Shown here: positions 1-64,000 of the stretch, one piece after another
How positions within the stretch are numbered: position 1 is the first letter of the stretch
Layout of the letters: each line of letters opens with the position of its first letter
Source of the DNA: Microvenator marinus
GTDB lineage: Bacteria > Myxococcota_A > Bradymonadia > Bradymonadales > Bradymonadaceae
DNA: 64,000 bases
Direction of reading: 5' to 3'
Assembly (NCBI RefSeq): GCF_007993755.1
Contig: NZ_CP042467.1
Coordinates: forward strand, 3,930,001-3,994,000
Notes under the pieces: model-generated
Seen by the model: the letters and a program-made list of their open reading frames with translations, nothing else
What the model was told of the DNA's origin: nothing
The model's database searches: none
Translations under genes and position numbers: made by a program

Positions 1-566
1 AGGAACAGAAGGCGCTTGTGCGTGATGCCGAGGGCTACCACGAGCTCAAACGAGATTTGGATCCGACGCAGGCAAACCGCCAGAAGGCCTGGGTTTGGGT
101 GGTGATTGGGCTCGCGATTGCGCTCCCACAGCTGGTTCCACAGGCGCTTGGACACGTGCCGGATGCGCGCACTATGGCAGGCAGTCATATGGTTCTGATG
201 GTGGTGGTGGCGGCCGCGTTCTGGTGGTTTCGGGACCGGCTGTTCACCACTCGCGCCAACCGAAGCCTGACTATGGCGATAGGCGTACTCATCATCTTTG
301 CGATGGTGGTTCGAATGGGCGCGGTATTTGGGCTAAGTTCGCTCGCGTACGCGCTCTCACTGGACCTGGCTTTGGTCTCGGTCCTGAGCACCTATGCGAT
401 CTGGAACATCGATCCGCGGATTCGGATGGTGGTGCCTGGGTATGCGGTGGGCGCCGTGCTTTGTGCGGTCTATGAGCCGTGGGCGACCGTGATCTTCCCG
501 CTGGTCCACTTGTTCAACATGTTAATTTTGGCGGTGTACTTCGCCTTACACGCTCGGGTGAAATGA
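1..566 (+). CDS. C-terminal part of a multi-spanning membrane protein (5' end outside window)
   Basis: The frame is open from the window edge (first full codon at base 3), so the gene very probably starts upstream; the GTG at 18 is only the first in-window start codon. The visible part begins with a short charged stretch and then carries about five hydrophobic segments with little between them, ending in a basic tail (HARVK). No catalytic motif is visible. In related genomes tails of this kind follow cytoplasmic domains such as Ser/Thr kinases, but nothing here proves that. Function is unknown. Confidence 0.6.
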   Translation, partial: EQKALVRDAEGYHELKRDLDPTQANRQKAWVWVVIGLAIALPQLVPQALGHVPDARTMAGSHMVLMVVVAAAFWWFRDRLFTTRANRSLTMAIGVLIIFAMVVRMGAVFGLSSLAYALSLDLALVSVLSTYAIWNIDPRIRMVVPGYAVGAVLCAVYEPWATVIFPLVHLFNMLILAVYFALHARVK

Positions 567-1130
567 ACTCGCGTTCGTCCTTCAGACCTCAACTCGAAAA
601 ATGAGAGCGAGCGGCTCGATACGCTTGGTCAAGAATCTATCGCGACACGCTTCCACTATTGCAGCTTCTACGTCTTCTCTTGGCGCTCTACCCGACCGCC
701 TTATTCTTTCAAGTACGCCCGAGCTTGCTACATTAGAGTCCGAGCTTGCTACATTAGAGTCCGAGCTTGCTACATTAGAGTCCGAGCTTGCTACATTAGA
801 GTCCGAGCTTGCTACATTAGAGTCCGAGCTTGCTACATTAGAGTCCGAGCTTGCTACACAAGCTTCCGTAAATCACTCAACGCAGATGGCGCATCAATCA
901 GAATTGACGGATTCTCCCGATAGGTTGCGATTCTCCGGTCAATCTCCGCCTCCAAACTTCCTTTATGAGGTGGTTGGTCTTCTTCTGGTAGGTCCGAAAG
1001 TTCTGCCTCGATTCGTTCTGTCGTTTCCATTTGGACTCCACGGGGAACTCAAAGACGTTATCCAATCCAAGGTTCTACTTCAATAGGGTCGCGTGGTAGA
1101 TGTCCTAGGCGGACTGAGTTAGGAGGTTTC
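567..1130. other. 564-base intergenic region with a minisatellite
   Basis: This is the only stretch over 300 bases without a convincing gene. Its centre is a 21-bp tandem repeat (721-858). A 161-codon frame (601-1086) crosses the repeat and would read it as a 7-residue ELATLES unit, but it has no Shine-Dalgarno sequence, begins almost directly after the previous gene, and its flanks have no protein-like composition. The last bases hold the AGGAGG ribosome-binding site of rdgB. Confidence 0.6.
721..858. repeat. 21-bp tandem repeat, six perfect copies plus a partial copy
   Basis: The unit GAGCTTGCTACATTAGAGTCC occurs six times without a mismatch from 721 to 846, and a seventh copy is cut after 12 bases. 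The unit length is a multiple of three, so the surrounding frame stays open. Perfect identity between copies points to recent slippage expansion, so copy number is likely variable between strains. Confidence 0.95.
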
Positions 1131-1796
1131 ATGATCATAGCGACTAGGAACAAGGGTAAGACGCGCGAGTTCGAGGCGATTATCCAAAAGGTTTTTCCCG
1201 GCATCACCGTGCAGAATCTAGGTGACCTCACGGACGTCCCGGAAGTCGTGGAAGACGGTGATACCTTTGAACATAACGCACGAAAGAAGGCGTTAGAGGT
1301 CTCCCTTTTTACCGGTAAGACTACGCTCTCGGACGATTCGGGGCTCGAGATCCTCGCGCTTGATGGGGCACCGGGCGTCTACAGCGCAAGGTGGGCCGAG
1401 CGCGCGCCTGGAGATACTCGGCCGCAGGACGAGCTCAATAACCTGAAGCTGGTGGAAGAAGTGAGGAAGCTCGCGCCGGATAGGCGGCGGGCCCAGTATG
1501 TGGCGGTTCTATGTCTTTGCGTTGCGGACGACGATTCAGGCCGCGAAATCTTGGCACGTATCGGACCAAAAGCAGGCGAGATGGAGGTGATGGATGGCAG
1601 GCATATCATCGAATTTCGTGCGGAGTTTAGGGGGCGTCTTCAGCCCGAGGCACGCGGTGATGGTGGGTTTGGCTACGACCCGTACTTTGTGCTCGACGAT
1701 GGCCGCACCATGGCGGAGCTTTCACTTGAAGAAAAGAATCGGATCAGCCATCGCGCACAGGCGCTAGAAAAGCTATACCGTTGGTCTATCTCGTAG
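1131..1796 (+). CDS. rdgB: RdgB/HAM1-family XTP/dITP diphosphatase
   Basis: The 221-aa protein is a house-cleaning pyrophosphatase that hydrolyses non-canonical purine nucleoside triphosphates (dITP, XTP) to monophosphates in the cytoplasm. The family signatures are in order: N-terminal ATRNKGK, central SDDSGLE with the metal-binding acidic residues, GGFGYDPYF, and a C-terminal ISHR. It is a little longer than the usual 195-205 residues, owing to an insertion around residues 140-165. An AGGAGG ribosome-binding site 6 bases before the ATG fixes the start. The P-type ATPase follows closely and may be co-transcribed. Confidence 0.95.
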   Translation: MIIATRNKGKTREFEAIIQKVFPGITVQNLGDLTDVPEVVEDGDTFEHNARKKALEVSLFTGKTTLSDDSGLEILALDGAPGVYSARWAERAPGDTRPQDELNNLKLVEEVRKLAPDRRRAQYVAVLCLCVADDDSGREILARIGPKAGEMEVMDGRHIIEFRAEFRGRLQPEARGDGGFGYDPYFVLDDGRTMAELSLEEKNRISHRAQALEKLYRWSIS

Positions 1797-1805
1797 ATAG
1801 CACGG

Positions 1806-4457
1806 GTGGCCATGATTCAAATCAAAGCACACGAAGAAACGAAGGAGAACGTCTTTGAGGCGCTCGGGAGCTCCGAGCGCGGTTTGGCCTCAGAAGAGGC
1901 CGGCAGGCGCCTTGAGGAGTATGGCAAGAACGCACTGCCAACCCGCAAGCCTGTGACGCTCTTCTCCATCATTCTCCACCAATTCAAAAGCCCACTCATC
2001 TACGTTCTGGGCGTGGCCGGCCTCATCGCGTTTTTGATGGGGGACACCACGGATGCCGGATTCATCGCCGTGGTTCTGATGCTGAACGCGCTGATCGGAA
2101 GCTGGCAGGAGTTTCGGGCCGAGAAGGGCATGAAGGCTCTGGAGAAGTTTTTACACATTCAGACACGCGTCTATCGCGACGGTGCGGTGGAGACGCTTGA
2201 CGCTGAGAACCTGGTGCCGGGAGATGTGGTGGTTTTGGAGTCGGGCCAGCGTGTTCCGGCTGATTTGCGCCTGATTTCGGCAACGGGTTTGGAGATCAAC
2301 GAGTCGATGTTGACCGGCGAATCCCTCGCTGTGGCCAAGGACGCGCGTTGGATGCCCGACGGCCCCACCACCGTGGGTGACCGGCTCAATATGGCGTTTG
2401 CGGGTACGACCGTGGTGAAGGGGCGCCTTAAGGGCGTGGTGGCTTCCACCGGACTAAACACCGAGCTCGGTAGGCTCGCCGATACCGTAATGAGTACTGC
2501 CGCGGGTAAAGCGCCGCTTCAGATTCGCATGGAGAAATTCGCGCGAATGGTGGCGATTGTGGTGGTCGGCATGGCTATCCTCGTGGGCCTTGTGGGCGTC
2601 TTTTTCCAAGGCTACTCGTGGGCCGACGCGTTCATGCTGGTGGTCGCGCTCTCGGTGGCGGCCATCCCCGAGGGGCTCCCCGTGGGCATGACCGTGGCGC
2701 TCTCTGTGGCCACCTCGCGCATGGCGGCGCGCAATGTGATTGTGAGGCGGCTCGAGGCCGTTGAGGGGCTCGGCAGCTGTACGTATATCGCCACGGACAA
2801 GACGGGCACGTTGACGGTGAACGCCCTGACCGTGGCAAAGCTCGTGACACCACGAGGGCGCTTTGACGTCAGCGGCGAGGGCTTTGTGCCAAATGGCAGT
2901 GTGTCTGGCGCGAGTCTGGACGATGAGGACGTGAGCGCGTTAGCCCTTGCAGGACTGCTTTGCAACGAGGCGACGCTTGAGAAAGAAGGTGATGAATGGA
3001 CGCATCTCGGTGACCCGACCGACGTTGCGCTACATGTCTTGGCGGAAAAGCTCGGCATGAATCGTGCCGAGGTGTTGGCAAGCTATTCAAAGGTTTCGGA
3101 GATCCCATTTGAGCCGGAGATTCGGTACGCAGCTACGTTCTTCGAAGGCCCTCGGGGTACCTTTGCTGCCGTTAAAGGCGCTCCGGAACGCGTGCTCGAC
3201 ATGTGCGGCCTGGGAGAGTCGGAACATCAGGACGCTCTGGAAGAGGCTGAGTCTCTGGCCAAAGGCGGCTATCGAGTCATCGCGCTCGCAAGTGGTGCCG
3301 AAGAGTTTGCTCTAGGTGCCGAGCCCCAGACGCTCAAGTTTTTGGGCTATGTTGGTATGATTGACCCCTTGCGGCTCGGCGTGATTGAAGCCATTGCCCA
3401 GTGCCATCATGCGGGGCTGCAGGTGGCCATGGTCACTGGCGACCATCCCGAAACGGCGCTCGCGATTGCCCGCGATATGGGAATTGCTAAAGAGGGGGAT
3501 AGAGCGCTGACTGGGCTTGAACTCGAGGCGAAGACGCCCGAGGAGCTCGGGGCGTTGGTGGGCAAGGTGCATGTCTTTGCGCGTGTGGCGCCCGAGCAGA
3601 AGTTGCAGTTGGTGCGTGCTGCTAAGGCCGCCGGGCATCTGGTGGCCGTGACCGGCGATGGCGTCAATGATGCACCCGCCTTGCAGGAGGCGAATATCGG
3701 TGTGGCGATGGGCAAAGATGGCACCGACGTGGCCCGCGAGGCTTCGGAGCTCGTCATCACGGACGATAATTTCGCGAGCATTGTAGGGGGAGTGGAGGAA
3801 GGCCGAATTGCGTACGATAATATTCGCAAGGTCATCTATCTCTTGATCTCTACAGGGGCTGCCGAGCTCATGCTCATTGGGCTTGCGGTGTTTTTGGGGA
3901 CTCCGCTGCCGCTCGTTCCGGTCCAGATTTTGTGGATGAACTTGGTGACAAACGGCATTCAGGACGTGGCGTTGGCGTTTGAGCCGGGCGAGAAAGGCGT
4001 GATGAATCGTAAGCCGCGGGATCCGTCGGAGCGAATCTTCGACCGCCTCATGATTGAGCGTGTTATCGCGGGTGCTGCGGTCATGGCCGGCGTGAGTTTT
4101 GGGCTCTTCTACTATCTCTTGGAGAAAGGGTATCCCGAGGCTGAGGCCCGCAATCTGGTGCTCTTGATGATGGTCTTCTTTGAGTGTGTACACATCGGCA
4201 ATTGTCGTTCCGAGTACACGTCGGCCTTCAAACTCTCCCCGTTTCGGGCGCCCATCTTGCTTGCCGGAACTACGCTCGCCTTTAGTCTACACGTAGCTGC
4301 GATGCATATCCCCTTCTTGCAGGGTGTCTTGCAGACACAGCCGGTTTCGGCCGAGTGGTGGTTAATTTTGGCGGGGCTCTCGCTTACGATTTTGGTGCCG
4401 ATCGAGGTGCATAAATGGTGGCTGTCCAGGTCGAACACGAGTCCACCTGTACACTAG
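1806..4457 (+). CDS. P-type cation-transporting ATPase, P2-like
   Basis: This 883-aa protein is an ion pump of the inner membrane. The family plan is complete: N-terminal cation-ATPase domain, actuator TGES loop, PEGLP in M4, the phosphorylated Asp331 in DKTGTLT, a nucleotide-binding domain, TGDGVNDAP at the hinge, and six C-terminal membrane segments. M5 reads LISTGAAE and M6 reads NLVTNG, where the Ca2+ pump SERCA has LISSNVGE and NLVTDG. Two of the usual Ca2+ ligands are therefore replaced (Asn to Gly, Asp to Asn), so the transported ion is uncertain. The start is GTG 1806 or ATG 1812; neither has a clear ribosome-binding site, and coupling to rdgB 9 bases upstream is likely. Confidence 0.93.
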   Translation: MAMIQIKAHEETKENVFEALGSSERGLASEEAGRRLEEYGKNALPTRKPVTLFSIILHQFKSPLIYVLGVAGLIAFLMGDTTDAGFIAVVLMLNALIGSWQEFRAEKGMKALEKFLHIQTRVYRDGAVETLDAENLVPGDVVVLESGQRVPADLRLISATGLEINESMLTGESLAVAKDARWMPDGPTTVGDRLNMAFAGTTVVKGRLKGVVASTGLNTELGRLADTVMSTAAGKAPLQIRMEKFARMVAIVVVGMAILVGLVGVFFQGYSWADAFMLVVALSVAAIPEGLPVGMTVALSVATSRMAARNVIVRRLEAVEGLGSCTYIATDKTGTLTVNALTVAKLVTPRGRFDVSGEGFVPNGSVSGASLDDEDVSALALAGLLCNEATLEKEGDEWTHLGDPTDVALHVLAEKLGMNRAEVLASYSKVSEIPFEPEIRYAATFFEGPRGTFAAVKGAPERVLDMCGLGESEHQDALEEAESLAKGGYRVIALASGAEEFALGAEPQTLKFLGYVGMIDPLRLGVIEAIAQCHHAGLQVAMVTGDHPETALAIARDMGIAKEGDRALTGLELEAKTPEELGALVGKVHVFARVAPEQKLQLVRAAKAAGHLVAVTGDGVNDAPALQEANIGVAMGKDGTDVAREASELVITDDNFASIVGGVEEGRIAYDNIRKVIYLLISTGAAELMLIGLAVFLGTPLPLVPVQILWMNLVTNGIQDVALAFEPGEKGVMNRKPRDPSERIFDRLMIERVIAGAAVMAGVSFGLFYYLLEKGYPEAEARNLVLLMMVFFECVHIGNCRSEYTSAFKLSPFRAPILLAGTTLAFSLHVAAMHIPFLQGVLQTQPVSAEWWLILAGLSLTILVPIEVHKWWLSRSNTSPPVH

Positions 4458-4497
4458 GTGAATACGCAAAGTGGCGACGTCAATTTCTTGACTATCG

Positions 4498-4507
4498 TCA
4501 CCGGTGA
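4498..4507. promoter_or_regulatory. Perfect 10-bp palindrome TCACCGGTGA beside a weak promoter
   Basis: A perfect palindrome lies about 40 bases before the small remnant ORF and directly after a TTGACT hexamer (4488-4493). This is an operator-like placement, but there is only one copy in the window and no known regulator to assign. Confidence 0.3.
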
Positions 4508-4548
4508 TAGACTGCGGGCAAGAGAAGAATCTACAAAACGGAGAAATC

Positions 4549-4770
4549 ATGCGCGCATTCTGGGCCATCCTCACCTGCACCACAGGGCTCTGTCGGACTT
4601 CCGGCGAGGTCTGCGCGGACGACTCCGAGTGCTGTAACTTCTCTAGGACTGGTCTAGATCTTTATTTGAACCCCTCGAAAAGGGGTACCAGATCCGAGAC
4701 TCCGAGCGCCTCTTCAAGTAATCGAAGAGTATCGAGAATGTATTCGCGTTCGAGTCTGCACGAACTGTGA
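4549..4770 (+). pseudogene. Remnant of a Cys-rich secreted protein gene
   Basis: A GGAGA ribosome-binding site precedes an ATG that opens a short reading frame of 73 codons. Its first 33 residues look like a secreted Cys-rich protein with the middle removed: a short start (MRAFWAIL) runs directly into GLCRTSGEVCADDSECC. The frame then enters the 3' end of the convergent nucleotidyltransferase gene and loses protein character. The most likely reading is a gene truncated by deletion or by insertion of the neighbouring two-gene unit. Confidence 0.4.
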
Positions 4771-5204
4771 AGCGCTCGAATATCTTCAATATCCTGAGGT
4801 CGGCCTGCCACAACCTTGGAGATGATGAGGTCTTCTGGAGTTGCAACCGGAACACTCACATCACCCAAGTCAATCACACGTGCCCGAGATAAGATTTGGC
4901 TTTCGAGACCACTTTGTCCAAATACGATGTCTACAGGGATTCCACTCTTGGACATAACCGGCAATATGCTGGACAACCGCACGAAATTCTTCGGATCGTC
5001 CACTCTGGCTAGAAATCCATTCGCTGATAGTGATTCCAGAAAGGTATCCAGATCGTCGGGTGGTTGAACCGTAACATCTACATCTGCTGTCGCACGCGGG
5101 AAACCGTACGCAATGAGAGCCTGAGCTCCGAACAAGTACCACCAAAGATCGCAATCACTGAAGGTTTGGGATAACTGTTTTAGAGTCCCAGTCAATGCGC
5201 TCAT
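4662..5204 (-). CDS. AbiEii-like nucleotidyltransferase (toxin-type fold)
   Basis: The 180-aa protein has the minimal nucleotidyltransferase pattern: FGAQALIAYG (residues 25-34), followed by DVDVTV (residues 41-46) with the metal-binding Asp pair, as in the AbiEii and DUF6036 families. Enzymes of this fold transfer NMP groups, and several act as toxins in toxin-antitoxin or phage-defence pairs. I place the start at ATG 5204 because AGGAG lies 7 bases upstream; a longer frame to 5273 would run far into the upstream gene. It overlaps the 91-aa gene by 50 bases, so the two are certainly co-transcribed. The pairing as a toxin-antitoxin unit is inference. Confidence 0.75.
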   Translation of the reverse strand: MSALTGTLKQLSQTFSDCDLWWYLFGAQALIAYGFPRATADVDVTVQPPDDLDTFLESLSANGFLARVDDPKNFVRLSSILPVMSKSGIPVDIVFGQSGLESQILSRARVIDLGDVSVPVATPEDLIISKVVAGRPQDIEDIRALHSSCRLEREYILDTLRLLEEALGVSDLVPLFEGFK

Positions 5205-5430
5205 CGAGGCTCCTAAACAACTTAGACATTCGGATATGATGTTGGAGGTCTGCCTCGCGGGACTCTGGGCCAAGCCAATCAGGATTCATCGACTTTACGT
5301 GCAGGTGCAGCTCGAACCCAGCATTCATACGAGCCTGAGCACTCTGATCACGCCAAAACTCGACCTTGAGGTCTCGAAGCTGGCCCCAGGGGCGATTCAT
5401 GTAGGCTTTGATATCACTGAATGGATTCAC
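5155..5430 (-). CDS. Small hypothetical protein, partner of the nucleotidyltransferase
   Basis: This 91-aa charged soluble protein has no family that I recognise. The start is GTG 5430 with GGAG 8 bases upstream; an internal ATG at residue 11 is an alternative. Its 3' end overlaps the downstream nucleotidyltransferase by 50 bases in another frame, a strong sign of translational coupling and a layout common in toxin-antitoxin modules. It could be the antidote or a substrate-recognition partner. Base composition is lower in GC than the flanking core genes, consistent with acquisition. Confidence 0.6.
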   Translation of the reverse strand: MNPFSDIKAYMNRPWGQLRDLKVEFWRDQSAQARMNAGFELHLHVKSMNPDWLGPESREADLQHHIRMSKLFRSLDERIDWDSKTVIPNLQ

Positions 5431-5475
5431 AGCAGCTCCGCTCGCGTTCCCAAGTAGGATACCACTTCACGCGGA

Positions 5476-6654
5476 CTAGTAAAAGATGTGCACTTGGCCG
5501 GTGATCTGCCCCATCGTGTACTCAGGCGTAGAAATGATGCGGTACTCGGGGTTCAGCGTGATGAAAGGAACCGGGTAGAACTTCAGGCCGGCAACCAAGG
5601 CGTCCGTCTTGGTCGCCGTTGGGGTGCTGGTAATGGCCCTTTCGGCGCGACCGTGCACCACGAGCCACTCCTTAGGGGTGACCTCCAGACCCACCATGAA
5701 GTTCTCGGTCTCGTAGTCCTGTCCACCGCGCCACGAGTGCGCGGACTCTATGAAGAGCGCGCCCCAATCGAGCCAGCCGACGCCGATGAAGTTGTTCAAC
5801 ATGTAGAAGTCAGCAGCGGTATAGAACGAGGCGCCGACCCAGCTTGTGAGGTTGGTTAGCTCATCGATCCTCGGGTAGAACGCGAGGCGCCCGAGGCCCG
5901 CGATATCATTGGTGCCGACCACCGACTCGTCTCCGATCGACTCCGACAAATTCTTCGAGCGAAAGCCGCCCAGATTCGCCTGCATCCAGTAGACGGGTTG
6001 GTAGTGCAGCTCTACGCCGGTCTCGGCGTAATTTGGCGGGATGATAGGTTGTCTTGGGCGCGCCGCGTCACCACGAATCAAGATGGTATGGTCGTCATGG
6101 CGCACACCGATGCTTGGCTGAATATGGCCGACTCGCACACTGGGAAGGCTTGAATCTGGTTTGAAAATCAGAGCCGCTTCCGCGCATGCCTGACCTTGAT
6201 ACGTCGGGTCACAGATCTCGCCCTCGAAGGTTGAACGGTCTACGTTGTAGGAGCCGTAGGCAGTAAGCCAGTCGGTGACGTCCATGGCCGCGTGAACCTG
6301 GATCTGCATCGGGATGAACTGCCTGTCGGGCAAAATCGCCTCGACCTCGCCGCTAGAAATATCAGCCACGGGACGGCCAAGTCTGGCGCTCAAGAAGCGA
6401 ATATCTACGCCGGCTGAAATCCCGGCGCCAATGACATTGGTCTCGGGTTCAAGGTCGCTCATCCCCATGTCTTCCATGGTGAGCGCACCGTTGTAGAGCG
6501 AGGCGCCCCAACCGATCTCGGTACGGATTCCACCACCTTGGAGGTTGGTATGGCAAGCGGCACATGGCGTGCCAGCCGTCAAAGCCATGCGAGGCACAGC
6601 GTAGCCGGTCGAGCACCAGATGAGCACGAAAAAGAGCACAAAATATCGTGTCAT
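5476..6654 (-). CDS. Outer-membrane beta-barrel protein with an N-terminal c-type haem site
   Basis: The 392-aa protein begins with a signal peptide (residues 1-19), followed at once by a c-type haem motif CAACH (Cys31, Cys34, His35). From about residue 75 it has alternating aromatic/polar strands typical of a beta-barrel and ends in the outer-membrane signature residues HIFY. The layout suggests a monohaem cytochrome domain attached to a porin-like barrel, which could carry electrons across or at the outer membrane. Its start overlaps the stop of the Rieske gene (ATGA), so the two are translationally coupled. The redox role is inferred from motif and context. Confidence 0.75.
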   Translation of the reverse strand: MTRYFVLFFVLIWCSTGYAVPRMALTAGTPCAACHTNLQGGGIRTEIGWGASLYNGALTMEDMGMSDLEPETNVIGAGISAGVDIRFLSARLGRPVADISSGEVEAILPDRQFIPMQIQVHAAMDVTDWLTAYGSYNVDRSTFEGEICDPTYQGQACAEAALIFKPDSSLPSVRVGHIQPSIGVRHDDHTILIRGDAARPRQPIIPPNYAETGVELHYQPVYWMQANLGGFRSKNLSESIGDESVVGTNDIAGLGRLAFYPRIDELTNLTSWVGASFYTAADFYMLNNFIGVGWLDWGALFIESAHSWRGGQDYETENFMVGLEVTPKEWLVVHGRAERAITSTPTATKTDALVAGLKFYPVPFITLNPEYRIISTPEYTMGQITGQVHIFY

Positions 6655-7118
6655 TCTGCCATTCCCTCGAGCAAGACTTCACCCAGCCCGGAGGCCGAGT
6701 CGAAGTTGACCAGATATCTCTGAATGCCCGAAGGCGAAGGTCCTTCAACCACGTCGCCGTCCTCATCAAAGACCGTCGTGTGCCATCGGCACGTCAGCTG
6801 TTTGGTCTGAGCGTCCCATACGGCCGGCAGTGGGTTTTCTGCGCAAGGCCCCATGTCCAATAGGTTGTGGGGGCAGAAACGGTCGAACGCGATGACTTCG
6901 TCGCCGGAGCGCACAAGGATCAGCTCCACCACGCCCACGCTAAGACAGGCCATGCCGCCTTCGGCCTGGAGGGCCTCGAACTCAGGGTCGTTCAGGTCAA
7001 AGACAGCTCCGTCCTCGACCTCGCCTTTGATGGTCGCAAATTCGCAGGACGCCGCAATCGGGGCCGCCATCGCCATCAAGAACATGCGCCGCGAAAGAGG
7101 GCACTTGAACTCAGCCAT
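6651..7118 (-). CDS. Rieske [2Fe-2S] protein with Tat-like signal
   Basis: This 155-aa protein carries both halves of the Rieske cluster site: CPH (Cys82, His84) and CRWH (Cys110, His113). The N-terminus reads SRRMFLMAMAAP, a twin-arginine-type export signal, so the folded, cluster-bearing protein should be exported to the periplasm. I chose ATG 7118 because it places the Arg pair at residues 10-11 and overlaps the upstream stop; the longer frame to 7202 lies inside the upstream gene. It probably passes electrons between membrane donors and the haem-barrel protein encoded directly downstream. Partner identity is inference. Confidence 0.85.
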   Translation of the reverse strand: MAEFKCPLSRRMFLMAMAAPIAASCEFATIKGEVEDGAVFDLNDPEFEALQAEGGMACLSVGVVELILVRSGDEVIAFDRFCPHNLLDMGPCAENPLPAVWDAQTKQLTCRWHTTVFDEDGDVVEGPSPSGIQRYLVNFDSASGLGEVLLEGMAE

Positions 7119-7392
7119 TTGGTTTTCTCTTCCAGAAAAGGAACGCGCAGACTGCGCTTGCGCCAAGCAAACCGCCACCAATCGGCAGCGCACCATCCAC
7201 AAGATTGGCAGGCATCAAGCCAAACTCAAAGCCTTCGACCATCTCGGTGGTTACTACTTCATCGCCAAATTCATCTACGGTTTTGACTTCCTTGGGAAGC
7301 TCGTACCGGGTCACAAAAGGTTGACCGGTCGCTGCCCAATACCCAAAAACCAAGACGCCAGCGATCGCGAGGACAATCGCTGCGATTTTCAC
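7111..7392 (-). CDS. Small two-helix membrane protein of the redox operon
   Basis: The 93-aa protein has a hydrophobic segment at residues 3-20, a 45-residue acidic periplasmic loop, and a second segment at about residues 70-88 followed by a basic end (WKRKPNG). I do not recognise the family. It overlaps yceI by four bases (ATGA) and the Rieske gene by eight, so all four genes are expressed together. It may anchor or assemble the exported redox proteins. Confidence 0.65.
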   Translation of the reverse strand: MKIAAIVLAIAGVLVFGYWAATGQPFVTRYELPKEVKTVDEFGDEVVTTEMVEGFEFGLMPANLVDGALPIGGGLLGASAVCAFLFWKRKPNG

Positions 7393-7982
7393 TTTTTCAC
7401 CTTGGCGTAGAGCACACCGGTGATGTCGATGGTTTCGCCGACTTTATCGCCCACAACGCCCTTCTTGCCTTCCACCTTGTGGTCGGCGAGTTTGACTTTG
7501 AAGGTAGGCTCGATGCGCGCGATATTCTTGGCGGTGTCGAGTTTGACTTTGACTTCGGCTTTGGATGGCGCGCTCACGCCGTTGACGGTGACGTTTCCGT
7601 TGGCCGTGCCGGTGAACTCGACCTGAGTGCCTTCGCGCTTGACGTCTTTGGTGTCCGTGATGGACGTCAGCTCAAAGGTGATGGTGGGGTTGGCCTTTGC
7701 GTTGAGCCAGTCTTTCCCAACGAGGTGCTTGTCGCGGAGCTTGTTGCCGGTGTTCATCTTCTCGACTGGGAACGAGAGTTTGCCGGTGCCGTCGAGCTTC
7801 TCGAGGTTCAGCTTCACTGTGCCAGAAACATCCTCTGCGGTGCCCACGATCTTTTCAGCAGGCGCGGTGCTCACAAACGAGATCTTCGAGCGCGAAGCAT
7901 CGAGCTCGAGCGCCGCGTCCTGAGCCATGGCGCTCGCGGGGAATACAAGGGCTAAAAGAATCATCTTGAGTGCAAATTTCAC
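7389..7982 (-). CDS. YceI-family periplasmic lipid-binding-like protein
   Basis: The 197-aa protein has a signal peptide ending in ASAMAQD, then the YceI-type lipocalin-like barrel: ALELDASRSKISFVSTAP, paired strands with GKLSFPVEKMNTGNKLRDKHL, and a TITFELTSI strand. YceI proteins bind long isoprenoids such as polyprenyl chains or quinones. The true start is GTG 7982, since GGAG lies 6 bases upstream and the signal peptide then begins correctly. It is first in a minus-strand operon with the small membrane protein, Rieske and haem-barrel genes; a quinone-linked role fits the context but is unproven. Confidence 0.85.
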   Translation of the reverse strand: MKFALKMILLALVFPASAMAQDAALELDASRSKISFVSTAPAEKIVGTAEDVSGTVKLNLEKLDGTGKLSFPVEKMNTGNKLRDKHLVGKDWLNAKANPTITFELTSITDTKDVKREGTQVEFTGTANGNVTVNGVSAPSKAEVKVKLDTAKNIARIEPTFKVKLADHKVEGKKGVVGDKVGETIDITGVLYAKVKK

Positions 7983-8157
7983 GTCGTCTCCTTCTTTTCT
8001 GGTCCGTGGCAAATTGTGAGACTTGTTGCCCGGCATTACAAGGTTCAAATGACTAGACGCCAAAGAACTCAGATCGTTACAAAGTTTTTTAAATTGAAAC
8101 GTTTGGCGCAACATTTTCATCTGCTTGAGACTATTCGGTTTTTCAAGAGGAGTGAAC
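7983..8157. other. Divergent intergenic region between yceI and a lipoprotein gene
   Basis: These 175 AT-richer bases must hold the promoters for the redox operon (leftward) and the lipoprotein (rightward). I see no pair of hexamers close to consensus and no strong palindrome. Confidence 0.4.
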
Positions 8158-9096
8158 GTGAAATTTTCCATCGTACTCGTTGTGGCTTTTGCCCTGGCGG
8201 CGTGCTCGAAGCCAGCCGCCGACCAGGAGACTCGCCCCGACCCGGCACCGGTTGAGGGTCCTCAGGAAACGGCCCCGGAGCCTGAGTCTGCGCCGAGCAC
8301 AGCCCCTACTACACAGGGAACTCAAACCGTCACGGACGCCGCCATTGCTGCCAGAGTGGCAGAAGCCACAAAGCGGCTTGAGGGCACTGAGGCCGGCCGC
8401 CTGATACTCGCGAGCATCAACGCGCACGGTGGGCTCGACGCATGGTTCAAAGGCGGCGATTTGAAGTTCAGGTTTACCTACCACCCGATCGGCAAAGACC
8501 CGAACGATACGCGTCAAACCGTGGATATCTGGAGCTCGAGAGCGGTCCATAACGTGGTGGATAAGGAGGTCAGCTATGGGTGGGACGGCCAGCAGGCGTG
8601 GCTCAAACCGGCCGATGCGAACGCCGGCACAAACCCGCGATTCTGGTCTTTGACGCCCTTCTATTTTGTGGCGATCCCGTTTGTGTTGGCTGACGCGGGC
8701 ACGGTGCTCGAGCCGGCAGGCACTCAGGAGTTTGAGGGGGTTCAATGGGAGCTCGTCAAGGCATCGTTCGAGGCCGGCGTGGGCGATGCGCCCGATGATT
8801 TCTACGTGGTCTATATCCATCCCGAGACTCGGCGCGTAGGCGGTGTGCGGTATATTGTGTCTTATCCGGGATTCTTCCCAGACGGTGGGCATTCGCCGGA
8901 GAAATGGATGTCGTATGACGGCGCTCAAGAAGTGGGTGGGATCACCTTCCCGGAGACCTTCCGTACCTTTGAATGGGACGGGAAGACTCACGGCGAACTC
9001 AAGACGAACACCAAGATGCATGAGGTTTCGTGGGTACCCCGTGGGGAAACGAGCTTTGAGGTGCCTGAGGCTGCGAAGGTTTTGGAAGGGTTCTGA
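8158..9096 (+). CDS. Lipoprotein with a LolA/DUF6503-like beta domain
   Basis: The 312-aa protein has a lipoprotein signal with lipobox LAAC (Cys15), a Pro/Glu/Thr-rich linker to about residue 70, then a folded domain rich in Trp and Tyr. The core begins with GRLILASINAHGG and a predicted alternating strand pattern, similar to the lipid-carrier-like fold of LolA and DUF6503 proteins. The start is GTG 8158, preceded by GAGGAG; the longer frame to 8125 lacks a ribosome-binding site and would bury the signal. It is likely anchored in the outer membrane. Function is unknown. Confidence 0.75.
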   Translation: MKFSIVLVVAFALAACSKPAADQETRPDPAPVEGPQETAPEPESAPSTAPTTQGTQTVTDAAIAARVAEATKRLEGTEAGRLILASINAHGGLDAWFKGGDLKFRFTYHPIGKDPNDTRQTVDIWSSRAVHNVVDKEVSYGWDGQQAWLKPADANAGTNPRFWSLTPFYFVAIPFVLADAGTVLEPAGTQEFEGVQWELVKASFEAGVGDAPDDFYVVYIHPETRRVGGVRYIVSYPGFFPDGGHSPEKWMSYDGAQEVGGITFPETFRTFEWDGKTHGELKTNTKMHEVSWVPRGETSFEVPEAAKVLEGF

Positions 9097-9137
9097 GACT
9101 TAATTTTGGAAATCACTCGCCTTCGTATACAACCATC

Positions 9138-9160
9138 TGAGGAGGACAGCCCCCTCCTCA
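9138..9160 (+). promoter_or_regulatory. Hairpin containing a Shine-Dalgarno sequence before the EcsC-domain gene
   Basis: Arms TGAGGAGG (9138-9145) and CCTCCTCA (9153-9160) form an 8-bp perfect stem four bases before the ATG at 9165. The left arm is the only good ribosome-binding sequence for that gene. No T-run follows, so it is not a typical terminator; it may control translation. Confidence 0.5.
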
Positions 9161-9164
9161 ATTT

Positions 9165-11258
9165 ATGTTGAACTCAAACCTTCCAAATATGACCTTTGTT
9201 GAGGCGTGCTTCGAGTCCATCGCGCCGGCACGCCGCCTCCCTGAGTGGTACGCTCCAGGCGGGCTCGTGGCCTATTGGCCAGAGGTTCTGGTGACCTTTA
9301 TAGGCGGGCGGCAACGGCTTGACTTGGATGCCAAGCGTTTGCGCACCGAACTTACGCCGAAGCTCCTCTTTCCTAAGGTCGCACAAAAGCTCGACACCGC
9401 GCATATCCACGCGCTTCTGCAGCTGAGCAAACTCAAGACTACAGGCGTGAATCAGCGCGCGCGCATCGGTGCGGTAGCGGCGCTATTTATCTGGAGGTTC
9501 GGGTCCGACGAGCACTCAGCGCAGGCGTTAGCCCAGATTCAGGAACACGGCCTCGTGCGCGACCCCACGTGGCTCTATGACGTAGTGCGCATCCTTGGGC
9601 GTACAGCGCATGAGCGGCATTTCCCGCCCCAACGGCAGCTCCGTGCTCTTGTCGAAGCCCTTGCCGAGGCAAAACACACCGATTTGGCCTCCTGGATTGT
9701 GGGGCTCTACTTTACCAAACGTTATGATTCGTGGTGGCTCGGCGAGTCCAAGGACAACGTGGTGCGGGCGTGTGATAAGGCGGCGCTCGACTTCCAGCCG
9801 ATCTTCTTCGAGTGGTTTGAGACGGCCGCGCGGGTGGCCGTGACGGGTGGCGTGACGCACCCGTGGCTCGAGCCCTTGGTGGGCGCAGCCCTGCGCGTGA
9901 TGCCGCCTGGCCCTGAGCGCGAACGTGTGGCGCAATTCCACGCCCAGGCGCGTTATACCGTGACCAAGGATCGGCTCGCCAAGATGCACGATGCGGCGCT
10001 CTATCAGGTCAGGCTTGGGGATGCGCGAGTCGCGAGTGAGCTCATTGACCGCGTCTTTTTGCTCAAGTCTACAAATCCTCATCGGGCGATGCTCCTCTTG
10101 GAGCTGGTGCTTGAGGCGATCTACTCGCGCAGCATCGAGTCCATTCTCGTCTCCGGCGTCGAAGACCCTCTCGTGGAGCATTTGGCGGCGCTCTACGTGC
10201 TCAACCTCGAGACGAAGCCGTACGCCCTGAGGGCGGCTCAGACCTATCACGACTCTGAGATTTTAAGGCGCGCTGGCGTGGGGCCGGACATCATCGAGGT
10301 GTACGAAACGGTGGCCAATTACGGTCATTCCTTGAGGGGGCGTCGCGTCAATATTCAGGGGATTTGGGTGGACCATGCAGATAAGGATGCGGCCGCTTTT
10401 GTGCACTATTTCAGGACCAAGCGCACCAACTCCGCCACGGTCACGCAGTGGATTCACGACACGGAGCTACCCGAGTGGGGCGCGGTGAAACTCAGTCAGA
10501 CCAAGGCCGTGGACCTCGGCTTCAACGTGATGATGCGAAGCCTCTCCGAGCTGAGCCTCTCGGTCAAACGTCCGGTGCTGCGGGATTATGAGAAACACGC
10601 GTTCTTGGAGCTGAGCTCCATGGATGAAATCGCCGGTCTTGAGGCTCGCGTGGTCAACCGAGTGGCCTGGTACGCGAGGCATCGTGCGATTGCCGCCGCT
10701 ACCCTTATTGGGGGGGCCGCGGGCGGGCTCGCGCCCTTTACAGACGGGCTTTCAGCGGTTTTTGATGCCCCGTACATCATGTATCTCACCACCGAGATAT
10801 GCACCGCGGCGTGCGAATATTATGGCTTTGATCCCCGCATGGAGCCTGAGCTTCCGACGATTATCCTCGGTGTTGCGCTCATGGGCGCAAACCCCACGTC
10901 GCTCGAGAGCGAGTTCGTCTCAGACCGATTCCACCGCTACATGCTGAGGAAATCCCTCTTCTTGGCCGCCACGAGTTTTGGGCGAGTGCGGCATATCGTG
11001 GGGCCGGCGCTGATTCCATTCTTATCTCTCTTGGTGGGCAAAAGGAATTCCGGGGTGCTAGGCCTTGTTAAGAAGGCGGCGCGCCCTCCCGTGCACGTGG
11101 ACACGACTGAAACGCGGTGGATTTTGGCCTCGGTGGAGGCCCTGGGCGGTGCGCTGCTCAACCTTGCGCTGGTCTACGACTTGACCGAAGCCGCGCAAGC
11201 CGTACTTTTGGACCGATTTCTGGCCCGAAAATACCCCGATTGGAGACCATCTTGGTAA
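9165..11258 (+). CDS. Large protein with a C-terminal EcsC-family domain
   Basis: The 697-aa protein is mostly helical. Residues 1-470 resemble alpha-solenoid/HEAT-type sequence without a recognisable motif. The C-terminal part, about residues 480-690, resembles the EcsC family: a Gly/Ala-rich helix (AAATLIGGAAGGLAP) followed by a segment around PYIMYLTTEICTAACEYYG and a YGFDP turn. EcsC-domain proteins are membrane-associated with unclear function. The start could be ATG 9165 or ATG 9189. The downstream metallophosphoesterase starts inside the last codons of this gene, so the two are coupled. Confidence 0.65.
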   Translation: MLNSNLPNMTFVEACFESIAPARRLPEWYAPGGLVAYWPEVLVTFIGGRQRLDLDAKRLRTELTPKLLFPKVAQKLDTAHIHALLQLSKLKTTGVNQRARIGAVAALFIWRFGSDEHSAQALAQIQEHGLVRDPTWLYDVVRILGRTAHERHFPPQRQLRALVEALAEAKHTDLASWIVGLYFTKRYDSWWLGESKDNVVRACDKAALDFQPIFFEWFETAARVAVTGGVTHPWLEPLVGAALRVMPPGPERERVAQFHAQARYTVTKDRLAKMHDAALYQVRLGDARVASELIDRVFLLKSTNPHRAMLLLELVLEAIYSRSIESILVSGVEDPLVEHLAALYVLNLETKPYALRAAQTYHDSEILRRAGVGPDIIEVYETVANYGHSLRGRRVNIQGIWVDHADKDAAAFVHYFRTKRTNSATVTQWIHDTELPEWGAVKLSQTKAVDLGFNVMMRSLSELSLSVKRPVLRDYEKHAFLELSSMDEIAGLEARVVNRVAWYARHRAIAAATLIGGAAGGLAPFTDGLSAVFDAPYIMYLTTEICTAACEYYGFDPRMEPELPTIILGVALMGANPTSLESEFVSDRFHRYMLRKSLFLAATSFGRVRHIVGPALIPFLSLLVGKRNSGVLGLVKKAARPPVHVDTTETRWILASVEALGGALLNLALVYDLTEAAQAVLLDRFLARKYPDWRPSW

Positions 11259-12253
11259 GCCTTCAGAACCCATATCGCGCCGATGGCGTCTTCGAATGGG
11301 TGTCATCTTCGGACTCCCGAAGGCCCCACGAGTTGGCGCGCCCGTCCGATGCCATATATCGAATCGCGCATTTTACGGACGTGCATGTTCCGAGCGAAGT
11401 TGAGATTCTGGAGCGGCTCAAAGACTTGGCCAATAACCATCAGTCCGTGGGCGATTGGTTGCATAATTTCAGCGCCGCGGGAAATGCACTGGCCCACGCC
11501 TACCACCGGGTTCGGGAGGAATACTCCAACCTTTTAAAAAAGACGTTGGTCGGCTTTCATCTTCTAGGCGTGGATCACGTGATCATCACGGGAGACTTGG
11601 CGCATTGCGGGCTCGAGGCCGAGTTCATGGAGATGCGCGCCATTTTGGAGGTCACCGGGTGGTGGGGAACTGAGAAGCTCACGGTGGTTCCTGGAAATCA
11701 CGACCGGTTCAATCTCTACGAGCGCCTCGTCCGCGAGCCCATGGAAAAGTTCTTCCCGGTGGTAAACTCGCGAGAGCCGCGGATCAAGAAACTGCCCGGT
11801 GGCATTGCGCTCCTTGAGATCGAGAGCAACTGTGACCGCGAAGATGACCGCCATTTTACCGAGCAATGGCTGCCAAACTCATACGGCCGAATCTACCCTG
11901 AAACTCTGGAATTCATCGAGAAACAACAGGCCGATCTGGGCGAGATGAGGCTTCTGACGTGTATGCACCATCACGTATCCGAAGACTGGTACCATTTCAG
12001 CCCTGAAATGCTCTTCGGTTCCTTGATGGGCCCCGTTGATAACGCCGACCAATTCCTGGAGGCCGTGGGCCTTTTGGACCCCACAGGCGCGGTCTTGCAC
12101 GGGCATAAACACGATCTGATGCCTGTCGACTACGCCATTGGCCCCCACCAGATTTCGTGCCCGGGAGGCTTCGCTGAGCAGCTGATGGTCAATCTCATTG
12201 ACGTCAACCCACACTCGGAACTGACGTTCACGCACGCACGGCTCAGAACCTGA
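11252..12253 (+). CDS. Calcineurin-like metallophosphoesterase
   Basis: The 333-aa protein carries the complete dinuclear-metal phosphoesterase motif set: FTDVHVP (Asp43, His45), GDLAHCG, GNHDR, a central His in MHHHV, and HGHKHD. It would hydrolyse phosphomono- or diesters; the substrate cannot be read from sequence. I place the start at TTG 11252, since GGAG lies 8 bases upstream and it overlaps the EcsC-domain gene by seven bases; the long frame to 11117 is only overlap. No signal peptide is visible, so it is probably cytoplasmic. Confidence 0.85.
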   Translation: MVSLQNPYRADGVFEWVSSSDSRRPHELARPSDAIYRIAHFTDVHVPSEVEILERLKDLANNHQSVGDWLHNFSAAGNALAHAYHRVREEYSNLLKKTLVGFHLLGVDHVIITGDLAHCGLEAEFMEMRAILEVTGWWGTEKLTVVPGNHDRFNLYERLVREPMEKFFPVVNSREPRIKKLPGGIALLEIESNCDREDDRHFTEQWLPNSYGRIYPETLEFIEKQQADLGEMRLLTCMHHHVSEDWYHFSPEMLFGSLMGPVDNADQFLEAVGLLDPTGAVLHGHKHDLMPVDYAIGPHQISCPGGFAEQLMVNLIDVNPHSELTFTHARLRT

Positions 12254-12261
12254 GCTACCGA

Positions 12262-13539
12262 TTAGTCTTCACATGGACCCGCGAGGGCGTCGCACTTATC
12301 ACTATCGTCGCGATAGCTTGAGATGGAAATCACGCGACTATGTCGACCGTCGTATCGTCCCACTTCGTAGAAGATATTTCCTTCCAAATCTCGTTGAGGG
12401 AGAAAAGCATCTGGAAATGCGCCTATCATGACGTCCTTCTTCTCGTAGCCTTCCAGGTCAATCCAGAATTGTCCTCGGTCATCGACTGTTTCCAGGATCT
12501 CTTCGTGGCCGTCAAAACCCCCGGACCAGGTATATTGAGGCGGTCCGACAGGGCGAAAGTCCACCATCGGAACGATCGCGACAATCCTCGGTTGGTCGAA
12601 CCAGAGTCTATAGAGCGACCAATTGATCCATACCCCACCGTCGGGCGCACTCATTGCCCTTGAAACTGATAAAGAGTCACGCTCGAACGCTCCCATCAAC
12701 CAATCGCCTCGTTCCGCGACCTGCCGTTCGAATTCAGTGATGGGTTCGTTCAAGGCATCACGCACGCAGACAGTCTTTTTGAAGGAGTTGCCTCCATAGA
12801 GAAGCGTAAACGAGAGCGTGCCGCTAATCTCCCTCCTATGGTCAACCTGATTCTTTTGCACGATTGTGATGATATAGGCCCCAGGTTCTGGAAATGCACT
12901 TGCCGGAATTCGTAAGTCGATTCCGTGTATGGGAGACTTGCGTTCAATGTAAAAGCCCGTGTCTTCAACTTCTCTCACTATCTCAGTTCGTGTCTCATTC
13001 CATAAAGTATAAGTGGCGTTGGTGGCTTCGTAATTGACCAGTGCAGTAAAACCGAGCTCCCCGAGTTTACCCTTGTACGGCCGAGACCAGTGGTAGATCG
13101 AAAACTGAATATCGTCTCCATGATCAGCAAGAATAACGGATAAGGCGAAAGGGCGGTCTAACCCTGCCTGATGTCTCGGATGAGGAAGAAAAGCCATCGT
13201 CTGATAAAGTGAAGGCGCAATCTGTATGGTCTTGATCCAATCTAGGACGGCGAATTCAGTAGGCACCAAAGGTAGTTCGGCCCCATTAGACGTCGCTTTA
13301 TTGATGCTCCAACTAACCGTCTCTAGTTTGCAGTCCCGAGGTGCGACCCAGAGCTTTTCATCAATGTCGGGCCTCGAATCCACCCACTCTGGTTCGATTT
13401 GAGTAACTATCGCCTTAGGAGCTGGAACATGGGTGTCCACAAAGGGGAGTAAGACCGCAACTTCGTCCCCATTTGCTTGCTCCACACACGAAAGCAATAG
13501 TGGGACCCCCAACACCAAGGATGTGGTTAGAAATCGCAT
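12262..13539 (-). CDS. Hypothetical lipoprotein
   Basis: The 425-aa protein starts with a lipoprotein signal peptide (MRFLTTSLVLGVPLLLSC, lipobox Cys18). The mature part is rich in aromatic residues and beta-strand-like alternation and matches no family that I know. Its start overlaps the end of the upstream 275-codon gene by 13 bases, so the two are translated together. Composition is lower in GC than in the surrounding housekeeping genes. Confidence 0.6.
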   Translation of the reverse strand: MRFLTTSLVLGVPLLLSCVEQANGDEVAVLLPFVDTHVPAPKAIVTQIEPEWVDSRPDIDEKLWVAPRDCKLETVSWSINKATSNGAELPLVPTEFAVLDWIKTIQIAPSLYQTMAFLPHPRHQAGLDRPFALSVILADHGDDIQFSIYHWSRPYKGKLGELGFTALVNYEATNATYTLWNETRTEIVREVEDTGFYIERKSPIHGIDLRIPASAFPEPGAYIITIVQKNQVDHRREISGTLSFTLLYGGNSFKKTVCVRDALNEPITEFERQVAERGDWLMGAFERDSLSVSRAMSAPDGGVWINWSLYRLWFDQPRIVAIVPMVDFRPVGPPQYTWSGGFDGHEEILETVDDRGQFWIDLEGYEKKDVMIGAFPDAFLPQRDLEGNIFYEVGRYDGRHSRVISISSYRDDSDKCDALAGPCED

Positions 13540-14354
13540 TGATATTGAGTTAGCTGATAGTAGCCGTCACGCGTGAACGTGTAAGACGGGACCATTTGAT
13601 AGGTTGCTGTTGAATTGGTGCAGACGCCCCGCTCCAGGGTGCTCATGTGGACCGTATCAAACACATCGTCTTGGACCAGCAGTTCTTGCCCACTAACCTC
13701 AAAAAAGAAGCTATTCATCGAGATTCTATCAATCTCCACTCTCGGACGGGTTACGATTCCACTGGTGAAATTGCAGTATTCAATGACGGTGGGCCAGCCC
13801 GGAGGCCAAATGGCACTGCACTGAACTCCAGTTACTCCCATATACGCGGTGTCTAGGGTTTCCACACTGGTTTGTGCAAACCGATTCAATATCTCGCAAC
13901 GTGGGGCGCCCCAGTTTACGCACGAAGTCGGGTTCGACGTGCCGTTGGGTAGTCGGGTGATGCTGTAGTCCGCCACCGAGCATTGTCCCACACGCAAGTC
14001 GTTGTCTTGAACTTCATCGTACGACTCTTGATCCTTACCTGCGCAATTGACGTCCGACTGGAAAACATCGAGCTGGACGCCATCAATCGTGACGGTTCCG
14101 TCTGAGGACAGGAGCATGTCAAAAAGAATGTTCCGACTTTGCAAAAGATCCCAACGCTCAGTCGTTTCACTCAACCGGTGTGAAACGCCCCTTTGCTCCA
14201 GTATAATTGGTGGAAAAAGCCTTCCATCAATGGATATCTGATTTGGCATAGTGACGCCCAAAAGAGTGCTTAAGTACTCGTAGAACGCGCCCGTGTTGGC
14301 ATAAATTCCCGCATTGGACGTGACTCGAATTACGCCTGTTTTCATGGCGCCCAC
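13527..14354 (-). CDS. Hypothetical protein, possibly 5'-truncated
   Basis: The best start is GTG 14354, because GGAGG lies 5 bases upstream; ATG 14345 is an alternative. The protein is about 275 aa, with many Cys and aromatic residues near the C-terminus as in a surface or secreted protein, yet it has no signal peptide. The frame continues upstream with protein-like sequence (WDSSQQAWIVEADVGAM) right up to the stop of the flippase gene. This suggests the original 5' end was lost in a rearrangement. No family is recognised. Confidence 0.5.
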   Translation of the reverse strand: MGAMKTGVIRVTSNAGIYANTGAFYEYLSTLLGVTMPNQISIDGRLFPPIILEQRGVSHRLSETTERWDLLQSRNILFDMLLSSDGTVTIDGVQLDVFQSDVNCAGKDQESYDEVQDNDLRVGQCSVADYSITRLPNGTSNPTSCVNWGAPRCEILNRFAQTSVETLDTAYMGVTGVQCSAIWPPGWPTVIEYCNFTSGIVTRPRVEIDRISMNSFFFEVSGQELLVQDDVFDTVHMSTLERGVCTNSTATYQMVPSYTFTRDGYYQLTQYQCDF

Positions 14355-14407
14355 ATCCGCCTCCACGATCCAAGCTTGCTGAGATGAGTCCCACGTGGTG
14401 TTTGGGG

Positions 14408-16087
14408 CTATCTGCCCAGAACCTTTCGGAACCGTGCAATATCTTCTTTTGTGACCTCGCGAAGCGCAAAGAGAAGAATCAAGATGACTACGCCCATGCC
14501 CGCCATTTTGGCCACCACCAGCCCCAGGAATTTGAGTTTGCCGAGTTCCAAAACAAGGGCCACGTCCAGCGGGATGAGGCGTTCGATGGCAGCCAGCGCC
14601 GCGGCGATCACCGCAAGCCGAAGCAGGGTCGCCACCGGCGGCCACGCCTTGAATTTCCAACCCATCCAAAGAATGCTCAGAATGCAGCCGATACCCATAG
14701 CCAACGCGGTGGCCATGGCCGCGCTCTCCATGTACTCCGGGGTCCTGAGCAGGTATTGCGCGGCGAGCACGGACTCGGAGTTTGCGGCATGTATCGCGCC
14801 GGAGATGGTTTCGGAGGCTCCTCCCGCGACACTGCCCGGTTGAGTAAAGGCCAGGTCCGGCATCACAGATTCGTGCACTCGACGAACCAGAATCCAGTTC
14901 AGGCCCGCACTAAACGCGAGGCTCGCTCCCATCAGCACCACCGCCACAATCGGGTGACCCGCGCCGATGACGATGGTTGTGGCCACAAAGAAAATCGCGA
15001 AGAAGATGATCGACATACTCAAATAGCTCAACGCCGTGCTCGCCGCCTGATAATCCGTGCTGTAGAGCGCGCCGATGATGGCGTCTGAGTTGAAGATGAG
15101 CAGAAACGCCACGGTTGAGATGATGAGGATGCAGTAGCGCATGGTGCTGCGGATATAGTTCGCTGTGGTGGTGTGATCTTCCTTGAATGTGGCTTCGGAA
15201 ATCATGGGGAAGATGATGAACGTGATGGCGATGACACCCTGGTAGGGTATTCGGGCGATGTTCAGCACAGCCCCGTAGAATCCCGCGATCTTGTCGGACA
15301 CCACTTTGAACACGCCTTCTGCGCCTACAAGGCTTGCGGGCACGTCCGCCGAGACCGATTTGAGGATGAAAAGGTCGGCACGCATCAGGCCGTTGAGTGC
15401 AAATGTGTAGAGCATAACCAGGATGAGATAGGTCAGAAGGCGGCCAAATCCTGACTCTGCAGGTGGTGTTTCGGGCGAGCGTTTGAGGAGAATAAAGACC
15501 CAGATCCCGGCTACGAGGCAGATGATGCCGGCCGCTGCTACAAAGCCCGAGACCGCGCCCGTGACGCCGAACCCGAGGAGCACCAGTCCCAAGATGCCCA
15601 CCATCTTGAGCGTCGAAAAACCGATATCCAGACTCGCCTGCTTCACGAACTCCTGCACGCCGTTGAGGTAGCCTACGAAGATGGCGTAGAAGCCGTAGAA
15701 CGCGATGATAAGGCTCGAGAGCTGCAAGAGCGGCACAAGGGTGTCGTCGTTGAAACTCGCTGCAATGAGCGGGCTTCCGAGCATATAGGCGAGGAAGAGG
15801 GGAACGCCGATGAAACATTGGAGCATCACGGCCTGGTTGACGATGCGCCGCGCTTGTTCGGGACGTTCGCTCACCAATTTGCTCACGGCCTGCAGCGTGC
15901 CGGTGATCATGACCATATTCAGAAGGCTAATCGCCTCGGTCACGATCTTGTACATGCCGAACATTTCCGCCGAACCAAAGGCGATTGGCAGTCCCAGCTG
16001 CACAATCGCGCTGGTCACGAGGAACCAAACCTTTGCCCCGGTAATGACGAGGAATCCACGCCCGGCCTTTTTGACTCTATCGCTCAC
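14408..16087 (-). CDS. Polysaccharide flippase-like membrane protein (MOP superfamily)
   Basis: The 559-aa protein has about 14 hydrophobic segments and the N-terminal pattern of oligosaccharide flippases (Wzx/MurJ-like): a basic start, then GRGFLVITGAKVWF and a first helix pair with GMYKIV. It would move lipid-linked sugars across the inner membrane for surface polysaccharide. The start is GTG 16087. There are no glycosyltransferase genes beside it, so the substrate is unknown. Residues about 395-440 form an insertion between late helices. Confidence 0.75.
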   Translation of the reverse strand: MSDRVKKAGRGFLVITGAKVWFLVTSAIVQLGLPIAFGSAEMFGMYKIVTEAISLLNMVMITGTLQAVSKLVSERPEQARRIVNQAVMLQCFIGVPLFLAYMLGSPLIAASFNDDTLVPLLQLSSLIIAFYGFYAIFVGYLNGVQEFVKQASLDIGFSTLKMVGILGLVLLGFGVTGAVSGFVAAAGIICLVAGIWVFILLKRSPETPPAESGFGRLLTYLILVMLYTFALNGLMRADLFILKSVSADVPASLVGAEGVFKVVSDKIAGFYGAVLNIARIPYQGVIAITFIIFPMISEATFKEDHTTTANYIRSTMRYCILIISTVAFLLIFNSDAIIGALYSTDYQAASTALSYLSMSIIFFAIFFVATTIVIGAGHPIVAVVLMGASLAFSAGLNWILVRRVHESVMPDLAFTQPGSVAGGASETISGAIHAANSESVLAAQYLLRTPEYMESAAMATALAMGIGCILSILWMGWKFKAWPPVATLLRLAVIAAALAAIERLIPLDVALVLELGKLKFLGLVVAKMAGMGVVILILLFALREVTKEDIARFRKVLGR

Positions 16088-16103
16088 GTCGCTCTCACCG
16101 TCA

Positions 16104-16135
16104 TGTCAACGCGGGCTCTCTCCGCGTCAGTTGAA
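16104..16135. repeat. Dispersed intergenic hairpin element, copy 1
   Basis: Arms ACGCGG (16109-16114) and CCGCGT (16122-16127) flank a GCTCTCT loop, with a further TCAA/TTGA pairing outside. It matches copies at 20069-20099 and 29009-29032 in loop and stem. No T-run follows on either strand. Confidence 0.65.
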
Positions 16136-16243
16136 TGGTGGTGCTTCTACAACAGGACCAAGATCTTTAGGAACTTCTTTCTTCGGATTTCCCGCGGCCC
16201 GCGCATGGGACAGTCAAATTGCCTCTTCACCTCACTACGGCTA

Positions 16244-16579
16244 ATGTCTTTAGCCATGAGATCTTTAACCGAAACGACCATCTACGCCCAAACCCCTGAC
16301 GGCACCGTGGATGAGTTACACTTAGTCGTCTTTGACCCAATCAACGAAGAGAACAAATGCGCTATCAGGGTTTCTGTGACCCGAAATCAGAGCGATGTGT
16401 TGGTGGACGAGTCCGTGTATGGCGCTGATCGTTGGCAAGCAATCATGATCGGCATTGGGTTCTTGCGGCTGAGAGTATCTTTGATTCTCAAAAAGTCTTA
16501 CGTGACCCTGTATTCCACCCGGGAATGTGTTGACGAAGGACGAGAAATCACTTTGCAGTTAATCTTTCCCCAGTATTGA
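16244..16579 (+). CDS. Small hypothetical protein, tandem paralogue 1
   Basis: A protein of about 111 aa (start ATG 16244, or ATG 16256 giving 107 aa; neither has a good ribosome-binding site). It shares a clear pattern with the next gene: TPDGTVDELH, a central VTRNQ, YGADRWQAIMIGI, LRLRVSLILKKSY, and a STRECVDEGREI end. The layout resembles small DUF6968-like proteins, with which a weak likeness is all I can claim. No signal peptide. It may be an immunity-type or accessory protein. Confidence 0.6.
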   Translation: MSLAMRSLTETTIYAQTPDGTVDELHLVVFDPINEENKCAIRVSVTRNQSDVLVDESVYGADRWQAIMIGIGFLRLRVSLILKKSYVTLYSTRECVDEGREITLQLIFPQY

Positions 16580-16584
16580 ACTCG

Positions 16585-16908
16585 ATGCACATAGCATTGG
16601 AAAAGACATTCTACGCGCGAAAACCCGACTCGACCGTGGATGAGCTACATATGACGGTGTTTGAACCAGTGGCACAAGATGTCGACTTTGGAGCCAAAAT
16701 CTCACTGGTTCGGAACCAAGTCGAGACGGTGTTTGAGCAGACGATGTACGGCGTTGATCCCTGGCAAGCAACGATGCTTGGGATTGTCACTCTTCGACTG
16801 CGGGTATCTCTCTTCCTGAAGAAGTCCTACACGTCCCTTCACTACACGCGTGAATGTGTGGAGGAGGGGAGAGAAATCACATTTGATGTACTTTTCCCGC
16901 AAGTTTAG
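16585..16908 (+). CDS. Small hypothetical protein, tandem paralogue 2
   Basis: This 107-aa protein is a diverged duplicate of the preceding gene, with matching blocks KPDSTVDELH, SLVRNQ, YGVDPWQATMLGI, LRLRVSLFLKKSY and TRECVEEGREI. The start at ATG 16585 lies 6 bases after the stop of its paralogue; a TTG at 16576 is possible. The conserved blocks in both copies show that the frames are real genes under selection. Function is unknown. Confidence 0.65.
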   Translation: MHIALEKTFYARKPDSTVDELHMTVFEPVAQDVDFGAKISLVRNQVETVFEQTMYGVDPWQATMLGIVTLRLRVSLFLKKSYTSLHYTRECVEEGREITFDVLFPQV

Positions 16909-16922
16909 GACGTGGATGGAGT

Positions 16923-18716
16923 CTATTCACTGGTGAGGCCCGTCAAGGGATTACGAATCTCCTTCTTGGGCTCAGGCATTGCTTTGACTGGGGGAGCTTT
17001 CTTAATCACGGGCTGCTCCGCAACTACCTTGGGCTCCGCAACCACCTTGGGCTCAGCCTCCTTCGCGGTCCGAATCGGCTTGACCTTAGCCGGCACAGGC
17101 TCCTTGGTGGCCGTGCCGAGCTCGAGGATCGCCGCCCGAAAACCACCGTCCACCCGCGCATGGGCTAGGTCCACAACGGCTTGGATAGGAAGGATGGGCT
17201 CCGGTGCTGGCGCCGGCTCCTGCACAACGGCCACGGGCTCAGGTTCCGCAGGCGCCTCCACAACGGATGCGACCGTATCGCCGGGCAAAATCTTCCAGAG
17301 GATGAGTGTGGTAGCGGCTAAGACGGCTATCAAGCCCAAGGCCACAATGCTCAAAACACCGAGACCATTAGACGGCGCATGCTGAACCGCAGGAGTCTCC
17401 GCCGTTTTCTGAGGCACCTGAGTCTTGGCCGGCTCCAGCGCCTCGGGGCGCTCTTCGCGAATCGTCGAAGGCGTGCGTGAGCGCCGCTGCGTGGGTGCAC
17501 TCGTAGACACGGGGTCGTCCATCACAACCGAAGCTGAGACCCCTTCCTTCACCTTCTCTGCCTCACGAGGGCTCGGAGTCTGGGTAGACGTCTGCGTCTT
17601 TGCCTCGCCGGAATCGTAAATCTCAGTATCCCATTCGGTGCCGGTCTCACGGCGCAACACGCCTGTGGGCCCGGATTCGTGTACGTCACCGATTGGGAGC
17701 TTGGGCAAAACCCACGCCTGCTCAGCAGCTTTGAGGTCACCGTGGACTTCCGGAAGCTCCAGGTTGAGTTGCTTTCTCAGCTCCGTGACCTGCTTCTTCA
17801 GGGAGAGCGCGTCGGGCGGGCGCCCCGCTGGGGATTTCGCCAGAAGTTGGTCGGTGAAATCTTCCAGGAACTCCGGAATCGCCGTCGGCGGCAGAAGCTC
17901 ACGGAGTTTTGGCGGCATCTCCTGAATATGTTTGATGATGATCTGCAAGCTGTTTGTGCCCGTGAATGGCGGCCAGCCCGAGAGCATCTCGTAGAAAATT
18001 ACACCCATGGAGTAAAGGTCCGCTCGCGCGTCCAACTCCTGATTCTGCGCCTGTTCCGGCGCCATATACGAAGGCGTGCCGCAGACCATGCCGGTGGCCG
18101 TGAGCTGGGTGTTAACCTCCAACGCACGGGCGATCCCAAAATCCAGAACCTTCGCCTGAAGGCCACCGTCGGCCATCAAGGTGATGATGATATTGTCCGG
18201 TTTCAAGTCGCGGTGAATGATGCCCATGGCGTGAGACTCGGCCAGCGCACTTGCGCATTGGCTCAGGATCTCGAGCGCGACAGGTATGCGAAGACGCCCG
18301 CGGTCAATGAGGTCGCCTAGATTGATGCCCGGCACAAACTCCATCACGAGGTACAAAATCCCCAGAGTGCGATCCTCGCCGAAGTCGATGAGCTTGACGA
18401 TATTCGGGTGGTTGAGCTGAGAAATCAGCTTGGATTCGCGGTGAAAGCGCTCAAGCGCTACTTTCTTCTGCGTCAATTCCTGCTTAAGGACCTTGACGGC
18501 CACCTCGCGCCCAACCGAAAGCTGAACCGCGCGATACACTGTCCCCATGCCGCCTTCGCCGATCAGCGCAAGCACCTCGAACCGCTCGTCGATGACGGTG
18601 CCGATGAGTGGGTCGGGCTTGTCGCGCACTTTGAAGAGCGCGTTCCCGTCGTGCGGACACGTGCGAAGACCTTCGTCTTCAAATGTGCGAGAGCACTCGG
18701 GGCAAAATAAATTCAT
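16923..18716 (-). CDS. Membrane-anchored Ser/Thr protein kinase with N-terminal zinc ribbon
   Basis: The 597-aa protein starts with a zinc-ribbon-like motif (CPEC, later CPHD, residues 5-21). A complete Hanks-type kinase domain follows at about residues 45-300: GEGGMGTVY P-loop, AVKVL lysine, HRDLKPDN catalytic loop, DFGIA and a SYMAPEQ activation end. A Ser/Thr/Pro-rich linker leads to one membrane segment at about residues 450-475, and then a Pro/Ala/Glu/Lys-rich periplasmic tail without PASTA repeats. It would phosphorylate cytoplasmic proteins on Ser/Thr in response to an envelope signal. Genes of this type are abundant in Myxococcota. Confidence 0.92.
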   Translation of the reverse strand: MNLFCPECSRTFEDEGLRTCPHDGNALFKVRDKPDPLIGTVIDERFEVLALIGEGGMGTVYRAVQLSVGREVAVKVLKQELTQKKVALERFHRESKLISQLNHPNIVKLIDFGEDRTLGILYLVMEFVPGINLGDLIDRGRLRIPVALEILSQCASALAESHAMGIIHRDLKPDNIIITLMADGGLQAKVLDFGIARALEVNTQLTATGMVCGTPSYMAPEQAQNQELDARADLYSMGVIFYEMLSGWPPFTGTNSLQIIIKHIQEMPPKLRELLPPTAIPEFLEDFTDQLLAKSPAGRPPDALSLKKQVTELRKQLNLELPEVHGDLKAAEQAWVLPKLPIGDVHESGPTGVLRRETGTEWDTEIYDSGEAKTQTSTQTPSPREAEKVKEGVSASVVMDDPVSTSAPTQRRSRTPSTIREERPEALEPAKTQVPQKTAETPAVQHAPSNGLGVLSIVALGLIAVLAATTLILWKILPGDTVASVVEAPAEPEPVAVVQEPAPAPEPILPIQAVVDLAHARVDGGFRAAILELGTATKEPVPAKVKPIRTAKEAEPKVVAEPKVVAEQPVIKKAPPVKAMPEPKKEIRNPLTGLTSE

Positions 18717-18761
18717 CGGCGCTATTCTCTATGTACTTCGGAAGTGGCGCAAGTTCAGCGT

Positions 18762-20054
18762 TTAGTCCGCTAGTCCCGAAAGTCTAGCTTCGATACGGTC
18801 CAGCAGGGGATTCGCCGTCGCGCCAGGCGAGGTGCGACTCTTAAGGCTCTCGGCCGGGTCGCGGTCTTGAATCTCTGGGATCTGGCGCGCCGCCTCTTTG
18901 TACGCATCTCTAAACGGCATGCCGCCGAGCGCAAGCTCAGTCGCGATATCCGTCGCGTACATATCCGGCGAGATGGCCGCCGCCATTTTCTCGCGCTGGA
19001 ACTGAAGCTCGCCGATCAGCGGTGGTATGAGCCGCAACGCCTCTTTGCTCCTCTCGATCGCACGAATCATCGGACCTTTGGTGTTCTGAAGGTCGCGATG
19101 ATAGCCGCTCGGAAGGCTCAGTGTCTGCGTGAGCTCCACGCGCGCGCCCTCCACCACGCCGTAGGCTGCCCGCAGCAACTCCACGATGTCCGGATTGCGC
19201 TTGTTCGGCATGATGGAGCTTCCGGTGGTGTAGGCGTCAGGAAGGCGCACAAAATCGAACTCCGCCGTGGTGTAGAGGCTCAAATCCCACATCAGGCGGC
19301 GCACATCGAGCATAGCCTGCGCGAAGGTGTCGATGACCTGAATCTCAAATTTTCCGCGGCTGTTCTGGGCGTAGATCGGATTGATTTGCAGGGCGTCAAA
19401 ACCAAGCTCACCCGACACGAGGTCGCGCTCGAGCGGCGCATTCACACCGTAACCAGCTGCGGTGCCGAGCGGGTTTTTGTTGACCCACTTGCGGGTCAGC
19501 TCGGCAAGCTCCGCGTTATCTGTAAAGGCCTCCGCAAAGGCCGCCATCCACAGGCCCACCGACGAGGGCACCGCGCGCTGGAGGTGCGTGTAGCCTGGCA
19601 TCGGCGTCATCATCTCAGCGTGTGCCACTTCAAGAGTAGTCTTGGCGATGGTCACGCATAGCGCCTTGAGCTCATCCAGACTGGTCCTCAGATAGAGGCG
19701 GCTCGCCACCAGCACCTGGTCGTTTCGGCTGCGGCCAGTGTGGACCTTCTTGCCTACCTCGCCGAGCTTCTCGATGAGGTAGCTCTCGATTGCAGAATGC
19801 CCATCTTCATAGCGTTCATCGAGCTCAAACTCGCCGTTTGTCCACGCCGCGTCGAGCGACTTGAGCGCCTCCCGAAGACTCGAGGACTCTGCGGCGCTGA
19901 GAACACCTGCCTTCTCCAGACCGAGCACGTGCGCGCCAGACGCCTGAATATCAAAACGGAAGAGCACGCGGTCGAGTTGTACGTCGTCCGCCGCGGAAAA
20001 CCGTTGGATCGCTTCGTCAGGACGGCTGGTGCCTTTGGCCCAAATCAAACTCAT
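18762..20054 (-). CDS. argH: Argininosuccinate lyase
   Basis: The 430-aa enzyme cleaves argininosuccinate to arginine and fumarate, the last step of arginine synthesis. Diagnostic features are an N-terminal WAKGTSRPDEAIQRF, HTGRSRNDQ, TPMPGYTHLQRA with the catalytic His, and the fumarase-superfamily signature GSSIMPNKRNPD. The start at ATG 20054 agrees with the family N-terminus; the longer frame to 20105 runs through a hairpin element. It lies downstream of argC in the same minus-strand cluster. Confidence 0.95.
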   Translation of the reverse strand: MSLIWAKGTSRPDEAIQRFSAADDVQLDRVLFRFDIQASGAHVLGLEKAGVLSAAESSSLREALKSLDAAWTNGEFELDERYEDGHSAIESYLIEKLGEVGKKVHTGRSRNDQVLVASRLYLRTSLDELKALCVTIAKTTLEVAHAEMMTPMPGYTHLQRAVPSSVGLWMAAFAEAFTDNAELAELTRKWVNKNPLGTAAGYGVNAPLERDLVSGELGFDALQINPIYAQNSRGKFEIQVIDTFAQAMLDVRRLMWDLSLYTTAEFDFVRLPDAYTTGSSIMPNKRNPDIVELLRAAYGVVEGARVELTQTLSLPSGYHRDLQNTKGPMIRAIERSKEALRLIPPLIGELQFQREKMAAAISPDMYATDIATELALGGMPFRDAYKEAARQIPEIQDRDPAESLKSRTSPGATANPLLDRIEARLSGLAD

Positions 20055-20068
20055 ATCTAATACCGGCT

Positions 20069-20099
20069 GTACACGCGGGCTCTGTCCGCGTGAGTTGAA
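20069..20099. repeat. Dispersed intergenic hairpin element, copy 2
   Basis: Arms CACGCGG (20072-20078) and CCGCGTG (20086-20092) enclose a 7-base loop GCTCTGT. The element lies between argC and argH and matches copies near 16104 and 29012. An A-run follows on the plus strand, so it does not act as a terminator for the minus-strand arg genes. Confidence 0.7.
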
Positions 20100-20131
20100 C
20101 GTCAAAAAAATTGTGAAACCTACAAATCTAA

Positions 20132-21070
20132 TCAGAGCTTAACGGAGTTAAACTCATCAAAACCGAGAGCCAAGTTCAGATTCTGCATCGCCTGAGTGGC
20201 GGCTCCCTTGAGCAAATTGTCGATCACAGAAACGACCACCAAATGACCGTCTTTGACCGACACACCACCCACACCCACATGATGCGCACCCGCCACCTGT
20301 GCCACTTCCGGCATGCGGTCCTTCTCCACCTGGATCAACGGCTCGGCGCCCCAAACTCGCTCATACGCAGCCCAGATGTCGGCGGCTTCAACTCCGTCCT
20401 TCAACGGCGCTGAGAGTGTGATATTGATGCCTCTAAAAAATTCAGCCACATGCGGCATGAATCGTACCGAATGCCCCATCTGAGTGCTGACTTCGCGCTC
20501 GTGAATATGGCCCGTTAGGGCATAGGGGATAAGGTTGTCTCGCAGGCGTTCTGGGTTGTTTTTATCAGACGGAGTCGTGCCCGCACCGCTATATCCCGAG
20601 ACACCAAATGCGTGAGCAGGGCCGTCCAAGAACTCCAAAATCGGCCAGATCGCCACCTGCATAGCCGTGGCGTAACAGCCCGGATTTGAGATCAGTTTGG
20701 CCTTGGAAATCTGGTCTCGAAATCGCTCCGTAAAGCCGTAGGTCCAGGTAGAATCGAACCTATAATCCGCCCCCAGGTCCAGGATCACAGCGTCCTTATC
20801 GTGTTGGCGAATCGCCTCGACCCACGCGGGCGCAAGCCCGTTGGGCAGCGCCAAAACCCACGCGTCGAGCTCCAACTCAGCCACATCCTCAAAACCCAAA
20901 TCTCGAATCAGCGTGTCCGAAGGATACTCGAAATGCTCCGAAATCTTCTGCCCTACAAGCTGCCGCGAACTCACCACGGCCGGCTCCAGGCCCGAATGCG
21001 CCCCCAAGAGACGCATGAGCTCGCCACCCACGTATCCGCGCGCCCCAATCAAACCCATTCGTTTTTTCAT
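20132..21070 (-). CDS. argC: N-acetyl-gamma-glutamyl-phosphate reductase
   Basis: The 312-aa enzyme reduces N-acetylglutamyl phosphate to the semialdehyde with NADPH. It has the Rossmann start GARGYVGGELMRL, the catalytic Cys in SNPGCYATAMQ, a GYSGAGTTPSD segment, and a conserved His-rich loop HIHERE. Length fits the family. The gene is 12 bases downstream of the fused kinase/synthase gene and therefore in the same operon. Confidence 0.95.
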   Translation of the reverse strand: MKKRMGLIGARGYVGGELMRLLGAHSGLEPAVVSSRQLVGQKISEHFEYPSDTLIRDLGFEDVAELELDAWVLALPNGLAPAWVEAIRQHDKDAVILDLGADYRFDSTWTYGFTERFRDQISKAKLISNPGCYATAMQVAIWPILEFLDGPAHAFGVSGYSGAGTTPSDKNNPERLRDNLIPYALTGHIHEREVSTQMGHSVRFMPHVAEFFRGINITLSAPLKDGVEAADIWAAYERVWGAEPLIQVEKDRMPEVAQVAGAHHVGVGGVSVKDGHLVVVSVIDNLLKGAATQAMQNLNLALGFDEFNSVKL

Positions 21071-21082
21071 GGTTCAACTCGC

Positions 21083-22423
21083 CTAAGAATTGGCAGCGAT
21101 GCTCGGCTCTTCCAGAGTCGCGGGAAGCTCAAACGCCCGTTTCACGCAGGCCTTCATCTCGTCATAGTCCTCGATGCCGTACCAAAACACGCACCATTGG
21201 TCGTTTCTAAACGCGCCCTCGGACTGCTGGAAATACCACATGTTGATCTGGTTCGACACGCGTGAGCGCCAGTAGAGCTTTGGGTAGTCCTCGCGCATGC
21301 GCGCCCATACCGAGGCCCCGAGCCCCTCACCTTGCGCCTTAGGCGTCACCGCAAACTTATCCAGATAGGGCACCGGACCTTCCTTCACAATCACCGCCGT
21401 GGCTCGGTACGACTCGGTGACATAGATGCGGTCGATATTCTCTTTCTCAAAATATTTCGGCCGAAGCTGCTTTCCAAAACCGAGTTCCAAAAGCTCTTTG
21501 AGCCGCACCTGGTCTATCTGATCGAAGGTCTTGAACTCCAAGACCCGCTCTCCGCGCTGCACCAGAGTGCCGGCACCGCGGTGGGTGAAAAGTTCTTTGG
21601 GCAAGTCGCGGGCAGACGTGATGGAGACCGACGATGAGAGCGGCAACTCATCCAGCAAATCCTTGATCTCCTGAAGCTTGAGCCGCATGCCCGAGTGCAC
21701 CCAATCCTCCGACATCATGCGGTCGAAGTCCTCGGAGAGGTTGATCGAGCTCAGGGTCCGTCCGTGCTGGTCCAGAAGTCCACCCGTGGGCGTCAAGAAA
21801 ACGATCTTTGCTGGCTTGATAGCCAGGGCGAGCTCGCTCGCGGCCACATCCGCATTGATGTTGACGATCTGCCCGCTAGGGGTCTCGCCGAGACACGTCA
21901 AAATCGGCAGGTGACCGGCTCGGATCGCGGCGCCGATCGCCTCAAGGTTCACGCGTTTTATCTCGCCCACGTACCCATAGGTCGACTCGTCGAGCATGGT
22001 CGCCTCAAATACGCCCGAAGTGACCGGACGCGCCCGTGTATCGAGCTTCTCAAGCGCGTCCACGAGCTTCAGATTCTCGCGCTGCATGACCTTTCGGACC
22101 ACGTCCAGAGTGGCCGAATCCGTAATGCGCATGCCCTCGAGCTTGCGAATCGGAATGCCCGCCTCCTTGAGCGCGTCATCGAGTTGTGGGCCCGCGCCGT
22201 GAATCACGATCGGATAGAGGCCCACGCGCTGCAGATACGTCAGCGACGACGCGAGCTCCTCAAGGTGGTCTTGAAGCAGTCCACCCCCAACCTTAACCAC
22301 CGCGAACTGTTTTTGGTCGAGGCTTGAGTACTGCTTGATATATTGCTCGACCTCTTTGCGGCTCCCGATGGAGCCGAGTAGGCGCAAGATGATTTCCCGG
22401 GTTTGTTGCGCTGAATCGCTCAT
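21083..22423 (-). CDS. argB: Fused N-acetylglutamate kinase / N-acetylglutamate synthase
   Basis: The 446-aa protein joins two activities. Residues about 30-290 are an amino-acid-kinase domain with KVGGGL and VIHGAGPQLDDAL; residues about 300-440 are a GNAT acetyltransferase domain of the NAGS type. Such fusions are known from Xanthomonas and a few Alphaproteobacteria, where they make and phosphorylate N-acetylglutamate. The start ATG 22423 overlaps the deacetylase stop by four bases. No separate argA or argJ is in the window, which fits this dual role. Confidence 0.88.
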   Translation of the reverse strand: MSDSAQQTREIILRLLGSIGSRKEVEQYIKQYSSLDQKQFAVVKVGGGLLQDHLEELASSLTYLQRVGLYPIVIHGAGPQLDDALKEAGIPIRKLEGMRITDSATLDVVRKVMQRENLKLVDALEKLDTRARPVTSGVFEATMLDESTYGYVGEIKRVNLEAIGAAIRAGHLPILTCLGETPSGQIVNINADVAASELALAIKPAKIVFLTPTGGLLDQHGRTLSSINLSEDFDRMMSEDWVHSGMRLKLQEIKDLLDELPLSSSVSITSARDLPKELFTHRGAGTLVQRGERVLEFKTFDQIDQVRLKELLELGFGKQLRPKYFEKENIDRIYVTESYRATAVIVKEGPVPYLDKFAVTPKAQGEGLGASVWARMREDYPKLYWRSRVSNQINMWYFQQSEGAFRNDQWCVFWYGIEDYDEMKACVKRAFELPATLEEPSIAANS

Positions 22424-23463
22424 AGCGACATGATCCTGCGGTAGTGCGTAAATGCTGCGTGTAGGTCGTCTACCGACACCCATTCGTCGGCGGTATGGGC
22501 TTGCGCGATATCGCCGGGCCCAAAGACGAGCGCATCGTAACCACCTTGTGAGAAAAGTGAAGCCTCCGTCCAGAAATTCACAGGATCTGCGATTTCTAGA
22601 CCCAATTCTTGCGCAATCTCAGCGGCCGGCGCGCGGCCAGGCGTTGGAAGCGGTGGTCCGTAAAAACCGCGAGTTAGCGAGGCGGGGCGAGGCTTAAACG
22701 CCCATTCGGCAACGATTTTCTCACCGTCCATTCCGGGCAGCGGCCGGAACCCAAAGCTCAATTCCGTGCTCGACGCAATCATGTTTGGCTTCACACCGCC
22801 CTCGAGTCGCCCGAGGTTAAAGGCGAGCCCACTGAGGTTTTTGTACGTGTCGTGGCGGCGCGCGCTCGCGTCTAGGATCTGGTTCGCCCAGCGCACAGCG
22901 TGGTGAAGCGCCGAATCAGACTCTGCCCGCCCGCTGGACGCGTGGCCAGACACACCCTCAAATTCTGCGCGGTAGGTGAGGATACCGCGATGCTCGAGCA
23001 CTGCCTTGCAGCTGGTGGGCTCGGCCACGAGCACCACCTTAAATGGGCGTCCAAGCTCACAAAATCGCCTCACACATTCCGAGCTTCCAGCCTCCTCATC
23101 CGTAGTAAACAAAAGCGCAATCGGCCCCGTACTCGCCTGCGCCGCGGCGATCGCCGCAGCCGATGCCCCCTTGATATCACACGCCCCAAGCCCGTATGCC
23201 CGCCCGTCTTCAACGTGCAAGACATGCGGGTCGCGGGTGTATCCGGCGGCGGCCGGCACCGTATCAAGATGAAAATTGATAAGGATCTCCGGCGCCCCGC
23301 GCGTAGCCAACAAGGTCCGCCGCCCCTCGCCGTGGTCCCACTCCTCAAACTCAAACCCAGCAAGCTCAGCCTTGATATACTCCAGTATCTCCGCCCCAAA
23401 ACTCCGTGGGGGATTTTGCGTATCAAAGCCAACCAGCGCACTCAAATGCTCTACAACATCCAT
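22420..23463 (-). CDS. M20-family deacetylase of the arginine pathway (acetylornithine or acetylcitrulline)
   Basis: The 347-aa zinc peptidase-fold enzyme has the metal-binding series HLDTVP, GACDIKG, the catalytic Glu pair in TTDEEAGS, VAEPT and a final His in AQAHTADEW. It would remove the acetyl group from N-acetylornithine or N-acetylcitrulline. The gene order deacetylase, fused NAGK/NAGS, argC, argH is that of Xanthomonas, where the substrate is N-acetylcitrulline; I infer the same here but cannot exclude acetylornithine. It is first in the operon and overlaps the next gene by four bases. Confidence 0.85.
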   Translation of the reverse strand: MDVVEHLSALVGFDTQNPPRSFGAEILEYIKAELAGFEFEEWDHGEGRRTLLATRGAPEILINFHLDTVPAAAGYTRDPHVLHVEDGRAYGLGACDIKGASAAAIAAAQASTGPIALLFTTDEEAGSSECVRRFCELGRPFKVVLVAEPTSCKAVLEHRGILTYRAEFEGVSGHASSGRAESDSALHHAVRWANQILDASARRHDTYKNLSGLAFNLGRLEGGVKPNMIASSTELSFGFRPLPGMDGEKIVAEWAFKPRPASLTRGFYGPPLPTPGRAPAAEIAQELGLEIADPVNFWTEASLFSQGGYDALVFGPGDIAQAHTADEWVSVDDLHAAFTHYRRIMSL

Positions 23464-23637
23464 TCGATTCCTTCGTGTACAAGCGGACCAGACCTTCGAT
23501 ACCAGATATCCTCTGAAAATTCTCGGCTACTCTAGGTCGATTTCATGTGAGTTCCAGTGCAGGACTCCCTACTATGCGAATGATGGGACGCAACTTCATA
23601 GAACTCTTAAGCAAGCCTCCGAATCTTTGCACTCCCC

Positions 23638-24258
23638 CTCTTAATCGCAACGACAGCAATGGTCTGCGCGTGTGCGGACAACACAGAGAAGCCTTCAGGC
23701 GCGCCAACACCGGTGCTGAGCTGCGATATCGATGGAATGAAAGCCTGTGAGACGGGTCTCTTTCTTACCGTTCGACCTCAGAGAGAGCCCTTTATGGAGT
23801 TTGGTGCTTATGATTTGCAAGGATCTTTTGATAGTTCCTTTTCGGTGCTATTTTCCGATGCCAATATCGAAACTGGATTCTCGAACCCAGAAAAGCTGTC
23901 GGGAGTGATGGTTCTGAACGACGACAACACGGGCAAGATGCCCCGCGCCGAGTTCAACGTTGATACTTCCGGAGACGACATTCGTATTTGGAGATCACAA
24001 GAATCCTCAATCATGGCCACTTACGACGAAGAAACTGCGACCGTCGCTTTCGAGTGGGACCTAGAGCTTTATCAAACCCATCCAGTCGTCGATGAGCCAC
24101 CAATATGGCGTGAGAAGGGAGAGGCGATTGCTTCTATCATCGTGAGCTGCATGAAGCCGATTGACACCTACACTTCTGTCTTGGATGGGAAATTTGAGAC
24201 CGAGTTTTGCCAGCCATGGAAGGAGTTCCACACGCCTGCCCGTTTCCCGGACCTCTAG
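23638..24258 (+). CDS. Lipoprotein-like hypothetical protein with unclear start
   Basis: The first standard start codon is ATG 23659 (199 aa), but it lies inside what looks like a lipoprotein signal: the same frame reads LRIFALPLLIATTAMVCAC from about 23617, with a lipobox-like MVCAC. No ATG, GTG or TTG precedes that stretch before the in-frame stop at 23608. Either the start codon was lost, making this a decaying gene, or a rare start is used. The rest is an acidic beta-rich secreted-type domain without a known family. I give a start within the hydrophobic stretch; 23659 is the conservative choice. Confidence 0.5.
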   Translation, partial: LLIATTAMVCACADNTEKPSGAPTPVLSCDIDGMKACETGLFLTVRPQREPFMEFGAYDLQGSFDSSFSVLFSDANIETGFSNPEKLSGVMVLNDDNTGKMPRAEFNVDTSGDDIRIWRSQESSIMATYDEETATVAFEWDLELYQTHPVVDEPPIWREKGEAIASIIVSCMKPIDTYTSVLDGKFETEFCQPWKEFHTPARFPDL

Positions 24259-24265
24259 GCCGAGT

Positions 24266-25225
24266 TTACTGCGTGCAGACCGCGTCGCCTGCCTGACATG
24301 CGCCGTCGGCATTACAGAACTTGAGCACGGCGGTTTCGAAGCAGTCTGGATCGGCCGGGTCACACACCTGGCATGAGTCACCACAGCTCAAACCCTCACA
24401 TGGATTGTAGGGCTCCGGTGCGCAAACCGGATCGCCTGCCTGACATGCACCGTCGGCATTGCAGAACTTCAGCACGGCGGTCTCAAAGCAGTTCGGGTCG
24501 GCAGGGTCGCAAACCTGGCACGAATCACCACAGCTAAGCCCCTCGCATGGATTGTAGGGCTCAGGTGCACAGACCGGATCGCCTGCCTGGCATGCGCCGT
24601 CGGCATTGCAGAACTTCAGCACGGCAGTTTCAAAGCAGTCCGGATCGGCAGGGTCACACACTTGGCACGAATCACCACAGCTCAAACCCTCGCATGGATT
24701 GTAGGGCTCAGGTGCACAGACCGGATCGCCTGCCTGGCATGCGCCGTCGGCATTACAGAACTTCAGCACGGCGGTCTCAAAGCAGTCCGGGTCGGCTGGG
24801 TCACAAACCTGGCATGAGTCACCGCAGCTCAAACCCTCGCATGGATTGTATGGCTCAGGTGCGCAAACCGGATCGCCCGCCTGACATGCGCCGTCGGCAT
24901 TACAGAACTTCAACACAGCAGTTTCAAAGCAATCCGGATCGGCCGGGTCACACACCTGGCACGAATCACCACAGCTCAGCCCCGCACAAGGCTCGTAAGG
25001 CTCTGCACAATCCGGATCAGGCTTCGCACAGAACGTGTCGCACTCACCGTCATTGTACCAACCACGCACCGCACAAATATCCTTGCCACGGTCTGCCTTT
25101 CCTGCCAATTGTTGGGCCTCAGCCTTCGTGACCGTGTTCTCGTCGGAATCTGCCGTCTCGCCGCAGCCGACCATCAACACGCTCAAACATCCAACACCAA
25201 GAACGACCTTCAATAAATTCTTCAT
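24266..25225 (-). CDS. Lipoprotein made of five 49-residue Cys-rich repeats
   Basis: The 319-aa protein has a lipoprotein signal (lipobox MVGC, Cys21), a short linker, a YNDGECDTFC motif, and five tandem repeats. Each repeat contains eight Cys in the order PCxGLSCGDSCQVCDPADPDC, then FCNADGACQAGDPVC. All Cys are conserved, so disulfide-bonded modules exposed at the cell surface are likely. The start is ATG 25225 with AGGAG 6 bases upstream. Repeats are nearly identical at DNA level, so the copy number probably changes readily. The biological role is unknown; adhesion or binding would be plausible. Confidence 0.85.
   Translation of the reverse strand: MKNLLKVVLGVGCLSVLMVGCGETADSDENTVTKAEAQQLAGKADRGKDICAVRGWYNDGECDTFCAKPDPDCAEPYEPCAGLSCGDSCQVCDPADPDCFETAVLKFCNADGACQAGDPVCAPEPYNPCEGLSCGDSCQVCDPADPDCFETAVLKFCNADGACQAGDPVCAPEPYNPCEGLSCGDSCQVCDPADPDCFETAVLKFCNADGACQAGDPVCAPEPYNPCEGLSCGDSCQVCDPADPNCFETAVLKFCNADGACQAGDPVCAPEPYNPCEGLSCGDSCQVCDPADPDCFETAVLKFCNADGACQAGDAVCTQ
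24269..25003. repeat. Five tandem 147-bp repeats in the Cys-rich lipoprotein gene
   Basis: The 735 bases divide exactly into five 147-bp units (49 codons each). Differences are mostly single third-position changes, such as one unit with Asn in place of Asp. This implies recent duplication or gene conversion. Confidence 0.92.
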
Positions 25226-25288
25226 CACATCTCCTTTCAAAAGTTCGAGCTTAAACTAACGGGCCCGAAAACTTTCCGAAATGAAGGG

Positions 25289-25318
25289 TATGTGAGCATA
25301 TGTGAGAGTGCCTGAGAG
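25289..25318. promoter_or_regulatory. Three direct repeats at 10-bp spacing, candidate operator
   Basis: TATGTGAG occurs at 25289 and 25299, and a weaker TGCCTGAG at 25309, each 10 bp apart. Direct repeats at one helical turn are how OmpR/SARP-type winged-helix proteins bind, and the next gene encodes a protein with such a domain. The site lies between two divergent genes. Confidence 0.4.
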
Positions 25319-25368
25319 TTTCTCGGAAACGCTATGAAGGACGCCAAGAATCTGCAATCGTAGTCCCG

Positions 25369-28020
25369 ATGAAACCCTCCACCAACACCAACCCAGAACG
25401 CACCTCGATCATCGGGCGTGAGACCGAACTCACGCTGGTGGAGCAGCTCATCAAGGCCAACTCTCTGGTGACGATCATAGGACCGCCCGGTGTTGGCAAG
25501 ACGCGCCTCGTTTCCGAGCTCGCCCACGCTCGGCTCGGCCCCGCTGAAACAACCAAGGACCCGGAACTCGTTCTCGCCGGTGAGCTCGCGGTACTCGACG
25601 CCTCGGATCTGGATCACAACCAGCTCGCGGAACTCGTGGACAACGCACTGAACGCTAGGCCCACGCTCAAAATCATCACCACCGCTTCTCAACCTCTCGA
25701 ACTCGCCAGCGAATATGTCTTTGCGCTCAAACCTCTCTCTGCAGATGCGGCGGCAGAGCTGTTTGAGCAGCGCGCATCGGGTCTCAAGACCACCGCCCAT
25801 CTTCCAGAGCTCCTGGCCGAGCTCGACCACCTTCCCCGCGAAATAGAACTCGCCGCGTCCAAGACCGACCTCATGACGCCCGCCGAGATTCTGAAGTCGC
25901 TGGATCGCCGGTTTGAGGCACTCGAGTCGCGCCGCCGTGGCCAAGCCCCAGACATCCTCCGCTCCAGTATTCAACCCCTCGTTTCGGCACTAGACCCCGC
26001 GACCATGCACGTTCTTAGTCAGGTCACGGTCTTCGTGAACGGCTTTGACCTCGAGGCGGCCCACGCCGTTCTCCATTCCGAAAAGCGCACGCCACAAATA
26101 CTTTCTGAGCTCGTTCGGCGCTCGCTCTTGATCAAGGAAGTCGACACCATCGGTGAGTCACGATTCTACAGCCTGAAGTCGGTGCAGTACTACCTGAGCC
26201 AGACGCGCCCGATTCCGCCTGAGACGCGTGAAAACCACGCACATCATTATGCGGAGAGCAGCAAGCCGCTTCTCGGGTCGCTCAATCAGACCAACGGCTC
26301 ACGCCATGCCGCTCGTCTGATACTCGAACGAGGTAATCTCGAGGCCGCTTTTGACTACAGCTTTGATTCCCAGCCGGGACGCGCGGCACAGATCGCCGCG
26401 GCGCTCGACGCGATTTCGCGACTTGAACCCGAACGCTCGCTGCGCCGCCTCAACGCATGCCTTGCCAAGACCGAGATATCGCTGACTGCGCGCGCGGACA
26501 TCCTCGCCCGAATTGCAGATCACTATATCGATAGTTCGGATTTTGGCGCGGCAATGGATGCCCTGGAACGCGCCTGGCAACTAGACCCGCTCGATGAACA
26601 GAAGGCGTGGATCAAGCTCCGAATGGCCAATGCTCACAGGCTTCGCGGCGAGGTCATGGCCGCGATTGAGGCCCACGGGGTGGTGCGCGCGCTGGCCGAG
26701 TCCAATAAGCTCAAGCGTCTCAACTGGGCGCACGAAGCCAATGCGTGGGTGGATCTCGGTGATTTCGAGCAGGCTCGAAGCTGCCTGCGCGAACTCCAGT
26801 TCATTCCCGAGTCCGACGATCTGCGGCGTGAGTCCGAGATTCACCGAAGGCTCGTCTACGTGCATTTCTATCTCGGAAACCGGCAGGAACAACGGCGTCA
26901 CGCCGAGCTCGCCCTGAAGGCTGCTGAGGAGATCGGCGATCTGCGTCTCAAGGCGATCTGCCTGCAGGGTTTGGCAGATGCAGAGCTTTCCGCCAAGAAC
27001 TACGAGGCTGCTGTGCACGCCTACCGAGCCGCTCTCGAGACTCACAGAATCCTCGGTAACCGGACGTTTGAGGCCATGTTGCTAGGGAATCTAGCCGGCG
27101 CACTTCATCGTCTGGACGAGCGGCGCGAGGCGCGAAAACACTACCAGGAAAGCCTCGCGTTGCATCGTTCGGGCGGCACCAAGGCCTGGGAGAATGTGGT
27201 GCTCTTTGCGCTTGGCACGCTGGAATTCGAGGAAGAGAACCTCGGCGATGCAAGGGCGCACTTTACCGCTGCGCTTGCGCTGGCCACCGAACTTGGCATT
27301 GAGTCCGATGCCGCAGGATATCTGCTCTCGTTGAGTTGGGTGGACCTCATGGAGGGTCGTTTCGCCTCCGCGTCCAAGCATGCCGCCGAGGCCGCCGCGC
27401 GTTTCGAACGTCTAGGGACAAGCGATTTCGGCTGGAAGGTTGTCTCGTTGGCGACGGTCAGTGTGGCCGAGTATCTACGGGGGCTCCCGGCCAATTTGAA
27501 GGGTGTGATCGCTGAGATTGAAGGCCGCCCCGAAGACTCGCAGACCGTCATGGTCACGCTCCTCAACGAGTGGATGCATCAGCGCCCTGCGGTCTCAAAT
27601 CCATTCACAGTCTCGTCTTTGCACGCGCGCATGGTCTATCGCCTCGTGCAGAGATTGCCCACAACCCGGCCCGACACTACACCGCCTCCGCGTGATGCCG
27701 AGCTTGTTGTAGGGCCGGATTGCGAATGGTTCAGGTGTGCAGATGAAAGCGTGGATCTTCGCCGTCGAAAGTCCATCAAACTCATTCTCAAACATCTTGT
27801 GGAATTGCATGCTTCCAAGCCAGGCGTTGGAGCTGATGCCCACGCGCTATTCGATATCGGCTGGCCGGGCCAAGAGATCGAGCCTGAGGACGCCGCCCGC
27901 CGCGTCTACTGGGCCATCCGAACGCTTAGAAAGAATGGTCTCGATGAGTTGATTTTAACGTCAGATGATGGTTACCTAATCGACTCAAAGATTAGGATTG
28001 AAGTCGGCGACGAATGGTAA
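25369..28020 (+). CDS. STAND-type ATPase regulator with TPR repeats and C-terminal winged helix
   Basis: The 883-aa protein begins with an NTPase domain: Walker A GPPGVGKT (residues 38-45) and a sensor strand LKIITTASQP. A long alpha-helical array from about residue 340 to 690 has TPR-like pairs. The last 90 residues resemble the OmpR/SARP DNA-binding fold: SVDLRRRKSIKLILKHL, then a recognition-helix region with RRVYWAIRTLRKNG and a DGYLI wing. It probably activates transcription after binding a signal and ATP. The reversed order (DNA-binding domain at the end) differs from AfsR. The last seven bases overlap the next gene. Confidence 0.78.
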   Translation: MKPSTNTNPERTSIIGRETELTLVEQLIKANSLVTIIGPPGVGKTRLVSELAHARLGPAETTKDPELVLAGELAVLDASDLDHNQLAELVDNALNARPTLKIITTASQPLELASEYVFALKPLSADAAAELFEQRASGLKTTAHLPELLAELDHLPREIELAASKTDLMTPAEILKSLDRRFEALESRRRGQAPDILRSSIQPLVSALDPATMHVLSQVTVFVNGFDLEAAHAVLHSEKRTPQILSELVRRSLLIKEVDTIGESRFYSLKSVQYYLSQTRPIPPETRENHAHHYAESSKPLLGSLNQTNGSRHAARLILERGNLEAAFDYSFDSQPGRAAQIAAALDAISRLEPERSLRRLNACLAKTEISLTARADILARIADHYIDSSDFGAAMDALERAWQLDPLDEQKAWIKLRMANAHRLRGEVMAAIEAHGVVRALAESNKLKRLNWAHEANAWVDLGDFEQARSCLRELQFIPESDDLRRESEIHRRLVYVHFYLGNRQEQRRHAELALKAAEEIGDLRLKAICLQGLADAELSAKNYEAAVHAYRAALETHRILGNRTFEAMLLGNLAGALHRLDERREARKHYQESLALHRSGGTKAWENVVLFALGTLEFEEENLGDARAHFTAALALATELGIESDAAGYLLSLSWVDLMEGRFASASKHAAEAAARFERLGTSDFGWKVVSLATVSVAEYLRGLPANLKGVIAEIEGRPEDSQTVMVTLLNEWMHQRPAVSNPFTVSSLHARMVYRLVQRLPTTRPDTTPPPRDAELVVGPDCEWFRCADESVDLRRRKSIKLILKHLVELHASKPGVGADAHALFDIGWPGQEIEPEDAARRVYWAIRTLRKNGLDELILTSDDGYLIDSKIRIEVGDEW

Positions 28021-29000
28021 TCACCCGCAAATATTGGAGCGTTTTGATCCTTTTGGCCATCGGTTGTGGCACGGCGGATTCGCCAGGTTCTGATAGCCCT
28101 ACACAAACGGAAATGGACCTTGGCGCTGATACCGCCGATGCCGCCGATCTGGGCCAAACTCCCGATACGCGCGACCCCGAACTCGACCAAAATTCCAATG
28201 CCGATTGTGAACTCGATTTGCTTGAGTGCGCGGCGGAGTTTCAGTGCGTCTGGACGGGCGAGTCCTGCGCCAGTCCAAAGGCTGAGGCGGTCTTGACTTC
28301 TCCAACACCACTATCTCAAACTCCGGCCGAGCTGATCGTAGAGGGCAGGGCGCAGTCAGCCGTGCTCTCGTTGTATCAATCCCTTGATGGTGCGCTTCGC
28401 GGCTCTTTGACTGGAGGTTCGCCTCCTTGGACGGCCCTTGTGGAGGGTAAGGTCGACGAAGACTTAGGCGTGATGGAGCTCGACTTCTTCCGGCGTCAAT
28501 GTGGCGGCGTGTGTGAGCCAAATTTCAGCGCCACCGGCCACTTCGATGCCGGGCAGTGGCTCTTCTCACATGCGACCGCCTCAGAACTAGGCCCCAATCT
28601 CTTTGACAACCTCAGGTTCGAGCCGAACGATGGCATCAAGCCCTCGCGAATTCCAGGACAGGAATTCCACGGATACCTCACCACGCTCTTTGACGGCTCG
28701 CCTATGGCCCCGTCTCACGAATGCGTGTTGTCGCTCCCCAAGTTTGCTGAGAACGAACTCAGCGTGCCCTCCTTGACGTGTGGGGACGAAGAGAACCCAG
28801 AGATCACCATGCGCACTGGAACGTTGGTGATGGACGAGTGGAAGTTCAGTTTTGAGTTGGAGGCAGCCGGGCAGACCTTCTACCTTACCGGCATTCTTGG
28901 CCACGAAGTAGGTGGCGTCATCACCGAGTCTAAGCCTGCACACTTGGATATGGAACGCATCCCGACCTCTGAAGTCGTGGGCTTCGCCGTCTTTCAATGA
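28014..29000 (+). CDS. Hypothetical lipoprotein co-transcribed with the STAND regulator
   Basis: The 328-aa protein has a lipoprotein signal (lipobox AIGC, Cys18), an Asp/Thr-rich linker with AD and DLG repeats, a small Cys motif (CELDLLECAAEFQC), and a beta-rich domain. The start ATG 28014 overlaps the stop of the regulator gene, so both are translated together; it might be its signal sensor or target. Family unknown. Confidence 0.7.
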   Translation: MVITRKYWSVLILLAIGCGTADSPGSDSPTQTEMDLGADTADAADLGQTPDTRDPELDQNSNADCELDLLECAAEFQCVWTGESCASPKAEAVLTSPTPLSQTPAELIVEGRAQSAVLSLYQSLDGALRGSLTGGSPPWTALVEGKVDEDLGVMELDFFRRQCGGVCEPNFSATGHFDAGQWLFSHATASELGPNLFDNLRFEPNDGIKPSRIPGQEFHGYLTTLFDGSPMAPSHECVLSLPKFAENELSVPSLTCGDEENPEITMRTGTLVMDEWKFSFELEAAGQTFYLTGILGHEVGGVITESKPAHLDMERIPTSEVVGFAVFQ

Positions 29001-29008
29001 CGTCTATT

Positions 29009-29032
29009 GTACAAGCGGGCTCCGTCCGCTTG
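29009..29032. repeat. Dispersed intergenic hairpin element, copy 3
   Basis: Arms CAAGCGG (29012-29018) and CCGCTTG (29026-29032) enclose GCTCCGT. Compared with copy 2, both arms changed together (ACGCGG/CCGCGT to AAGCGG/CCGCTT), which keeps the pairing, a sign that the stem matters. Confidence 0.7.
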
Positions 29033-29087
29033 GGACGGACCATGCCAACCGTTCTTCTCACGCGGAAGTAGAGACTCCTTCACAAGT

Positions 29088-29122
29088 CTAAAAAAAATGG
29101 TGGAGAGAGACTCTCCACCATT
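29088..29122 (-). terminator. Intrinsic terminator of the FG-GAP surface protein gene
   Basis: Arms AATGGTGGAGAG (29096-29107) and CTCTCCACCATT (29111-29122) form a perfect 12-bp stem with a 3-base loop. On the minus strand it is followed by a seven-T run, 25 bases after the stop at 29146. Confidence 0.9.
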
Positions 29123-29145
29123 CTTGGCATTCAGTGCTCGACGAT

Positions 29146-32100
29146 TTATCGCCGTCGAACTCGGAGCCCGATTCCGAGAACTAGAAGCATCAGAAGCGCG
29201 TGATCTGGACGAGCATCGGTAGACGCACAGGCGGGTCCTGAACCCTCGAGCTGGCCTTGAGCTTGAGGACCAATGTCCGGGCCGGCCATATCAGCGCCCA
29301 TATCGTCGATCGCCATGTCCGGCGTACCCATATCGGTTTCACCCATGTCGTCGCCCATGTCGGTCTCACCCATATCTGGGGTGCCCATATCGCCCATGTC
29401 TTCACCTGGCTCAACACACTCAGCGTTCGAGCAGACGAAGCCTTCGGCACAGTCCACGTCTGCTTCGCAAGAGCTAAGACATGCCGCACCTTCGGCGCTC
29501 ACGCCACACACATACGGTGCGCAGCTTGTAAGCGTGGTGGTGTCCTCGGTGCATGCGCCCGACCCGTCACAGATGCCGGCGCTCACAGAGGTTCCATCAG
29601 CTGAACAGAACGACTCGGAGCAAGTTGAACCAAACGGCAGGTCTTCAAAGACACAGCCTTGCGCCGGATCGCACGACGGAGCGGTACACTCGTTATCGTC
29701 GTCCTCACATACAACGGCATCGCCGCCGCATACGCCCGACTCACAGATATTGTTCTCGGTACACGCGTCTGCGTCATCGCATACGGTGCCGTCTGGCCTT
29801 GGTTGCGCCACGCAGGCGCCGCTCGTGCCATCACATACGCCGATCTCACAATCTGTATCCAGGTTCGAACAATCCACGTTCGACTCGCCCGAACACACAC
29901 CGTTACCGTCGCAGGTTCCGGCATCTACACAGACATCGCCACCACACGCCGTGCCAGACGCACTTGGGTTCGCCGGCACGCAAAGGTCTGCGGTCTCATC
30001 ACAAGCCACGCCTTCAAAACAGGTGGCCGCAGCATTCGAGCAATCGCGAGGCGCACCCACACAAGCTCCCGCGCCGTCGCACGCGTTGTTTACGGTGCAG
30101 AAGAGGCCGTCATCACAGGTAGTTCCAGCCGAAGCAGGAGCTGCCTGACAGCCAAGCACAGCGTCACACGAATCGACAGTACACTCGTTGCCGTCATCAC
30201 ACGTCACAGCCGAGCCACCACACACACCCGCCGTACACGAATCCGCCGAGGTACAGGCGTTTCCGTCATCACAGGCGAGCCCGTCCGCGGCAGGCACGCT
30301 CACGCAACCCAAAACAGGGTCACAGCTTTCTACCGTACAAGGATTGCCATCATCGCACGCAATGGCACTACCGCCACAAACGCCGCCGCCACACACATCA
30401 TTGTTCGTGCAGGCGTCACCGTCATCACACGACGTACCATTCGTCACATTGACGGCCTCACAGGCCCCCGTGGTCGCATTACATTGCCCAACGGTACACG
30501 CGGTATCGAGGTTCGAACAATCCACGGGCGCTGCGCCCTGACAGGTACCCGCGCCATCACACGTTCCAGCGGTCTGACAAACGGCCCCACCACAGGCATC
30601 ACCAGCCGGCGAAGGCGCCGGCGGATCACACTGGTCCGCCGCCTCGTTACATACGCCCGCCTCAAAACACTCACCAGGCGATCCTGAGCAATCGAGCGGC
30701 GTTCCACCACCACATGCACCCGCAGTACAAACCTCATTCTCGGTGCAGAAAAGCCCATCATCGCAAGGCGTATTGTCAGCCACTACTGCATTGATACAGC
30801 CCAACGTGGTGTCACATGAGTCAGTGGTGCATTGATCGCCATCATCGCAAGAGAGCGGCGAGTAGGCAGTCTGAGACACACTCGGATCACACACCTCGCA
30901 CGCATTGGTTGGGCTCACATCACCCGCAGCAACAAAGGCTCCATCAATGAAGCAGTCCTCAACTCCGTAATGGGCGAAGGCAGCTCCACCGCGTGTCGGA
31001 TCATTCGGGGACGGATAATCACGTGCCCCGATCAGCAGGTCGTCGATCGAATCGCCATTAAGGTCAAATCCACTATGAATGCTCAATCCATATCCTCCGT
31101 TCGACTGGTTGCCTTCCAATGTTTGAACACGGTCAAAGCTCATCCCGTTATATTGGTGAACAATCACGGCGCCTTCGTTGGTTTCAGGGTTGCTGAAGTT
31201 TGGTGCCGACACGATAAGGTCAGCGAAACCATCTCCGTTAATATCTCCACCGGCAATTTCCGTTCCGAAACGCGAGCCGGGAAGTCCGTCTACCACGATA
31301 GGAACGAGTTCCAGCCCTGTCCCTGTGCCTTTGACTACCAAAACTGCCCCTTGATTCGAATTCTGGCCAGGTGCGCCAAAACCAAAATCCAGATTCCCAT
31401 CATTGTCGATGTCTCCGAGCCTCACCGTCGCGACTCCCAGAGTAGCTGACGCCATACTGCCAAAGAAGGATTGTGTTGGCGCGGCTGAGAGCCCAGTTAA
31501 ACCCCCATCGTGAAGGTAGACTGCCCCTTGATTTGTGAACCCAGGCTGGTCGAAACTCGGTGCTCCCACCAGAAGATCATCACATGTGTTCACTCCAACA
31601 ACAGTTCCGCGGATGGGACCGCTGGTTAATGCCCCGCCAAAGTTAGAACCCGTTGGGCCATTGAGAATTTGAGGGGGGGTGAGGTAGGTTCCGTTGAGTC
31701 CATAGTAGACCCACACACGTCCGGAACTGGCATTGGTAAACGCGCTTCCGACCGCAATATCCCTAAACCCGTCGCAATTGTAGTCTCCGACTCTCACCCT
31801 AAATCCAAAAAATTCATTGGTTGCGGGCGATGGTGACTGAATCTCAGTAGGGGATTGTAATCCAACACCCGCCTGACCTCGAAAGATGTATACCGTTCCG
31901 GCATTGGCATTGCCTTGAACTGCCTTTAGCGACGAAACCGCAACGTCAGCGAAGCCATCTCCATCCACGTCCCCAAGAACCGCAATCAAATATCCAAGCT
32001 GAGCGAAAGCGATGTCGCTCTCGTAGCTCCATGCAGCTGTCTGACTTAGGCCAGTCGAGGTGCCATAGTACAGAATGATTCGACCTTCACGCGAATTGTC

Positions 32101-32931
32101 TTCACCGTTCGGTCCGTCATTGAAGTAGCGTGGTTGGCCCACTAACACATCAGTGAAGCCATCCCCGTTTACGTCCCCAAGCCCACGAACCATCGTGCCG
32201 AAGAAAGACGCGCCCTTGTCGGGATCTGGGTAGGTGCTCCACGAGGGCGAGGTGGCGACTGGGTCTATGTAGATTGGATATTTTGCGTTCTGGTCATTGT
32301 ACTCAATAAACACTCGCTCACCGACTCGCACATATTTCACATCTAGGGTTTGCCCAGTGGCATCCCAAGCCCCGAGACCCTTCCATGTGAAGACCCTTTC
32401 GGTGCCTCGCATCACTATAAGGTCGGATCCGTCGATGATATAGCTGTGATCGTTTGAAAGCCCGAACTGGATCGCTCCCCTCTCTGAGGGCGACTTTAGA
32501 GTCCAAGAAATTGAGACTCCGTCAGTATTGTTGGAGAAGTGCGAGTCCCAATGGCTCCCCGAAAGCGTAAACTTACGACCGTCTACCTTGCCGGAGACCC
32601 ACTTGTTTTGTTGTCCTACAACTTCTGACGGAGGGGCAGAATAGATCGTTTCCCCACCCACGTGCGTAAAGTGAAGACCTCCATCTGCAAGCACCTCGGC
32701 AGTATAGCCTAGCGCAAGGTTGGTTGCGCTAACTTTGCTGTCCAATATGTCCCAAGATTCAAACGGTTTGACGTCTCCAACGCGTGAGATTGACAGTCCC
32801 TCAATGGCGCCCTCCGATCCTGATTTCAATAAGGCGTGTTGATCAGTCTCCTGAGTTGCCTTGGTGTCGTGATCACAACCACTCAATACAAACATGGCCG
32901 CGAAGACGTGCAGAAACTTTACTTTATGCAT
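29146..32931 (-). CDS. Giant FG-GAP/Cys-repeat surface lipoprotein with MYXO-CTERM-like tail
   Basis: The 1261-aa protein starts with a lipoprotein signal (lipobox LSGC, Cys18). Residues about 235-660 hold FG-GAP/integrin-like repeats (GDVNGDGFTDVLVG, GDINGDGFADLIVS and others), which build a beta-propeller. Residues about 670-1180 are Cys-rich repeats (CDDGNPCTVESCDPVLGC type). A DMG-rich linker follows, and the C-terminus has a hydrophobic helix ending in RVRRR, like MYXO-CTERM sorting tails. It is probably exposed at the cell surface. The start ATG 32931 has GGAAGG upstream. A terminator follows the gene. Confidence 0.85.
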   Translation of the reverse strand: MHKVKFLHVFAAMFVLSGCDHDTKATQETDQHALLKSGSEGAIEGLSISRVGDVKPFESWDILDSKVSATNLALGYTAEVLADGGLHFTHVGGETIYSAPPSEVVGQQNKWVSGKVDGRKFTLSGSHWDSHFSNNTDGVSISWTLKSPSERGAIQFGLSNDHSYIIDGSDLIVMRGTERVFTWKGLGAWDATGQTLDVKYVRVGERVFIEYNDQNAKYPIYIDPVATSPSWSTYPDPDKGASFFGTMVRGLGDVNGDGFTDVLVGQPRYFNDGPNGEDNSREGRIILYYGTSTGLSQTAAWSYESDIAFAQLGYLIAVLGDVDGDGFADVAVSSLKAVQGNANAGTVYIFRGQAGVGLQSPTEIQSPSPATNEFFGFRVRVGDYNCDGFRDIAVGSAFTNASSGRVWVYYGLNGTYLTPPQILNGPTGSNFGGALTSGPIRGTVVGVNTCDDLLVGAPSFDQPGFTNQGAVYLHDGGLTGLSAAPTQSFFGSMASATLGVATVRLGDIDNDGNLDFGFGAPGQNSNQGAVLVVKGTGTGLELVPIVVDGLPGSRFGTEIAGGDINGDGFADLIVSAPNFSNPETNEGAVIVHQYNGMSFDRVQTLEGNQSNGGYGLSIHSGFDLNGDSIDDLLIGARDYPSPNDPTRGGAAFAHYGVEDCFIDGAFVAAGDVSPTNACEVCDPSVSQTAYSPLSCDDGDQCTTDSCDTTLGCINAVVADNTPCDDGLFCTENEVCTAGACGGGTPLDCSGSPGECFEAGVCNEAADQCDPPAPSPAGDACGGAVCQTAGTCDGAGTCQGAAPVDCSNLDTACTVGQCNATTGACEAVNVTNGTSCDDGDACTNNDVCGGGVCGGSAIACDDGNPCTVESCDPVLGCVSVPAADGLACDDGNACTSADSCTAGVCGGSAVTCDDGNECTVDSCDAVLGCQAAPASAGTTCDDGLFCTVNNACDGAGACVGAPRDCSNAAATCFEGVACDETADLCVPANPSASGTACGGDVCVDAGTCDGNGVCSGESNVDCSNLDTDCEIGVCDGTSGACVAQPRPDGTVCDDADACTENNICESGVCGGDAVVCEDDDNECTAPSCDPAQGCVFEDLPFGSTCSESFCSADGTSVSAGICDGSGACTEDTTTLTSCAPYVCGVSAEGAACLSSCEADVDCAEGFVCSNAECVEPGEDMGDMGTPDMGETDMGDDMGETDMGTPDMAIDDMGADMAGPDIGPQAQGQLEGSGPACASTDARPDHALLMLLVLGIGLRVRRR

Positions 32932-32987
32932 TGATATACCTTCCAACTTACAAAATTTACCAACCTACCCTATTACCTATCCAATCT
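32932..32987. promoter_or_regulatory. Divergent 56-base promoter region between surface protein and RiPP operon
   Basis: This short AT-rich stretch must contain the start signals for both the surface protein (leftward) and the RiPP operon (rightward). It holds several TACC steps, but no convincing hexamer pair is visible. Confidence 0.35.
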
Positions 32988-34316
32988 ATGTCAAAGAGTT
33001 TGAAAATGGTTCGTGTTTTTCTGGTCCTAGGGCAAGACCCTCCGAAGCATCGTGCACTCAACCAACTTGCGTGGCAACGGTTAAAGGGCGGCTGGCTGGG
33101 TGCTGATGGCCCATGCCCCTGGGACATCTCGGAATCTCGAGATTCTATCTTAATATACAATCAAGCGCCATCAAACTCGACCATGCTCTACACACGAGGT
33201 CCTAACACATCCTTTGTCACTAATTATCCTCCATTCTTGAGGGTCGTCGGTCGGGATATACCGAATCGCCGCTTCCTAGATCGTTGGATTGAAGGCACCG
33301 AAGTTCTGGCTCGAGGCATCCAACAGGACTTCTTCAAGGATGTGTTTCGGGTCCCCTTTGGTCACACTCTGAGACTCTCCGACCGCGGTGCCAGGGTCGT
33401 TGAATGTGTGCACTATCCGCAAGAGCAATGGGTGTTCGAAGATGCTCTTACCAGACTAAAGGTCCTCCTTTATAGGAGTGTGTTGGACGGGGTTGAGCGG
33501 GACTCCAAACACGCTTTGGCTTTGAGTTCCGGATTAGACTCAACACTCTTAGGAGCAATCTTGCGTGATTGTGCGCCTAAGCTCCACGCATTTACCATGG
33601 AATCACGTGTTCCAGGTGCCGACGAACGGCACTTCACCCAAGAGAGTGCCAACCTCCTCGGTCTACCACTTCTTGGGTTCGACATCGACCAATGCCCAGT
33701 ATTGGAGACCTCCGCAACGATGGACCGGTTTTGGGGACCCCAAGCTCATCCGGGCGAGGGACACGAAACAGAGTTTTTCCAATTTGTTGCCGACCGCGGA
33801 TTCAAAACGATTTGGACTGGTGTTGCCGCTGACCAACTCTTCCATGTCGACCCTTCGGTCGTCATACGGGAAACCATTACGCGTCCGGGATGGAGTGCTT
33901 CGGAACTCTTGAACCCCGGTCGAGGCTGGAGGGGAATGCTTAATCGTGAAAACCCCAGGATTCCCTTTAATAGTGTGGCTTGGGATCTCGCTGTTCGTCA
34001 TCAGATGCGAGTGCAGGAACGAACCGGGGTGACGCTTATTCAGCCATTCATGGAGCCAGATTTCGTCAACTTCGTACTTGGACTTCCGAATCTCTTCCTC
34101 GCGTCACCGAGTTGTGATAAACTCATCCTAAGAGAAGTGGGTTCCAGATTGATCCCACAGTTCAACAACTTTCGTCGGAAGCACACCGATTTTGGACCTT
34201 CTGTTCAGTTTCGTTTGAATTATGAAAGAGCGACACGCTCCAAGACGTTTTCCCCCAAAGAGTGGCGTCGAACCGCCGCCGAGCGATGGCTGGGTTTGTT
34301 TTATGGAAAAAGATAA
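32988..34316 (+). CDS. Asparagine-synthetase-like lasso peptide cyclase (protein C)
   Basis: The 442-aa protein has the Asn-synthase plan: a degenerate N-terminal glutaminase-like domain and an ATP-pyrophosphatase domain with PP-loop LSSGLDS (residues 179-185). It lacks a Cys at position 2, so it cannot use glutamine, as is usual in lasso cyclases, which adenylate an Asp/Glu side chain and close a macrolactam with the core N-terminus. A C-terminal LIQPFMEPDFV matches the family. The start could be ATG 32988 or ATG 33006. It is first in the RiPP operon and the precursor follows within 10 bases. Confidence 0.85.
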   Translation: MSKSLKMVRVFLVLGQDPPKHRALNQLAWQRLKGGWLGADGPCPWDISESRDSILIYNQAPSNSTMLYTRGPNTSFVTNYPPFLRVVGRDIPNRRFLDRWIEGTEVLARGIQQDFFKDVFRVPFGHTLRLSDRGARVVECVHYPQEQWVFEDALTRLKVLLYRSVLDGVERDSKHALALSSGLDSTLLGAILRDCAPKLHAFTMESRVPGADERHFTQESANLLGLPLLGFDIDQCPVLETSATMDRFWGPQAHPGEGHETEFFQFVADRGFKTIWTGVAADQLFHVDPSVVIRETITRPGWSASELLNPGRGWRGMLNRENPRIPFNSVAWDLAVRHQMRVQERTGVTLIQPFMEPDFVNFVLGLPNLFLASPSCDKLILREVGSRLIPQFNNFRRKHTDFGPSVQFRLNYERATRSKTFSPKEWRRTAAERWLGLFYGKR

Positions 34317-34326
34317 GGAAATCTCA

Positions 34327-34491
34327 ATGGAAACGGATACTCGCCCGATTGATCCTCCGAGGTTGATTGAGTTGGGTTCAGTGCGTGAACTCATCAGAGG
34401 CAGTGGCTCGGGAGGTTTGGATGTTTCGACAAACTGTACCACCCCTGGTGAGGACCAAGTCGATCCACCCCCTCCGACTTGCTCACCTTGA
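34327..34491 (+). CDS. Lasso-type RiPP precursor peptide
   Basis: The 54-aa peptide starts at ATG 34327, with AAGGA 8 bases upstream. The leader holds PxLxxxG (PRLIELG), the lasso leader signature, but Ile is found where the conserved Tyr and the penultimate Thr usually lie (IDPP; ELIRG). Cleavage after Arg24 would leave a 30-residue core beginning GSGSGGLD, with Gly1 and Asp8 placed for an eight-residue macrolactam. The tail has Cys13 and Cys28, which could form a disulfide, a PPPP run and a final Ser-Pro. The cleavage site and ring are predictions by analogy. Its stop codon overlaps the B1 frame. Confidence 0.8.
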   Translation: METDTRPIDPPRLIELGSVRELIRGSGSGGLDVSTNCTTPGEDQVDPPPPTCSP

Positions 34492-34736
34492 AGCTCGTGC
34501 TTTCCAAACACACGGTCATTGAGTGGTTCGATGAACGAGTCGTCTTGTTGAATGCGCAGAATGGCAGAGTTTTTGAACTAAACCCAACTGCGGCATTGAT
34601 GTGGGATAAGCTTCAGACAAATCCTAGCCTTGCCGCGGAGTTTTTGGTCAAGAACGGGTACTCGCACGACGAAGCCGTTGGTCTGATCGGAGAGTTCGTA
34701 GACCATCTTTTAGATGCTGGGCTTGTCGAGAAATGA
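34479..34736 (+). CDS. PqqD-like leader-recognition protein (lasso protein B1)
   Basis: The 85-aa protein fits the RiPP recognition element fold: strands VLLNAQNGRVFELN, then helices with AALMWDKL and a C-terminal LIGEFVDHLLDAGLVE. It would bind the leader peptide and present it to the peptidase. The start is TTG 34479 or TTG 34488, both overlapping the precursor end. It overlaps the kinase gene by four bases (ATGA). Confidence 0.85.
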   Translation: MLTLKLVLSKHTVIEWFDERVVLLNAQNGRVFELNPTAALMWDKLQTNPSLAAEFLVKNGYSHDEAVGLIGEFVDHLLDAGLVEK

Positions 34737-35578
34737 CACGTTACGCAACATGGGGTCGAATAGTCCATGGCCCTCCTGAATTGCATTGGCCAGTTGTGCG
34801 TGACTCAGAAACCTCCATGCTCCAAGAGTGTAGAATCTCTGAGAGTTCGGGGCTCCGGTCTTGTCTATGGAAAACCATACACCTGGCCGAAGATATCGGC
34901 TCTAACCACACGCTGACAGTGAAACAAAGGGGCGATGCCCTTTTTTTTGAATGGCGTTCTCTTCGCGTCCTTTGGGAAGATTCGACCATCTACTTCGACG
35001 GCCCAGCTATCGAGCCATTCGTCGATCGAGTCGTTTTTCCCGTCATTGAGTCTTTGAACCCCGACTCTGTTACACTTCACGGGGCCGCGATAGTTAGCAA
35101 GAAAGCCATGTTGCTTCTGGGCCAGTCTGGGGTTGGGAAGTCAACGATTACCCGCGAGCTTTCCGGTCGTGGATGGCGATTTTGGGCTGACGATGTTGTC
35201 GCAATCAATCACACATTACTCAAACCTAGCGCGTCTTCCAGTCGGATGCGTGGAGCGACAACTCTGAATGAAGACTTTCCGGGTTCCGGTAAATTAAGGC
35301 TGATGGAGGCACCGAACTTCTCAGCGACTCCTTTATCCTCGATTGTTATCCTGAAACGCGGCGATCCTTTGAAATTGGAAAAGGTAGAGAGCGTGATCCC
35401 CCTAATGCCGTACCTCTACGATTTGGACCCCGGAACCCCCGAACTTCGAAAGCGTCGATTTCAAAACTTGGCAAATCTTGCTCGGACCACTCCCATTTTT
35501 GAAATGACCTTTCCTCCCAACGAACAGGGAGGTCCCAGTCTGAAGCAACTTGATCTTATCGAGAGCCTACTTTCGTGA
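34733..35578 (+). CDS. HPr-kinase-like protein of the RiPP operon
   Basis: The 281-aa protein has the P-loop GQSGVGKST (residues 130-138) after a LHGAAIV strand, and a following WADDVVAIN, the layout of HPr kinase/phosphatase C-terminal domains. Relatives in lasso clusters (paeninodin, pseudomycoidin) phosphorylate the terminal Ser of the precursor. Here Ser is the penultimate residue, so it is a candidate acceptor. No HPr or PTS gene is nearby, which argues against a PTS role. Its stop overlaps the B2 start. Confidence 0.8.
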   Translation: MTRYATWGRIVHGPPELHWPVVRDSETSMLQECRISESSGLRSCLWKTIHLAEDIGSNHTLTVKQRGDALFFEWRSLRVLWEDSTIYFDGPAIEPFVDRVVFPVIESLNPDSVTLHGAAIVSKKAMLLLGQSGVGKSTITRELSGRGWRFWADDVVAINHTLLKPSASSSRMRGATTLNEDFPGSGKLRLMEAPNFSATPLSSIVILKRGDPLKLEKVESVIPLMPYLYDLDPGTPELRKRRFQNLANLARTTPIFEMTFPPNEQGGPSLKQLDLIESLLS

Positions 35579-35964
35579 GTCAAGCGATTAAAATGCAGGT
35601 AGGAGTTGGTCTCTTGTTGGTCAGCGCCACCGTCCTCAATCGTTACGGCCCAGGAGAGCTTCTTCGATTAGAGCCAGCCGATATCGGCACGGGACGACTC
35701 GATGCAGAGAGTCTGGCTAAGGTTGTGAGTAGGGTCGCTGATTCAATCAAAGTTCTAAACTGCCTTCCTCGTGCCATCGTGCTCCGAGAAATTCTGCGAC
35801 AGAATGGAGTTGTTGCTGAAGTGGTCATAAGCGCAACCTACCTCCAAACTTTCCAAGGCCATGCTTGGGTCCGAACGCCCCACGGCAACTTTTTCAATGA
35901 AGAAGGACTACAACCATGGATCAAACTCCCCCTTTGCAATGAGGCCGACACTCATGAAGCATAG
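35575..35964 (+). CDS. Transglutaminase-like leader peptidase (lasso protein B2)
   Basis: The 129-aa protein shows the B2 pattern: catalytic Cys63 in NCLPRAIVL and His96 in GHAWV. The third catalytic residue after the His is not obvious (HGNFF). It would cut the leader from the precursor, with B1 presenting the substrate. Start GTG 35575 overlaps the stop of the kinase gene; length is typical for split B2 proteins. Confidence 0.85.
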   Translation: MSQAIKMQVGVGLLLVSATVLNRYGPGELLRLEPADIGTGRLDAESLAKVVSRVADSIKVLNCLPRAIVLREILRQNGVVAEVVISATYLQTFQGHAWVRTPHGNFFNEEGLQPWIKLPLCNEADTHEA

Positions 35965-36829
35965 CGAATTGTCGGAATCGATGCGTTGGCAAGCGTGGAG
36001 AATGGCTCAACTCCACGTTCTCCAGGCCTTGAAAGCAGGACCGGCCGATTGGCTTCATCTCAAGGGGTTGGGACTCGCTCAACAGGTGTACCCAAATCCA
36101 TTCGAACGCAAATCAGGAGATGTAGATATACTTGTGGATAGGCGTGAGTTGCCGAATTGGATTCAATGGCTTGAAAGGAACGGCTTTGAAAACCAGAGCC
36201 CGTCCACGCGCCCACTCACCATGAATCAGGTACTCTTTGTGCATCGCGCTACTGGGGTTCCATTAGATTTGCACTGGAGGATCGCCTATCCGCACCTACC
36301 AGCCCCCGAGTTTCCGGAGCTTTGGAGGACGCGCACGGAGATCGAGATCAACGGCACCCCGGTCAATGTCCTGAATGCGGGCTGGGGAGGTTTTCACCTC
36401 GTCGTGCATTCGCATCAACATCTATTTGAGCCACGTATTCTCAGAGATCTGCAGCACTGGATCACTCACTTCGATAATGAGCAAGAGATCCTAGAACTCG
36501 CTGCTGCTATGGGATGGAGCCGCGTTGCCAACACTTGTTTTGAAATCATTCGGCTAATCGATGGGAGACCATCTCTTGGGGGCCAGCTCCCAACATCCAG
36601 CTCGCTTGAGCGAGCACTGGCCGAGGTGATCCTTGAAGAATGGGAATCTGGGCAGGTCTTTCAAGATCTCTCCACCCAATCAGGCATCTACCAAATTCTT
36701 TCTGTACTCCTTCTCGACCACAACCCGCTACGACGCACACTGCGCTATAGCCTCGTTGGGTCGCACCGCGTGGGCACCACCATCGATCGCCTCCGCGTGG
36801 CACTTGGTAGAGACCCATGGGAGGTTTGA
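35954..36829 (+). CDS. Nucleotidyltransferase-family protein of the RiPP operon
   Basis: The 291-aa protein matches the NTP_transf_5-like family found in lasso and related RiPP clusters: LHLKGLGLAQQVY (residues 34-46), GDVDILVD (residues 55-62) with the metal-binding Asp pair, and LDLHWRI. It may modify the phosphorylated peptide, as proposed for the pseudomycoidin homologue. The start ATG 35954 overlaps the end of B2 and has GAGG 9 bases upstream. It is the last gene of the operon; no ABC exporter follows. Confidence 0.82.
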   Translation: MKHSELSESMRWQAWRMAQLHVLQALKAGPADWLHLKGLGLAQQVYPNPFERKSGDVDILVDRRELPNWIQWLERNGFENQSPSTRPLTMNQVLFVHRATGVPLDLHWRIAYPHLPAPEFPELWRTRTEIEINGTPVNVLNAGWGGFHLVVHSHQHLFEPRILRDLQHWITHFDNEQEILELAAAMGWSRVANTCFEIIRLIDGRPSLGGQLPTSSSLERALAEVILEEWESGQVFQDLSTQSGIYQILSVLLLDHNPLRRTLRYSLVGSHRVGTTIDRLRVALGRDPWEV

Positions 36830-36862
36830 AGCGCGAACTAACGTCGAAAGTGCATTAAGTGC

Positions 36863-36890
36863 TTGACACCAGAGACTTCACTCCTATAAT
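36863..36890 (+). promoter_or_regulatory. Strong sigma-70 promoter of the str ribosomal operon
   Basis: TTGACA (36863-36868) and TATAAT (36885-36890) match both consensus hexamers exactly, 16 bases apart. It lies about 130 bases before rpsL and gives the operon a leader of roughly 130 bases. Confidence 0.88.
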
Positions 36891-37026
36891 CCCGCGCTCC
36901 ACAGGTCACGCTTTTCGTGGCTCTGAGTAGACAATATAAGGTCAGCACCAAGTGTTGACTCAATCTCGTAAGATTTGATGTGGTGATGCCGGCGGATAAC
37001 CGGCTCCTTTTGACAGGTAAAAACGG

Positions 37027-37398
37027 ATGCCTACGATTAATCAGCTCGTCCGCAAGTCGCGGGTAAAAGCGAAAGAAAAGACTGACGCTCCAGCGTTGAA
37101 AAACTGCCCACAGCGTCGTGGTGTTTGCACTCGCGTGTACACAACCACTCCTAAGAAGCCGAACTCCGCGCTTCGTAAGGTGGCTCGTGTTCGCCTGACC
37201 AACGGAATGGAGGTGACAAGCTACATTCCAGGTGAGGGGCATAACCTCCAGGAACACAGTGTGGTTCTCATTCGTGGTGGTCGTGTTAAAGACCTTCCAG
37301 GTGTGCGCTACCACATCATTCGCGGAACCCACGATGCGATCGGTGTCGCTAAGCGTCGCCAAGGTCGAAGCAAGTACGGCGCTAAGCGTCCCAAATAA
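37027..37398 (+). CDS. rpsL: 30S ribosomal protein S12
   Basis: The 123-aa protein is S12, part of the decoding centre of the small subunit. Conserved features are the start [12 protein letters not shown], the Cys-containing [27 protein letters not shown], the [11 protein letters not shown] loop, and the basic end [10 protein letters not shown]. In the TTPKKPNS segment the wild-type Lys associated with streptomycin sensitivity is present. It is the first gene of the str operon. Confidence 0.99.
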
Positions 37399-37414
37399 TT
37401 AGTGAGAGCAAGTC

Positions 37415-37885
37415 ATGCCAAGACGTAGAGAAGTTGTTAAGCGCCCGATCATCCCTGATCCAAAGTTTCACGACAAACTTGTGACCCAGTTCGTGAACGT
37501 CATGATGCGCGATGGAAAGAAGTCCACCGCTGAAACCATCATGTACGATACCCTCGACATCCTCGAGGAGCGCACTGGTGAAGACCCGATCAAGGTGTTC
37601 AAGAAAGCTGTCGATAACTGCAAGCCAGCTGTCGAAGTTCGTTCACGCCGTGTCGGTGGTTCCACCTACCAGGTGCCTGTCGAAGTGCGTCAAGATCGTC
37701 GCACTGCGCTCTCCCTGCGTTGGTTGATCCAGTTCGCTCGTGCGCGCTCGGAGAAGACCATGGTTGAGCGCCTCGCCGGTGAATTGCTCGACGCAACGAA
37801 CAACCGCGGCAACGCCATCCGTAAGAAGGACGAAGTCCACCGCATGGCTGACGCGAACAAAGCGTTCGCTCACTACCGCTGGTAG
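37415..37885 (+). CDS. rpsG: 30S ribosomal protein S7
   Basis: The 156-aa protein is S7, a primary 16S rRNA binder that nucleates the head of the small subunit. It has [30 protein letters not shown] and [13 protein letters not shown] at the end, the length usual for bacteria. It follows rpsL by 16 bases with a GAGAG ribosome-binding site. Confidence 0.99.
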
Positions 37886-37886
37886 A

Positions 37887-37967
37887 CGCATCCTCCCAAC
37901 TTTCGGGAGATATGCGACGCGTTTCTTAAGCTCATTTATCCCCGGGTGCCACGTTGTGCTCGGGGAT
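37887..37967 (+). promoter_or_regulatory. Two hairpins between rpsG and fusA
   Basis: The first has nested arms CGCAT/ATGCG and CTCCC/GGGAG (37887-37916). The second pairs ATCCCCG (37938-37944) with CGGGGAT (37961-37967), followed by CTTTT. They could attenuate transcription into fusA or process the mRNA. Confidence 0.45.
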
Positions 37968-37992
37968 CTTTTACTTCCAAGGCAGGTGTATC

Positions 37993-40134
37993 GTGGCAAG
38001 GACGACCCCACTAAATCGAGTTCGAAATATCGGCATCATGGCCCATATCGACGCGGGCAAAACCACCACGACCGAGCGGATTCTCTACTATACCGGGAAG
38101 TCGCATAAGATCGGTGAGGTCCACGACGGTGCAGCCGAGATGGACTGGATGGACCAAGAGCGCGAGCGTGGGATCACGATCACGAGCGCCGCAACCACCT
38201 GCTACTGGACGTTCAACAAAGATCAGTTCCGGATCAATATCATCGACACCCCGGGCCACGTCGACTTCACGATGGAGGTCGAGCGATCGCTGCGCGTGCT
38301 CGATGGCGCGATCGCCGTGTTCGACGGTGTTGCCGGTGTTGAGCCGCAATCCGAAACCGTCTGGCGCCAGGCCAACCGCTATCACGTCCCGCGGATCGCA
38401 TTCGTCAATAAGATGGATCGCGTCGGGGCCGACTTCGACAACTGCATCGAGATGATGGTCGATCGGCTCAAATGCCGCCCGGTCCGCATGCAGCTGCCAC
38501 TTGGCGCTGAATCGGACTTCGAAGGCGTCATCGACCTGGTCGAGATGAAGGCGATCATCTGGGAAGACGAGGCCCTTGGCGCGACCTTCGCCAGCCACCC
38601 GATCCCAGAAGAGTATGAAGAAGAGGCTGCGCTCTATCGCGAACAGTTGATCGAGGCCGCTGCCGAGTTTGACGACGCTCTGATGGAAGCGTTCTTCGAG
38701 GGTCAAGAGATCGCCCCCGAACAGATCCGTGCCGCGATCCGAAAGGGAGCCCTTGCCATTGAGATCATCCCGGTCTTTTGTGGCTCAGCCTTCAAAAACA
38801 AGGGCGTGCAACCTCTTCTAGACGCTGTCGTTCACTTCCTTCCAAGCCCTGGCGATATCGGCGAGGTCAAGGGAGTGTCTGTGGAAGCAGCGAAGCGGGC
38901 CGCTGAGAATCGCAGCGAATTTGAAGAGGGCGATATGATCGTCCGAAAATTCGAAGATAAAGAGCCATTCTGCGCGCTCGCATTCAAGATCATGACCGAT
39001 CCTTACGTGGGTCAGCTGACGTATTTGCGCGTCTACTCCGGCGTCCTCGAGTCAGGCTCTCACGTCTACAACTCGGTCAAAGACAAGCGGGAGCGGACCG
39101 GCCGCCTGCTCCTCATGCATGCGAACAAGCGGGAGGAGATCCAGGAAGCAAGGACTGGAGATATCGTGGCGGCGGTTGGTCTCAGGACCACCACGACTGG
39201 CGATACTCTTTGCGACGAGCACAAGACGATCGTGCTCGAGCGCATGGACTTCCCCGACCCGGTGATCGAGATCGCTGTGGAGCCCATGTCCACCGCCGAT
39301 CAGGCCAAACTCGCCGATTCTCTCGCGAAGCTCGCTGTTGAAGATCCGAGCTTCCGCGTCAACACCGATCCCGAGTCCGGCCAGACGATCATTGCAGGCC
39401 AGGGTGAGCTCCACCTCGAGATCATCGTCGACAGATTGATCCGTGAGTTCAAGGTTGAGGCGAACGTAGGAAAGCCTCAGGTTGCCTACCGCGAATGCAT
39501 CACGGGGACTACCGAGCACCGCGAGAAACTCGTCAAACAAACCGGTGGCAAAGGCATGTTCGCTGACGTAGCGATCCGCCTTGAGCCCGGTGAGCGCGGC
39601 TCCGGCATTCAGTTCACCGACGAGATCAAAGGAGGGGTGATCCCTCGCGAGTTCATCCCGTCCGTTGAGAAAGGTGTGCGCGATGCTGCCGAGGCTGGGC
39701 CACTCGCTGGCTTCCCGGTTCTCGACGTGAGGGTCACGCTTTTCGACGGATCGTTCCACGAAGTGGACTCCAACGACGTGGCCTTCAAGATCGCGGGTTC
39801 GATGGCATTCCGTGCGGGTGTGAGGGCGGCGTCGCCCCAGCTCCTCGAGCCGATGATGGACGTGGAAGTCGTCACGCCAGAAGACTTCATGGGCGATGTG
39901 ATCGGGGACCTCAATTCAAGGCGCGGTCATGTGCAGGGTATGGCGCAGCGATCGGGTGCCCAGGTGATCAACGCCATGGTTCCCCTTGCTCAAATGTTTG
40001 GTTACTCCACGGCGCTGCGTTCGAAGACCCAGGGTCGTGCAACTTATACGATGAAATTCTCCCATTACGAAATCGTGCCGAAACAGGTCGAAGACCAGAT
40101 TCTGCAACGGATTGGGGGCTTCATCTCGTACTGA
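37993..40134 (+). CDS. fusA: Translation elongation factor G
   Basis: The 713-aa GTPase drives translocation of tRNA and mRNA on the ribosome. It has the P-loop AHIDAGKTT, the switch region [19 protein letters not shown] and NKMDRVG, followed by the later domains including the [15 protein letters not shown] segment. I chose GTG 37993 (protein start [11 protein letters not shown]) over the longer frame to 37954. tuf does not follow, in contrast to many bacteria. Confidence 0.98.
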
Positions 40135-40308
40135 ATTTAGGAAGTGTAAATCCCATGGGCAAATGCCTTTGAGAAATGCAAAAAATCAACTTGATCTGGT
40201 GAATTTGGTCCTGTATGGTCCGCCTCCGCTTCGACGGGGGCTTTGTCCTACAAGCGGGCCCCTTAGTGGATATGCCGACATAACGGCGAATTGAAGAGTG
40301 GAGTGGTC
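40135..40308 (+). promoter_or_regulatory. S10 operon promoter region with a degenerate hairpin element
   Basis: TTGATC (40191-40196) and TATGGT (40214-40219), 17 bases apart, form a probable promoter for rpsJ. Downstream, CCGCTT and AAGCGG arms around 40230-40255 resemble a degenerate copy of the dispersed hairpin element. Confidence 0.5.
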
Positions 40309-40617
40309 ATGGCAAGCGATAAAATTCGCATTAAATTGAAAGCGTACGATTACAGGCTGCTTGATGCATCGGCCGCAGAAATCGTGGACACGGCAAAGCG
40401 CACGGGCGCCAAAGTCGCTGGCCCTATTCCTCTGCCGACACAGATCAGTCGCTGGACAGTGTTGCGCGGTCCTTTCATCGACAAGAAGTCGCGTGAGCAG
40501 TTTGAGATGCGCACGCACAAGCGTCTTCTCGATATCCTGGACCCCACGCAGCAGACTCTGGACGCACTGATGCGCTTGGATCTTTCCGAAGGTGTTGACG
40601 TAGAGATCAAGACCTGA
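40309..40617 (+). CDS. rpsJ: 30S ribosomal protein S10
   Basis: The 102-aa protein is S10 (NusE), which also takes part in transcription antitermination. It has [24 protein letters not shown] and RTHKRLLDI. Start ATG 40309 is supported by GGAG upstream. The next gene is rplD; rplC, which normally lies between them, is missing. Confidence 0.98.
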
Positions 40618-40681
40618 GGATTCACAATAACTCTCTTTCGCCCGTCCAAGCAGTAAATAGGGCGGCGCAGGAGGCAGGTAA

Positions 40682-41332
40682 ATGAATATTGACGTATTTA
40701 ATCTTGAAAACAAGAAGACGGGCTCTCTTGAGCTCGACGACGCGATCTTCGGCGCAGAAGTTCGCGAGCACCTCTTCTGGGAAGTTGTAAACTGGCAGCG
40801 CGCTCGTCGCCGCGCCGGTACCCAGAAGGTTAAGGTTCGCTCGGAAGTCCGCGGTGGTGGACGCAAGCCGTTCAAACAAAAAGGCACCGGTCGCGCTCGT
40901 CAGGGCTCGAACCGTGCAGCCCAGTTCCCAGGTGGTGGTACCATTCACGGACCAACACCTCGCGACTGGAGCTACGCCATGCCAAAGAAGAAGCGTCGTG
41001 CAGCATTGCGCTCGGCTCTTAGTCTTAAGGCGCAGAACGGCACGCTCCGCGTGATCGACGCACTTGAGTTCCCCGAAATTAAGACGAAGCAAGCTGTGGC
41101 TATGCTCAACGCATTCAGCGCTCCTAAGGCGCTTTTCGTTGACTCGACCACGCGTGAAGAGGGAACAAACACCCCAATTCACAACGAGACGCTTCGCCTC
41201 TCTGTGCGAAACCTTAAGAACGCGAAATATCTCGCGGCTGAAGGCCTCAATGTTGAGGACATCCTTCGGTACGATTACCTCTTCCTCAGTGCGAACGCGG
41301 TAGACGCGGTGCAGGAGGCATTGAAATCATGA
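40682..41332 (+). CDS. rplD: 50S ribosomal protein L4
   Basis: The 216-aa protein is L4, which lines the peptide exit tunnel and in E. coli also regulates its operon. It carries the loop [35 protein letters not shown] and a C-terminal helical end. A CAGGAGG ribosome-binding site precedes the ATG. Its last codons overlap the rplW start (ATGA). Confidence 0.98.
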
Positions 41333-41646
41333 ATACTGCATACGATATCGTGATTCGTCCTATCATGACCGAGAAAACAGCCGGTCTGATGGAAGACGGA
41401 ATGAAAGTTGTGTTCCGCGTGAACGCTGCCGCAAATAAGCACCAGATCCGTGCTGCTGTGGAAGAGCTCTTCGGCGTGGAAGTTAAGGGTGTAAACACCA
41501 TGAACCATCCTGGACGTTCGCGACGATTTGGTCGCTACGTCGGCCGCCGCAACGGTTTCAAGAAAGCCGTTGTGACCCTGGCAGAAGGATCGACGTTCGA
41601 TTTGTTTGCACTAGAAGCATCAGGTGAGGACGCGGGCGAAGTGTAG
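41329..41646 (+). CDS. rplW: 50S ribosomal protein L23
   Basis: The 105-aa protein is L23, at the tunnel exit, where trigger factor and SRP dock. Typical features are [11 protein letters not shown], a [11 protein letters not shown] strand and the basic [20 protein letters not shown]. The ATG overlaps the rplD stop, so translation is coupled. Confidence 0.98.
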
Positions 41647-41668
41647 CTCGTCAACAGGAGTAGGAATC

Positions 41669-42496
41669 ATGGGTATTCGAAATAGTAACCCGACATCACC
41701 TGGCCGACGCTTTTTGCGGCGAAACGACTTCGCCGAGCTCACTGCGGGCTCGCCGGAGAAGAGCTTGACCGAATCGGTGAAGCGCTCAGGTGGTCGTAAT
41801 AACAACGGACACATTACTGTGCGCCACCGCGGTGGTGGTCATAAGCGTCGCTATCGTTTGATCGACTTCAAGCGCAATAAAGTTGGAATTCCAGCTCGCG
41901 TAAAGTCGATCGAGTACGATCCAAATCGCTCGGCCTATATCGCATTGATCGCTTACGCAGACGGCGAGAAGTCATACATCATTGCGCCTCAGGGGCTCAA
42001 TGTGGGTGACGAAGTCATCTCGAGCGTCCACGCTGACATCAAGCCAGGCAACACGCTTCGCCTTGCAAAGATTCCAGTCGGAACCGTTGTGCACAACATT
42101 GAGCTTCGTCCTGGAAAGGGCGCTCAAATGGTGCGCTCCGCGGGAACGTGGGCACAGCTGATGGCCAAAGAAGGTAAGTACGCTCTTCTGCGCCTTCCTT
42201 CCGGCGAGCTTCGTAAGGTCCTTCAAACTTGCCGCGCCACGGTGGGTGCAGTCTCTAACCCGAAGCACGAAAACGGCGCTTCCGGTAAAGCAGGCCGCTC
42301 ACGTTGGTTGGGACGTCGTCCGTCGGTTCGTGGTGTTGCCATGAACCCGGTTGACCACCCACACGGTGGTGGTGAGGGTCGTACCTCTGGTGGTCGTCAC
42401 CCAGTGACGCCATGGGGTGTGCCGACCAAAGGATACAAAACTCGTAAGAACAAACGTACCGACCGCTTCATCGTGCGTCGGCGTAACCAGAAGTGA
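41669..42496 (+). CDS. rplB: 50S ribosomal protein L2
   Basis: The 275-aa protein is L2, required for subunit association and the peptidyl-transferase centre. It has [39 protein letters not shown] and the basic [16 protein letters not shown]. Start ATG 41669 is supported by CAGGAG; the frame upstream to 41624 overlaps rplW. Confidence 0.98.
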
Positions 42497-42511
42497 TCGC
42501 AGGAGTAAACC

Positions 42512-42790
42512 GTGCCACGTTCAATTAAGAAAGGACCATTCGTTGATGAAAGTCTTCGCAAGAAGATCTCTAAGGCGCTTGAGTCAGGTGATAGGCGGGC
42601 GATCAAGACCTGGAGCAGACGCTCGATGATCGTACCGGAGATGGTTGGATTGACCTTCGCTGTCCATAATGGACGCGAGTTCGTTCCAGTGTTTGTGACA
42701 GAAAATATGGTCGGCCATAAGCTCGGCGAATTCTCGGTAACGAGAACGTACTACGGGCACGCCGCTGACAAAAAAGCGAAGAAACGCTGA
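42512..42790 (+). CDS. rpsS: 30S ribosomal protein S19
   Basis: The 92-aa protein is S19 of the small-subunit head. It begins [15 protein letters not shown] with a GTG start and has [28 protein letters not shown] and a basic end. It follows rplB by 15 bases with a GCAGGAG ribosome-binding site. Confidence 0.98.
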
Positions 42791-42798
42791 GGTTGGTA

Positions 42799-43164
42799 AT
42801 GAGTAAGCCAAAACGTAAAGAACACAGAGCCAATCGGGCAGTTCTTCGCAATGTGCGAATTTCGCCTTTCAAGGCTCGCGTTGTTGCAGATCTAATTCGT
42901 AATAAGCCGGTGTATGAGGCGCTTTCGATCCTCGAGTTCACCCCAAAGAAAGCATCGCCAATCCTTGCGAAGCTTATCAATTCCGCGCTCTCCAATGTGG
43001 AGACTAGCCAGGAATTGGATTGGGATATCGACGGACTGGTTGTCGCAGAAGCCTACGTGAACGAGGGACCGACCATGCGTCGTTTCATGCCTCGCGCACA
43101 GGGTCGAGCCACCAGAATCAACAAGCGAACCAGCCATATCACTGTGGTTTTGAAGCCCGAGTAA
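42799..43164 (+). CDS. rplV: 50S ribosomal protein L22
   Basis: The 121-aa protein is L22, whose long hairpin lines the exit tunnel. It has [34 protein letters not shown] and [20 protein letters not shown] chose ATG 42799; TTG 42793 two codons upstream is less likely. Confidence 0.98.
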
Positions 43165-43182
43165 TCGTGCAGGAGTATTGAG

Positions 43183-43824
43183 ATGGGTCAAAAAGTACAC
43201 CCAACAGGATTTCGTCTCGGCGTTATCAAACCTTGGAATTCCAAGTGGTACGCAGACAAGAACTACGCGAACTGGCTGCACGAAGATCTCCAGCTTCGAG
43301 AGTACTTGCAGAAGAAGCTCGGCCATACCCAGATCTCGAAGATCGAGATCGAGCGTATGGCTCGCCGCGCAAAGCTGACGATTCACACGGTCAAACCAGC
43401 GGTGGTGATCGGACGTCAGTCGACCGGTATTGAGGCGCTCAAGCGCGAGCTTCAGAAGCGCTCGGACAGCGATATCTTCTTGAACGTTCAAGAGGTCAAG
43501 AAGCCTGATCTGGACGCGAAACTGGTCGCCGAGAATATCGCTGGCCAGCTCGAGCGTCGCGCAAGCTTCCGTCGCGTGATGAAGAAAGCCGTTCAGCAGA
43601 CCATGAAGCTCGGCGCACAAGGCATCCGAGTGAACTGCTCGGGCCGCCTCGGTGGTGCCGAAATGAGCCGGCGTGAATGGTACCGTGAAGGTCGAGTGCC
43701 CCTGCACACCTTGCGTGCAGACATCGACTACGGTGTGGCAGAAGCGAAGACCACTTACGGCGTCATCGGCGTCAAAGTTTGGATCTTCAAAGGTGAAGTA
43801 CTTGACGCCCGGGCTAGCTTCTAA
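43183..43824 (+). CDS. rpsC: 30S ribosomal protein S3
   Basis: The 213-aa protein is S3, at the mRNA entry site. It has [15 protein letters not shown], a KH domain, [30 protein letters not shown] (in parts) and [12 protein letters not shown]. The C-terminus is short, without the extension that many proteobacteria carry. Confidence 0.98.
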
Positions 43825-43853
43825 GCGAAGCCCAGGACGACGAAGGAGATATT

Positions 43854-44270
43854 ATGCTGAGTCCGAAACGTGTGCGTTGGAGAAAGACGCAAAAAGGTCG
43901 CATGAAAGGCAAGGCCTATCGCGGCAACGAAGTTTCGTTCGGCGATTTTGGTTTGGTGGCTCTGGAGCCAAAGCGCATCACCGCTCGACAAATCGAGGCC
44001 GCTCGTATCGCGATGACTCGATACATCAAGCGTGGTGGTAAAGTTTGGATTCGAATTTTTCCAGATAAGCCGATTACCAAGAAGCCGTTGGAAACACGAA
44101 TGGGTAAAGGTAAAGGTAGCCCAGAAGAGTGGGTAGCCGTGGTCAAGCCTGGTCGTGTCCTTTACGAAATGGACGGCGTGAGCCGCGAAGTGGCAGAAGA
44201 AGCGTTCCGTCTTGCGGGACACAAACTGCCCTGTAAGACACGATTCATCGTGCGAGGAGAGGGACTATGA
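43854..44270 (+). CDS. rplP: 50S ribosomal protein L16
   Basis: The 138-aa protein is L16, near the A-site tRNA. It has [41 protein letters not shown] and [17 protein letters not shown]. Its last four bases overlap rpmC (ATGA). Confidence 0.98.
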
Positions 44271-44461
44271 AAGCCGTAGAATTGCGGGAAAAGTCCGTAG
44301 AAGAGTTGACGGAGCTCGAATCTCAAATGAGAGAGGAGCTGTTTCGTCTGAGAATGAAACATTATACGGGACAACTTCAGCGTTCCTCCGATTTGAAGGA
44401 GCACCGCCGAACCATTGCCCGTATCCAGACGATATTGGCTGAACGTCAAGCCCAAGCTTGA
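44267..44461 (+). CDS. rpmC: 50S ribosomal protein L29
   Basis: The 64-aa two-helix protein is L29, at the tunnel exit beside L23. It reads [18 protein letters not shown], then [15 protein letters not shown] and a [11 protein letters not shown] helix. Its start overlaps rplP. Confidence 0.97.
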
Positions 44462-44486
44462 ACTGAAGTGAATGAGGAGCGGTCAA

Positions 44487-44777
44487 ATGGCCACCGAAGA
44501 AGCACCCAAAACTGAAAAAACTCGCGGTCAGCGCAAAACCCGTATCGGCACTGTGGTGAGCGACAAGATGCAGAAAACCATCGTTGTCTCCATTACGCGT
44601 CGCTACATGCATCCGAAGTACAAAAAGTACGTCAAGATGCGTTCGCGCTACCAGGTTCATGATCCAAACGACGAATGTAAGATTGGAGATCGTGTTCTCA
44701 TCGAAGAAACACGTCCTCTCTCCAAAAACAAGCGTTGGAAGGTAAAAGAGATTGTGGAGAAAGCGCCAATCGTGTAA
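44487..44777 (+). CDS. rpsQ: 30S ribosomal protein S17
   Basis: The 96-aa protein is S17, an early 16S rRNA binder. It has TRIGTVVSDKMQKTIVVSIT, YMHPKYKKYVKMRSRYQVHD and IEETRPLSKNKRW. ATG 44487 is preceded by GAGGAG; it has a short Glu/Lys-rich N-terminal extension. Confidence 0.97.
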   Translation: MATEEAPKTEKTRGQRKTRIGTVVSDKMQKTIVVSITRRYMHPKYKKYVKMRSRYQVHDPNDECKIGDRVLIEETRPLSKNKRWKVKEIVEKAPIV

Positions 44778-44780
44778 ACG

Positions 44781-44808
44781 ATGCGCCCGCTGCCGGCCCG
44801 TGGCGCAT
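44781..44808 (+). promoter_or_regulatory. Hairpin between rpsQ and rplN
   Basis: ATGCGCC (44781-44787) pairs with GGCGCAT (44802-44808) around a 14-base loop. It separates the S10 part from the spc part of the cluster. No T-run follows. Confidence 0.4.
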
Positions 44809-44852
44809 AGGCCGTCAGATATCAACTCCCGTGTGCCAATGAGAGGTTTCCA

Positions 44853-45221
44853 ATGATACAGATGCAGAGCAGGCTCACGGTAGCCGATAACTCTGGTGCC
44901 AAGCAGGTCCAGTGCATCAAAGTCTTGGGCGGGTCGAAGCGCCGATACGCTTCAGTAGGCGACACGATCATCGTGTCGGTGAAGGAAGCCCTGCCCAATT
45001 CGAAGGTCAAGAAAGGCGAAGTTAAGCGCGCCGTGATCGTACGTACCGCAAAAGAGCTTGCACGCCCTGACGGTACCTATATCCGGTTTGATGACAACGC
45101 CGCTGTCCTGATCGATAACAATAACCAGCCCGTCGGAACCCGTATCTTCGGACCGGTCGCTCGTGAACTTCGCGCGCGGCAATACATGAAGATCGTAAGT
45201 CTGGCGCCTGAGGTCCTTTGA
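44853..45221 (+). CDS. rplN: 50S ribosomal protein L14
   Basis: The 122-aa protein is L14, at the subunit interface. It begins [18 protein letters not shown] and has [22 protein letters not shown] and [13 protein letters not shown]. It opens the spc part of the ribosomal cluster. Confidence 0.98.
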
Positions 45222-45252
45222 GACTCGGCGGGATTGCTGAGCGGAGAACGTC

Positions 45253-45648
45253 ATGCATGTTAAGAAAGGTGATACGGTCGTAATTTTGGCCGGAAAAGAA
45301 AAGGGAGAGCGTGGCGAGATTATCGACATCGACCGAAAGCACGGACGTGTGAAGGTTGAGCGTCGTAATATGATCGTCAAGAATAAGAAGCCAAATCTTC
45401 TCACTGGAGAAGAAGGTGCAGTGATCGAAAAAGAGAACTGGATCGACGCTTCGAACGTGCTCATTTTCAGTGAAAAACTTCAAAAGGGTGTCCGTACCCA
45501 GGCTCGTTGGGTTGGCAAAGGTGGAAGCCTCCACACCACGCGCACCGAAGCTGTGGCTTCGTTCGGCTCGGACGCTCCTGAGCGCATCCAGAAGGTCCGT
45601 TACTCGGTAAAGAGTGAAGAGACTTTCGGTGCGGTAAATGCGGATTAA
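45253..45648 (+). CDS. rplX: 50S ribosomal protein L24
   Basis: The 131-aa protein is L24, an assembly initiator of the large subunit. The KOW motif KKGDTVVILAGKEKGERGEI is at the start. The protein is about 25 residues longer than the usual 103-108, with a C-terminal part (VRYSVKSEETFGAVNAD) after the normal end; this part might be lineage-specific. Confidence 0.96.
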   Translation: MHVKKGDTVVILAGKEKGERGEIIDIDRKHGRVKVERRNMIVKNKKPNLLTGEEGAVIEKENWIDASNVLIFSEKLQKGVRTQARWVGKGGSLHTTRTEAVASFGSDAPERIQKVRYSVKSEETFGAVNAD

Positions 45649-45666
45649 AGATCGGTTGCTCGGCGC

Positions 45667-45742
45667 TTGACATGGGTCGAGCTCTCCGATATGAAACGCG
45701 CCCTCGAACGGCGATGTGTTGTTCGCATCGCCGAATTTTTTT
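45667..45742 (+). promoter_or_regulatory. Internal promoter and terminator-like hairpin before rplE
   Basis: TTGACA (45667-45672) and TATGAA (45690-45695), 17 bases apart, make a good promoter. It is followed by CGGCGATG (45709-45716) pairing with CATCGCCG (45726-45733) and a seven-T run (45736-45742). The pair looks like a new transcript start with an attenuator leader. Confidence 0.65.
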
Positions 45743-45820
45743 GGCCAAGCTCACGGTGGTCGTGAATTGGTGGTTGGATTCGGAACAGCGGTAGAGTCCC
45801 GCTGACACGGAGAGTCCCTG

Positions 45821-46408
45821 ATGGGTTACTTAGTAAATAAATATCGTAGTGAAGTGATTCCCGCATTGACCGAAGAGTTCTCCCTGCAGAACCCAATGGA
45901 AGTGCCTAAGATCGAGAAAGTGGTGATCAACATGGGTCTCGGCGAAGCCGTACAGAACCCCAAGGTGATCGAAGCTGCTGTCAACGAGCTTACCCTGATC
46001 GCTGGTCAAAAGCCGGTCATCACTCGCGCAAAGAACTCGATCGCAACCTTCAAGTTGCGTGAAGGTATGCCGATCGGTGTTATGGTCACCCTACGTGGTG
46101 AGCGTATGTTCCAATTCCTGGAGCGCTTGCTCTACATCGCCCTTCCTCGCGTTCGCGACTTCAAGGGTGTGAGTGACAAAGCATTCGACGGACACGGAAA
46201 CTACTCGCTCGGCGTTCGTGAGCAGATCATCTTCCCAGAGATCGATTACGACAAAGTCGACAAAGTCCGCGGAATGAACATCACCATCGTGACCAGTGCT
46301 CCTAACGACGACCAGGCGCGTGCGCTCCTTCGTCACATGGGCATGCCGTTCATTCATCGTCAGCAGAAAGTTGCAGCAGCAGAAGGTTCTGAAGCTGCTG
46401 GAGAATAA
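45821..46408 (+). CDS. rplE: 50S ribosomal protein L5
   Basis: The 195-aa protein is L5, which binds 5S rRNA. It has [39 protein letters not shown] and [20 protein letters not shown]. It is preceded by a 172-base gap with its own promoter-like and hairpin elements. Confidence 0.98.
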
Positions 46409-46442
46409 CCGTTAGGCCCTTCGGGGATAAAGAGGAGAAACC

Positions 46443-46628
46443 ATGGCTCGCAAAGCATCCATGGAGAAAGCCGCAAAGACTCCAAAATTCGCAGTCCGTC
46501 AGCACAATCGCTGCGGTGTATGCGGACGTCCACGTGGTTATCTAAGAAAGTTTAATTTGTGCCGAATCTGTTTCCGTAACCTTGCTCTCAAAGGCGAAGT
46601 TCCGGGCGTCGTGAAGGCGAGCTGGTAA
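46443..46628 (+). CDS. rpsZ: 30S ribosomal protein S14, zinc type (type Z)
   Basis: The 61-aa protein is the short, zinc-binding S14 form, with two Cys pairs CGVCG and CRICF, and the end [16 protein letters not shown]. It shares the usual position between rplE and rpsH. Confidence 0.97.
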
Positions 46629-46651
46629 GAAACATTAATCCGGGAAAGGCC

Positions 46652-46692
46652 CAGGAGAACTCCCTAGCCGTTTGGTGAACGGCAATCTCCTG
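46652..46692 (+). promoter_or_regulatory. Nested hairpin leader before rpsH
   Basis: CAGGAGA (46652-46658) pairs with TCTCCTG (46686-46692), enclosing a second stem CCGTT/AACGG (46668-46682). The structure lies 26 bases before the rpsH start. S8 is the known spc-operon regulator in E. coli, so a role in autoregulation is possible. Confidence 0.5.
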
Positions 46693-46717
46693 TGGAACCT
46701 TCTCGAAGGAGACACCT

Positions 46718-47119
46718 ATGTTCACAACGAGTGATCCGATCGCGGATTTCCTCACGAGGATTCGCAATGGGCAGCAGGCGCGTCACGCGTCGACCAAGAT
46801 CCCAGCGAGCAAAGTGAAGTTTGCGGTCGCAAAGATTCTTGAAAAGTATGGCTACGTCGGAAACGTCGAGCGCAACGATGAAGGTCCTCAGGGCACGATC
46901 ATCGTCGAGCTTAAGTACGACAACGACCACAAGCCTTTGATTAACAACATTCGCCGAATTTCGAAGCCTTCTCGCCGTGTATACGTCGGGGTGGACGAGA
47001 TCCCTTCGGTATTGAATGGTCTTGGTATCGCAATCCTTTCCACGTCTCAGGGCGTGATGACGGGTCAAGAGGCCAAGGCAGCCAACGTGGGCGGCGAGCT
47101 CCTTTGCACGGTCTATTGA
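46718..47119 (+). CDS. rpsH: 30S ribosomal protein S8
   Basis: The 133-aa protein is S8, a primary 16S rRNA binder. It has DPIADFLTRIRNGQ, KIPASKVKFAVAKIL, RISKPSRRVYVGVDEIP and the end LLCTVY. A GAAGGAG ribosome-binding site precedes the ATG. Confidence 0.98.
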   Translation: MFTTSDPIADFLTRIRNGQQARHASTKIPASKVKFAVAKILEKYGYVGNVERNDEGPQGTIIVELKYDNDHKPLINNIRRISKPSRRVYVGVDEIPSVLNGLGIAILSTSQGVMTGQEAKAANVGGELLCTVY

Positions 47120-47134
47120 TACCGGAGGTGTATT

Positions 47135-47674
47135 ATGAGTCGAATAGGTAAACTACCGATCACGATTCCCGCCGGTGTCGACGTCAAACTCGACGGTTCG
47201 GTGATTCGTGTCAAAGGTCCAAAGGGCGAGCTTGTTCGTACCCTTTCGGATGTCGTAAGTGTCAAGATCGACGGAAACACGATTCACGTCGAGCGTAGCT
47301 CGGATAGCCGTGAATCGCGTAGCCACCAGGGTCTTGTGCGCAGTCTTGTTGCAAATATGGTTACTGGCGTCTCTACGGGCTTCCAGCGTGACCTTGAGAT
47401 CATCGGTGTGGGTTACCGTGCTGAGAAGCGCGGCAATTTTATTCGCTTTGACCTTGGTTACTCGCACCCGATCTTCGTCGAGCTTCCTGCAGTGGTTGAG
47501 GCGACTGTGTCGCAGACTGCAGTGTCGTTGACGAGCCGAGATAAAGAGACCCTCGGCCAGGTCGCAGCGAAGATTCGTAGCTTGAGGAAGCCGGAGCCGT
47601 ACAAGGGCAAAGGCGTCAAGTACAAAGAAGAAAGAATTATCCGCAAGGCCGGTAAGGCGGGCGGCAAGAAGTAA
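47135..47674 (+). CDS. rplF: 50S ribosomal protein L6
   Basis: The 179-aa protein is L6, near the factor-binding site. It has MSRIGKLPITIPAGVDV, ARGs around VGYRAEKRGN, LGYSHPI and the C-terminal RKPEPYKGKGVKYKEERI. GGAGGTG lies before the ATG. Confidence 0.98.
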   Translation: MSRIGKLPITIPAGVDVKLDGSVIRVKGPKGELVRTLSDVVSVKIDGNTIHVERSSDSRESRSHQGLVRSLVANMVTGVSTGFQRDLEIIGVGYRAEKRGNFIRFDLGYSHPIFVELPAVVEATVSQTAVSLTSRDKETLGQVAAKIRSLRKPEPYKGKGVKYKEERIIRKAGKAGGKK

Positions 47675-47716
47675 CCATCGTGTTGCGTCTTGACGCAAAC
47701 AAGTTGAGGTAAGCTT

Positions 47717-48085
47717 ATGTTGAGCAAAAATGAACGAAAAGATGGCCGCCTTCGCCGCAAGCGTCGTATTCGCAAGAAAGTCACTGGCACGCAGGCTCGG
47801 CCACGTTTGACCGTATTCCGGTCTAACCGCCACATCTACTGCCAGGTTGTAGATGACGTCACGGGGAGCACCCTTGTGTCGGCTTCAACCAAAGATGCGG
47901 AAGTCGCATCGGCATTGGACGGAAAAGATAAATCAGAGCAGGCGAAGGAAGTTGGCAAAGCGCTGGCGTCCCGAGCTCTTGGTAAAGGTATCGACTCGGT
48001 CGTCTTCGACCGTAACGGATACATCTACCATGGTCGAGTTGCGGCTGTTGCAGAAGGCGCCCGTGAAGGCGGACTGCAGTTCTAA
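47717..48085 (+). CDS. rplR: 50S ribosomal protein L18
   Basis: The 122-aa protein is L18, which binds 5S rRNA with L5. It has [29 protein letters not shown] and a C-terminal [19 protein letters not shown]. Confidence 0.98.
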
Positions 48086-48096
48086 GAGGAGTTCCT

Positions 48097-48600
48097 ATGG
48101 CGTTGCAACGTCGTAAACGAGAAGATGTCGATTTGAGCGAAAATGTGATCGCAATCAATCGCGTCGCAAAAGTGGTGAAGGGCGGTCGTCGCTTCAGCTT
48201 CAGCGCCCTCGTGGTGGTTGGAGATGGAAACGGTCGTGTTGGCGTGGGTCACGGAAAGGCTAATGAAGTTCCAGAAGCCATCCGTAAGGCCACTGAAAAC
48301 GCGAAGGGCCACCTTATTACGGTTCCGATTGTGGACGATACGATCCCTCACGATGTGATCGGACGCTTCGGTAGCGGGCAAGTTTTGCTCAAAGCTGCCA
48401 GCGAAGGTACCGGTGTTATCGCGGGTGGGCCTGTTCGTGCGATCCTTGAGGCAGCGGGTGTGAATAATATTCTCACCAAGAGCTTGGGTTCGAACAACCC
48501 ACATAACGTGGTGCGGGCTACGATGGCTGGATTGGCAGGACTGCACGATCCGGACGAGTATCGCCGTCGCCTGGGCCAAAACCTACCAGAGGCTGAATAA
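48097..48600 (+). CDS. rpsE: 30S ribosomal protein S5
   Basis: The 167-aa protein is S5, important for decoding accuracy. It has [38 protein letters not shown] and [14 protein letters not shown]. An AGAGGAG ribosome-binding site precedes the ATG. Confidence 0.98.
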
Positions 48601-48615
48601 GCCGAGGAGCACGTG

Positions 48616-48801
48616 ATGGGTCAGATTAAAGTAACACAAACTCGCGGACTCGCCGGGAAACCAGAGTCACAGCGTCTAGCTATCAAAGGTCTCGGATTGC
48701 GTCGTCGTCACCACACAGTGGTTGTGGAAGACACGGATGCGATCCGCGGGCTGATCTCAAAAGTCGTCCACTTGGTGGAAGTCGAAGAGATCAAGGAGTG
48801 A
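48616..48801 (+). CDS. rpmD: 50S ribosomal protein L30
   Basis: The 61-aa protein is L30. It has [20 protein letters not shown] and a [15 protein letters not shown] segment. The start is ATG 48616 or GTG 48613. Confidence 0.95.
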
Positions 48802-48804
48802 GTC

Positions 48805-49254
48805 ATGGATTTGAGTACGCTTAAAGCACCAAAAGGTGCAAATCGTAACCGCAAGCGTAAAGGCCGCGGACAAGGTAGCACGCTGGGTAAAACCGCGGGT
48901 AAAGGCCACAAAGGTCAAAAAGCTCGCTCCGGCGGACAGGTTAAGGCAGGTTTCGAAGGCGGTCAGATGCCTTTGCAACGTCGACTTCCAAAGCAAGGCT
49001 TCACGAACATTCACGCCAAAGTTTATGGTGTGGTCAATGTTTCGACCCTGGAGCGCGCATTTGAGGAAGGCGAAGAGGTCTCTTTTGAGACTGTTGCTGC
49101 CAAGCGTTTGATAAAGAAGCACGCTGACGGATTGAAAGTGCTTGGTCAGGGAACGCTTTCTAAGAAACTCGTCGTAAAGGCAGCTAAGGTCAGTGCTTCG
49201 GCACAAGAGAAGATCAGTGCAGCCGGTGGGACTGTAGAGGTTATCGGTGGCTAA
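48805..49254 (+). CDS. rplO: 50S ribosomal protein L15
   Basis: The 149-aa protein is L15, a late assembly protein. It has NRKRKGRGQGSTLGKTAGKG, GQMPLQRRLPKQGF and a C-terminal KAAKVSASAQEKISAAGG. Its end overlaps secY by eight bases. Confidence 0.98.
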   Translation: MDLSTLKAPKGANRNRKRKGRGQGSTLGKTAGKGHKGQKARSGGQVKAGFEGGQMPLQRRLPKQGFTNIHAKVYGVVNVSTLERAFEEGEEVSFETVAAKRLIKKHADGLKVLGQGTLSKKLVVKAAKVSASAQEKISAAGGTVEVIGG

Positions 49255-50593
49255 TAAGTATAGCGGAATACTCGAGATGCCAGAGCTGCGTCGGCGTTTG
49301 TTTTTTACGCTGGCGTTGCTCGCGATCTATCGTGTGGGCGTGTTCATCCCAGTTCCTGGGGTTAACCGCGCTGCGATGTCACAGATCGTCGGGGGTGCAG
49401 GAGGTGGACTTCTGGGACTCGTGAACTTGTTCACGGGCGGCGCCCTTGAGTTGATGAGTATTTTTGCTCTGGGCATCATGCCCTACATTTCAGCCTCGAT
49501 TATCTTTCAGTTGATGACAGTGGTCGTCCCTGCGATCGAAAGAATGCAGAAGGAAGGCGAGCAAGGTCGAAAGAAGATCACCCAGTACACCCGTTATGCG
49601 ACGGTACTCCTGAGTATCATCCAGGGAACTGGTATCTCCTTCTATCTTGAGAACCTTAACGACACGAACCCTGAACTGGGTCTCCTGGTCGAGCCAGGCC
49701 TCGGCTTCAAGCTCTTGACCGTGGTGACCTTGGTCGCCGGTACGATGTTCGTGATGTGGTTGGGTGAGCAGATCACCGAGCGCGGTATCGGTAACGGTAT
49801 CTCGTTGATCATCACGGCTGGTATTATCGCAGCCTTCCCTGCGGCGGTCCTTCAGACCTTCCAGATGGCTGAGTCTGGTTCGTTGAGCACGTTTGCTCTC
49901 GTGATCTTGGGGGTCTTGGCCCTTGCAGTGACCGCGTTCATCGTGTTCATCGAGTCGGCACAACGGCGTGTGCCCTTGCAATACGCGCGGCGTATGGTGG
50001 GTCAGAGGATCTACGGAGTGCAAAATCAGCACCTTCCATTGAAGGTGAATATGGCGGGTGTTATCCCACCGATCTTTGCTTCGTCGCTTCTGATCTTCCC
50101 GAGCACCGTCGTGAGCTATTTTGATGAGAACGCCGTAACGTTGTTCATACAGGCTTCTTTGATCCCTGGTGACTGGCGCTACAACATCATCTACGCAGCC
50201 CTGGTTATCTTCTTCTGCTTCTTCTACACGGCCGTTCAGGTCAACCCTGTGGACATGGCAGACAACTTGAAGAAGCAGGATGCGTTCATTCCAGGTATTC
50301 GTCCCGGTCGTAAGACTGCTGAATACTTGGATGAAGTGATGAGCCGATTGACCTTTGCAGGATCGATCTACATTGCGGCGGTATGTGTGCTTCCGTTCTT
50401 CCTACAAGACAACCTTGGCGTGTCGTTCTACTTCGGTGGAACGAGCTTGCTCATCGTTGTGAGTGTGGGTCTAGACACGGTTAACCAGATAGAAAACCAC
50501 CTGATCACAAGACAGTACGACGAGTTCAGCGCGAAAGCGGGCGGGGCTCTTACTGGCAGTCGAATCAAGGGGCGAGACGAAGACGATATGTAA
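49247..50593 (+). CDS. secY: Protein translocase subunit SecY
   Basis: The 448-aa protein has ten membrane segments and forms the channel for protein export. It carries GIMPYISASIIFQLM, RMQKEGEQGRKKITQYTRY, the cytoplasmic loop RRVPLQYARRMVGQR and the FNPVDMADNLKK-like QVNPVDMADNLKK. The GTG start lies inside the end of rplO. adk and map, which often follow, are absent; infA comes next. Confidence 0.98.
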   Translation: MANKYSGILEMPELRRRLFFTLALLAIYRVGVFIPVPGVNRAAMSQIVGGAGGGLLGLVNLFTGGALELMSIFALGIMPYISASIIFQLMTVVVPAIERMQKEGEQGRKKITQYTRYATVLLSIIQGTGISFYLENLNDTNPELGLLVEPGLGFKLLTVVTLVAGTMFVMWLGEQITERGIGNGISLIITAGIIAAFPAAVLQTFQMAESGSLSTFALVILGVLALAVTAFIVFIESAQRRVPLQYARRMVGQRIYGVQNQHLPLKVNMAGVIPPIFASSLLIFPSTVVSYFDENAVTLFIQASLIPGDWRYNIIYAALVIFFCFFYTAVQVNPVDMADNLKKQDAFIPGIRPGRKTAEYLDEVMSRLTFAGSIYIAAVCVLPFFLQDNLGVSFYFGGTSLLIVVSVGLDTVNQIENHLITRQYDEFSAKAGGALTGSRIKGRDEDDM

Positions 50594-50627
50594 TCGTCTA
50601 AGGTGTTGAACTGGATCGGCAAAGTGC

Positions 50628-50675
50628 TTGACTCAGTTGACACGAATGTGTATGTAAGCGCGCCCCGTTTCGGGG
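50628..50675 (+). promoter_or_regulatory. Internal promoter and hairpin before infA
   Basis: TTGACT (50628-50633) and TATGTA (50651-50656), 17 bases apart, form a probable promoter. CCCCG/CGGGG (50663-50675) make a short hairpin in the leader. Confidence 0.55.
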
Positions 50676-50696
50676 TGAGCAAGAGACGGATAGGTC

Positions 50697-50915
50697 ATGG
50701 CGAAAGAAGAGGTCATAGAAGTCGAAGGAACGGTAATTGAGCCGTTGCCAAACGCGATGTTTCGCGTCGAATTGGAGAATGGGCACAGGGTACTTGCGCA
50801 TATCTCCGGGAAGATGAGGATGCACTTCATCAAGATTCTTCCTGGTGACAAAGTAACTGTAGAGCTTTCTCCATACGACCTCACACGTGGTCGCATTGTA
50901 TATCGATCGAAGTAA
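50697..50915 (+). CDS. infA: Translation initiation factor IF-1
   Basis: The 72-aa OB-fold protein binds the A site during initiation. It has [41 protein letters not shown] and [14 protein letters not shown], full family length. Confidence 0.98.
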
Positions 50916-50942
50916 GGCGCATTGTCGCCAAGGAGAAGGACG

Positions 50943-51056
50943 ATGAAAGTTCGCCCATCAGTTAAGAAGATTTGTGAAAAGTGCAAGATCATCCGCCGAA
51001 AAGGGGTGGTCCGCGTAATTTGTATCAACCCCCGACACAAGCAGCGTCAGGGCTAA
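50943..51056 (+). CDS. rpmJ: 50S ribosomal protein L36
   Basis: The 37-aa protein [20 protein letters not shown]... is the zinc-binding form of L36 with Cys11, Cys14, Cys27 and His32. It lies 27 bases after infA with an AGGAG site upstream. Confidence 0.97.
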
Positions 51057-51065
51057 GAATTGGAT

Positions 51066-51083
51066 TCTGGGTTCTGGCCCAGA
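51066..51083 (+). promoter_or_regulatory. Small hairpin between rpmJ and rpsM
   Basis: TCTGGG (51066-51071) pairs with CCCAGA (51078-51083) around a 6-base loop. It is one of several short hairpins between genes of this cluster. Confidence 0.35.
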
Positions 51084-51101
51084 CTATTGAGGAGTTAGAT
51101 C

Positions 51102-51470
51102 GTGGCACGTATTGCAGGCGTAGACTTGCCGCGTCGTAAGCGGATCGACATTGCCCTAACGTATATTTACGGAATTGGGCGAACTCTGGCTCTCGAGGTA
51201 ATCGAGAAGGCCCAGGTCGAAGGCTCGACGCGGACCGATGATCTCACAGAAGCTGAGATTCGTCAGATTCGTGACGTACTCGAAGCTGAGTACAAAGTAG
51301 AAGGTGATCTCCGTCGTCAGGTACAGCTTGATATCAAGCGTCTGAAGGACTTGGGTTGCTATCGTGGACTTCGCCATCGTCGTGGACTTCCGGCTCGTGG
51401 GCAGCGTACGCGTACCAACGCACGTACCCGCCGCGGACCTCGTCGTACCATGGCTCGTAAGAAGAAATAA
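51102..51470 (+). CDS. rpsM: 30S ribosomal protein S13
   Basis: The 122-aa protein is S13 of the small-subunit head. It has [48 protein letters not shown] and a basic end. GTG start at 51102 with GAGGAG upstream. Confidence 0.98.
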
Positions 51471-51477
51471 TGCATAG

Positions 51478-51495
51478 AGCCCTAGGATTAGGGCT
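51478..51495 (+). promoter_or_regulatory. Small hairpin between rpsM and rpsK
   Basis: AGCCCTA (51478-51484) pairs with TAGGGCT (51489-51495) around a GGAT loop, followed by only TT. It might be a processing or weak attenuation site. Confidence 0.4.
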
Positions 51496-51508
51496 TTGGG
51501 AGTGAAAG

Positions 51509-51895
51509 ATGGCTAAGGCAAAAGTCACAAAGAAAAAGGTCCGTAAGAATGTTCAGACTGGTGTGGTTCACATCCAGTCGACATTCAACAATACGATCGT
51601 GACCATCACTGATACACATGGCAATGCGTTGTCTTGGTGCAGCGCTGGCGCTCGCGGGTTTAAGGGATCACGTAAGTCGACTCCTTTCGCCGCTGGTGTT
51701 GCTGCCGAAGAGGCTGCTCGTCGCGCAATGGATCACGGTTTGAAGTCGGTATCGGTGTTCCTCAAGGGTCCTGGAACTGGCCGTGAAGCAGCTCTTCGCT
51801 CGCTTCAGTCAGCAGGTCTTCGTGTTACGAGCATCCGCGACGTTACGCCGATCCCTCATAATGGATGTCGCCCACCGAAGCGTCGGCGCGTCTAA
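51509..51895 (+). CDS. rpsK: 30S ribosomal protein S11
   Basis: The 128-aa protein is S11 of the platform. It has [37 protein letters not shown] and [18 protein letters not shown]. The usual next gene, rpsD, is missing; rpoA follows. Confidence 0.98.
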
Positions 51896-51960
51896 GAGTC
51901 TGGATTAGTAGCATAGTTAGATTGTCGGTCTTGTCCGACTAAAAGCATTTTGGAGAGCCC

Positions 51961-52959
51961 ATGTATCGCAACTGGCGAGATCTCATAAGACCACGTGAAG
52001 TGAATATTGATCCACGTACCAAGACGGATACGTACGCGAAGTTCGTGTGCGAGCCGCTTGAGCGTGGATACGGCATCACCATCGGTAATACCCTGCGTCG
52101 TGTACTGCTCAGCAGCATCATGGGCGCGGCCGTAACCAAAGTGAAGATTGATGGCGCGCTTCATGAGTTCACCAATTTGCCGGACGTCAAAGAGGACGTG
52201 ACCGACATCGTGCTGAACCTGAAAGAACTGCGGGTCAAGCTTCACGGCTACGAGCCAAAGGTCGTGACGATCGACGTAGAGGGACCCAAAGTGGTTACCG
52301 CTGCCGATATCGTAAGCGATGGCGCGGTTGAAGTGCTCAACCCTGAGCATAAGATCGCGACTGTAAGTGAGCGAGGTCGCTTCCGTGCAGAACTCACGAT
52401 CGAAGCAGGTCGCGGTTATGTTCCAGCGGAAGAAAACAAGGGTGAAGAAGACCCGATCGGTGTGATTCCGATCGACGCCATCTTCAATCCTATCCGCAAG
52501 GTCAACTTCGCGATCACCAACGCTCGCGTGGGTCAGCGCACCGACTTCAACAAGCTTGTGCTTGAAGTATGGACGGATGGAAGCGTGGCTCCAGAGGACG
52601 CCGTTGCGTTTGCTGCGAAGATCGTCAAAGAGCAGATCAATATCTTCATCAACTTCGATGAAGCGGTTGAGCCTGAGGAGACGACCAAAGAAGAAGAGCC
52701 ACAGTTCAACGAGCATCTGCTCAAGCCTGTGGATGAGCTCGAGCTTACGGTTCGTAGTTATAACTGTCTTCGTAACGCAGATATCCGATACATCGGTGAC
52801 CTGGTTCAGAAGACCGATCTTGAGTTGCTCAAGACGAAGAACTTCGGTCGTAAGTCGCTTAAGGAGATCAAAGAGCTCCTTACGCAGTACGGATTGCACT
52901 TGGATATGAAGTTGGAGAATTGGCCCCCTAAGGAGCTTCTCCAAAAGAAAGAAGGTTAA
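51961..52959 (+). CDS. rpoA: RNA polymerase subunit alpha
   Basis: The 332-aa protein is the alpha subunit. The N-terminal dimerisation domain has [20 protein letters not shown], and the C-terminal domain has [36 protein letters not shown], which contacts UP elements and activators. Length is typical. Confidence 0.99.
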
Positions 52960-52969
52960 TTTCGTTTGA

Positions 52970-52985
52970 GTGCGCTATGTCGCAC
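52970..52985 (+). promoter_or_regulatory. Short hairpin between rpoA and rplQ
   Basis: GTGCG (52970-52974) pairs with CGCAC (52981-52985). Weak on its own, but like the other intergenic hairpins in this cluster. Confidence 0.3.
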
Positions 52986-53007
52986 GTCAAGACAATAGAG
53001 GTAAGTT

Positions 53008-53445
53008 ATGCGACATAGAAAGTCAGGCCGAAAGCTTAATAGAACGGCTGCGCACCGAAAGGCTCTTTTCAACAACCTTTCGATCGCGCTTGTAAAGTAC
53101 GAGATGATCCAGACGACTGATGCGAAGGCGAAAGAGCTTCGTAGTCTTGCCGATCACCTCATCACTCTCGGAAAGCGCGACACCGTGCACTCTCGCCGTC
53201 AGGCCTTCAAAGTACTGAAGGACCGCGATCTGGTTGGGAAGTTGTTCGACGATCTCGCGAAGCGCGACGAGCTTGCGACCCGTTCGGGTGGTTACACACG
53301 CATCGTGAAGATTGGACAGCGTCCTGGCGACAATGCTCCTCTTTCACGCATCAGCTGGGTTGGCACCACGGTTGAGAACACGGCGGCTCTTCGTTACCCA
53401 GAGCACCTTCTTATCGACGACGAAGATGAGTCGGAAGAAGGTTAA
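53008..53445 (+). CDS. rplQ: 50S ribosomal protein L17
   Basis: The 145-aa protein is L17, near the tunnel exit. It begins MRHRKSGRKLNRTAAHRKAL and has the family's acidic tail (DDEDESEEG). It closes the supercluster before a strong terminator. Confidence 0.98.
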   Translation: MRHRKSGRKLNRTAAHRKALFNNLSIALVKYEMIQTTDAKAKELRSLADHLITLGKRDTVHSRRQAFKVLKDRDLVGKLFDDLAKRDELATRSGGYTRIVKIGQRPGDNAPLSRISWVGTTVENTAALRYPEHLLIDDEDESEEG

Positions 53446-53467
53446 GCTCGAAAGAGTTTAGAGTTCG

Positions 53468-53499
53468 AAAAGGCCGCTACTTAGCGGCCTTTTGTTTTT
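53468..53499 (+). terminator. Intrinsic terminator of the ribosomal supercluster
   Basis: AAAAGGCCGCTA (53468-53479) pairs with TAGCGGCCTTTT (53482-53493), followed by G and five T. It lies 23 bases after the rplQ stop. Confidence 0.93.
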
Positions 53500-53517
53500 G
53501 GAGCGAAAGGTTTGAGC

Positions 53518-53784
53518 GTGTTTGAAGCGAAAGACGGGGGCACTCTGATCCGCGTCTATGCGGCGCCGCGGGCTTCTAAAGAAGCTGTGATAGGCGAGTT
53601 TGATGGCATGTTGAAGGTCGCGGTGAAGGCACCACCTGTGGATGGCGCAGCTAACAAGGCGTTTGAGAAGTTCTTGGGCAAGAAGTTAGGAAGCCCCGTG
53701 ACCTTGGTCAGCGGGGCTAGTGGCCGCAGGAAAGTCTTCTGGGTTGAAATGGACCCGGAGGACGTCGCCGCGCGCTTAGCGTGA
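53518..53784 (+). CDS. YggU/DUF167-family protein
   Basis: The protein of 88 aa (90 if TTG 53512 is used) matches the YggU family: RVYAAPRASKEAVIGEFDG, VAVKAPPVDGAANKAF and SGASGRRKVFWV. The family's function is not established. It follows the ribosomal terminator, and its 3' end overlaps the convergent FHA gene by nine bases. Confidence 0.88.
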   Translation: MFEAKDGGTLIRVYAAPRASKEAVIGEFDGMLKVAVKAPPVDGAANKAFEKFLGKKLGSPVTLVSGASGRRKVFWVEMDPEDVAARLA

Positions 53785-55008
53785 CTTCGTGGAGATGCGG
53801 AAGAGTTGTTGGCCCATGAAGATGAAGTCGACATCGTGGAGGCGCGTTCTCTCCCAGATCTTGATCCAGGTACCATTCGAGGAGTTCAGGTCCACAAGGT
53901 AGCAGTGGCCGTCGTCACCCGTGTAGATTTGGGCATGACGGCTCGACATGAACTTGTCGTGTGGGAAGATGATATCGCCTTTCTCGCGTCCAAGGACGGC
54001 GCCAGATTCAGGCAGGCAGTAGACGTTCTGGATGACGCCGCCGATTCCGATCTGGAGAACCTTGAAGTTTCCACCAGGCGACGGGCTTCCCATATAGCGT
54101 GTGCCGTCGGATGACTTGGTCTTTGGGGTGATCGACTGTTCAAAACGCTCAAAACGAAGCACCTGGCGGCCCATGAGGAACGTATCGCCGGGAGTGAGTC
54201 TGACTTCGTCTCGAAGCTTCAGGAATGTGCCGTTGAGTGAGTAGAGGTCCTCGATGAAGAGCTCGCCCTTTTCTACGTGGAGTCGTGCGTGTTTTGGGCT
54301 CAAGAATGCGTCGGTTGGGAAGCGGGTATCGCCTTCGCGCCCAATCGTGGTTTCGAGATACTGGAGTGGGATCTCCACACCATCTGATCCGTCTTCGTTA
54401 ATGGAAACCAGTGAGATCTTCCACGGGTTCTCCTTTCGCGAGAGTTCAGACGGTGGTGGGATCTTGCGCTTAACTTCTTCGCCGCCTTTTGAAACGCTGA
54501 GACTGCCACCACACTCCACACAGAACTTCATTCCCGGCGGGTTGTTTGCGGCGCAATGAGGACACGTAAGGGCTGGCTGAATCTGACTTGGAGGTGCCTT
54601 GGATTCGATTCGCCCTGTGTGTTCGACGTCGATTCTGGCGGTTTCGGGTGCCGGAGCTGGCTCGGGCATTTCGGGTTCTGGTGCTGGCTCCGGCTCAGCG
54701 TCGAGCGCATCGAGCACGAAACTCTGAAGTACGCTTTCATCCACATCAGCGCTTTGGGCCTGCGCATCTAGACTAGGCGCCGAGATCTCTAAGTTCGAGA
54801 TCCGGTTCTTACGGAAGCGTTGCGCTACGCCTTGAACGGCCTCGTCTTCGTCTGGGACGTTAGTGGCGAGGTCAACGCCAACGTTGGCGCCGCCTCCGAG
54901 CCGCGCGCCGCCGGAGATCACGAAATTCTCACTGGTATGGTTCTCAGTCGATTCCGCGTCGGAGTCTGAGAGTGAGAACAAATCTGGGGGAACTTTTCCC
55001 TCTTCCAC
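53776..55008 (-). CDS. Double-FHA-domain protein with zinc ribbon
   Basis: The 410-aa protein has an acidic, Pro/Glu-rich N-terminus, a zinc ribbon (CPHC, then CVEC) at about residues 145-170, and two FHA domains: GREGDTR...SLNGTF and GREKGDI...NSSNGTW. FHA domains bind phosphothreonine, so it is probably a reader of Ser/Thr kinase signals; a kinase lies about 35 kb away. Start GTG 55008 has GGAGG 6 bases upstream; the frame to 55035 is less likely. It is downstream of the FHA/coiled-coil gene. Confidence 0.85.
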   Translation of the reverse strand: MEEGKVPPDLFSLSDSDAESTENHTSENFVISGGARLGGGANVGVDLATNVPDEDEAVQGVAQRFRKNRISNLEISAPSLDAQAQSADVDESVLQSFVLDALDAEPEPAPEPEMPEPAPAPETARIDVEHTGRIESKAPPSQIQPALTCPHCAANNPPGMKFCVECGGSLSVSKGGEEVKRKIPPPSELSRKENPWKISLVSINEDGSDGVEIPLQYLETTIGREGDTRFPTDAFLSPKHARLHVEKGELFIEDLYSLNGTFLKLRDEVRLTPGDTFLMGRQVLRFERFEQSITPKTKSSDGTRYMGSPSPGGNFKVLQIGIGGVIQNVYCLPESGAVLGREKGDIIFPHDKFMSSRHAQIYTGDDGHCYLVDLNSSNGTWIKIWERTRLHDVDFIFMGQQLFRISTKSR

Positions 55009-55104
55009 GGGTATCCTCCAAGTCGGGGGCAACATACGCTAAATGGTGTGTCGAACCATACCTCTGAGAAGGTTGAAATGGCAAGGCACAGTGGGGACCA
55101 ACAC

Positions 55105-56904
55105 CTAGTCGGATTCGGCACCCAATAAGGTTTTAAGATGCTCGAGCGATTTTTTGGGTTCGGTCTCTCGAATGGCCGATTGCAATCGCACGCGGTCAAC
55201 GGTGGAGAGGGCATCGAGGTTTGTGCGTTCGATCGCGTCCACGATCCGCTCAAGCGAGTCGATACGGTCGAGGAGTTGGCGCTGTAGTTCAGCCGGAACG
55301 CCATCTACTTGGGCGGCCGAAGGTTCAGAGCCGAGCGACTCTTTGAGCACCTCAAACTCACCGAGGAGTTCATCGTATCTGGATTGAACCTCGGAGAATT
55401 GAGCCTTGAGCGCGTTGTGATCCGCAGCGAGCTGCTCGTCGTGCCGCGTTCTCTCTTTTTCGAGGCGCAGACGTTGCCTTAGACCCTCGATCTCACGCCG
55501 CAGATCGTCCACACTCCCGTCGGATTGGAGTTCTTCGAGGCTCGCCTTTAGCTCTTCGGCACTGCTCTTGTGTGTGTCAGCTTCAGCTCGGGCGTTTTGT
55601 ACTTCTTCTTCGAGCGTGGCGATTCGGGTATTGGCCTGCGTGATCTTCTCGAGGTCATCTCGATGCGCGGCCCTTAGGTCATCCACATCAACTTGGAGAT
55701 CCCGATTTCGGCGTTCGAATTCTTCGATGAGTCGACGGTGCCGGTCGAGCTCGCGCCGAAGGGCGTCGGTCTCTTCGATGGCCTGTTGGCCTGTGGCACT
55801 GGTGGTGCGGGCTTCCTGGAGCTCCGCGTTAAGAGTCTTGGTTTCCGATTGTAGCCGGACGATCTCACTCTCCAGGGTCTCAATATCTCGGTCGCGCGCC
55901 AGCAAATCTTCGTGCAGCTTTTGCTGCATCTCGAGTGCGTCGGCGTTTTCGTTGAGATGCGACTCGAGTTCTTGGGTCCTGGCAATCGAAGCTTCGAGTT
56001 CGGCCTCAAGTGACTGGATGCGGCGCTGTGCCTCACCGAGTTTACCTTCGGCATCGCTCGATTTGGATTGGTTTTGGAGTGTGTCGTGGAGCTTTTCCTC
56101 GAGTCTGCGCTTTTCGTCACGTACCGAAATCAGCTCATCGTTGAGCTTCTGGGCCTCAGCGCGAGATTGTCGGGCTTCTGCTTCCAGGTCATCGGCCTCA
56201 TCCTGGAGGCGGGCGATCTTATCCCGGAGTTGTTCGACCTCGCCCGCCATGGGTGGTGGGACCATGGAAGTGTGGTCTGGGTCGCGGTCCTCGTAGGCGG
56301 GCTTTTGATCGAGCTGGCGTCTGGCGTCGTCGAGGCGTTTCTGCAGCTCTTCGAGCTCGTCTGCCTGGCGCGCCGCAAGATCTTCGATGGAGCGCTTTTC
56401 GGCGAGTAGCCGCTCAAGGTCGTTGGACCGCTCCATGGTGTGGTCGGGTCCGGCTGGAGCGATGGGTTGCGGTGGTTGTGTTCCGCCCCACGCCGCGATC
56501 TCGTCCATCGCGCCGAAGTCCAAGTCTACCTTTCCATCAGCGGTGAAGTCGTCGTGAATGCCAAACGGGTCTGCGGTCGCAGCGGTGTTGGCGTCTTCTT
56601 CGTCGATGAAGTGCAGGATGAAATCCCCGCACCAGACTTCGTCGTTGGGCGCGAGGTATTCCCTGCCATTCACTGGCTTTCGCTCGTCATTGATGATCAG
56701 AAAGGTGCCGTTGGACGAGTTGAGATCGATGATTTCGAACTGTCCGTTGGTGAATCGGAATTCGGCGTGCCGTCGGGAGACGGACTTGCGGTTGCTCCGG
56801 ATCGTGCAATCCGTACCCCGTCCAATAGTGACGATGGGATGATCAGCTCCAAATGGAACTGAGCGTTCTTGGCCGGAGATATCGGTGTATACGATTCGTG
56901 GCAC
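55105..56904 (-). CDS. FHA-domain protein with long coiled coil
   Basis: The 599-aa protein has an N-terminal FHA domain (residues 20-95: GRGTDCTI, RRHAEF, LNSSNGTF). From about residue 165 to 530 it is a long coiled coil of Glu/Leu/Arg-rich heptads. It resembles scaffolds that bring phosphorylated proteins together, possibly at a polar or division site. It has no signal peptide. It is first in the minus-strand pair with the double-FHA gene. Confidence 0.85.
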   Translation of the reverse strand: MPRIVYTDISGQERSVPFGADHPIVTIGRGTDCTIRSNRKSVSRRHAEFRFTNGQFEIIDLNSSNGTFLIINDERKPVNGREYLAPNDEVWCGDFILHFIDEEDANTAATADPFGIHDDFTADGKVDLDFGAMDEIAAWGGTQPPQPIAPAGPDHTMERSNDLERLLAEKRSIEDLAARQADELEELQKRLDDARRQLDQKPAYEDRDPDHTSMVPPPMAGEVEQLRDKIARLQDEADDLEAEARQSRAEAQKLNDELISVRDEKRRLEEKLHDTLQNQSKSSDAEGKLGEAQRRIQSLEAELEASIARTQELESHLNENADALEMQQKLHEDLLARDRDIETLESEIVRLQSETKTLNAELQEARTTSATGQQAIEETDALRRELDRHRRLIEEFERRNRDLQVDVDDLRAAHRDDLEKITQANTRIATLEEEVQNARAEADTHKSSAEELKASLEELQSDGSVDDLRREIEGLRQRLRLEKERTRHDEQLAADHNALKAQFSEVQSRYDELLGEFEVLKESLGSEPSAAQVDGVPAELQRQLLDRIDSLERIVDAIERTNLDALSTVDRVRLQSAIRETEPKKSLEHLKTLLGAESD

Positions 56905-57085
56905 TGAGCCGTTCCTTAACTAAAGAAAAGTTGCTGTGGGATGGTAGGTCGTGATCACGGGTCTCGTCAATCTTTCTTAGTGGCTTGTGACAAAGAGGAA
57001 TAAGACTTTCGATAGTAGGCTTGTTTTTAGAGTGAGCGCGAAATAATGTGCGCGCCGGAACTTTTAGGAGATCTTCGGTCTCTAA

Positions 57086-57904
57086 GTGGTTGAGGCAGAT
57101 TTAAAGATGAGCGACCAAAATACGATAGAACCTGAAGTAGACGAAGAACTCCTGGAGTTAGCGCAGGAGTCTACGCCGTCTATTTTGCGGCCGCTCCTGA
57201 TGATCGGCGTCATCGCGATGGCTTTCTGGGTAGTGAGTGACTGGCGTGCTGAGCTGGAGTATTTCTTCAGCCCGGAGGAACCGGTGGCGATCGGGGATGT
57301 GACGGAGTTTGCGGAGAAGTCTGCAGACCCGGATTGGAAGCCTGAAATTCCGCACAATCGCTACATTTCGCTGGAGGGCATCCCCACACAACGAAGTATT
57401 AGTTCGCGCTACAGGTATGGCCGGCTGGTGGGCGGATGGGTCTTCATCGAGGAGACCCTGACTGAAGAAGAGATGGAGAAGGTCGCGCTGGGCGAGAAGG
57501 ACGGTGAGGTTGACCGGACATACTTCAAAGGAACCGGGCGCGTGATGGAGTTCGCCGAGGTTCCTGGGCGCTACAATGGTCTTCGGGAGTACTATCGCTC
57601 GCGTTATGGCGTTGAGTTTTGCGAGACCTTGACCCCTGAGGTCCGCAAAACACTTGAGGCGCGTCGTCGAGACGTGATTCGCGAGGGTTGGAAGCGCGAG
57701 TACGGCGAGAATGCGACCCCGACGGAGGCTGAGATCGAAGAGATTATGACCAATAATCCGCTCTGTCAGAACGCGTATCTGGTTCAGGTGGGCGTGGCTC
57801 CAAAGGACCATATTTGGTACGCGGTCGCGAGTGCGCTCTTTGCGCTTTTTGCGCTTGTGAACTTCGGGCTTTTGATTCGTTGGGTTCGGGCGTTTTTCCG
57901 CTAA
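57086..57904 (+). CDS. Membrane protein with two terminal helices
   Basis: The protein of 272 aa (or 265 aa from ATG 57107) has an acidic cytoplasmic start, a first helix at about residues 35-50, a periplasmic part of about 190 residues rich in charged residues and Arg/Tyr, and a second helix near the end (FALFALVNFGLLIRWV). No family is recognised. It lies divergent to the FHA operon. Confidence 0.65.
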   Translation: MVEADLKMSDQNTIEPEVDEELLELAQESTPSILRPLLMIGVIAMAFWVVSDWRAELEYFFSPEEPVAIGDVTEFAEKSADPDWKPEIPHNRYISLEGIPTQRSISSRYRYGRLVGGWVFIEETLTEEEMEKVALGEKDGEVDRTYFKGTGRVMEFAEVPGRYNGLREYYRSRYGVEFCETLTPEVRKTLEARRRDVIREGWKREYGENATPTEAEIEEIMTNNPLCQNAYLVQVGVAPKDHIWYAVASALFALFALVNFGLLIRWVRAFFR

Positions 57905-57966
57905 GTCTATTTGCTTCGAGATTCAGGGTGGGTAGGATGGCGTGGTTAATCCAATCGGAGAAAGAT

Positions 57967-60396
57967 ATGACGCGGTATGGCTTTGCCTATTTTGGTCTAA
58001 TACTCGGCGCTCTGGGAGCGCTGGCTTGCGTGGAGTCGGAGTTCGAACCACCGGAGCCACGCACGAATAACGAGACGGTGCCGGATGTAGAAGGCGCGAG
58101 GTTTGGTGAGTCTTGTGACGAGGCCACGCCTTGCCGAGAAGGACTTCTCTGCGAGGAAGGCACGTGCGCATTTGAAGGCGGAGTGGCCGTTGACGAGCCT
58201 TGTGAAGCGAGTGCGCAATGTGCGGAAGGGCTCTTTTGCGATGCGCTTTCATCCGTTTGTGCGCCTGCCGGCGATGCCGCTGAGGGCGAGGAATGTGGGA
58301 GCGAGAGCGACTGCTTGCCTGGCCTTAGGTGTTCGCTCAGCGGCTTTAGTGGAACTTGTGTCAGCTCCGGTACCGTAGACGTGGGTTCGCCTTGCGAGAG
58401 CACTTCCGAGTGTCTCGCCGGTCTAAATTGTGCGCCTTCAGCCCTAGATCCAGAGGGGCAAACGGTATGTGTGGCGGGTCCGCTTGGGTTTCCGCAGCCT
58501 TGGTCAGGCGTAGAGTGTGCCGAGGACGAAGGCCCATTCCGTGCGTATTTCGAGGTGCCAGACGGCGCCGAACTGCCAGATTTCTTCAGGCTTCCGTACC
58601 CAAATGATGTGCGTTTGGTGGAGGGAAAACCGGATCTTAGCGGCTTTCCGACCCCGGGAGACTCGCTCTTGGGCTTTGACCTCGTGCAACGCTATGTAGA
58701 CGCGGTGGAGGGCTACCAGGAAGGCTTTGGGCTTTCTCCAGCGGTCTACTTCCGGTTTTCTGCGGCTCCGAATTTCGATACGTTGAGCGCTTCAGGGGAG
58801 AATCGAAACATTCATCTCTTCAATATCGACGCTGAGAGCCCCGAGTACGGCAGGCGGCGCGGCCTTCGGTGGTCAGCGAGCACCGGTCGCTCAAATTACG
58901 TGTGCCAGAATCAGATGATGATTCGCCCAAATTGGTCAGACCCGCTCAATCCTGAGACCACCTACGCGTTCATTGTCACGCGTGGGGTTCGTAGCGAAGA
59001 GGGCGCAGGCTTGGAGCCCGACGAGGATTTCAGTGCGATGCTGGCGGCTGAGCGACCTGCAGGTGCGTTGGGCACGGCCTGGGATAAACACGCGAAGTTG
59101 AGGGCGTGGCTTGCCGACCATGAAGATGCGCCCGCAGCCGAGGATGTTTTGTTCGCGTCGGTTGTGACCACGGGAGACCCTTTGAAGCCTGTGGAGGCGC
59201 TGATTGCCGAGGCCAAGGCCGCCGAGATTTCTTTGAGTCAGGCGACCCTATGTGAAGAAGGCGTGGTGTCACCGTGTGAGCAAGGAGAGCCTAGCCGTGC
59301 CTGTGGTTCGAGTGAGGCCTTCCACGAGGTTCACGGGACCGTAAATCTGCCGATTTTCCAATCGGGTGACGCGCCCTATTCGGAGGGTGGCCTCGCAACT
59401 CCGGGAGTAAAGCGTAGTGAAGACGTGTGTGTTGCGATGAGTGTGCCTAAGGCCCCGGCCCCTGAGGCGGGCTGGCCGGTGCTGATTGTGGCGCACGGAA
59501 CAGGCGGGGATTTCCGGGGCCATGTGGAGGATTTTGGTGACCTCTTGACCTCCGTCGAGGTGGATGGCGAGACGGTAGAATTCGTGACGATCGGTTGGGA
59601 TCAGGTGCTTCACGCGAATCGTCGCGGGGAGAGTGAGCGCCATCCAAACGAGCTCGTTTACAACTACGCGAACCCAGCGGCAGCTTTGGGCAATTTCCTC
59701 CAGGGCGCGGCCGAAACGTCCGCGATCATCACGTTTGTCGAGGGCTTGAACATTGACGCTGAGAACTCGCCAACCGGCGAGGCGATTCGATTGGACCCGA
59801 ATAATATTTGGTTCCTAGGGCATAGTCAGGGCGGCACCACAGGCCCCCTTGTGCTTCCATTTGAGGACCGCGTACGCGGCAGCGTGCTTTCGGGAGCGGG
59901 TGCGGGCTTGTCGCTTGCGCTCTTGGGGAAAACGAGCCCGGTGAATTCGCCAGCCGCAGTGCGATTGGTCCTGGGCGAGTCCAATGCGGGTGATTCTCAC
60001 CCGGCGATCAACCTGCTTCAGGGATATTTTGACCCTGTTGACCCCCACAACTTTGCGCGCCGGATGACTAATCGGTTCATCACGGACCGGACTTGGCGTC
60101 AGCATATTTTCCAGCCGATTGGCCTCGGAGATACGTTCACACCACCGGACACGCTGCGGGTCATGGCGAATTCGCTCCAGGTGACTTTTGCCGAGCCTCT
60201 GGTCGAGGAATGGGACGTGAACACAGCCCCGCTGCCCATCACCGCGAATAGCAGTGATTTCACGGTGGTAGGCAAGCAATACACGGCCGATGGCTATGAC
60301 GGACACTTCGTGCTCTTCCGGAACGAAGCGGCTCGAAACGACCTTTCGATCTTCCTCGGAACCGGCGCTCTCACAGGAGTGCCCGAGCTTCGCTGA
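57967..60396 (+). CDS. Esterase/hydrolase-like lipoprotein with Cys-rich N-terminal modules
   Basis: The 809-aa protein has a lipoprotein signal (lipobox ALAC), four Cys-rich modules of the type CREGLLCEEGTC in residues 40-170, then a beta-rich domain, and an alpha/beta-hydrolase domain from about residue 480. That domain shows AHGTGGDF (oxyanion loop) and the nucleophile elbow GHSQGG. It should be a surface-anchored hydrolase of unknown substrate. Start ATG 57967 is preceded by GGAGAAAG; the frame upstream to 57814 overlaps another gene. Confidence 0.8.
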   Translation: MTRYGFAYFGLILGALGALACVESEFEPPEPRTNNETVPDVEGARFGESCDEATPCREGLLCEEGTCAFEGGVAVDEPCEASAQCAEGLFCDALSSVCAPAGDAAEGEECGSESDCLPGLRCSLSGFSGTCVSSGTVDVGSPCESTSECLAGLNCAPSALDPEGQTVCVAGPLGFPQPWSGVECAEDEGPFRAYFEVPDGAELPDFFRLPYPNDVRLVEGKPDLSGFPTPGDSLLGFDLVQRYVDAVEGYQEGFGLSPAVYFRFSAAPNFDTLSASGENRNIHLFNIDAESPEYGRRRGLRWSASTGRSNYVCQNQMMIRPNWSDPLNPETTYAFIVTRGVRSEEGAGLEPDEDFSAMLAAERPAGALGTAWDKHAKLRAWLADHEDAPAAEDVLFASVVTTGDPLKPVEALIAEAKAAEISLSQATLCEEGVVSPCEQGEPSRACGSSEAFHEVHGTVNLPIFQSGDAPYSEGGLATPGVKRSEDVCVAMSVPKAPAPEAGWPVLIVAHGTGGDFRGHVEDFGDLLTSVEVDGETVEFVTIGWDQVLHANRRGESERHPNELVYNYANPAAALGNFLQGAAETSAIITFVEGLNIDAENSPTGEAIRLDPNNIWFLGHSQGGTTGPLVLPFEDRVRGSVLSGAGAGLSLALLGKTSPVNSPAAVRLVLGESNAGDSHPAINLLQGYFDPVDPHNFARRMTNRFITDRTWRQHIFQPIGLGDTFTPPDTLRVMANSLQVTFAEPLVEEWDVNTAPLPITANSSDFTVVGKQYTADGYDGHFVLFRNEAARNDLSIFLGTGALTGVPELR

Positions 60397-60407
60397 GTTC
60401 TACCTCA

Positions 60408-61457
60408 ATGTCCCATTTGTTGAAGATCATCGGGTTCGTAGCGCTCTTGGTGCCGGTTCCTTTTGGCGCTTTTGCCCAAGAGGTTCAGACCACGGGAACG
60501 GTGCGAACGGGTATGGAGTGGGACGATAATGTGCTCCGGACCGAGGGAGAGGAGCGTGTCAGCGATTTTCTGGCGCGTTATTTCACCAGCGTGGGCATAG
60601 GGGCCAGAGTTTTCGAGCGCGGCACTGTGGTCTTTGATGCGACCCACGGTGGCAAATTCTTTGTGAGCGAGGCGGAGTCAGACGAGCTTTTGACCGCCCT
60701 CGCGCTTATCTATCAGCAGCGATTTACCCCGTGGCTTGGGCTCTACGCGCAGCTCGATATGAAGGATCGCACCGAGCGGATTAGCTTTCGCGATTATAAT
60801 CGGGGTGGCGCGAGCGCGGGTCTGGACTTCAGGTTTTCCGATTTCATGATTCGTGCGGGCGTGGGCGCGAGATATTTTGCGTTCAAACCCGCGCCGGACG
60901 CCTCGAGCTCCAGTGCTGAAGGACAGTTGCGGCTCGCCTGGGAAGTCATTCCGAACCTGAGACTTGGGGCAGGCTATACCCTTGCGCGGCGTGCGTTTGA
61001 TACCAATCGGTTTGTGTTGGATGAAGACGGGGTCTTCATGGACGAAAAGGCGCTCCGTGAAGACCAGTTTCAGGTGGTCCAGGCGTTTGTTTCGTGGCGA
61101 GGACCGGTAGTTCTAGAGGGGAGTTATGTGTTTAGCCAGAACGATTCCAACTCTTATGGGCAAGAGTTGACGAGGCAGGGAGTGGACGTGGTGGCGACGG
61201 CCCCATTGCTCTGGAATTTTTTCGCGAGTCTGAGGCTTGAAGTGCAACGAACCACGTATGGCGACCCGGTTCTGATCGATGCGGATTTCCTGCTCGACGA
61301 AGACAATCGAAACTCGCTTGTGGGCTCGCTGGCTCGGACCTTTGGAGATTCCTGGGAGGCCGAGGTTCGCTATAGCTTGTACTTGCAGGAGTTCGGTGTG
61401 GGCTCTGATTATCGACGCCAGACAGTGATGTTGGCGATGGGGTATTTGTTTGAATAG
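60408..61457 (+). CDS. Outer-membrane beta-barrel protein
   Basis: The 349-aa protein has a signal peptide ending GAFAQ and a run of amphipathic strands through to a C-terminal aromatic-ended strand (VMLAMGYLFE). Relatives occur in outer-membrane biogenesis or exopolysaccharide systems. It lies 11 bases after the hydrolase gene and overlaps the next lipoprotein gene, so they form one operon. Confidence 0.75.
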   Translation: MSHLLKIIGFVALLVPVPFGAFAQEVQTTGTVRTGMEWDDNVLRTEGEERVSDFLARYFTSVGIGARVFERGTVVFDATHGGKFFVSEAESDELLTALALIYQQRFTPWLGLYAQLDMKDRTERISFRDYNRGGASAGLDFRFSDFMIRAGVGARYFAFKPAPDASSSSAEGQLRLAWEVIPNLRLGAGYTLARRAFDTNRFVLDEDGVFMDEKALREDQFQVVQAFVSWRGPVVLEGSYVFSQNDSNSYGQELTRQGVDVVATAPLLWNFFASLRLEVQRTTYGDPVLIDADFLLDEDNRNSLVGSLARTFGDSWEAEVRYSLYLQEFGVGSDYRRQTVMLAMGYLFE

Positions 61458-62253
61458 TTTGAGTAGATTGCTTCGGCTGGGCCTTGTTTTTGGGTCCATT
61501 TCTTTGGCGGCGTGTGCTGGCTCAGATGAACGCCCGGATTTTATGGAGAGCGAGTTCGCCACCATGGCCGACCCTGTTGAGGTCGAGTGGTCGACGTGGA
61601 CACCTGCGGTGGGCGTGCCGATTCCCGACGAGGTTCTGAGCGGGTGGACGGCGTTTGATTCGGCCTTTGTGCCAGCTTCTCCAGATGCGGAGCTCGCGTG
61701 GGCGTCGGTGCATAGTGTGCTGGGGCTTTTGGGTGACGGGAAGCCCAAGTTTTCGATGGTGATGAGTGAGTTGGAGGGCGCGACGGGTCCTGACCTCACG
61801 TTTGTGGTGGATAAGAGCGGCCGTGAGGGTCTGCTCGCGAGGTGGCGGACCAGGACCGCGAGTGGACTTGAGCCTCAGTTGAGCGTGCTTTTGGCTAGAG
61901 AGACCGGTGAGACGGAGCCGTCCGAGATTACGGTTTGGCTTGATACCGGTGCAAAAGAAGGGGGCCAGTCCACCTTGCGATGGAAGCGTGAGGCTGCCTG
62001 GCAATTCGGGCAGGCTGAGCAACTACAAGCCGACGTTGATGTGGCGGATACTGGCGATGCGGCTCAGACAGCGGCTGTGATTATCGATGGTCTCTGGTGG
62101 CCTTTTGCCGAAGAAAAATACGTGGACAAGGCTGGCCGTTGGGCCAACTCAGAGACCCGAGTTGAGCCGAGTAATGCGGGGTTGGAGCTCAAAGACCGGT
62201 CCATCGACCAGGTCTTGAGCGATACGCATTTCCCCCCGAGATTGACGTTATGA
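61450..62253 (+). CDS. Hypothetical lipoprotein
   Basis: The 267-aa protein has a lipoprotein signal (lipobox LAAC, Cys22), a Trp-rich N-terminal part and a beta-rich domain. The start TTG 61450 overlaps the end of the barrel gene by eight bases; a later TTG is possible. It is convergent with the next gene. Family unknown. Confidence 0.65.
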   Translation: MNSLSRLLRLGLVFGSISLAACAGSDERPDFMESEFATMADPVEVEWSTWTPAVGVPIPDEVLSGWTAFDSAFVPASPDAELAWASVHSVLGLLGDGKPKFSMVMSELEGATGPDLTFVVDKSGREGLLARWRTRTASGLEPQLSVLLARETGETEPSEITVWLDTGAKEGGQSTLRWKREAAWQFGQAEQLQADVDVADTGDAAQTAAVIIDGLWWPFAEEKYVDKAGRWANSETRVEPSNAGLELKDRSIDQVLSDTHFPPRLTL

Positions 62254-62261
62254 GGCGGTGA

Positions 62262-62804
62262 CTAGAAGTAGAACCGCAGGTGACCCGTAAAGTTTACGAG
62301 GTCGAGGCCAAACCCTGGAATCACGAGTGCGTTCGGGCGCCACTCGAGAACGAGATCGATAGGGATGACGTTGATGAGTACTTCGAGCCCGAGAATACCG
62401 GCAACCGCGGCGCCAATTGCGTCCTCGTACTCACTGAGTCCGAGTCCTCCGCCGATACCAAAGTTCCATGCCAGCTCGATATCGTTGTTTCCAGCGATAG
62501 TGGCCTGTTCAAAAATGGCGTCTGCAGAAAGAGCGAAGGAGTTACCTCCGTAATATCGGCAATAATCGTTGTTGCCACAGCGTCCAAAGTAGCGGCCTCG
62601 CCAATAGCCGATATTGCCCTGAATCGCGAAATTCGAGGTGGTGAAGTACTTCATCGAAAGACCGTAAGCGAGGGTTCCAGAACCCACACCAATACCGAAG
62701 GTCCCGGCGCTTCGAATTTGCTTACTGTGTTCCCATTGAGCAGAGGCCGTAGAAGGAAGTGCGAACAAGACTAAGAGTGCAAACCAAATGATTGTGCGTT
62801 TCAT
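62262..62804 (-). CDS. Small outer-membrane beta-barrel-like protein
   Basis: The 180-aa protein has a signal peptide ending STASAQ, then Gly/aromatic alternating strands, a CGNNDYC loop, and a C-terminal aromatic strand (FTGHLRFYF). It resembles small OmpA/OmpW-like barrels. Start ATG 62804 has GGAG 9 bases upstream. Confidence 0.7.
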   Translation of the reverse strand: MKRTIIWFALLVLFALPSTASAQWEHSKQIRSAGTFGIGVGSGTLAYGLSMKYFTTSNFAIQGNIGYWRGRYFGRCGNNDYCRYYGGNSFALSADAIFEQATIAGNNDIELAWNFGIGGGLGLSEYEDAIGAAVAGILGLEVLINVIPIDLVLEWRPNALVIPGFGLDLVNFTGHLRFYF

Positions 62805-62946
62805 ATGCATAATCTCCGTGTTCTAGTTGGGCGGATTCTGCGACCAAAGATGGAATTCGTCAAAGGAAAGTCGGATTCTTATGTCGAATCGAAGGGTGGA
62901 ATAGCGTGACAAGATGGCGTAAAGGGAAAGCACATCGGAGGATTAC

Positions 62947-63471
62947 GTGATTTTGAGCGAACCCGAAAAAAATGTTGTCGAGACGATTGGTGAATTCATC
63001 AAGTTTTGGGGTTTTTCAAAACACCACGGCCGAATTTGGGCCCTTCTCTACTTAAGTGAGGAGCCTCTAAATGCCTCGGATATTCAGAGTGCGCTGGAGA
63101 TGTCAGCGGGCCTTGTGAGCATGTCAATAAAGGACTTGTTGCACTGGGATGTCATCGTCCGAGTCTGGGTGCAGGGCGACCGCAAGGATTATTTCCGCGC
63201 CAATCACGATGTCTGGCATATGGTCACCCGCGTGATGCGTGAGCGTGAGTACCAGATGATTGCGTCAAGTGCTCGGAATCTGGACGATAGTCTCGGAGAG
63301 CTCGAGACGTCGTTGGAGATTTCGAAGGAGCGTCTGGAGTTTCTCAAACCCCGAATAGAGGCTCTGATTGAGCTTTCGGAGAGTTTTGCGGCGTTTCTCA
63401 ACGTGCTCTTGACGCAGGCTGAGGCCAATATAGAAGAGCTCAAGCGCATCAGCGCGAAGCTTCCGGAGTAG
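62947..63471 (+). CDS. GbsR/MarR-type transcriptional regulator
   Basis: The 174-aa protein resembles the GbsR family: a winged helix at residues 25-90 (GRIWALLYLSEEPLNASDI, then SMSIKDLL) and a C-terminal coiled-coil-like helix. GbsR-type proteins regulate osmolyte and other operons. Start GTG 62947 with GGAGG 6 bases upstream. It may regulate the aldehyde dehydrogenase gene that follows. Confidence 0.8.
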   Translation: MILSEPEKNVVETIGEFIKFWGFSKHHGRIWALLYLSEEPLNASDIQSALEMSAGLVSMSIKDLLHWDVIVRVWVQGDRKDYFRANHDVWHMVTRVMREREYQMIASSARNLDDSLGELETSLEISKERLEFLKPRIEALIELSESFAAFLNVLLTQAEANIEELKRISAKLPE

Positions 63472-63477
63472 AACCTT

Positions 63478-64000
63478 ATGAAAATCGGCGTGGCAATTTT
63501 GGGTTCAGGGAATATCGGGTCCGATTTGATGATCAAGATTCTGGAGCGCTCGGAGAATCTCGAACTCAAGATTTTGGTCGGGGTAGACCCAGATTCCGAA
63601 GGATTGAAGCGAGCGGCCGGACTAGGCGTGGCCACGACTCATCAAGGGGTTGAGGGGCTCATGGCGAGCCCTGAATGGGAGGATGTGAGGATCGTCTTTG
63701 ATGCGACGAGCGCGGCTGCGCATGAGTCCCACGCTCAAAGGATCGAGGCGGCGGGCCGCAAGATTGTGGACATGACGCCGGCGGCGCGAGGGCCATTCGT
63801 GGTGCCCGTGGCGAACTTGAAGGAGCACCTCGAGGCGGCAAATGTCAACATGGTAACTTGCGGCGGTCAGGCTACGATTCCTGTGGTTTGGGCGGCCTCT
63901 CAGGTGGGTCGCGTGCGATACGCGGAGATTGTGGCGTCTATCGCCAGCAAGTCGGCGGGCCCTGGAACTCGAGCAAATATCGATGAATTCACGCAGACGA
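63478..64000 (+). CDS. mhpF: Acylating acetaldehyde dehydrogenase (3' end outside window)
   Basis: The visible 174 residues match the acylating acetaldehyde dehydrogenase of meta-cleavage pathways: Rossmann start [14 protein letters not shown], the catalytic-Cys region [14 protein letters not shown], and a [20 protein letters not shown] segment. The enzyme turns acetaldehyde into acetyl-CoA with NAD+ and is usually paired with a pyruvate aldolase (mhpE). The gene runs past the window end; a partner would be expected downstream. Confidence 0.88.

Follow-up and report, generated by a model that had tools for sequence, protein, structure and literature searches.

What product does a six-gene operon at the edge of the ribosomal operon of Microvenator marinus encode, and is it a recent arrival or an old resident? 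M. marinus, now named Allomicrovenator marinus, is a predatory marine bacterium. The genome of strain V1718 comprises 5,847,748 bp (PMC11509652) and is here a single contig, of which we analyzed one 64-kb stretch, referred to below as the window. The operon lies at positions 32988–36829 of the window on the plus strand, with genes in the order C, A, B1, K, B2, N; a gap of 10 nt separates C from A, and the remaining coding regions overlap. Every gene except A is supported by Pfam or NCBIfam models, A having a near-threshold match to a leader model. The locus contains an Asn-synthetase-like cyclase with an intact ATP motif, both B1 and B2, and a precursor with Gly1 and Asp8, as is characteristic of lasso peptide clusters. 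The initial annotation had described six genes in this order, overlapping or a few bases apart, as a lasso-type RiPP operon with a kinase and a nucleotidyltransferase in a Bradymonadales host; the reading frames and domain matches agree with the layout, gene content and order with the assignment, and the host is indeed M. marinus V1718. Rfam and tRNA scans of the 64-kb window returned no matches.

Table. Genes of the lasso operon and its borders in the window
Feature	Position	Strand	Support
C, lasso cyclase	32988..34316	+	442 aa; PF00733 E=4e-14
A, precursor	34327..34491	+	54 aa; NF033521 E=0.0023, motif, AAGGAA site
B1, PqqD-like leader-binding (RRE) protein	about 34488..34736	+	PF05402 (PqqD) E=1e-7; NCBIfam lasso PqqD models
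K, HPr-kinase-like precursor kinase	34733..35578	+	PF07475 (Hpr_kinase_C) E=8e-8
B2, leader peptidase	35575..35964	+	PF13471 (Transglut_core3) E=6e-11; NF033537 (lasso_biosyn_B2) E=1.6e-7
N, NTP_transf_5 nucleotidyltransferase-like tailoring enzyme	35939 (or 35861)..36829	+	PF14907 E=7.5e-28
FG-GAP repeat surface protein, divergent; cluster border, outside pathway	29146..32946	-	PF01839
rpsL, first gene of ribosomal operon; cluster border	37027..37398	+	

A lasso cluster named mmv, without the exporter gene D, is listed for strain V1718 beside the bsf cluster by Duan et al. 2023 (PMC10368454). Since the only B2 match and the only HPr-type kinase match of the M. marinus genome both fall at the window locus, we infer that this locus is mmv. 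The cluster is thus already in the literature, and what is new here is the detail of the Microvenator precursor and of its form of the kinase. The bsf cluster, from Bradymonas sediminis, is the only one of its group studied at the bench: BsfK phosphorylates Ser3 of the precursor BsfA, BsfB1 has a dual role and raises both phosphorylation and cleavage, BsfB2 cleaves after Ile(-2)-Arg(-1), and the cluster was silent in its own host and in five heterologous hosts, with the mature lasso peptide never detected (PMC10368454). The view in the initial annotation that known lasso clusters with kinase and nucleotidyltransferase genes come from Firmicutes is therefore wrong, as bsf and the Sphingobium kinase SyanK are both published and mmv itself is named (PMC10368454). 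In our genome set, G008 encodes BsfA, BsfB1, BsfK and BsfB2 at 100% identity at an rpsL-linked site, in the order FG-GAP (divergent), C, A, D, B1, K, B2, N, rpsL, and the window has the same order minus D. With bsf-type clusters mmv further shares an Ile(-2) leader, a lasso kinase and a location beside ribosomal genes. Taken together, mmv is very probably the lasso cluster of V1718 and an ortholog of bsf by place and content from which the exporter gene is absent.

The precursor MmvA consists of a leader, METDTRPIDPPRLIELGSVRELIR, that ends in ELIR and thus carries Ile(-2), and a predicted core, GSGSGGLDVSTNCTTPGEDQVDPPPPTCSP. The 30-aa core reads GSGSGGLD-VSTNCTTPGEDQVDPPPPTCSP (GSGSGGLD-VSTNC...TCSP), in which Gly1 and Asp8 fit an eight-residue ring, Cys13 and Cys28 both lie in the tail past the ring residue Asp8, and the C-terminal residue is Pro. 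Against the lasso leader model MmvA scores 17.9 bits, with a cut-off of 19, and its leader motif I(-17)xxP(-14)xL(-12) has Ile in place of the Tyr of YxxPxL; phmmer gives a weak link to Lujinxingia precursors. The gene has its own ribosome-binding site, and the pattern of a leader, Ile/Thr/Val(-2), Gly1 and Asp/Glu8 occurs 0.05 times per shuffled 64 kb, which, with the real match falling exactly between C and B1, argues that the motif is not a chance occurrence; the window holds one further, unrelated match to the pattern, on the minus strand at 27582. Core position 3 is Gly, flanked by Ser2 and Ser4, and the Ser/Thr3 of bsf-type precursors is absent. This G1-S2-G3-S4 reading is at odds with the main text of PMC10368454, in which Ser3 is given as conserved in all precursors but LvtA. 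Most precursors of the family do have Ser/Thr3 (B. sediminis GTSG, P. caeni GSSG, Lujinxingia GFSG or GVTG, G082 and G112 GVTG; the names P. caeni and Lujinxingia are putative and drawn in part from precursor features), and besides MmvA it is missing from G087 (GQPG) and G043 (GAAS).

In the family alignments, all four enzymes C, K, B2 and N keep their catalytic residues. Specifically, C keeps the ATP motif SSGLDS, and the structure predicted for it aligns over about 420 columns with both beta-lactam synthetase (1jgt) and carbapenam synthetase (1q19), at E about 1e-14, and also matches asparagine synthetases; it is the shortest cyclase in the set compared. K carries every motif residue listed for BsfK (H116, G130, G133, G135, K136, S137, D153, D154), and its predicted fold matches HprK/P (HPr kinase) and PEPCK (PEP carboxykinase). 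The AlphaFold models of C and K reach mean pLDDT values of 70 and 77, a moderate confidence, with low confidence at K residues 163–197, the region of a missing loop described below. In B2, whose NF033537 score is just below the cut-off, Cys63 and His96 are invariant in the family, as are DxD and HxHxH in N. Two starts are ambiguous: B1 could begin at TTG 34479, TTG 34488 or GTG 34497, and N has an alternative, longer start at 35861.

From these assignments we infer a pathway by analogy, in which B1 would bind the MmvA leader and hand the precursor to K, which would phosphorylate a Ser or Thr of the core, most likely Ser4 or Ser2 given that Ser3 is absent. B1 and B2 would then cleave after Ile(-2)-Arg(-1), and C would activate Asp8 with ATP and link it to Gly1, forming an eight-residue ring around the tail. 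N may decorate the phosphorylated residue with a nucleotidyl or sugar group, and a Cys13–Cys28 disulfide could form within the tail (class IV). The product predicted from the sequences is likely a lasso peptide that carries a phosphate and a modification by N, and it may also have a disulfide in the tail. Several points speak against this pathway: the bsf lasso has gone undetected, Tyr(-17) is replaced by Ile and Ser3 by Gly, no exporter is present, and the B1-K-B2 proteins of mmv form the longest branch in the family, which would be compatible with a drift in function.

The initial annotation had noted that no exporter lies in the operon, and we likewise find no exporter gene among the six. 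The M. marinus genome also has no ortholog of BsfD at E<1e-90, the best match, 31% identical, being a generic ABC protein, and no second lasso cluster was found in it. Across the family loci (L053–L068), several of them from draft genomes, D and N are nearly complementary: seven genomes have N without D (G000, G043, G048, G019, G132, G082, G112), seven have D without N (G014, G024, G034, G087, G184, G073, G063), two have both (G008, G146) and none has neither. Few independent events underlie this pattern, and we therefore claim no significance for it.

The closest counterpart of the mmv form is found in G043, which groups with Microvenator as its sister in the FG-GAP tree, at 99% support, and falls near it in the ribosomal tree. 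G043 has in common with mmv the absence of D, the absence of Ser/Thr3, the presence of Ser4 and two tail cysteines, and the kinases of both lack some 20–30 residues after the ADD motif that are present in the other nine aligned kinases. It is a reasonable prediction from these sequences that a shift of the phosphorylation site is common to Microvenator and G043. One could go further and regard the two as having a derived pathway for a class IV peptide with kinase and N modifications and a tail disulfide, in which a loop-less kinase acts on Ser4 (or Ser2) and N provides the protection otherwise due to the lost exporter; we consider this fuller scenario unlikely. In the single draft genome G043 (L056:6608-8260, G043:C77, minus strand), no stop codon separates the cyclase from the precursor, so that one open frame encodes a 550-aa fusion of the two, and an AAGGTGG site ahead of an internal ATG may permit separate translation of the precursor.

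The initial annotation had also taken the lower GC of the cluster as a sign of horizontal transfer, and a recent acquisition from Firmicutes of a paeninodin/pseudomycoidin-type cluster would account both for the identical set of tailoring genes and for a GC content of 51.6% against 57.4% in the adjacent ribosomal genes. The distribution of the cluster points the other way. Of 21 family genomes, 17 match a kinase profile, among them every one of the 12 high-quality genomes, and in 14 of these 17 rpsL was retrieved together with the lasso genes on one stretch (in inverted orientation in G063); at eight of eight lasso/kinase loci checked outside the family, some of them on short contigs, rpsL is not nearby. 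The FG-GAP gene borders the cluster in the window and in most family genomes. The B1-K-B2 tree and the ribosomal tree share their well-supported shallow groups, with weak deep nodes and G019 placed differently, and the best matches of K in a sample of the phylum fall within the same family. MmvA, moreover, lacks the C-terminal Ser that is the hallmark of the paeninodin type, ending instead in TCSP, and has Ile(-2) rather than Thr(-2). A limited cross-phylum scan gave no homolog of MmvC or MmvK from Firmicutes that is closer than those in Bradymonadales, and a cyclase scan of genome contigs, from which the own genome was perhaps excluded and in which others may be too divergent, found no relatives. 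Nor does GC support transfer, as the cluster lies below its neighboring ribosomal genes in some family genomes and above them in others. A Firmicute origin is thus extremely improbable, and recent horizontal transfer in general was rejected on the conserved location and the presence across the family. Between the window and G008 the ribosomal flanks are 70% identical and B1-K-B2 only 25% (over trimmed columns), which, combined with the family-wide kinase, the rpsL linkage, the shallow agreement of the trees and the two-way GC shifts, leads us to argue for a cluster that is long resident and fast diverging.

Two further explanations concern the product. The kinase and N might modify a linear peptide, as in lpp-type RiPPs, and indeed an HprK-like kinase, an RRE and an NTP transferase are known from RiPP clusters without lasso enzymes, and no mature bsf lasso has been observed (PMC10368454). 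Given that mmv encodes both a B2 peptidase and a cyclase of the Asn-synthetase type, their motifs intact, where lpp clusters have a signal-peptidase-type enzyme instead, and that Gly1 and Asp8 are correctly spaced in MmvA, a non-lasso phosphopeptide seems very improbable. Alternatively the cluster could be decaying, its exporter lost, its cyclase shortened and its product no longer made, a reading to which the missing D, the short C and the fastest-evolving B1-K-B2 of the family would lend themselves. All frames are open, however, the catalytic residues are intact and the gene overlaps are kept, and six other family genomes likewise have the kinase and N but no D ortholog, which makes decay distinctly improbable. 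A functional lasso cluster remains our preferred reading.

Some loci depart from the common plan. In G048 (L055) the cluster reads C-B1-K-B2-N, with no recognizable precursor found between C and B1. G024 and G014 (L057, L058), which belong to one genus with G034 (L059), have near-identical C and A; C and A of G034 are very different from these and its K and B2 are close, suggesting a possible exchange of the C-A module. The FG-GAP protein at the border of mmv has slime-mold-type Cys repeats and a MYXO-CTERM-like tail. Outside the cluster, an Asn_synthase-like match with an internal TAA was seen at L002 (G000:C1:3874874-3875410).

A kinase-bearing lasso pathway thus appears as a core, long-retained trait of a predatory family, usually beside the ribosomal operon, with a peptide and enzymes that diverge quickly. 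Long retention at a usually fixed site despite this divergence suggests that the pathway serves a steadily selected function, which may lie in predation or competition. What remains of interest is how peptide and kinase are changed in Microvenator and G043; the Microvenator form offers a natural test of what determines the residue choice of the kinase.

Compared with bsf of B. sediminis FA350, mmv has the same gene set, the order C-A-(D)-B1-K-B2-N and the FG-GAP and ribosomal flanks, and the two precursors share Ile(-2), Gly1 and Asp8. The exporter gene D is present in bsf and not in mmv, the mmv cyclase has a shorter N-terminal domain (442 aa in all, vs 659 aa for BsfC), and MmvA differs from the bsf precursor in lacking Ser3, in having two tail Cys and in the change of Tyr(-17) to Ile. 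An HPr-like kinase is also found in the lasso clusters of paeninodin (Paenibacillus dendritiformis) and pseudomycoidin (Bacillus pseudomycoides), and the nucleotidyltransferase is common to the pseudomycoidin cluster and mmv; those kinases target a C-terminal Ser in precursors with Thr(-2), whereas MmvA has a C-terminal Pro and Ile(-2). The recently described lpp-type RiPPs share the kinase, RRE and NTP transferase. Like the class IV lasso peptides LP2006, pandonodin and the felipeptins, MmvA has two tail cysteines, its disulfide being putative, and its core of 30 aa is comparable in size to the 33 aa of pandonodin; for class IV clusters no kinase is reported in a review (PMC9266682), whereas mmv has K.
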